A stretch of 26,274 nucleotides of DNA, taken from a virus. The position numbers and the translations under genes are program-made. Below are positions 1-26,274 of this stretch, one piece after another (position 1 is the first letter of the stretch; every line of letters starts with the position of its first letter). The stretch is taken from positions 1-26,274 of the IMG/VR virus record IMGVR_UViG_3300008448_000540, one strand, 5' to 3'. Under the pieces are notes generated by a model, which did no database searches, was not told the DNA's origin, and saw nothing but the letters and a program-made list of their open reading frames with translations.

Positions 1-469
1 TCCACAAATCTTTCAGGTCTGCTGGTACATGGTAAATCATTTGCTCACGCAATTCAACTTCCATCTGCTCAAGTCTGGAACGAATAAGAACCCGTTGCAA
101 TGCTCTGCGACTTAGAGACACATCGCCAGTGTAAACTTCTTTGGCTTTCTTTTCTTCTTCATAAAACAATTCTTCAATCTTGTCCATAGCATCAAAGAAT
201 GTCCCCAACTGATCTCCGATGGTTGACATAATATCATTTGGATCCTTTGATAGGTTTTCCTTTATTTCTTTTTTCTTTTGCTCAAACTGTTGCTTTTGTT
301 CTCTGGTAACAGGTTTGCCTTCATGCTGTTTGGAGAATTGCTTATCTAAATCATCAAGAACACCCTTCACATCACCGGCTGCACTTTTGATATCTTTGTA
401 GAGTTGGCAACCTTTCTTTACGGCAGCCACAGCCCCATTTGCTAGAGCCAGAAGGGTTAACGGATCCAT
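1..469 (-). CDS. Conserved T4-like phage protein of unknown function, 3' end outside window
   Basis: Leftward reading frame that starts with ATG at 469 and stays open to the window edge, giving about 156 residues without a stop. The N-terminus (MDPLTLLALANGAVAAVKKG) is a short hydrophobic/alanine-rich helix, followed by a charged, largely helical region with a Lys/Gln/Glu-rich linker near residues 60-80. From memory, proteins beginning MDPLTLLA...KKGCQLYKD are conserved unknowns in T4-like cyanophages, often near structural genes; no function is known to me. It is transcribed away from the replication operon, so the 470-549 gap is a divergent control region. A late-promoter-like octamer lies at 543-550 on this strand. 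The start has only a weak purine-rich site (AAAAG directly before the ATG). Confidence 0.75.
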   Translation of the reverse strand, partial: MDPLTLLALANGAVAAVKKGCQLYKDIKSAAGDVKGVLDDLDKQFSKQHEGKPVTREQKQQFEQKKKEIKENLSKDPNDIMSTIGDQLGTFFDAMDKIEELFYEEEKKAKEVYTGDVSLSRRALQRVLIRSRLEQMEVELREQMIYHVPADLKDLW

Positions 470-489
470 CTTTTATACCATTTATTCTG

Positions 490-518
490 TTGACTTTATA
501 ACAAAACAATGATATAAT
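490..518 (+). promoter_or_regulatory. Sigma70-type early promoter for the tRNA and replication operon
   Basis: TTGACT (490-495) and a perfect TATAAT (513-518) are separated by 17 bases, the ideal spacing. Transcription should start near 525 and run into the tRNA gene at 550 and the replication genes from 638. This is the pattern expected of a T4-like early promoter read by unmodified host RNA polymerase. No other -35/-10 pair this good was seen in the window. Confidence 0.8.
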
Positions 519-542
519 ACGACCTCAAACACACTATATACT

Positions 543-550
543 TATTTATG
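543..550 (-). promoter_or_regulatory. Possible late promoter for the leftward gene
   Basis: Read leftward, the octamer is CATAAATA, one base away from the T4 late consensus TATAAATA. Its predicted start site would be near 537, giving a leader of about 68 bases before the ATG at 469. It overlaps the first base of the tRNA gene on the other strand. One octamer in AT-rich DNA is weak evidence by itself. Confidence 0.35.
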
Positions 551-622
551 CGGGTATTCTCCTGGGAGAGGACTTAGCCTTCCAAGCTAAAGAAGCCGGT
601 TCGAATCCGACTACCCGCTCCA
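550..622 (+). tRNA. tRNA-Gly (anticodon UCC) with encoded CCA
   Basis: The acceptor stem GCGGGTA (550-556) pairs perfectly with TACCCGC (612-618), followed by discriminator T and an encoded CCA (620-622). The anticodon stem TTAGC/GCTAA (574-578 with 586-590) encloses the 7-base loop CTTCCAA, so the anticodon is TCC (581-583) and it reads GGA/GGG. The T arm (595-611) has the canonical TTCGAAT loop with one C-A mismatch in its stem. The D arm is unusual: TCTC/GAGA encloses only about four bases, leaving four unpaired bases before the anticodon stem. The gene lies just downstream of the sigma70 promoter and ends 15 bases before the next start codon, so it is probably co-transcribed with the replication operon and released by processing. 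Confidence 0.9.
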
Positions 623-637
623 TCTCAAAGGTTTATT

Positions 638-946
638 ATGACTATAATTGTACTGAAACTTGTCACTCAGGAAGAAGTTTTGGGTGAAGTTAAATCTGAA
701 ACTCCATTTGCATTTACCTTATCCAATCCTGTGGCTATTGCTGTGGTCCGTGGTCAGGACGGTAATCCAAATGTCGGTTTTGCACCATTTCCAATGCACG
801 CCAATCATGGCAAAAATGCAACTATTGACATTGACAAGAAGAATGTAGTATACTACTATGTTCCTGCTGATGATTTTATTGAAAACTACAATCAAATTTT
901 TGGTTCAGGTATCATTCTTCCAAACAAACAAATACTTAAAGGTTAA
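638..946 (+). CDS. Sm-like (LSm-fold) phage protein
   Basis: 102 residues. The sequence runs KLVTQEEVLGEVKSETPFAF, then TLSNPVAI, then a strand-rich region ending VVYYYVPADDFIENYNQIFG. This is the arrangement of an Sm fold: a target-binding strand pair (VLGEV...FTLSNPVAI) and a later hydrophobic strand. Small Sm-like proteins of cyanophage origin are known from marine metagenomes, one with a crystal structure. The family suggests a ring-forming RNA- or protein-binding protein, but the role in phage is unknown. A good ribosome binding site (AAAGG, 627-631, 6 bases before the ATG) supports this start. The stop overlaps the polymerase start by one base (TAATG), so the two are probably translationally coupled. 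The assignment rests on motif reading. Confidence 0.6.
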   Translation: MTIIVLKLVTQEEVLGEVKSETPFAFTLSNPVAIAVVRGQDGNPNVGFAPFPMHANHGKNATIDIDKKNVVYYYVPADDFIENYNQIFGSGIILPNKQILKG

Positions 947-3504
947 TGACTAATTTCTACACAAATGTTCAATCTCTCGGTGGTAAAATTCTTTATCGTG
1001 GTGTCAAAGACGGTAAACGAATCAGACTAAAGATTGATTATGAACCACAATTGTACCTTCCTGCTCGCAAAGGTAACGGTACACACAAATCTCTTGATGG
1101 TATTGACCTTGTACCAAAACGATTCGATGGCATTCGTGAAGCAAGAGACTATGTAAAACAATTTGAAGATGTTGCTGGTGGTACAAAAATCTATGGCAAC
1201 ACCAGATTCGAATATGCATTTATCGCAGAACAACATTCTGAAATGGTTGATTGGGATGCCGATAAAGTTTCTATTGGTGTAGTCGATATTGAAGTTGGTT
1301 CTGAGAATGGTTTTCCAGACCCATATCTTGCAAACGAACCAATCACAGCCATCGCCATAACCTATCTAGGTGGACACACGTATGTTATGGGTTGCGGAGA
1401 CTACACCAATGACGATCCAGACAATGTAACCTACTTCAAATGCAGGGACGAATGGTCTCTTTGCAAAAAGTTCTTGGATATCTGGACTCGTATGACACCA
1501 GATGTTATCACTGGTTGGAATACTAAGTTCTTTGATATACCTTATCTTGTAAATCGTTTTCGTAAAATTCTTGGTGAAGATGATACCAAGAAACTGTCTC
1601 CATGGAATTATATCACGGAACGCAAAACGATTATTAATGGCCGTCAATTGATTGCATATAGTTTTGTTGGTGTCGAATCACTTGACTATATTGAATTGTA
1701 CAAATGGTATGCGCCAGGTGGTAAGTCACAAGAATCATATCGGTTGGATAACATCGCACAGGTGGAACTTGGTGAAGGTAAAATCTCATATGATGAATAT
1801 GATAATCTCCATGCATTGTATCGCCTCAACTTTCAAAAGTTTATTGAATACAACATCAAAGACGTTAAACTGATTCTAAAGTTGGAAGATAAACTGAAGC
1901 TTCTAGAATTGGCCTTAACCCTTGCATATGATACCAAGTGTAACTATGAAGATGTGTTTGCTCAGACCCGTATGTGGGATGCACTAACATATTCATATCT
2001 GTTGAATCGTGGTATCATTGTGCCACCCCGTGAAGTGCAGGACAAAGATGCTGCATTTGAAGGTGCATATGTAAAAGACCCACAAGTTGGTATGCATAAT
2101 TATATTGCATCGTTTGACTTGAACAGTTTGTATCCACATTTGATGATGCAATACAATATCAGCCCAGAAACATTAATTGAACCAGAAAACTATACACCAG
2201 AAATGCGTGAAGTGCTTTCACAAGGTGTGTCTGTTGATAAACTCTTGAAATGTCAAATTGACACCTCAAGATTGGAAGATGTAACGATTACACCAAACGG
2301 ACAATTCTTCCGTACGGACAAGATTGGTTTCTTACCTGCAATGATGGAAGAAATGTATCAAGACCGTAAGAAGTTTAAAAAGATGATGTTGACAGCTCAA
2401 CAGGAGTACGAAAATGAAAAAGACGAATCTAAAAAATACGACATTGAGAAACGTGTGGCTAGATTTAACAACCTACAACTTGCAAAGAAAGTATCCCTCA
2501 ACTCTGCCTACGGCGCTTTGGGAAGCCAGTATTTTAGGTTTTATGACCTACGCATGGCTCTGGGAGTTACTACCGCAGGTCAACTTTCCATCAGATGGAT
2601 CGAAGCCAAAATCAACAAGTACATGAACAAGTTATTGTCCACAGATGATGTGGACTATGTGATTGCATCAGATACTGATTCTATTTACCTGCGCCTTGGT
2701 GACCTGGTAAACAAAGTGTATGGTGTTGATGGTGTTGTTAAGATGCCTGCACAAAAAGTTATTGAATTCATGGACAGAGTTTGTGAAGATAAACTACAAC
2801 CATATATTGATAAATCATACGAAGAATTGGCCAATTATGTACACGCATACGCACAAAAGATGCAGATGAAGCGTGAAGGTCTTTCCGACAAGGGTGTGTG
2901 GACTGCCAAGAAGCGTTATATATTGAATGTGTATAACAACGAAGGTGTTCAGTATGCAGAACCACACATGAAGGTGATGGGTTTGGAAATGATTAAATCA
3001 TCCACACCATCTGCCATTCGTGAGAAGATGAAAGCCTCTATTAAGTTAATGATGACTGGTACCGAACAAGAAGTGCAAGACTTTATTGCCAAGTTCAGGC
3101 AGGAGTTTAAAACACTACCTGCGGAAGAAATATCTTTTCCTAGAGGTTTGAATGGGTTAAGTACTTATTCCGATCCAGTAATGATGTTCAAAAAAGGTAC
3201 ACCAATTCATGTTCGTGGTGCGATTGTATATAATCATTACCTCAAACAAAAAGATTTGACCAAGAAGTATCCATTGATCCAAGAAGGTGAAAAACTCAAA
3301 TTCACCTATCTAAAAATGCCGAATCATTTCAAGAATGATGTGATTTCATTTCCCTCAAGAATACCAAAAGAGTTTGAGCTTGACAACTACATTGACTATG
3401 ATGTACAATTCGACAAGGCCTTTCTGGAACCAATCAGCGTAATTTTGCGTTGCATGAATTGGTCTGCGGAAAAAACAAATTCTTTAGAGGACTTTTTTGC
3501 ATGA
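946..3504 (+). CDS. 43: Family B DNA polymerase (T4 gp43-like)
   Basis: 852 residues, the replicative DNA polymerase with 3'-5' proofreading. Exonuclease motifs are intact: Exo I DIEVG (114-118; D114/E116 correspond to D112/E114 of T4), Exo II GWNTKFFDIPY (190-200) and Exo III EYNIKDV (301-307). Polymerase motif A is DLNSLYP (391-397), motif B is KKVSLNSAYGALGS (514-527) and motif C is the catalytic DTDS (576-579). A later AKKRYILNVY segment and an AEPHMKVMG segment match the T4 thumb region closely. The C-terminus ends in NSLEDFFA, a plausible peptide for binding the gp45 sliding clamp. No motif is missing and the length fits the family (T4 gp43 is about 900 residues). It overlaps the upstream gene by one base and the downstream gene by four (ATGA, 3501-3504). 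Confidence 0.97.
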   Translation: MTNFYTNVQSLGGKILYRGVKDGKRIRLKIDYEPQLYLPARKGNGTHKSLDGIDLVPKRFDGIREARDYVKQFEDVAGGTKIYGNTRFEYAFIAEQHSEMVDWDADKVSIGVVDIEVGSENGFPDPYLANEPITAIAITYLGGHTYVMGCGDYTNDDPDNVTYFKCRDEWSLCKKFLDIWTRMTPDVITGWNTKFFDIPYLVNRFRKILGEDDTKKLSPWNYITERKTIINGRQLIAYSFVGVESLDYIELYKWYAPGGKSQESYRLDNIAQVELGEGKISYDEYDNLHALYRLNFQKFIEYNIKDVKLILKLEDKLKLLELALTLAYDTKCNYEDVFAQTRMWDALTYSYLLNRGIIVPPREVQDKDAAFEGAYVKDPQVGMHNYIASFDLNSLYPHLMMQYNISPETLIEPENYTPEMREVLSQGVSVDKLLKCQIDTSRLEDVTITPNGQFFRTDKIGFLPAMMEEMYQDRKKFKKMMLTAQQEYENEKDESKKYDIEKRVARFNNLQLAKKVSLNSAYGALGSQYFRFYDLRMALGVTTAGQLSIRWIEAKINKYMNKLLSTDDVDYVIASDTDSIYLRLGDLVNKVYGVDGVVKMPAQKVIEFMDRVCEDKLQPYIDKSYEELANYVHAYAQKMQMKREGLSDKGVWTAKKRYILNVYNNEGVQYAEPHMKVMGLEMIKSSTPSAIREKMKASIKLMMTGTEQEVQDFIAKFRQEFKTLPAEEISFPRGLNGLSTYSDPVMMFKKGTPIHVRGAIVYNHYLKQKDLTKKYPLIQEGEKLKFTYLKMPNHFKNDVISFPSRIPKEFELDNYIDYDVQFDKAFLEPISVILRCMNWSAEKTNSLEDFFA

Positions 3505-4559
3505 TATTCTTAACGTTACTGACAGCACTAGGTTTATCTGGCGTTGCAGCATACTATTCAGTTATAGGTTTAGCCCAAATATTTCCAGGATCTTTTTGGC
3601 CAGTTGTCATTATGGGTTCTATACTTGAAATATCAAAACTTGTAACTGTATCTTGGTTGTATAGAAACTGGAGGGAATGCCCTTTTCTTATCAAATCATA
3701 TCTATCAATTGCTGTTGTTATTTTAATGTTGATTACCTCAATGGGTATTTTTGGTTTCCTATCAAAGGCACACCTAGAACATTCGGCAGATAATGCACCA
3801 CTTGTAGATAAGATTGCATTGTTGGATGAGAAGATAAAAACGGAGAAGGAAAATGTCGAATCGAACCGCAAGGCAATTAAACAGTATGATGAGGTTGTGG
3901 ATCAAACTATGGGTCGCTCAACAGATGAAAAGGGTGCCGACAAAGCGCAAGCAATACGCCGTTCCCAACAGAAAGATAGGGCTAGAATACTACAAGAAAT
4001 TCAACAGTCGCAAGCCACCATTGCCAAATACTCCGAGGAACGTGCGCCTCTATCTACAGAGCTTAAAAAGGTTGAAGCGGATATCGGTCCAATCAAATAT
4101 ATTGCGGCCTTGGCATATGGTGAGGCGACTAATGACATTATCGACAAAGCGGTAAGACTTGTTATTTTATTGATTATTGTGGTATTTGATCCATTGGCAA
4201 TTTTATTGATTATTGCATACAACATGTCAATAAGACAAAAAGAAGATTTTGATGATACTGAAAACTTCTTTAATCGTGCAAAAGAAACTGCCAGAAAATT
4301 GGACGAAGATTCGATACCTGTATATGTTGCTGATGTTGGTGAAAAACCAACCAAAGAAGAATTGGAAGAAATACTACAAGAACCTGAACCAAAAAAGGAA
4401 GAAACCGTAGAGATTAGAAAAGACAATATGATTGTGATTGATGAAGCTAGTGGTGAATCAATACCACCCATCACTTCATCTGAGCAACAACTACCCAAAA
4501 AATTAGAACCTAAGTATGATTATGATGAACCATATTCGTTTCGTGAAAAAGGAAAATAA
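3501..4559 (+). CDS. Membrane protein with coiled coil, between polymerase and uvsX
   Basis: 352 residues from the ATG at 3501. That start overlaps the polymerase stop as ATGA and has AGAGGA (3486-3491) 9 bases upstream; an in-frame ATG at 3450 lies inside the polymerase gene without comparable support. Hydrophobic segments lie at about residues 1-25, 33-54, 66-88 and 219-240. Between the third and fourth is a 100-residue charged helical region (about 100-195) rich in Glu/Lys/Gln with coiled-coil character. After TM4 comes an acidic, Pro/Glu-rich tail. Similar 'coil-containing' membrane proteins occur in marine T4-like phages, but I know of no function. Its place inside the replication operon suggests a membrane anchor for replication or a role in host takeover, which is inference only. 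Confidence 0.8.
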   Translation: MIFLTLLTALGLSGVAAYYSVIGLAQIFPGSFWPVVIMGSILEISKLVTVSWLYRNWRECPFLIKSYLSIAVVILMLITSMGIFGFLSKAHLEHSADNAPLVDKIALLDEKIKTEKENVESNRKAIKQYDEVVDQTMGRSTDEKGADKAQAIRRSQQKDRARILQEIQQSQATIAKYSEERAPLSTELKKVEADIGPIKYIAALAYGEATNDIIDKAVRLVILLIIVVFDPLAILLIIAYNMSIRQKEDFDDTENFFNRAKETARKLDEDSIPVYVADVGEKPTKEELEEILQEPEPKKEETVEIRKDNMIVIDEASGESIPPITSSEQQLPKKLEPKYDYDEPYSFREKGK

Positions 4560-5630
4560 ATGAGCATTCTTGACAAAATTAAAAAGAATAGTAGCATCAA
4601 AGATTCTGCTATTCTATCCAAATCAAAATTCTTCAATGAGAAGGATATGATTTCAACCGCAGTGCCAATTATTAATGTGGCACTTTCTGGTAAATTAGAC
4701 GGAGGTCTAACACCAGGTCTTACAATGTGGGCTGGTCCATCAAAACATTTTAAGACAGCCTTTTCTTTATTGATGGCCAAATCTTATTTGGACAAATATG
4801 AAGATGCAGCACTATTATTCTACGATTCGGAGTTTGGTACTCCACAGTCTTATTTTGACAGTTTTGGTATTGACACAGACCGGGTGCTCCATACTCCTCT
4901 TACAGATATTGAACAACTCAAGTTCGACATAATGGCTCAATTGACACAACTTGAGCGTGGTGATAAATTGATTATCGTCATTGATTCAATTGGCAACTTG
5001 GCATCAAAGAAAGAAGTTGAAGATGCCTTGGCTGAAAAATCAGTTGCTGATATGTCTAGAGCAAAACAAGTCAAGTCTTTGTTCCGTATGGTAACACCAC
5101 ATTTGTCTTTGAAAGATATTCCAATGATTGTGGTTAATCACACATACAAAGAAATCGGTATGTTCCCCAAAGATATCGTTGGTGGTGGTACAGGTTCTTA
5201 TTATTCGGCTGATAATATCTTTATCATTGGTCGCCAACAAGAAAAAGACGGTACAGAAGTTACCGGTTACAATTTTATTATTAATGTAGAGAAAAGTAGA
5301 TATGTCAAAGAAAAATCTAAGATACCTGTTAGCGTATCTTTTGACGGTGGTATTAGCACTTGGTCTGGTTTGCTCGACCTTGCTTTGGAATCCAAGCATG
5401 TGGTCAAACCAAAGAATGGTTGGTACCAACGTGTCGATGCTGACGGTGTGATTGAAGAAAAGAATTACCGTGAGAAGGACACCGATACCAAAGACTTCTG
5501 GATGCCTATTCTGAAACAGAAATCTTTCCGTGATTTTATTGAGGACAAATATCGAGTGGCAGCCGGTGAAATTATGACAAGCAACATTGATGAAACATTT
5601 GATGTTGAAACTATGAATGGTGCAACATGA
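4560..5630 (+). CDS. uvsX: UvsX RecA-like recombinase
   Basis: 356 residues. RecA-family strand-exchange ATPase acting in recombination-dependent replication and repair. Walker A is GPSKHFKT (59-66), the form typical of T4 UvsX (GPSKSFKS), and Walker B is LIIVIDS (137-143). A DSEFGTP segment (89-95) and an IPMIVVNHTY segment follow in the expected RecA-core order, and the length is close to T4 UvsX (about 390). The gene starts directly after the TAA of the membrane protein and its stop overlaps the next start as ATGA (5627-5630). Its position between polymerase and gp41 helicase follows the T4-like cyanophage/pelagiphage order. Confidence 0.95.
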   Translation: MSILDKIKKNSSIKDSAILSKSKFFNEKDMISTAVPIINVALSGKLDGGLTPGLTMWAGPSKHFKTAFSLLMAKSYLDKYEDAALLFYDSEFGTPQSYFDSFGIDTDRVLHTPLTDIEQLKFDIMAQLTQLERGDKLIIVIDSIGNLASKKEVEDALAEKSVADMSRAKQVKSLFRMVTPHLSLKDIPMIVVNHTYKEIGMFPKDIVGGGTGSYYSADNIFIIGRQQEKDGTEVTGYNFIINVEKSRYVKEKSKIPVSVSFDGGISTWSGLLDLALESKHVVKPKNGWYQRVDADGVIEEKNYREKDTDTKDFWMPILKQKSFRDFIEDKYRVAAGEIMTSNIDETFDVETMNGAT

Positions 5631-5950
5631 CAGAAGGTATTGATTATTGCTTCATCTATCCGAAAGATGATAAGTCTTCCGTACACATCAAGTTTTTAGA
5701 AGGTCCATACAAAGATACCATCTTCAAGTATGGTAAGGTAAAGTTCAAGGAAGAAAATGAACAAGTCTATTTACTTTTTGCTTATGATGTGATAGAATCG
5801 ACAGTCAAGAAGCCAGCCAAACTGGAAAAAGATGGCGACTTTAAAAATTATATTGGTGACTTATTGGTAGAAATAATGTCATCTAACATGGAACAGGAAG
5901 TGATTGATGAAACTGGAACAGACGATTTTAAAGAATCTAATCTACAATGA
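5627..5950 (+). CDS. Small conserved unknown between uvsX and gp41
   Basis: 107 residues, function not recognised. The first 60 residues alternate hydrophobic and polar in a beta-rich pattern (HIKFLEGPYKDTIFKYGKVKF), followed by a helical segment (FKNYIGDLLVEIM) and an acidic tail ending DFKESNLQ. The start overlaps the uvsX stop (ATGA) and its last 44 bases overlap the gp41 start, so it is translationally coupled on both sides. Similar small proteins seem to sit at this position in marine T4-like phages. Its location suggests an accessory factor for UvsX or for helicase loading. T4 gp59 (about 217 residues) is the known loader, and this protein is too short and too different for me to call it gp59. 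Confidence 0.8.
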   Translation: MTEGIDYCFIYPKDDKSSVHIKFLEGPYKDTIFKYGKVKFKEENEQVYLLFAYDVIESTVKKPAKLEKDGDFKNYIGDLLVEIMSSNMEQEVIDETGTDDFKESNLQ

Positions 5951-7301
5951 AGAATATCTACGCAAGGTTTTACCATTCTTAAAATCAGAATATTTTACCG
6001 ACAGAACAGATAAAACATTATACCATGAAATTGCATCGTTCACAGAAACTTACAATTCTCCACCAACGATTGAAGCGCTTGTATTGGCCGTCAAAGAGAG
6101 GCGTAACCTCACAGATGACGAAGTGGAGAAGTGTGAAACTTATCTCCAAGAAATTGCAAAAACTAAGGATGAAGAATCCAAGGTTCAATGGCTTACTGAC
6201 AAAACCGAACAATTCTGTCAAGAAAAAGCGATATACAATGCAGTACTGGGGGCAATTTCCATACTTGACGGGAAAGATAAAACCCAAGACAAAGGTGCGA
6301 TTCCCAAGGTATTATCGGACGCTTTGGCGGTAAGTTTTGACAACTCAGTTGGCCACGATTACCTAGAAAATTCGGAAGAACGATATGAATTCTACCATCG
6401 TAAAGAAGAACGAATCCCCTTTGATTTGGATTTCTTTAACAAGATCACAAAAGGTGGTCTACCTACTAAAACGCTTAATATCGCTCTTGCCGGAACTGGC
6501 GTGGGAAAAAGTTTGTTCATGTGCCATGTGGCTGCAGGATGTATGGTTCAAGGCAAGAATGTACTTTACATCACCATGGAAATGGCTGAAGAAAAGATTG
6601 CAGAAAGAATAGATGCGAATCTATTGAATGTCACAGTTGATGACCTTGTAAATTTACCGAAAGAAATGTATGATAAGAAAATTGCTAAACTTCGTGAAAA
6701 GACAGTTGGAAAACTTATCATCAAAGAATATCCTACAGCATCTGCGAGCACCACTCATTTTCGTACCTTACTCAATGAGCTCAATCTTAAAAAGTCTTTT
6801 GTTCCTGATATTATCTTTATTGATTATCTTAACATTTGTTGCAGTGCTAGAGTTAAAGCTGGTGCTAACGTCAACAGTTACACCTATGTTAAGGCTATTG
6901 CCGAAGAGCTGCGTGGACTTGCAGTTGAATACGGAGTACCAATTGTATCTGCTACACAAACAACAAGAAGTGGTTTTACTTCATCCGACCCAGGACTTGA
7001 GGACACAAGTGAGAGTTTTGGTCTGCCAGCAACCGCAGACTTGATGTTTGCTTTGATTTCTTCCGAAGAATTGGAAGAACTTGGCCAGATTATGGTGAAA
7101 CAGTTGAAGAATCGTTACTCCGATCCAACAATGTACAAAAGATTCACCTTGGGTATTGACAGAGCAAAGATGCGCCTGTATGATGTGGAACAATCTGGTC
7201 AAGATGGCATTACTGATTCTGGTCAACCAGATAAACCACTCAACACATTTGGCAACAGAGAGAAACCACAGAAGAAATCATTTGATGGATTTAAAGTATG
7301 A
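5907..7301 (+). CDS. 41: Replicative DNA helicase (T4 gp41, DnaB-like)
   Basis: 464 residues. Hexameric 5'-3' helicase of the DnaB/gp41 family that drives the fork and works with primase. Walker A is AGTGVGKS (195-202), followed by NVLYITMEMAEE, and Walker B is IIFIDYL (302-308). Segments such as ITKGG, the arginine-rich RIDANLL stretch, SFVPDIIFIDYL, VKAIAEELR and GLPATADLMFA align by eye with T4 gp41, including the GHDYLE linker region. The ATG at 5907 is chosen because AGGAAG (5895-5900) lies 6 bases upstream; a TTG one codon earlier is the alternative. The gene overlaps its upstream neighbour by 44 bases and its downstream neighbour by four. No primase (gp61) is present in the window. Confidence 0.95.
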   Translation: MKLEQTILKNLIYNEEYLRKVLPFLKSEYFTDRTDKTLYHEIASFTETYNSPPTIEALVLAVKERRNLTDDEVEKCETYLQEIAKTKDEESKVQWLTDKTEQFCQEKAIYNAVLGAISILDGKDKTQDKGAIPKVLSDALAVSFDNSVGHDYLENSEERYEFYHRKEERIPFDLDFFNKITKGGLPTKTLNIALAGTGVGKSLFMCHVAAGCMVQGKNVLYITMEMAEEKIAERIDANLLNVTVDDLVNLPKEMYDKKIAKLREKTVGKLIIKEYPTASASTTHFRTLLNELNLKKSFVPDIIFIDYLNICCSARVKAGANVNSYTYVKAIAEELRGLAVEYGVPIVSATQTTRSGFTSSDPGLEDTSESFGLPATADLMFALISSEELEELGQIMVKQLKNRYSDPTMYKRFTLGIDRAKMRLYDVEQSGQDGITDSGQPDKPLNTFGNREKPQKKSFDGFKV

Positions 7302-8404
7302 ATTTAACTAAAGATGAAGCCCTACATTGTGCTAAAGTATTTCAAGATTACTTTGGTAACTTTCATCGTGTGGATGAATATATGCGTGACCAGAAATTGG
7401 CATCTTTGTCTGGTCTATCTTCCAATCCTTTGTTTCCATTAGAAGATGATTTATTCTCAGACTTCACAATGCATCCAAATGATATGGATTTTGAAGTACT
7501 TGAAATACCACAAGAGACTTGGGAAACATTACTGAATATTACCAGTTCACACATCAACATTTCACCAGTTGGCCGTCAGATAAGATTGGCCGTCAAAGAG
7601 AAGAACACAGGAAAGTTCGTTGGATTTATTCGATTAGGTTCACCTGTAATCAACATGAAGCCACGCAATGAAATGCTTGGCCAAGTGTTTACACAGAAAC
7701 CGGAGTGGTCCAAGCGATTCAATGGTTCTTCAATGATGGGTTTTGTCATTGTGCCAGCGCAACCTTTCGGTTTCAATTATCTTGGCGGAAAGTTACTTGC
7801 AGGTATATGTACCTCACATGAAGTCCGAGAAATCGTAAACAAAAAGTATGGTATGAATCTGTGTTTATTTGAAACTACCAGTTTGTATGGAAGTTCCAAA
7901 ACTGTGTCACAATATGACGGTATGAAACCTTATATTCGTTATAAAGGTTTGACTGATAGTGATTTTATTCCAATGATGCACGGCAAACCTTATGATGATT
8001 TACGGAACTTTGTGGAAGATAAGGTCGGTGATATTGTTGATGAAGATGTTTCAAGTAAGAAGTTAAAGACCACTATGAGAATCATAGCTTTAACTAAATC
8101 TGCACTTAAAGGCCAACCTGAAGGGGCATCATTCTTAGAAACGATTGTCAATGCAAAAAAGTTGACAGAACAAAAAAGATATTACATCAGTGATTATGGT
8201 TTCAAAAACATGGTAGACTATGTTAACTGTAAGACCGATATGCTTATTCCTGGTGAAAACTATGAGAAACACAATCTGGTAAACTTGATTGCATGGTGGA
8301 AGAACAAGGCATCTAACCGGTTTGACACACTAAAGAATGAGAATAGATTGAGAACCGAGTTGGAGGTTTGGACTTCTGGAAAGCCTATTGATATTATCAG
8401 ATAA
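7298..8404 (+). CDS. DUF4338/DruA-like protein in the replication operon
   Basis: 368 residues. The centre reads VGRQIRLAV, GFIRLGSPV, KPRNEMLGQ, FVIVPAQP, NYLGGKLLAGI, KKYGMNLCLFET, GSSKTVSQYDGMKPYIRYKG. By eye this follows the block order of DUF4338 (the DruA protein of the Druantia defence system): VG-x-LRYL, a Gly-rich strand, PRD-x-x-IGW, FLILPWV, NLASHLLA, RYG-x-x-PVLLET and GTCY. The C-terminal 120 residues are helical and do not match anything I recognise. It is coupled to gp41 by an ATGA overlap (7298-7301) and ends the operon. The match is motif-level recall, not a search result. If it is right, the reaction is still unknown, because the biochemistry of DruA is not established to my knowledge. 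Confidence 0.6.
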   Translation: MNLTKDEALHCAKVFQDYFGNFHRVDEYMRDQKLASLSGLSSNPLFPLEDDLFSDFTMHPNDMDFEVLEIPQETWETLLNITSSHINISPVGRQIRLAVKEKNTGKFVGFIRLGSPVINMKPRNEMLGQVFTQKPEWSKRFNGSSMMGFVIVPAQPFGFNYLGGKLLAGICTSHEVREIVNKKYGMNLCLFETTSLYGSSKTVSQYDGMKPYIRYKGLTDSDFIPMMHGKPYDDLRNFVEDKVGDIVDEDVSSKKLKTTMRIIALTKSALKGQPEGASFLETIVNAKKLTEQKRYYISDYGFKNMVDYVNCKTDMLIPGENYEKHNLVNLIAWWKNKASNRFDTLKNENRLRTELEVWTSGKPIDIIR

Positions 8405-8407
8405 ATA
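8400..8407 (+). promoter_or_regulatory. T4-type late promoter before the nuclease gene
   Basis: GATAAATA, followed by CT, matches seven of eight bases of the T4 late octamer TATAAATA and the TATAAATACT context. The predicted start is near 8413, giving a leader of about 44 bases to the ATG at 8457. A second related motif, CTAAATA, lies at 8425-8431, and CTAAATA-like late elements are typical of marine T4-like phages. This is the first real intergenic gap after the replication operon, which supports a switch to late expression here. Confidence 0.55.
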
Positions 8408-8456
8408 CTCTTGTGATATAAAGACTAAATAATAAATTATAACAACAGGAATTGAA

Positions 8457-9488
8457 ATGGCCGATTTGGGTAGTAAAGCCACTGATGGTAGATTATCTTT
8501 CATAAAATATGTAACAGAAAATAAAAGATTTTCCGAAATCGAATTTGAAATCGAAAAGGGAAAGTCTACTGTTCTGTATACCAAGAAAGGTAAAAATCTA
8601 GTTGCTGGAACTAAAGAATTTAAGGCCGGAACCAAAATTAAAATAACCAATTCGGATATGTTTGAGGTCGGTAAGTTGAAGATGGCTTCAGTAAAAATTG
8701 GTCAAACTGCTGGTTATATTCCAATCAATACAATTCGTAAACCAACGGGTGGTAATGGCACACAATATGAAGATGAAGTTGTTGATGCACTCAATGCTTA
8801 TATTTTAGATGCTGGTGGAAAAATTGATGTTAAATTGAAAGGTGACAACAAAATCTACAAAGATATTTCTTATGCTATAAAAGTTGATTCATCAATCAAA
8901 CAAAAAGCGGGTGTCAAAGGAGATCCTAAAGCGGACATTATTCTTTGCAAAGATAAAAAAAGTCCTACTGTAGTCGGTTCGATTTATATTTCTCATAAAA
9001 AAGAAGGTGGACCAGAAGCTTTTCAACAATATGGTGGTTTATCTGAACAAGCCGGTGAACACATATACAAGCATCCCCTTGTTCAAAAATTTTTAGGAGA
9101 AGTTGCTAAAGTTATTGGTAATAACAATCAACTTCCTGTGCCAGTTATGGGTGAATTCACAGATGATGAACTTGCCAATATGTCGATTTATGGACCAGAA
9201 TATGGTCATGCATTTTCTTTGCAACACACACAGTTGATTGGCCAAGGTAAACCTGTGTTTAATAACAAGAACAAATGTGTAGAGCTTGACTTCTCCAGTC
9301 ATATGAGTTTGTCTGGTGACTTATCACATTTTAAAGGTGGATACTTACCAGTATTTGGTGCAACATTTCGAGCCGGCCGAGGTTTCACCTATAAGAATAA
9401 ACGTTATAATGGCGCCCGTGTAGCTATTTACCCATACAAGTTAATGGCTACCAGGGGCGACCTATTAATAGTAAAAATTAAAAAGTAA
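8457..9488 (+). CDS. Putative SH3b plus PD-(D/E)XK-like nuclease
   Basis: 343 residues. Residues about 30-96 look like a bacterial SH3 (SH3b) domain: short strands ending in VKIGQTAGYIPINTIRKP. From about residue 100 a restriction-endonuclease-like core follows: an acidic helix YEDEVVDALNAY (E105/E107), then DPKADIIL with D160, then GSIYISHKKEGG giving an S179-x-K181 dyad, then FQQYGGL. Helix-E, D, (E/S)-x-K is the catalytic order of PD-(D/E)XK nucleases; Ser in place of Glu in the last motif is seen in some members. The remaining 140 residues are not recognised. The start has AGGA (8447-8450) 6 bases upstream. A DNA-cleaving or DNA-processing role late in infection is inference. Confidence 0.6.
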   Translation: MADLGSKATDGRLSFIKYVTENKRFSEIEFEIEKGKSTVLYTKKGKNLVAGTKEFKAGTKIKITNSDMFEVGKLKMASVKIGQTAGYIPINTIRKPTGGNGTQYEDEVVDALNAYILDAGGKIDVKLKGDNKIYKDISYAIKVDSSIKQKAGVKGDPKADIILCKDKKSPTVVGSIYISHKKEGGPEAFQQYGGLSEQAGEHIYKHPLVQKFLGEVAKVIGNNNQLPVPVMGEFTDDELANMSIYGPEYGHAFSLQHTQLIGQGKPVFNNKNKCVELDFSSHMSLSGDLSHFKGGYLPVFGATFRAGRGFTYKNKRYNGARVAIYPYKLMATRGDLLIVKIKK

Positions 9489-9518
9489 AATCTACAATTT
9501 CAAACTTTAAACATTAAA

Positions 9519-9821
9519 ATGGCACTAACTGATTTCGATAAGATTTTAAAAAGTTATGAAGATTCTGAAGATGATTTCGGATTCTCAGCCGTTTCTGAAC
9601 AAGAATATAACTCAGCCATTAAAGAGAGTGTTAAGACTGTAGAAACAGTTAAAAATACTTTATCTGAAACTGAACAACGAATGGCTGAACTAGAGAAGAT
9701 GATTATCCCTTTCCTGAAGAAACTACATAGTACAGGTGATAAGGAATACATCTATTGGCCAAACCGTAAACCTGCAATTGAAAAACAAATAGAGAAAATA
9801 TTAAAACTGACTAGAGGATGA
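9519..9821 (+). CDS. Small coiled-coil protein, conserved unknown
   Basis: 100 residues with no known domain. An acidic N-terminal segment (KILKSYEDSEDDFGFSAVS) precedes a long helix with heptad character (about 30-70, SVKTVETVKNTLSETEQRMAELEKM) and an IYWPNRKPAIEKQI segment near the C-terminus. The IYWPNR motif recurs, as I recall, in small proteins of T4-like cyanophages. It lies 30 bases after the nuclease gene and 3 bases before the first glycosyltransferase, so it may be co-transcribed with either. No clear ribosome binding site is visible before the ATG. Confidence 0.7.
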   Translation: MALTDFDKILKSYEDSEDDFGFSAVSEQEYNSAIKESVKTVETVKNTLSETEQRMAELEKMIIPFLKKLHSTGDKEYIYWPNRKPAIEKQIEKILKLTRG

Positions 9822-9824
9822 TTT

Positions 9825-10535
9825 ATGTCTGCGACTGTGATTTTGCCAACTACTGGTGTTCCAGAGTTGAGGGGTGCTGTTCAGAGTGTGCTTGAACAGA
9901 CTTATGATACTAAATGTTATGTTGTTGCTGATGGTATCAAGTACCATTCAAAAACCAGAATAATAACAGATGATTTTTTAAGCCGAAAAAATCTAGAAAG
10001 ATGTTATCTACCAATCAATGTCGGTGCCAATGGCTTCTATGGCCACCGAACCTATGCCGCTTTCACTCACCTAGTTGATAGCAAATATGTCTTATATTTG
10101 GATCAAGATTGTTGGCTCGATTCTGACCATGTTGAGAGTTGTATCCAAACAATCGAAAAAAATGATTTGGACTGGTCATATTCACTCAGAAAAATATACG
10201 ACAAAGATGGTAACTTCATTACAAATGATGACTGTGAATCACTAGGTAAATGGCAATCTTATCATGGCATTAATCATATAGATACAAATTGCTATTGCCT
10301 CAAGACTGAGGTTGCGATAAAATTGGCACATGTATGGCATGGTGGTTGGGGTCAAGATAGAGTTTGGTTGCAAGTATTATCACAATATTTTCCCAAGTTT
10401 GATTGTACCAGAAAATACACAGTAAACTATAGAGTAGATGGCAACGCAGGTTCCGTCAACGCAGATTTCTTTCACAATGGTAATAAAGTAATGAATGAAA
10501 AATATAATGGAGTTTTCCCATGGCAAAAAACTTAA
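9825..10535 (+). CDS. Family 2-type glycosyltransferase (GT-A fold)
   Basis: 236 residues. The N-terminus SATVILPTTGVPELRGAVQSVLEQTYD is the classic opening of GT2 enzymes, followed by VVADGIKYHS, INVGANGFYGHRTYA and the metal-binding motif YLDQDCW (a DXD equivalent, about residues 95-101). A WHGGWGQDRVW segment fits the acceptor-side acid/base region (ED-type motif). GT2 enzymes move a sugar from a nucleotide donor to glycan, lipid or protein; donor and acceptor cannot be told from sequence. AGAGGA shortly upstream supports the ATG at 9825. It opens the glycan cassette and overlaps the next gene by 16 bases. Confidence 0.85.
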   Translation: MSATVILPTTGVPELRGAVQSVLEQTYDTKCYVVADGIKYHSKTRIITDDFLSRKNLERCYLPINVGANGFYGHRTYAAFTHLVDSKYVLYLDQDCWLDSDHVESCIQTIEKNDLDWSYSLRKIYDKDGNFITNDDCESLGKWQSYHGINHIDTNCYCLKTEVAIKLAHVWHGGWGQDRVWLQVLSQYFPKFDCTRKYTVNYRVDGNAGSVNADFFHNGNKVMNEKYNGVFPWQKT

Positions 10536-11380
10536 TAATCGGTGCATTTACAGGTTATAATTACAATCAATTAAAACCGTGGGTCGAATCAATTGATTCT
10601 TGTGGTTTTGTTGGTGATAAAGTGATGGTCGTTGGTGATGCATCAAATGAAACTAAAGATGAATTGAAGAAACGGGGATTCAAACTTCATGGTATGCCAA
10701 GAATTAATGCACCAATTCATGTTGCAAGATTCTGGTCAATTTATGATTTTCTTTACGACAACTGGGAAGATTATGATATTGTTGTGACCACAGATGTTAA
10801 AGATGTATATTTTCAAAAAGACCCATGTGAATGGATTGAAAAAAAGATATTTAGAAAATATTTGGTTGCCGGATCAGAATCTTTGCGTTACAAAGATGAA
10901 TCTTGGGGTGATGAAAATCTCATGCAGGCCTACGGTCCAGAGGTACATGAAAGATTTAAAAACAACATCATCTATAATGTAGGAACCTTTGGTGGTAAAT
11001 CCAACTATGTTAGAGATATGTGTTTCAACATCTTCACCAATTCACTCAACAGGCCAATTCCTATCGTTGACCAGGCGGTCTATAATGTGTTGATAAACAC
11101 ACAACCCTACAGAGATAATGTACTCTTTACTGACCATGAAGATGGTTGGGCAATACAGTTGGGTACAACAGGTGACCCAACAAAGATGGAACGATTTAGG
11201 CCAAATTTGGTTGAACCTGAACCACTATTCGATTACAATAAAAAAGTAATCACAACATCCAATGGCACACCACATTGTATTGTACACCAATATGACCGTG
11301 TGCCAATTTGGCAAAGTTTGGTTAGAAATATGTTTAACCAGGAAGACCCCAATCAATTTTTTACATATAGGACCGCATAA
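10520..11380 (+). CDS. Putative GT-A glycosyltransferase
   Basis: 286 residues. It begins KNLIIGAFTGYNYNQLKPWV and has VTTDVKDVYFQKDPCEW (about 90-106), a motif in which TD-x-x-DV-x-F supplies the DXD-like metal site. Later, NVGTFGGKSNYVRDM and VDQAVYNVLI fit the 'found new sugar / still-to-do' half of bacterial and eukaryotic GT-A enzymes that modify glycans or proteins. The ATG at 10520 has ATGGAG 7 bases upstream and lies inside the end of the previous gene. Its stop overlaps the methyltransferase start by one base. The family number was not assigned; the donor sugar is unknown. Confidence 0.75.
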   Translation: MAKNLIIGAFTGYNYNQLKPWVESIDSCGFVGDKVMVVGDASNETKDELKKRGFKLHGMPRINAPIHVARFWSIYDFLYDNWEDYDIVVTTDVKDVYFQKDPCEWIEKKIFRKYLVAGSESLRYKDESWGDENLMQAYGPEVHERFKNNIIYNVGTFGGKSNYVRDMCFNIFTNSLNRPIPIVDQAVYNVLINTQPYRDNVLFTDHEDGWAIQLGTTGDPTKMERFRPNLVEPEPLFDYNKKVITTSNGTPHCIVHQYDRVPIWQSLVRNMFNQEDPNQFFTYRTA

Positions 11381-11940
11381 TGAGTGATATTATTACATTT
11401 AACACAGAGACACAGGCATTTAATGGATATCAAATGTGTTCTGGCCACGGGCTTGGAGCAATGATTAAAGGCATGGTTAATCCTGTCGGTTTGGAAATTG
11501 GTTGTGATATTGGTGATACAAGTAACTTTTTACTTGACTCCAATCCAACACTCAACCTAACATCAGTTGATCCATACACAACCTATGTCGATTGGAATGG
11601 CAATCACCTTTCAGGTAGAGAAGAAATGTATCAAGGTGTTGTGAAGCGATTGGCTGGTTATTCCAACCGATTCACCTTGGTTCGTAGAACATCCGATGAT
11701 GCAGTTGAATTGTTTAAAGATGACACCTTTGATATCATCTTTATTGATGGCCTACATACATACGAACAATTAATCAAAGATTGTGTGAATTATTATTCTA
11801 AGTTGAAATTTGGTGGCATCTTTGCTGGCCATGATTTCTCCGCAATCGAAGGTGTTAATCGTGCAGCCAAAGAATTTGCATCTAAGGTCAATAAAGATAT
11901 TCTTTTGACTGAAAAAGATGTTTGGTATTGGATTAAATAA
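11380..11940 (+). CDS. Class I SAM-dependent methyltransferase (Methyltransf_24-like)
   Basis: 186 residues with a complete Rossmann methyltransferase core. Motif I is GLEIGCDIGDTSNFLL (SAM-binding loop, about 37-52), motif II is TSVDPYTTY, and motif IV is DIIFIDGLHTYEQLIKD, followed by LKFGGIFAGHDF. The FIDG-x-H-x-Y...GG-x-x-x-x-HD signature is typical of the Methyltransf_24 group, often found among glycan and cephalosporin hydroxylase-like genes. The substrate is probably a sugar or glycan, judging only from the neighbours. It is coupled to the glycosyltransferase by a TAATG overlap. No DNA-recognition domain is visible, so a DNA methyltransferase is unlikely. Confidence 0.85.
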   Translation: MSDIITFNTETQAFNGYQMCSGHGLGAMIKGMVNPVGLEIGCDIGDTSNFLLDSNPTLNLTSVDPYTTYVDWNGNHLSGREEMYQGVVKRLAGYSNRFTLVRRTSDDAVELFKDDTFDIIFIDGLHTYEQLIKDCVNYYSKLKFGGIFAGHDFSAIEGVNRAAKEFASKVNKDILLTEKDVWYWIK

Positions 11941-11963
11941 TTAATGTAACTGGAGATTTTGTT

Positions 11964-12998
11964 ATGACAAAAAATGTTTTAATTACTGGTGGTTGTGGAT
12001 TTATTGCACACCATGTTATTGATTTGTTCCTTCAAAAGACTGATTGGAATATCACTACACTCGACCGATTGGATTATTCAGGTAATCTAAATCGTTTGAA
12101 TGAAGTTATGGACAAATATGACGCACAAACAAAGAAGCGTGTGAATATTGTTTTCCATGACCTAAAGGCTGAGATTAATCCTTTGGTTGGAAACTTCATT
12201 CACAAGAATGGTAAGATTGATACCATTCTACACCTTGCGGCTTCATCCCATGTTGACCGTTCTATCACACATCCAATGGAATTCATTCAAGATAATACCA
12301 TTGGTACTGCACACCTTCTTGAATTTGCTCGTAGATTAGATGGGCTAGAAACCTTCTTGTATTTCAGTACAGATGAAATCTTTGGTTCTGCACCTCCTGG
12401 TGTTGCATATGATGAGCGTGCAAGATACAACTCAACTAATCCATACTCAGCATCTAAAGCAGCCGCAGAAGAATTCTGTGTTGCGTATGAAAACACATAC
12501 AAGATACCTATGATGGTCACACATACAATGAATGTATTTGGTGAACGCCAAACTCCTGAGAAGTTTATTCCATTGTGTATTGATCGTGTTCGCAAAGGTG
12601 AAAAGATTTACATTCACTCAAATGCGGCTCGTACAGAAGCTGGAAGTCGTTTCTACATCCACGCATCTGATGTTGCAGATGCATTGTTGTTCTTGATTAC
12701 AAAGAAACCGGCTTGCCCAACAGACTATGGTCACGCCAAATGTGCCAAGTTTAATATTGTTGGCAAAGAAGAAACCGACAATCTGACCCTCGCTAAACTT
12801 GTAGCACAAGCTCAAGGTAAAGAATTGAACTATGAAATGTTGGACTTTCACAATTCAAGGCCAGGACATGACTTGCGTTATGCATTAGATGGTAGTTTGA
12901 TGCGTAGTCTTGGTTGGGAACCAACGATTGCATTTAGTGAACGAATTAAACAAGTAAGTGATTGGTATTTGCAAAACACAAGGTGGTTAGAACTATGA
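11964..12998 (+). CDS. rfbB: dTDP-glucose 4,6-dehydratase-type NAD-dependent epimerase/dehydratase
   Basis: 344 residues, an extended short-chain dehydrogenase. The NAD site is LITGGCGFIAHH (6-17), with Ala in place of the last Gly of GxxGxxG. LAASSHVDRSITHP (91-104), FSTDEIFG (134-141) and YSASK (161-165, catalytic Tyr and Lys) follow. The STDE motif with adjacent Asp/Glu, plus the SSHVDRSI segment, is characteristic of RmlB/RfbB, which converts dTDP-glucose to dTDP-4-keto-6-deoxyglucose. A related nucleotide-sugar dehydratase cannot be excluded. GGAG lies before the ATG at 11964. No thymidylyltransferase (RmlA) is present, so the nucleotide sugar would have to come from the host or from elsewhere in the genome. 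Confidence 0.85.
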   Translation: MTKNVLITGGCGFIAHHVIDLFLQKTDWNITTLDRLDYSGNLNRLNEVMDKYDAQTKKRVNIVFHDLKAEINPLVGNFIHKNGKIDTILHLAASSHVDRSITHPMEFIQDNTIGTAHLLEFARRLDGLETFLYFSTDEIFGSAPPGVAYDERARYNSTNPYSASKAAAEEFCVAYENTYKIPMMVTHTMNVFGERQTPEKFIPLCIDRVRKGEKIYIHSNAARTEAGSRFYIHASDVADALLFLITKKPACPTDYGHAKCAKFNIVGKEETDNLTLAKLVAQAQGKELNYEMLDFHNSRPGHDLRYALDGSLMRSLGWEPTIAFSERIKQVSDWYLQNTRWLEL

Positions 12999-14209
12999 TT
13001 AAAGAATGTGAAATAATTGATGAGTGTATTGCCTGTGGCAGTACTGAGTTGGTGCCCGTATTAGATTTGGGTATACAACCATTGGCCAATTCTTATAAGA
13101 AAAATGCTGATGATGTTGAACAATATTTTCCACTTGCAATCAATCGTTGCAAACATTGTTTTCATGTGCAGTTAACGCACAGAGTTAATCCTGACTTGAT
13201 GTTTAAAGATTACTTATATGTTTCTGGTACAACAAAAACACAATTAGATTACTTTGATTGGTTTGCAGATTTTGCTGCTGAGAAGTATGGTACAAAACCA
13301 ACTACAATATTGGATATTGGTTGTAATGATGGTAGTCAATTAAACTCCTTCCAAGACAAAGGTGCCACAACTTATGGTGTTGACCCAGCAGAAAACTTGT
13401 TTGCCACATCCTCACAGAGACACAAAGTTGTTTGTGGTTACTTTACTGGAAAAGAATTCGGCCACGAAAAGTTTGATGTTATTACCTGCCAAAACGCATT
13501 TGCACACAACTTCAATCAGCTTGAGTTACTACAAAACATTAGAAATGTCATGCACAAAGACAGTCTATTGTTTGCTACAACCTCTCAATGTGATATGATA
13601 TTGAACGGTGAGTTTGATACTATTTACCACGAACATCTTTCTTTCTACAATGTTAAATCTATTGATGCGCTTTGTAAACGGGCTGGTTTGAATTTGATTG
13701 ATGTAGTTAAATCTCCTGTCCACGGCATGAGTTACATCTTTGTCATTTCAAAATTTGCAAAAGCACCACGCACAATACAAAATTTGATTGATATTGAAAC
13801 ACAAAAAGGACTTTACACTGAAAAAACTTATGATGACTATGCGGCTGATTGCTTGAATAATGTAAAACAATTTGCAGAAATCATTAGAGAAATGAGAAGT
13901 ACAGGTGTTCCTGTTGTTGGTTATGGTGCACCGGCCAAGGGCAATACACTAATGAATTTTGCACAAGAAGGTCCAGATTTTATTATTGATGACAATCCTT
14001 TGAAACAGGGAATGTTTACACCAGGTAATTGTGTACCAATCTATGGAACAGATTATCTAAAAGCCAATTTTGAAAATGTGGATAAATTGTGTATCATTCC
14101 TCTTGCATGGAATTTCTTCAAAGAAATTAAGACTAGAACCAAAAATGTAAGACCCGGCAAAAATGATATTTTTGTTCGTTACTTTCCAGAATTTAAGGTG
14201 GAAGAATGA
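12995..14209 (+). CDS. Sugar C-methyltransferase (TylC3/TcaB9-like)
   Basis: 404 residues with three parts in the usual order. The N-terminal zinc-binding domain has C11-x2-C14 and C52-x2-C55, with DLGIQPLANSY between them. The SAM-binding domain has ILDIGCNDGSQL (105-116) and the YHEHLSFY motif (211-218), whose Glu/His pair is catalytic in TcaB9. The C-terminal domain has VVGYGAPAKGNTLM (307-320). These enzymes add a methyl group to carbon 3 of a dTDP-4-keto-6-deoxysugar, fitting the dehydratase just upstream. The ATG at 12995 is preferred over one at 12962: it gives an ATGA overlap with the dehydratase and has AAGGTGG about 8 bases upstream. Together the pair could make a branched-chain deoxysugar. 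Confidence 0.88.
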   Translation: MIKECEIIDECIACGSTELVPVLDLGIQPLANSYKKNADDVEQYFPLAINRCKHCFHVQLTHRVNPDLMFKDYLYVSGTTKTQLDYFDWFADFAAEKYGTKPTTILDIGCNDGSQLNSFQDKGATTYGVDPAENLFATSSQRHKVVCGYFTGKEFGHEKFDVITCQNAFAHNFNQLELLQNIRNVMHKDSLLFATTSQCDMILNGEFDTIYHEHLSFYNVKSIDALCKRAGLNLIDVVKSPVHGMSYIFVISKFAKAPRTIQNLIDIETQKGLYTEKTYDDYAADCLNNVKQFAEIIREMRSTGVPVVGYGAPAKGNTLMNFAQEGPDFIIDDNPLKQGMFTPGNCVPIYGTDYLKANFENVDKLCIIPLAWNFFKEIKTRTKNVRPGKNDIFVRYFPEFKVEE

Positions 14210-14931
14210 GTAATTTGATTATATGTCCTGTTGGCATGGAAATGACACACGATCCTCGTTGGAAAGAAGAAGACCACTGGCGTTGGACAAACAACGATAG
14301 AAAATATGAAACTCTCCTTGTTGTCTACAATGACTTCAATCCTGAACCAGGTTCTTATGACCATCTGATACGACACAAAGGCCATAAATGGCAAATCATG
14401 CAAGCAGTTGCAAAAGATATTCCTCTTGGCAAATACAACTATATTGGTTGTGTTGATGATGACTTGATTACTGGTTACCAAGACTTTAATAAAGGATTGG
14501 AGTTGGCTGAGAAGTTTAACTTCCAATATTGGCAACTTTCTATGCCACATGATTCTAGTTTGATTTATCGACCACTATTCAACGATCCGTCTTGTGATTT
14601 CTCGGAAACAAACTTCATTGAAATGGGTTCATGTTTCTTCACCGAAGAAAAGTTTAGATTCTTGATGGAGTTTATTGGTCATTGGGACTTGGAGATTGCA
14701 TGGGGTATTGATAAGACATTCTATGATTTGTTCCAATGCCCAGCTCATGTCGTACATTCTGGTATGATTCATCAACCATTCAGAGACAGTTACTACGATA
14801 AGCAAAGAGCCATGGATGAAATGAATGACTACCTGTACAATAAGTATCCTTCAATACTTAAACAACATTATGGTCGCCAATCCAATTTCATGGATAGACA
14901 AGACATATTGAAAAAGTTTAAATTGGCATGA
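14206..14931 (+). CDS. DUF707-like putative glycosyltransferase
   Basis: 241 residues. It starts LIICPVGMEMTHDPRWK, then YETLLVVYNDF, GSYDHLIRHKGHKWQIM, and NYIGCVDDDLITGYQDF, followed by FIEMGSCFFTEEKF and WGIDKTFYDL. The VDDD motif (about 84-87) would be the metal/nucleotide site of a GT-A-like fold. This order resembles DUF707 proteins, which are annotated as glycosyltransferase-like on the basis of structure and context. Substrate unknown. It is coupled at both ends by ATGA overlaps, so it belongs to the same transcript as the sugar genes. Confidence 0.7.
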   Translation: MSNLIICPVGMEMTHDPRWKEEDHWRWTNNDRKYETLLVVYNDFNPEPGSYDHLIRHKGHKWQIMQAVAKDIPLGKYNYIGCVDDDLITGYQDFNKGLELAEKFNFQYWQLSMPHDSSLIYRPLFNDPSCDFSETNFIEMGSCFFTEEKFRFLMEFIGHWDLEIAWGIDKTFYDLFQCPAHVVHSGMIHQPFRDSYYDKQRAMDEMNDYLYNKYPSILKQHYGRQSNFMDRQDILKKFKLA

Positions 14932-15737
14932 AAAAATACTTATATTATCACATCTATTTGACAGAAGAAACTGGATGTTGGTATAATCATTTTCTGGAAC
15001 AGGTTGTTTCAATTATTGATTCTGGCCTGTACACTGAAATGGAAAAGATGTTTGTCATTTGCATTGGCAAAAAGAGTGAATTGGAATTGTTTACGGGAAT
15101 ATGCAACACTTTTCCTAAGATTCAAATTCTAGAAACACTGTTCTTGGATGATGACAATGAAGAAAACCTTTCACTTGAACATGTTTCAACAATTGATTAT
15201 AAGGATAAAAACTTGTATGATGAAACTTGGACATTAAAACATCTGCAAGACCATGCCAAAAGAGAAGATGCACACTTCCTATATTTCCATGCTAAAGGCA
15301 TCACTGTTCCTTGGAGAATGAGAGAACAAAAAATATATCTGCCATATGTAAACTACTATTTCTGGAGAAAGTTTCTACAATGGGGTTGTATTGAGAATTG
15401 GAAACTCTGCACAGATAAGTTGTCGGATCACTCTGCATCTGGTGTCAACTTTGGAACCTGGCCCGTACCACACTATTCTGGTGGTTTCTGGTGGTCGAAG
15501 TCTGAGTACATCAATAAACTTCCCGACATTAAAGAGAATGATTGGTGGGATTTGTTTAGGTCTGAAACACCATTGAACACTTTCGATTCAAATAGAAACA
15601 AACCAGAAATGTGGATCGGAACAAAACATAATGATGATTTTTTCAATATCATAAGTCATCCTATTATGCCACCACACGGAACACTGGTTCAAAACACATG
15701 GCCAAGATATTGTTATGAGGGAGTAGTACAAAAATGA
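14928..15737 (+). CDS. Putative glycosyltransferase with FHAKG and HYSGGFWW motifs
   Basis: 269 residues. Recognisable segments are FLYFHAKGITVPWRMRE (about 117-133), PHYSGGFWWSKSEYINKLP (about 179-197) and a WIGTKHNDDFFNII segment. The pairing of an 'FHxKG' strand with an 'HYSGxFWW' strand recurs in glycosyltransferase-like proteins of surface-polysaccharide clusters and phages, in my recollection; no family number can be assigned. Its aromatic content is high (many Trp/Tyr), consistent with glycan binding. Both ends are coupled to their neighbours by ATGA overlaps. The function is inferred mostly from context. Confidence 0.6.
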   Translation: MKKYLYYHIYLTEETGCWYNHFLEQVVSIIDSGLYTEMEKMFVICIGKKSELELFTGICNTFPKIQILETLFLDDDNEENLSLEHVSTIDYKDKNLYDETWTLKHLQDHAKREDAHFLYFHAKGITVPWRMREQKIYLPYVNYYFWRKFLQWGCIENWKLCTDKLSDHSASGVNFGTWPVPHYSGGFWWSKSEYINKLPDIKENDWWDLFRSETPLNTFDSNRNKPEMWIGTKHNDDFFNIISHPIMPPHGTLVQNTWPRYCYEGVVQK

Positions 15738-16426
15738 AAAATATATTCTTAGTCACATCATGTATGCAACCAAAATTTGGTGTCATCAGCATGGAAGACA
15801 GGTACAAACAAACATTAGAAACATTTGAGAGTATTCGTAATAAGACGGAAGATTCCTTTATTCTATTTACAGACAGCTCACCAATCCCGATTGAACAATA
15901 TAAGTGGGATGTTATAAAGTCCAAAGTTGACCTGGTTTTGAACTTGAGTGATTATCCACAGGTACAACAATTCAATGAACACGAACAATTAAAAAGTCTG
16001 GGTGAAAGTAATCTAATATTGAGAAGTATTGGTTTTTTAAAAAGTAAATATGACTTTAAGACAATAGAAGGTAGAATGTTTAAATTGGGTGGTCGTGCTA
16101 AGTTACAGGACAATTTTAATATCAGAGATTATGACAACACCCATGGTAAATTCATATTCAAGAAACGATTGGCCAGTTGGATGCCTCCAGACGTACAAAG
16201 TCGGTTGGGGTCAACACACATATTGGAAACAAGATTATATTCTTGGTGCACATCTTTGGTTGATGAATATGAACAGATACTGCAAAACAATTTCCAGTTA
16301 TTAAACATTGGCTTAGACACGGAACACTGTCATTTTTTGAACATACCTAAAGATAAATTGATTGAATTTGATATGATGAATGTTGGAATGGTAGTTGCAA
16401 GAAACGGTGACTACATGTTAGACTGA
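15734..16426 (+). CDS. Glycosyltransferase-like protein, last gene of the glycan cassette
   Basis: 230 residues. The N-terminus KNIFLVTSCMQPKFGVIS, then YKQTLETFESIRNKTEDSFILFTDSSP, resembles the opening of GT-A-like proteins in LPS clusters (R-x-x-QT-x-x-T-x-x-SIR...DSS). RMFKLGGRAKL and HILETRLYSWC follow in a pattern seen in those proteins. No clear DXD is visible, so it may be divergent or inactive. It overlaps its upstream neighbour by four bases and is the last gene before a 113-base gap with a late promoter. Confidence 0.55.
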   Translation: MKNIFLVTSCMQPKFGVISMEDRYKQTLETFESIRNKTEDSFILFTDSSPIPIEQYKWDVIKSKVDLVLNLSDYPQVQQFNEHEQLKSLGESNLILRSIGFLKSKYDFKTIEGRMFKLGGRAKLQDNFNIRDYDNTHGKFIFKKRLASWMPPDVQSRLGSTHILETRLYSWCTSLVDEYEQILQNNFQLLNIGLDTEHCHFLNIPKDKLIEFDMMNVGMVVARNGDYMLD

Positions 16427-16469
16427 TTTTTGTCAATATGTATCTAATCGAACATTTCAAAAAACTTTA

Positions 16470-16490
16470 ATATAACTTAAAAAGTTATAT
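16470..16490. repeat. Perfect AT-rich inverted repeat overlapping the late promoter
   Basis: ATATAACTT (16470-16478) and AAGTTATAT (16482-16490) are perfect inverse complements around a 3-base AAA loop. The stem has only two G-C pairs and no long T run follows, so it is a poor intrinsic terminator. It shares bases 16488-16490 with the late octamer, so a cruciform or a bound protein here would affect promoter use. Confidence 0.6.
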
Positions 16491-16495
16491 AAATA
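16488..16495 (+). promoter_or_regulatory. T4-type late promoter of the internal-protein block
   Basis: A perfect TATAAATA octamer, identical to the T4 late consensus recognised by gp55 with clamp activation. The expected transcription start is near 16501, leaving a leader of about 39 bases before the ATG at 16540. It lies in the only intergenic gap above 100 bases downstream of the replication operon. Confidence 0.75.
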
Positions 16496-16504
16496 ACCTC
16501 ACGG

Positions 16505-16522
16505 GCAACCAAAGTGTGTTGC
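16505..16522 (+). promoter_or_regulatory. Small leader hairpin before the 16540 gene
   Basis: GCAAC (16505-16509) can pair with GTTGC (16518-16522) around an 8-base loop, in the short leader expected from the late promoter. The ribosome binding site AGG (16531-16533) lies just outside. It could stabilise the 5' end or tune translation; a 5 bp stem can also be chance. Confidence 0.3.
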
Positions 16523-16539
16523 ATTTCTATAGGTAAACA

Positions 16540-17742
16540 ATGTTATCTTTCAAGAGCTTTTTAACCGAACAAGAGGATCCCGAGGAGGGTGCCAGTCGCC
16601 AGATTAAACACCTGACACATGTGGAAGACCGACCCCTACAAACCGGTGAAAAGGGCACAGCCCACGCAATTAAGTCATTGACTGCTGCAGCTGAACACAT
16701 CAAGGCAGGTAAGAAGTCTTCCGAACTTACCACAAAATATGATGGTTCCCCAGCACTTGTTTATGGCCATCATCCGACCACTGGTAAGTTTTTCGTTGCA
16801 TCCAAGTCTGCTTTCAACAAGACACCAAAGATTAACTACACACCAAAAGACATTGATAAGAACCACGGACACGCACCTGGCCTTGCTGCCAAGTTGAAGG
16901 ATGCACTGACACATTTGTCCAAGACTACACCTAAACAAGGTGTTTATCAAGGTGATATGATGTTTGGTACCGACAAAAGTGACAAACAACCAGAGAAAGG
17001 TGGTGGGCATTCTTTCCATCCAAATCCATCTGGTCTAACTTATACTGCCCACGGACAACATGCGGCCGATGTTAAGAAAGCAAAAATTGGTGTTGTGACA
17101 CACCTGTCATATCAAGGTAAAGATGCAGGCAATCTAAATGCATCACATGAAGTTGACCACGAAAACTTTAAGAAACATCCAGATGTGTTCTCAGTCGATC
17201 CAAGAATGGACACAGCAAAAGTTCATTTCAGTCCAGAAGAACAGAAGAAATTCAACAAACACATTGCAATGGCTCAATCAGTACATGACACTCATGGTGA
17301 TGACATGTATGATGGTACAAAAGCACATCATGGAGTTGGTGGTCCATTGGAAACCTATATGAATCATACAGTTAGAACAGGTGAAGAACCTAACCATCAA
17401 AACTTTAAGAATTGGTTAGAAACCGATACGAATAAAAAAATTGATAAACTTAAAGTTGAAAAGAATCGTACAGCCAAACAAGCTGATCTTAAAGCTGAAC
17501 TTGGTAAAATTGAAAAAAATAAAAAACACTATAACAATGTATTTAAGATGCACGGTCACATACAGAAGGCCAAAGATACACTCATTGGTGTTATGAATCA
17601 ACACCAAGAATTTCAACATACACACGGCGGCGAATCTGCGAATCCTGAAGGATATGTTTTCCATCACGACAAAGAATCGGATAAATTTGTCAATCGTGCG
17701 GAATTCTCTAAGAGAAATTTTGCTGGGATTAGAAACATATGA
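16540..17742 (+). CDS. Ligase-like nucleotidyltransferase with capsid-targeting-like N-terminus
   Basis: 400 residues. The first ten, MLSFKSFLTE, fit a T4-type capsid-targeting peptide with a gp21-type cut after L-T-E. The rest carries the motif order of covalent nucleotidyltransferases (DNA/RNA ligases, capping enzymes): motif I TKYDGSP with K66-x-D68-G69, a motif Ia-like FFVASKSAF, motif III-like GVYQGDMMFG (134-143, Asp where ligases often have Glu), motif IV-like PEGYVF (369-374) and motif V-like KFVNRAEFSK (382-391). In these enzymes the motif I Lys is covalently adenylated or guanylated. Between III and IV is a His/Lys-rich region not seen in standard ligases. I recall related phage proteins filed only as a DUF. 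It opens the late block and overlaps the next gene by four bases. Which nucleic acid or other substrate it acts on is unknown. Confidence 0.7.
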   Translation: MLSFKSFLTEQEDPEEGASRQIKHLTHVEDRPLQTGEKGTAHAIKSLTAAAEHIKAGKKSSELTTKYDGSPALVYGHHPTTGKFFVASKSAFNKTPKINYTPKDIDKNHGHAPGLAAKLKDALTHLSKTTPKQGVYQGDMMFGTDKSDKQPEKGGGHSFHPNPSGLTYTAHGQHAADVKKAKIGVVTHLSYQGKDAGNLNASHEVDHENFKKHPDVFSVDPRMDTAKVHFSPEEQKKFNKHIAMAQSVHDTHGDDMYDGTKAHHGVGGPLETYMNHTVRTGEEPNHQNFKNWLETDTNKKIDKLKVEKNRTAKQADLKAELGKIEKNKKHYNNVFKMHGHIQKAKDTLIGVMNQHQEFQHTHGGESANPEGYVFHHDKESDKFVNRAEFSKRNFAGIRNI

Positions 17743-19541
17743 AAAAGTTTTTAGAAAAGTTACAAGAAGATGCACAGACACATACACCTGTGGTGATGGC
17801 ATTTGGTCGTATGAATCCACCAACTATTGGCCATGAGAAGTTGGTTGATAAAGTACAACAGATAGCAAAAGACTATAAAGCACCACATCATATCATTGTT
17901 TCACATTCTATGGATGCGAAGAAGAATCCACTAGAAACAGCAAGCAAAATCAAACATGCTAAAAGATTCTTTCCTGGTGCAAATATAACAGCATCCAGTA
18001 AAGAGAAACCAACATTCTTACAACACGCTGCAGCATTACATGCAGCTGGCCATGACCACTTGGTAATGGTTGCAGGTTCAGATAGAACCTCTGAATATGA
18101 ACAAAAACTACATCAGTACAACGGTGAAGGTCCAGGAAAGTTATTCAATTTTAAAAAGATTGAAGTTAAGTCTGCTGGCCAGCGTGATCCTGATGCCGAA
18201 GGTGCAGAAGGTATGTCAGCATCCAAGATGCGTGAACATGCGAAGAATGGTGATTTTAATTCCTTTAAACAAGGTGTTCCATCACATGTACCAGAGAAAC
18301 ATGCAAAAGAATTGTTCCGTGATGTTCGTAAGGGCATGGGTATAAATGAGAATTACAATCGTGGACTTTTCAGAGCCATATTTGTAACAGGTGGTCCTGG
18401 TTCTGGTAAAGACATTATCATCCGTGAAGCCATTGCAGAAGCAAAGGCTGTAGAGTTGAATTCGGTGCAAGCTTTTGAATATCTAATGGACAAACAAAAG
18501 TTATCTGAAAAGACGAACGACCACCGCAGAGAAGCAATCCGCAATCGTGGTCCTCTAATCATCAATGGACCAGCAGATGACCACACCAGAATACTTACCA
18601 TCAAGGAAGAACTAGAAGAATTAGGTTACAGTACCACTATGGTATTCGTTGATACCACGAATGAAGCAAGCAAAGCAAGAAACGAACGATTGACAAAAAC
18701 ACTTGCCGAATCAATCAGATACGACAAATGGAAACTTGGCCAAGCCTGCAAAGAAGCATACATTCAAAACTTTCAGAATTTCATGGAATTCAACAATAGT
18801 TCCTCAATAGAAGAACTTGAAGAAGATATTTCTGATACTTACGAAAAAATAAATACATTTATTGAGAACAGAAAATTTAATGAAATTGCGTTCTCTTGGT
18901 TGGAAAGTCATGGTAAATATAGTATAACTGACTCTGTTTTTAAGGAAAATGAAAATGTTAAAAAGAATTTTAGATTTGTTGAAAATTACAAAACCAAGCG
19001 CACCGGTACAGGACAATCATCCACTGGACATCCAAAAGTATCAGCCGGAACCGGCCCCAGTGCAGACGGTCCAGGTGACATTACCCCAGACAATCGTGCA
19101 GGAGACTCCAACGCCGACAGTATCAAGTGGGACAGAAACTCCAAGCGTGGAGGTTACACCTTCAGAACCTACACCGAAGACTCCGGCCCCACAGTCAAAG
19201 TCTTCCCAGCCCCGAAAGAAAGCAACTTCAGCAAAGACAAAGAAAAAATAAAGAAAAAAGGTTTGGTCGATTCTCCTACTGTTAGTCAGAGGGTAAGAAA
19301 TATTTCTGGAATCGGCCAAGAATTTGATACTCGCCAACAGGGAACAGTATACCCTATGTCTGGTCTTGGCGATGTGACATATAGAGAAGAAGTTAATTTT
19401 AAAAGATTCAGGGAATCATATAATGATCCATCAGATTCCGAAATGGGAGTTGCTGGTGTTTTAGGTGGTTCGACAAACAAAGAGCCAATGGAAAATCCAA
19501 AGGATAAAATGGGTTACTTTAACAAGAAGAAAAAGAAATGA
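17739..19541 (+). CDS. Fused NMN-adenylyltransferase-like and P-loop kinase-like protein
   Basis: 600 residues. Residues 1-10 (MKKFLEKLQE) resemble the capsid-targeting peptide. Residues about 17-170 are a nucleotidylyltransferase of the (H/T)xGH class: VVMAFGRMNPPTIGH (T29-I-G-H32), VMVAGSDRTSEY and GMSASKMREHA (158-168, the ISxTxxR equivalent). Residues about 212-400 are a P-loop kinase-like domain with Walker A VTGGPGSGKD (216-225) and FVDTTNEASKARN. This order resembles NadR-type NMN adenylyltransferase/ribosylnicotinamide kinase fusions, and NAD-salvage genes are known in T4-like phages such as KVP40. The C-terminal part is low-complexity, then DSPTVSQRVRNISGIG and VYPMSGLGDVTYRE, which I recall from homologous cyanophage proteins. 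The exact nucleotide substrate is unproven. A GC-rich island in its 3' third also encodes an alternative ORF. Confidence 0.75.
   Translation: MKKFLEKLQEDAQTHTPVVMAFGRMNPPTIGHEKLVDKVQQIAKDYKAPHHIIVSHSMDAKKNPLETASKIKHAKRFFPGANITASSKEKPTFLQHAAALHAAGHDHLVMVAGSDRTSEYEQKLHQYNGEGPGKLFNFKKIEVKSAGQRDPDAEGAEGMSASKMREHAKNGDFNSFKQGVPSHVPEKHAKELFRDVRKGMGINENYNRGLFRAIFVTGGPGSGKDIIIREAIAEAKAVELNSVQAFEYLMDKQKLSEKTNDHRREAIRNRGPLIINGPADDHTRILTIKEELEELGYSTTMVFVDTTNEASKARNERLTKTLAESIRYDKWKLGQACKEAYIQNFQNFMEFNNSSSIEELEEDISDTYEKINTFIENRKFNEIAFSWLESHGKYSITDSVFKENENVKKNFRFVENYKTKRTGTGQSSTGHPKVSAGTGPSADGPGDITPDNRAGDSNADSIKWDRNSKRGGYTFRTYTEDSGPTVKVFPAPKESNFSKDKEKIKKKGLVDSPTVSQRVRNISGIGQEFDTRQQGTVYPMSGLGDVTYREEVNFKRFRESYNDPSDSEMGVAGVLGGSTNKEPMENPKDKMGYFNKKKKK
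18955..19251 (+). CDS. Possible overprinted Pro/Thr-rich small protein inside the 17739 gene
   Basis: A 98-residue ORF in the +1 frame relative to the host gene. It starts at ATG 18955 with AAGGA (18942-18946) 8 bases upstream. The product has an amphipathic basic start (MLKRILDLLKI), about 65 residues rich in Pro, Thr, Val and Gln, and a Lys-rich end (RKKATSAKTKKK). It covers exactly the island (about 19000-19220) whose base composition differs from its surroundings; the host frame there has many codons ending in C. Good features in both frames suggest real overlapping coding, but it may be an accident of the composition. An alternative ATG at 18949 has poor spacing to the ribosome binding site. 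Confidence 0.35.
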   Translation: MLKRILDLLKITKPSAPVQDNHPLDIQKYQPEPAPVQTVQVTLPQTIVQETPTPTVSSGTETPSVEVTPSEPTPKTPAPQSKSSQPRKKATSAKTKKK

Positions 19542-19750
19542 AAAAATTCACAGAGTTCGTCAAAGAATCCACACCAGAAACTGCACAAAATGATTCTAAA
19601 GAAATTGCTCGTCAAAAGAAACACTTGATGGACAAAGCTAAAGAATACGATGACCAAGCAGACAGAGAAAAACATTTTGGCCACGGCGGCGCAGCTCAAG
19701 CCAAAGGTGAAACCATGGCAGCAGCCGCAAAAAACATTAAAGGAGCATAA
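19538..19750 (+). CDS. Small internal-protein candidate with capsid-targeting-like N-terminus
   Basis: 70 residues, no domain recognised. It begins MKKFTEFVKE, close to the T4 internal protein peptide MKTYQEFIAE that I recall, with V-K-E at the cut position (V is less usual than L/I). The remaining 60 residues are highly charged and helical (ETAQNDSKEIARQKKHLMDK) and end in an Ala/Gly-rich stretch with HFGHGG. Small size, high charge and an N-terminal targeting peptide are the profile of T4 internal proteins IPI-IPIII. It is coupled to the previous gene by an ATGA overlap (19538-19541). Confidence 0.75.
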   Translation: MKKFTEFVKESTPETAQNDSKEIARQKKHLMDKAKEYDDQADREKHFGHGGAAQAKGETMAAAAKNIKGA

Positions 19751-19751
19751 G

Positions 19752-20648
19752 ATGATCGACCTAAGAAAAAAAGATAGCATGATTTCAGCAATTGAGGAAA
19801 TTCTTCAACAAGAAGCACTCAAGGGCAATCAACATTTAATTGATAAAAATAAAAACAACAAAGTTGATCCAGAAGATTTCAAGATTCTTCGTGGTGAAAA
19901 GAAAGCTGTCAAAGAAGAAGAAACTGTTGATGAGGGCATCAAAGATGTTGCCAAGAAAGCATTTAAAGCTTTGACTGGTGGTTCAGATGAAGATCAACGC
20001 AAAGACCTACAACGCAAGATGGGTCTACCACAAACTGGTAAGAAACCAGAACCACAAAAAGAAGAAGTTGTTGATGAAAGTCTACTAGGTCAATTAAGAG
20101 ATCGTGGTAATGTTGCAACAGGTCAAAAACAACAAGACCGTAAGAATTTTGATACAAATACTGGTGCCGCATTAAAACCAAATAGCACAATTAGTGGTAT
20201 TAGAGCTAAGATGCAAAACAAAGTCCAAGAGGAATCTGAACAAATTGATGAGTTGTCCAAAAGCACTCTAGGTTCTTATGTTAAAAAAGCAGCTGCTGAC
20301 TCCACAATTTCTCGTAAAATTGGAGCTGATTTTGAAAATCGTGCATCCAAGGCAAGAAGCCCTAGTATGAAAGATGCAAATACTTCACTTGCTGATAAGT
20401 TTAAATCCGATTCACGCAAACGCAAAGTTAATATTGACAAGGCAGTTGATCGTTTGGCCAAAGAAGAGGTTGATATTAGAACACCAAAAACTCTGCGCCA
20501 ATTCAAAGAAGGCTGGGAAGAAATGATGGCCGATGTTAAGAAGCGTGCAGAACCAAAACCAAATGGTGGTTCAGGTGTTAAACAAGGTTCTCGTTACGGT
20601 GGTTCTAAACAAAAAGACACACCAGAACAGGACACAGAAAAAAAGTAA
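19752..20648 (+). CDS. Late phage protein with EF-hand-like loop, ending on a frameshift signal
   Basis: 298 residues from ATG 19752, which has AGGAG (19741-19745) 6 bases upstream; earlier in-frame starts lie inside the previous gene. Near residues 33-44 it has DKNKNNKVDPED, which fits the calcium-binding loop of EF-hand/dockerin domains (D1, N3, N5, D9, D12). Further on, IDELSKSTLGSYVKKAA is a motif I recall as recurrent in marine T4-like phages. The protein is very rich in Lys, Glu and Gln, with several acidic cut-like sites (VDEG, VDES, IDEL), so a head-interior or scaffold role is plausible but not shown. Its stop codon directly follows A AAA AAG. The C-terminus is probably extended by a -1 frameshift, or the base count is off by one. 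Confidence 0.75.
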   Translation: MIDLRKKDSMISAIEEILQQEALKGNQHLIDKNKNNKVDPEDFKILRGEKKAVKEEETVDEGIKDVAKKAFKALTGGSDEDQRKDLQRKMGLPQTGKKPEPQKEEVVDESLLGQLRDRGNVATGQKQQDRKNFDTNTGAALKPNSTISGIRAKMQNKVQEESEQIDELSKSTLGSYVKKAAADSTISRKIGADFENRASKARSPSMKDANTSLADKFKSDSRKRKVNIDKAVDRLAKEEVDIRTPKTLRQFKEGWEEMMADVKKRAEPKPNGGSGVKQGSRYGGSKQKDTPEQDTEKK

Positions 20649-20690
20649 ATGAGGCAAAAGGACCAACCAGTCAGGAAGACGGACCTTTTG
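20639..20690 (+). promoter_or_regulatory. Candidate -1 ribosomal frameshift signal
   Basis: A AAA AAG (20639-20645) lies in exactly the X XXY YYZ phase of the 19752 frame and is followed at once by TAA. This is the slippery heptamer of E. coli dnaX. Nine bases after it a hairpin can form: CAAAAGG (20655-20661) with CCTTTTG (20684-20690), an A-A mismatch, two further G-C pairs and a 16-base loop. An AGGA (20629-20632) a few bases upstream could act as the stimulatory Shine-Dalgarno-like element known from dnaX. Confidence 0.6.
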
Positions 20691-20809
20691 TCTCTAACAT
20701 CAATGATGCAGAAGATTTGAAGCCATTAAATCACGCAAGATACTTGGCCAAAAAATCTTTGAAAAGAGTTAAGAACGAAATGATGGGTAAAACAGGTACA
20801 TCAGAATAA
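20645..20809 (+). CDS. -1 frame extension of the 19752 gene (54 codons)
   Basis: After a -1 slip on A AAA AAG, reading continues from GTA 20645 for 54 codons to TAA 20807-20809, for a full product of about 352 residues. The segment begins VNEAKGPTSQEDGPFVSN and has a basic helical end (LNHARYLAKKSLKRVKNEMM). It looks like normal phage protein and fills the gap up to the next gene at 20818. There is no start codon with a ribosome binding site in this frame, so it is not a separate gene. One missing A in the seven-A run, either a real mutation or a read error, would give the same picture. Confidence 0.55.
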   Translation, partial: VNEAKGPTSQEDGPFVSNINDAEDLKPLNHARYLAKKSLKRVKNEMMGKTGTSE

Positions 20810-20817
20810 GGTAAAAA

Positions 20818-22224
20818 ATGAGCAAAGCGCAAACAATAAAATCAATAGTCAAGGGCACCGCAGATAAGCCAACTTTCGGTACCAATCCTAGAGATCCGTG
20901 GTCCGCAAAAGCAAACATTGCGGAAGATGCTGCTTTAAACACATACCTAAAATCTAGGGGTATCAATCCAGAATTTGCAACAAAAGATCAGAAGGTTGCA
21001 CACTCTAAGACAGGACAATTCATCAAGTGGAAAAGAGACCACATGTTGGAATCTATAACTGAAGCAATCGACAAGATGGATGTTGTTATGTTTGATATTC
21101 CATTGTTGATTCGTATGTTGGAGTATGCTCGTGAAGATGCAAAGACTGATATGGATTTGCACAAGGTTGTTGAGAAGTTAATACACATTCGTAAAAAAGG
21201 TGTGTTGACTATGAAAGACTATACCTTTGTGACAAGGCTAAGAGAAAGCCTTGAACTTGATGAAAATCATGTTGCGATTGCAATGGGTCAAATGATGGAT
21301 GATGAAGGTAGTATGGTTCTAAATCAGTTGGATCAGATGGAACGTGCCGTGAAGATGGTTCGTGATTTCATTGGTACCGATTATGAGAAACAACTACCTG
21401 CATGGGTTCAGTCTAAATTGACATTGGCATCAGACTACATTGATACTGTTGGTAACTATCTAAACAGTAAAAATGAAGATGTTAATGAGGCTGCATCTGC
21501 TTCTATTCGTATGTACAAGGCTTTACAACAAGCCAAAGAGAAACGTGAGCGTGAAGAACGCCTAGGTAACGAACTGTTGAACAAGAAACCACCAGAACAA
21601 AAGCCTGTGCAAAAAGAAGAAGTAAAAGATGAGTATGCTCGTAAGGTTGACAAATATTTAAAAAAGAAGTATGCACCGGAACAAAAGCCTGTGCAAAAAG
21701 AAGAAGTTGTGTCTGAAGTTGCACCTCCTGGTTTTGAAGGTACTGTCAAAGCAATGAAGAAACACAAAGACATTGATAATCCTTGGGCTCTAGCATGGTC
21801 TATGAAGAACAAAGGTTACAAGTCACACAAGAAGGCTGATGGTACACCAAAGAATGAAAACTATCAAGACCCAATGGCCGCAACATCTATGCCTAATGAC
21901 GGTGCAAACAGTCCAGATGATGTTGCACCAAAGGATAAAAATAAGAAACTGATTCAAATGTCTAAGTCTGCTCGAATTATCAAGTCCATCTATAAAAGAA
22001 AGGGCATGAAAGAGGAGATTTATGACCATGAAAAGGAAGATAAACCTGCTGCAAGTTATGGTAAGAAACCAAAGATTCAAAGAGCAACAGACAATTCCAA
22101 TATGGAAAAACCACAGGCCGCTGCAATTATGACGGGTGGCACCACCTTGACTGGTGAAAAAAGAGATACCATCGAAATCGACCCTATGATGAAGATGCGT
22201 AAACCTGATTCTGGAAAAAGATAA
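20818..22224 (+). CDS. Large late phage protein, probable virion/head protein
   Basis: 468 residues, no enzymatic motif seen. The N-terminal half is helical, with LPAWVQSKLTLASDYIDTVG (about 196-215), a segment I recall as conserved in marine T4-like phages. Residues about 255-305 are a Lys/Glu-rich linker that contains PEQKPVQKEEV twice. Then comes PGFEGTVKAMKKHKDIDNPW (about 302-321) followed by ALAWSMKNKGYKSHKK, another motif common in these phages. The C-terminal 120 residues are polar and low in complexity. No capsid-targeting-like start is present, but internal L-x-E/I-x-E sites such as LESITEAI occur. Position among late genes suggests a virion component. The start is followed closely after the frameshift extension ends. 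Confidence 0.75.
   Translation: MSKAQTIKSIVKGTADKPTFGTNPRDPWSAKANIAEDAALNTYLKSRGINPEFATKDQKVAHSKTGQFIKWKRDHMLESITEAIDKMDVVMFDIPLLIRMLEYAREDAKTDMDLHKVVEKLIHIRKKGVLTMKDYTFVTRLRESLELDENHVAIAMGQMMDDEGSMVLNQLDQMERAVKMVRDFIGTDYEKQLPAWVQSKLTLASDYIDTVGNYLNSKNEDVNEAASASIRMYKALQQAKEKREREERLGNELLNKKPPEQKPVQKEEVKDEYARKVDKYLKKKYAPEQKPVQKEEVVSEVAPPGFEGTVKAMKKHKDIDNPWALAWSMKNKGYKSHKKADGTPKNENYQDPMAATSMPNDGANSPDDVAPKDKNKKLIQMSKSARIIKSIYKRKGMKEEIYDHEKEDKPAASYGKKPKIQRATDNSNMEKPQAAAIMTGGTTLTGEKRDTIEIDPMMKMRKPDSGKR
21595..21707 (+). repeat. Two 29-base direct repeats (period 84 bases) within the 20818 gene
   Basis: Positions 21595-21623 and 21679-21707 are identical over 29 bases. The 84-base spacing is 28 codons, so the frame is kept and the peptide EQKPVQKEEV is repeated. 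It looks like an internal duplication in a charged linker, not a mobile element or CRISPR. Confidence 0.85.
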
Positions 22225-22227
22225 ATA
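22220..22227 (+). promoter_or_regulatory. T4-type late promoter before the structural protein
   Basis: GATAAATA differs from the late octamer TATAAATA at the first base only, and is the same variant as at 8400-8407. The predicted start near 22233 leaves a leader of about 27 bases with AAGGAG (22248-22253) 6 bases before the ATG at 22260, the best ribosome binding site in the late block. High expression of the structural protein is expected. Confidence 0.55.
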
Positions 22228-22259
22228 TAAACATAACCCTCGGTTAAAAGGAGAATAAA

Positions 22260-23399
22260 ATGTCATCTTGGGGAAATAACGATAACGCAGCTAACGCACC
22301 ATACTGGGCCGTTAACTCAACAATAGTCAATGTAGCTGATGTAAAATCTGTTGCAGCCGCACCTACAGCAGCAAATGTTGCATTACTCTATGGTAATACA
22401 ACTTCTGGTGTTTATACAACAAACGCAACAATTGGTTTGTTTTTGGTGGACGCCGCAGAAAGTGGTGCTGGTAGCGACAATGTAACCGCAGTGTCTGTCT
22501 CAACCGGTGGATCTCGATATTTGGAAGCACCAGCAGTTACCTTCTCTGGTGGTGCAGGTTCAGGTGCTGCAGCTACCGCATCTATCGCTGGCGGAGCGGT
22601 TACAACAATTGCTGTCACCGACACAGGTTTGGGTTATACTTCAGCACCAACTGTTGCTATTGCTAAACCAAAACGCACTATTCCTACTTCTGGTGTTACT
22701 ATTACCACTGAGCAAATTGCTTACACTACTCACGGCTTAGTTGCTGCTGAAGAAGTTAAGTATTACAATGGTGGCGGAACTTCTATCACTGGTTTAGTTG
22801 ATGGTACTAGTTACTATGTTTCAGCTATCGGTTTAGCCGCAGGTACTTTCCGTCTTGCAGCTTCTGCTGATGCTGCAGCTGGTCGTACTGCTCTTGCTGG
22901 TGTTGCTATCTCTGGTACTGGCGGTCAGTTTACTTGTGATGCCACTACTCTAGCAACTGGTGACCATATTGTATTTGGTGGAACTATCACAGGTACTGGT
23001 TCTATCACTGACCATACTGCTGGTAAGATTTATGAAGTTTCCGCTGTTACTGGTACTTCACCAAATGTAACTGGTTTTACTGTTACTCAAGAAGATGGTA
23101 CTGCTGTTGTTTCTACTGTTGGTAACGGAACTGGTCTAACATATACACCATATACTATCGTTATGATTTCTGGCACTGGTAACAATGCTCAGTACTTTGA
23201 AATCCAAGCAACTGATGCAGCAACTGCAATTGCCGATCTTGGTTCTGGTTCTGGTGGCACACAAGTTACTCACAGTGGTTGGGTGCTTCGCAGTGTTGGT
23301 ACTGGTGGTCGTGCTGGCCGTGTTCAGTATGAAACATTGGTTGCTCTAGCAAATCCAATTGGTGACGGTTCAGACGATCTCGTATTACCTGATAATTAA
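22260..23399 (+). CDS. Virion structural protein, Ala/Gly/Thr-rich beta-repeat type
   Basis: 379 residues, very rich in Gly, Ala, Thr, Ser and Val and almost free of charged clusters, unlike its Lys/Glu-rich neighbours. Residues about 75-140 contain two related beta units (VSVSTGGSRYLEAPAVTFSG and then IAVTDTGLGYTSAPTVAI) with a GAGSGAAATASIAGG spacer, a repeat found in many phage structural proteins. A GTSYYVSAIGLAAGTFRLAAS segment follows. The C-terminus GWVLRSVGTGGRAGRVQYET is one I recall from structural proteins of T4-like cyanophages. It has its own late promoter, a strong ribosome binding site and a hairpin just after the stop. Decoration protein, fibre or other outer component cannot be told apart here. 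Confidence 0.8.
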   Translation: MSSWGNNDNAANAPYWAVNSTIVNVADVKSVAAAPTAANVALLYGNTTSGVYTTNATIGLFLVDAAESGAGSDNVTAVSVSTGGSRYLEAPAVTFSGGAGSGAAATASIAGGAVTTIAVTDTGLGYTSAPTVAIAKPKRTIPTSGVTITTEQIAYTTHGLVAAEEVKYYNGGGTSITGLVDGTSYYVSAIGLAAGTFRLAASADAAAGRTALAGVAISGTGGQFTCDATTLATGDHIVFGGTITGTGSITDHTAGKIYEVSAVTGTSPNVTGFTVTQEDGTAVVSTVGNGTGLTYTPYTIVMISGTGNNAQYFEIQATDAATAIADLGSGSGGTQVTHSGWVLRSVGTGGRAGRVQYETLVALANPIGDGSDDLVLPDN

Positions 23400-23403
23400 A
23401 AAA

Positions 23404-23419
23404 AGGGGCTTCGGCCCCT
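23404..23419. terminator. GGGGC-TTCG-GCCCC hairpin terminator
   Basis: AGGGGC (23404-23409), a UUCG tetraloop (23410-23413) and GCCCCT (23414-23419) make a very stable hairpin five bases after the structural gene stop. On the + strand the following bases are CTATAATA, a weak U tract. On the - strand the hairpin is followed by seven T (complement of 23398-23404), so it would be a strong intrinsic terminator for leftward transcripts too. Confidence 0.85.
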
Positions 23420-23426
23420 CTATAAT

Positions 23427-23813
23427 ATGTTTGATGAATTGAATGAAGATAATTTTATGATGTATGCTATGAAATGTTATACATCACCACATTGCATTAT
23501 GTCGGAATTTGAGGGAGATATTAAAAGAACAAAATATCTGAAAAGGTTGTTTCGTAGATACAAGATAACCAAATCCCTCAAAGAACGATTGATTATGAAT
23601 CATATCATTTTATTGAACAATGTTTTTGGTCCAGAAGCAACCGCAAGAATATTGTTCTATAAGACTGATGTTCGTGACTATGATATTCTAAAAACATTTT
23701 TAGATTATCTTGATATCATGCCTGATTTTGTTTATGGAATAAATGGAAAAACTATAGTATCATCAGAAATACCATTAGACAAAAATGTCGCAGAGATATT
23801 AAGGCACATATGA
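23427..23813 (+). CDS. Conserved T4-like marine phage protein of unknown function
   Basis: 128 residues. The start MFDELNEDNFMMYAMKCYTS and the segments IKRTKYLKRLFRRY and KERLIMNHIILLNNVFGPEA give a mostly helical protein with a basic patch. I recall proteins with the same N-terminus and 'LKERLILNH' helix in T4-like cyanophages, with no known function. The ATG at 23427 lies only 7 bases after the terminator hairpin and no ribosome binding site is visible, so its expression is unclear. The homologue-like N-terminus supports this start over later Met codons. The stop overlaps the next start as ATGA (23810-23813). Confidence 0.75.
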   Translation: MFDELNEDNFMMYAMKCYTSPHCIMSEFEGDIKRTKYLKRLFRRYKITKSLKERLIMNHIILLNNVFGPEATARILFYKTDVRDYDILKTFLDYLDIMPDFVYGINGKTIVSSEIPLDKNVAEILRHI

Positions 23814-24268
23814 AATCTTTTAACGAATATATCACCGAAATGGACAAATCACAAACACCTCCGGGGCGTGATGGTAGTAACGATTCAGATGCCGGCAAAA
23901 AAGAATACACTGCTAAAGTAACTACTTCCGGAAAAGTGGCCAAAGATGGTGAAAAGATTCTAAACAAAATCTTTAACAAGAAGAAATTGGATGAAGTTGC
24001 TGCATGGCAACGCAAAGAAGGTAAGAATCCAGAAGGTGGTTTAAACCAAAAGGGTGTTGATTCATACCGCAGAGAAAACCCTGGTTCAAAATTGCAAACA
24101 GCTGTCACAACAAAACCATCAAAACTAAAACCTGGATCGAAGTCTGCAAATCGCCGCAAATCATTCTGTGCTCGTATGTCTGGTATGAAGAAAAGACTAA
24201 CATCTGCTAAAACAGCAAATGATCCAGATTCACGCATCAATAAATCTTTGCGTAAGTGGAACTGCTAA
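23810..24268 (+). CDS. DUF6321-like basic protein with capsid-targeting-like N-terminus
   Basis: 152 residues. It starts MKSFNEYITE, the closest match in the window to a T4 capsid-targeting peptide with an I-T-E cut site. The C-terminal 90 residues carry AAWQRKEGKNPEGGLNQKG, ANRRKSFCARMSGMKKRLTS and DSRINKSLRKWNC, which I recognise as the DUF6321 signature found in many phages. The protein is strongly basic (many Lys/Arg), compatible with DNA binding inside the head. The domain's function is unknown. It is coupled to the previous gene by ATGA and to the next by TAATG. Confidence 0.8.
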   Translation: MKSFNEYITEMDKSQTPPGRDGSNDSDAGKKEYTAKVTTSGKVAKDGEKILNKIFNKKKLDEVAAWQRKEGKNPEGGLNQKGVDSYRRENPGSKLQTAVTTKPSKLKPGSKSANRRKSFCARMSGMKKRLTSAKTANDPDSRINKSLRKWNC

Positions 24269-24519
24269 TGAAAACATTCAAAGAATACTTAGAAGAAAAA
24301 GGTAGATGTTGGACAGGTTACAAACCTGTTCCCGGTAAAAAACCATTCTCTCCAGGTAGTTGTGAGAAGGTATCAGAAGATGGTATGGCCGGCGCACCAG
24401 CCAACAATGTTGGAGGTGGAAACATCGCTGGTTCAGGTGGTGTAGGTGGAGAACCAGGTGTCTCCAAGAAAAGAAACCCTGTAATGTCATTCCTCAAGAG
24501 AAAACAACCAAAGATGTAA
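24268..24519 (+). CDS. Small Gly-rich protein with capsid-targeting-like N-terminus
   Basis: 83 residues from the ATG at 24268, which gives a TAATG overlap with the previous stop; an in-frame GTG at 24256 is the alternative. It starts MKTFKEYLEE, matching the shared N-terminal peptide almost letter for letter, with L-E-E at the cut position. Then RCWTGYKPVPGKKPFSPGSC has two Cys around a Gly/Pro-rich loop, a motif I recall from small phage proteins. A Gly/Asn-rich stretch (APANNVGGGNIAGSGG) and a basic end (VMSFLKRKQPKM) follow. Function unknown; an internal head protein is the best guess. Confidence 0.75.
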   Translation: MKTFKEYLEEKGRCWTGYKPVPGKKPFSPGSCEKVSEDGMAGAPANNVGGGNIAGSGGVGGEPGVSKKRNPVMSFLKRKQPKM

Positions 24520-24520
24520 T

Positions 24521-24967
24521 ATGTGGATTCTTCAATGGCTGCCTAACTGGATCTTTTACGGAATATTTTTTGCAGGTCTATTAGGTCTGCTGGCCACTTA
24601 CATAATGAAATTTATACCGCTTGTATATGTGTATCGGACACCAATACAAGCGGTTTCTGTTTTGCTGATTGCATTAGGCACTTATATGTCCGGTGCAATA
24701 TCAAATGAAGAAGCATGGCAAGCAAGAGTAAAAGAGATGGAAGCTAAGGTAGAAGCTGCTGCGGTAGAATCTGCACAAGAGAATGTGAAGATAGTTGAGA
24801 AGATAGTTAAGAAAACCGAATACATTAAAACCCGTGGCCAAGATGTTGTTAAATACATCGACAAAGAGATTGTCAAATACGACACCAAGTTTTTACCTGG
24901 TGGCCAATGCGAGATACCAAAAGAATTTATTGAAGCACATAATAGAGCTGCCGAGGCACCAAAATGA
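24521..24967 (+). CDS. Membrane protein with coiled coil, candidate inner-membrane spanin
   Basis: 148 residues. Two hydrophobic segments lie at about 9-28 and 42-60, followed by a charged helical region (about 62-125, EAWQARVKEMEAKVEAAAVE and on) with coiled-coil character and a CEIPKEFIEAHNRAAE end. This, followed at once by a small lipoprotein and an endolysin, is the arrangement of an Rz/Rz1 spanin pair. Most inner-membrane spanins have a single transmembrane segment, so two is unusual. The C-terminal CEIP...AHN segment is, as I recall, conserved in T4-like marine phages. It overlaps the lipoprotein gene by four bases. Confidence 0.65.
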   Translation: MWILQWLPNWIFYGIFFAGLLGLLATYIMKFIPLVYVYRTPIQAVSVLLIALGTYMSGAISNEEAWQARVKEMEAKVEAAAVESAQENVKIVEKIVKKTEYIKTRGQDVVKYIDKEIVKYDTKFLPGGQCEIPKEFIEAHNRAAEAPK

Positions 24968-25272
24968 AAGACATTGAGAAACAACAAAGAATCAGCACAA
25001 TACTATTCGTTATAGTAACAGCAATATTCTTTATTGTAATGTTCTCGGGATGTTCAACCACAGTTCCAGTTAAGGCTAAATTTCCAGAAGCACCAGAGAG
25101 ATTACTGGCAAAATGCCCTCAATTGGAAAAATTAGGTAATGAAGTAAAATTAAGTGACATAAGTAAAACGATTACGGTAAATTATACAACTTATTATGAA
25201 TGTGCGGTGAAACATGATGCATTTATTGATTGGTATCAGGTTCAAAAGAACATTTATGAAAGTGTAAAATAA
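24964..25272 (+). CDS. Lipoprotein, candidate outer-membrane spanin
   Basis: 102 residues. A hydrophobic segment (ISTILFVIVTAIFFIVMFSG) leads to MFSGC, which fits a lipobox with Cys30 as the lipidated residue. The mature part is about 73 residues with two more Cys (AKCPQL and YECAVK) and a helical end (FIDWYQVQKNIYES). Small size, lipobox and position between a coiled-coil membrane protein and the endolysin fit an Rz1-type outer-membrane partner, though the two genes are side by side with only a 4-base overlap and not nested as in lambda. Its stop overlaps the endolysin start by one base. Confidence 0.7.
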   Translation: MKDIEKQQRISTILFVIVTAIFFIVMFSGCSTTVPVKAKFPEAPERLLAKCPQLEKLGNEVKLSDISKTITVNYTTYYECAVKHDAFIDWYQVQKNIYESVK

Positions 25273-25895
25273 TGCAATTATCTAAAGAACAATTAAAACA
25301 ACTACTTCCAAAGAATCCATACATTGACAATTGGCATCATGCTCTAGAGCAATTGTTGCCAGATTATGAAATCAATACACCACAACGCATTGCAGCATTC
25401 ATTGCTCAGTGTTCACATGAATCTGGTGGATTCACAGCATTGCAAGAAAATCTAAACTACAAGCCACCAACTCTACGCAAGTTGTTTGCTAAGTATTTTC
25501 CCACTGATGAGTTAGCCGCACAATATTGCGCTAGACCAAATAAACAGGAAGCAATTGCAAACCGCATCTATGCATCACGCATGGGTAATGGTGATGAATC
25601 ATCTGGTGATGGTTACAGATACCGTGGTCGTGGTTTGATTCAATTGACTGGTAAAGATAACTATACATTTTTTGCAGGTTCACTACAAATTTCTGTAGAA
25701 GAAGCGGCAGAGTACATGGCTACATTTGAAGGTGCTGCACAGTCAGCTTGCTGGTTCTGGGAAACAAACAATCTAAACCAATGGGCTGATAAAGGTGATA
25801 TCGTTACACTAACTAAAAGAATCAACGGTGGCACTATTGGCCTTGAAGACCGCATCAAACACTACGAACATGCACTTCATGTTTTAGGAGTGTAA
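25272..25895 (+). CDS. Endolysin, GH19 chitinase-like lysozyme
   Basis: 207 residues, the usual length of phage GH19 endolysins. The catalytic region reads AFIAQCSHESGGFTALQEN with E50 and E59 as the likely acid and base. The GRGLIQLTGKDNY motif (119-131) and NGGTIGLEDRIKHYEHAL (about 185-202) complete the family signature. It cleaves the glycan strands of peptidoglycan. There is no signal peptide, so release to the periplasm would need a holin, for which the partial gene at the right edge is a candidate. It is coupled to the lipoprotein gene by TAATG. Confidence 0.93.
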   Translation: MQLSKEQLKQLLPKNPYIDNWHHALEQLLPDYEINTPQRIAAFIAQCSHESGGFTALQENLNYKPPTLRKLFAKYFPTDELAAQYCARPNKQEAIANRIYASRMGNGDESSGDGYRYRGRGLIQLTGKDNYTFFAGSLQISVEEAAEYMATFEGAAQSACWFWETNNLNQWADKGDIVTLTKRINGGTIGLEDRIKHYEHALHVLGV

Positions 25896-25896
25896 T

Positions 25897-26184
25897 ATGA
25901 ATGATAGGAAATTATTCTATGTTGCAATAGGTTTGCTTGTATTGCCTCTTGCATTAGCATTCTTTGGTGGTGATAGATTCCGTTATCCATGCCAAGACCC
26001 AGATAACTGGGAAAAAGATATTTGTAAATTACCAAAATGTGATGTGACAAGAACATGTCCTGAACATATATTTAAAGGTCAGCGTGATCCTAGATTGGGA
26101 CCACCACCGGCCGTAGGACAAACACCAGCACCTGCACCAGCGCAATGTGCAGTACCAAATCAAGGAGCAAATTGTGGAAAATAA
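25897..26184 (+). CDS. Small Cys-rich membrane-anchored protein, unknown function
   Basis: 95 residues. One hydrophobic segment (FYVAIGLLVLPLALAFFGG, about 7-25) is followed by FRYPCQDPDNW, DICKLPKCDVTRTCPEHIFKG and a Pro/Ala-rich end. Six Cys in the last 65 residues suggest a periplasmic domain with disulphides. I recall the FFGGDRFRYPCQDP segment in T4-like marine phages, always without a function. It lies one base after the endolysin gene, in the lysis block. Confidence 0.75.
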   Translation: MNDRKLFYVAIGLLVLPLALAFFGGDRFRYPCQDPDNWEKDICKLPKCDVTRTCPEHIFKGQRDPRLGPPPAVGQTPAPAPAQCAVPNQGANCGK

Positions 26185-26274
26185 TCAAATGTATACCGAA
26201 GACCAATTAATGGCCAGATTGAAATTCTTTATTGGAATTTGCTTGGCTCTAACACTAACGGGTATTGTATTCGT
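26174..26274 (+). CDS. Membrane protein, partial, possible holin
   Basis: Only the first 33 residues are in the window: MENNQMYTEDQLMARLKFFI and then a strongly hydrophobic helix GICLALTLTGIVF. A GTG start at 26174 is preferred because AAGGAG (26162-26167) lies 6 bases upstream; the ATG at 26189 has no such site. It overlaps the previous gene by 11 bases. Small membrane proteins with YTEDQLMARLKFFIG...LTLTGIVF follow the endolysin in T4-like marine phages, as I recall, so a holin role is plausible. The truncated end prevents a topology check. Confidence 0.6.
   Translation, partial: MENNQMYTEDQLMARLKFFIGICLALTLTGIVF

Follow-up and report, generated by a model that had tools for sequence, protein, structure and literature searches.

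The window, by which we mean the whole stretch of DNA analysed here, is an IMG/VR virus record of 26,274 bases that encodes a T4-type DNA polymerase ~50% identical to cyanophage enzymes; judged by its sequence, the source is an uncultured T4-like phage. Its sole tRNA found is a tRNA-Gly (tcc) gene at positions 550-622. The gene under study, here called the body, is preceded by a cytidylyltransferase-like gene and followed by a short open stretch in the -1 frame, the tail, and then by a gene that provides a synteny anchor (Table 1).

Little can be learned about the body from known families. It has a weak match to phrog_5709, a family without assigned function, a Pfam search returned zero matches, and neither the Pfam nor the PHROG search gave an informative family match. 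The GenBank phage collection holds no relatives of the tail and only weak module matches to the body, and no tail homologues were found in GTDB genome contigs; no cultured relative is close, and the cultured phages Cr30 and P-TIM68 carry distant, unannotated module-bearing proteins close to a cytidylyltransferase gene. A literature search, with most subscription papers outside its coverage, found no report of the gene or of frameshifting within it. The body and its homologues are built of shuffled repeated modules and differ widely in length even between close relatives, and the homologues of the downstream gene are likewise mosaic. Body and tail together are a fast-evolving modular protein.

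Table 1. Features at the body-tail joint of the window, and the split gene on a longer A run in related loci
Feature	Position	Strand	Remarks
Body (frame-0 gene)	19752..20648	+	298 aa; modular, Lys/Glu-rich; C-terminus E-K-K-stop
Shine-Dalgarno-like AGGA	20629..20632	+	possible upstream stimulator; 30/31 distinct sequences
Slippery heptamer A_AAA_AAG, frame 0	20639..20645	+	G-A7-G-TAA in 51/51 contigs
Frame-0 stop TAA	20646..20648	+	directly 3' of heptamer
Tail (-1 frame)	20645..20809	+	54 codons + stop; fused in frame in distant relatives
Stem-loop	20651..20694	+	11 bp + A.A mismatch + 2 bp; spacer to heptamer 5 nt
AAGG	20808-20811	+	overlaps tail stop; upstream of 20818 gene
Downstream gene	20818..22224	+	synteny anchor; homologue follows, where readable, whether the tail is split, fused or separate
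Split gene on A9	L300:3171-4168; L307 joint at about 3947		stop TAG

The slip site and its stimulatory signals

Positions 20638-20648 read AAAAAAAGTAA, in codons GAA AAA AAG TAA, which agrees with the original prediction that the heptamer lies exactly in phase and that the stop is the next codon. We searched 2.9 million IMG/VR contigs with a junction pattern in which the bases after the A run were fixed and any run of at least three A was allowed, and obtained 51 contigs from 46 metagenome samples. (A looser pattern, AAAAAAGTAAMTGARGC, gave mostly unrelated contigs among the matches listed, and the longer pattern was used instead.) Every junction-bearing contig has exactly seven A, with G on either side and then TAA, and a long body frame wherever the contig allows; no run of six or eight A occurs among the 51. 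The original prediction had looked to homologues for a conserved heptamer and two-frame layout, and all 51 close relatives keep the heptamer, the stop and the -1 tail, while the eight-A alternative it named is carried by 0/51 assemblies. It had also set such a conserved layout against a single fused frame; the split layout does hold in close relatives, but the fused frame is present as well, in different, more distant clades. The window and related loci supplied 979 distinct gene ends for comparison; of these, A_AAA_AAG plus stop closes genes of this family only (21), and this restriction, together with the seven A in all 51 contigs, places the signal beyond chance.

The -1 frame was predicted to be open for 54 codons, to lack a start of its own and to end 8 bases before the next gene, and all of this agrees with the sequence, with the next ATG at 20818; the predicted product sizes of 298 and 352 residues likewise match the reading frames. 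Across the 51 contigs the tail is 49-54 codons long where complete, and none offers this frame a start codon further upstream, or an ATG, GTG or TTG before tail codon 25. The tail is predicted to have an extended N-terminal part and a basic C-terminal helix at tail residues 25-51, modelled by AlphaFold as one helix at a modest-confidence pLDDT of 72.

Changes counted by parsimony on 25 distinct sequences reveal how selection acts on this region. Synonymous changes are scarce over the signal, with 0.50 per codon across tail codons 1-16 and 0.60 across the five codons that close the body. Outside it they are far more frequent: 2.74 per codon for tail codons 17-39, 2.17-2.71 for more upstream parts of the body and 2.02 for the downstream gene (permutation P 0.00025 for the depletion over the signal). 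Heptamer, spacer and stem-loop lie where this depletion is seen. In tail codons 17-39 non-synonymous changes reach just 0.74 per codon against the synonymous value given above, the pattern expected if the -1 frame is translated as protein, and both body and tail frames are under purifying selection across diverse sequences. At one locus, L049, the second half of the tail has strongly diverged and the signal is identical.

The stem has the form GAGGCAAAAGG-A-CC ... GG-A-CCTTTTGTCTC, in which the pairing of GAGGCAAAAGG with CCTTTTGTCTC includes one G-U and two further C-G pairs lie past the mismatch. A hairpin had been predicted here with 7+2 bp, starting 9 bases downstream; it is present, but it has 11+2 pairs and starts 5 nt after the heptamer. 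Its energy of -18.8 kcal/mol (z -4.46) was equalled in 0/200 shuffles, and the stem-loop recurs in all distinct main-clade sequences folded, at -18.4 to -27.7 with one weakened at -12.5, whereas at the same place in fused-frame relatives it is absent or much weaker, about -3 to -14 kcal/mol. Covariation is uninformative because 11/14 stem pairs are invariant; compensatory double changes number 0. The variants comprise A-U to G-U, one broken pair (L043) and a change of GGA to GGT that turns the mismatch into A-U and lengthens the stem, with energies of -26 to -28 (L019, L044), and all except one keep or add pairs. When the same peptide was randomly recoded with synonymous codons, an equally good fold arose in 13% of trials and 13 pairs in 9%, so the peptide itself accounts for part of the stem, and the case for it rests on conservation, not energy. 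The AGGA upstream of the heptamer falls inside the distance range of 6-17 nt used for Shine-Dalgarno-like elements by Sharma et al. 2014 (PMC4066793); the heptamer itself is among the most efficient in E. coli (same study).

Fused, separate and longer-run forms of the tail

A search with the tail yielded 61 loci. In about 66 distinct loci from more remote relatives, the tail and a body of the same modular family form one continuous reading frame, and wherever these contigs reach far enough to be read, a homologue of the 20818 gene comes next. L088 has the joint of the window without the A run, fused in frame (SKQKDKPEQDTDKKVNESKRPE; SKQKDKPEQDTDKK-VNESKRPE), and L099 is likewise a direct fused counterpart. 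Seven loci (L060, L099, L287, L288, L292, L294, L301) share a fused joint of the form GAT/GCT/AAT-A9-GTA; a slip in these A9 genes, whichever its direction, runs into a stop after no more than a few codons and would leave the product untailed. In three loci a small gene of its own, with an ATG that overlaps the stop codon of the body, encodes the tail (ATAAATGA; L080:7206-7385, L104:6846-7028, L119:6503-6682), and the products of these genes begin MK(S/T)FKEFKS. In-frame fusion to the same family in distant relatives, together with the separate-gene forms, identifies the tail on comparative grounds as a genuine C-terminal part of the body protein. From these relatives, the split state looks derived and the fused single frame ancestral.

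Splits of the same kind occur on longer A runs. L300 and L307, about 88-92% identical in aligned pieces of DNA, read CTA AAA AAA AAG TAG (A9) and continue into a -1 tail; there the tail stop overlaps the ATG of the next gene. In a single contig, L112:5437-6560, the joint reads GAA AAA AAA AAG TAA (A10), again with a -1 tail, and the last body module differs. With their longer runs, L300 and L112 have no strong stem-loop. A quick tree of the downstream gene, itself a mosaic, groups L112 with the fused L115 at a branch support of 100, which suggests that the L112 split arose independently or was acquired by recombination. Runs of nine A support efficient transcriptional slippage in bacteria (review PMC5009743), and such slippage is therefore plausible at L300 and L112. 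We entertain as a tentative and rather doubtful idea that the body-tail joint of this gene family of aquatic phages is a repeatedly evolved frame switch, in which A7 would serve ribosomal -1 slipping, the longer runs of L300/L307 (A9) and L112 (A10) would slip in another way, possibly through RNA polymerase, and the fused A9 genes would undergo a truncating slip.

A proposed frameshift and its rivals

We propose that the window gene is very probably expressed through a -1 programmed ribosomal frameshift of the dnaX/IS911 type. The sequence features by which that type is recognised are found here: an X_XXY_YYZ heptamer in phase, a stem-loop downstream at a 5-nt spacer, a Shine-Dalgarno-like element 6-17 nt upstream, and a conserved -1 frame with reduced synonymous variation over the signal. 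The reading first put forward from the window alone thus gains support from comparison, through the conserved heptamer, stop and -1 tail (51/51), the hairpin and the synonymous suppression. Ribosomes paused by the stem-loop and the AGGA would shift back by one base with tRNA-Lys bound at AAA/AAG; the slipped fraction would yield the 352-residue body plus tail, and the rest would yield the 298-residue body ending at TAA. The Lys-tRNA set of a host affects slipping on AAG. Frameshifted ribosomes would reach a stop adjoining the 20818 start, making coupling to the downstream gene possible. How might such a signal arise? The relatives point to one fused ancestral frame in which the run of Lys codons at the joint then changed: if the fused joint had A9, a run differing by a single base would put AAG TAA in frame and form A_AAA_AAG at once, and the stem-loop may have come under selection after the slip site arose.

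The same two products could be made if RNA polymerase added an A within the A7 run, leaving a fraction of the mRNAs with a single frame. One extra A would indeed restore the fused frame, and the related splits on A9 (L300, L307) and A10 (L112) have slip-prone lengths (PMC5009743), L300 and L112 lacking a strong stem-loop. In the window clade, however, the run is seven A flanked by G in all 51 contigs, high slippage having been described for nine (PMC5009743), and synonymous constraint on an exact stem-loop, an AGGA and a 5-nt spacer is not something that transcriptional slippage alone would require. Because the A7 run is fixed and the stem-loop and AGGA are conserved, we prefer ribosomal slipping in the window clade and consider slippage by the polymerase unlikely there. 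A constraint that covers a strong stem-loop might also reflect a transcription or RNA-processing element, over which the -1 frame would be incidental; yet no terminator or sigma-70 promoter pattern was found when looked for, the tail past the stem-loop evolves as protein, and tail homologues are fused to the same gene family, leaving this explanation very improbable.

Two further explanations are hardly credible. The fused tails of distant relatives would fit a true or ancestral gene with eight A and one frame, from which the window departs by sequencing error, pseudogene decay or recent deletion, but A7 stands in all 51 independent assemblies from 46 samples, purifying selection acts in both frames, and conservation is higher in the signal than around it; the independence of these assemblies and the synonymous suppression over the signal exclude a read error or a recent deletion. 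The separate tail genes of L080, L104 and L119, whose ATG overlaps the body stop, would in turn be matched in the window if the tail were made as its own polypeptide by re-initiation after TAA. In the window clade, however, the first 24 codons of the tail contain no ATG, GTG or TTG in any contig, the ATG that directly follows TAA does not lie in the tail frame and is lost where AAT is ACT, and the most conserved part of the tail precedes any start.

Relation to known systems and biological meaning

Programmed ribosomal frameshifting, the reading we favour, would align this gene with several known systems. Like E. coli dnaX (tau/gamma), it has A_AAA_AAG, a Shine-Dalgarno-like element upstream, a stem-loop a few nt downstream and, as predicted here, products sharing an N-terminus, but slipping shortens the dnaX protein, whereas here it would extend the product past a stop adjoining the heptamer. 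Transposases of IS911 and the IS3 family combine A_AAA_AAG with a Shine-Dalgarno element and a stem-loop or pseudoknot and use the -1 ORF as a C-terminal extension; in contrast, the present case is a phage gene with a tail of only 49-54 codons and no transposase. The extensions of phage T7/T3 gene 10, and other C-terminal extensions of coat and tail proteins, arise by frameshifting in some phages, and others encode them in a different way (review PMC5009743). This family resembles them as a phage gene whose C-terminal extension would be reached by frameshift in some phages and is otherwise encoded in others, but the body cannot be recognised as a coat or tail protein, our searches giving no match to a major coat protein such as the gene 10 body, and the extension is predicted to be a short basic helix rather than an Ig-like domain. 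The lambda G/GT tail assembly chaperones also involve a -1 shift late in a phage gene that yields a fusion, as predicted here; unlike theirs, the neighbours are cytidylyltransferase-like (the gene preceding the body) and unassigned, not recognisable tail-tube or tape-measure genes, and neither body nor tail matches a chaperone family.

As to the role of the protein, most tails start with a [VIL]-x-E|[AGS]-like motif similar to the cleavage site of T4 gp21, which is L/I-x-E (PMC9026906). The motif occurs 207 times in the family against a shuffled expectation of 102, a count taken over related rows and accompanied by enrichment in the neighbouring gene. Our guess, held with low confidence, is that the protein may belong to the prohead core or lie inside the virion, its tail starting at a gp21-like site.

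The frameshifting trick is already known; the example is new and, on sequence evidence, unusually well supported by relatives in which both parts are fused, and it would extend the list of programmed frameshifts in phages by a well-conserved case from uncultured T4-like phages. Automatic annotation would truncate the window gene at the frame-0 stop. Related phages carry one and the same protein in fused, split and separate-gene form, so that the origin of frameshift signals, here perhaps a change in a Lys-codon run that created stop and slip site together, becomes directly testable, as does the question of whether the ratio of products matters. If the joint has indeed been a recurrent frame switch, the ratio of tailed to untailed protein would itself be selected, and would be set by different molecular means in each lineage.
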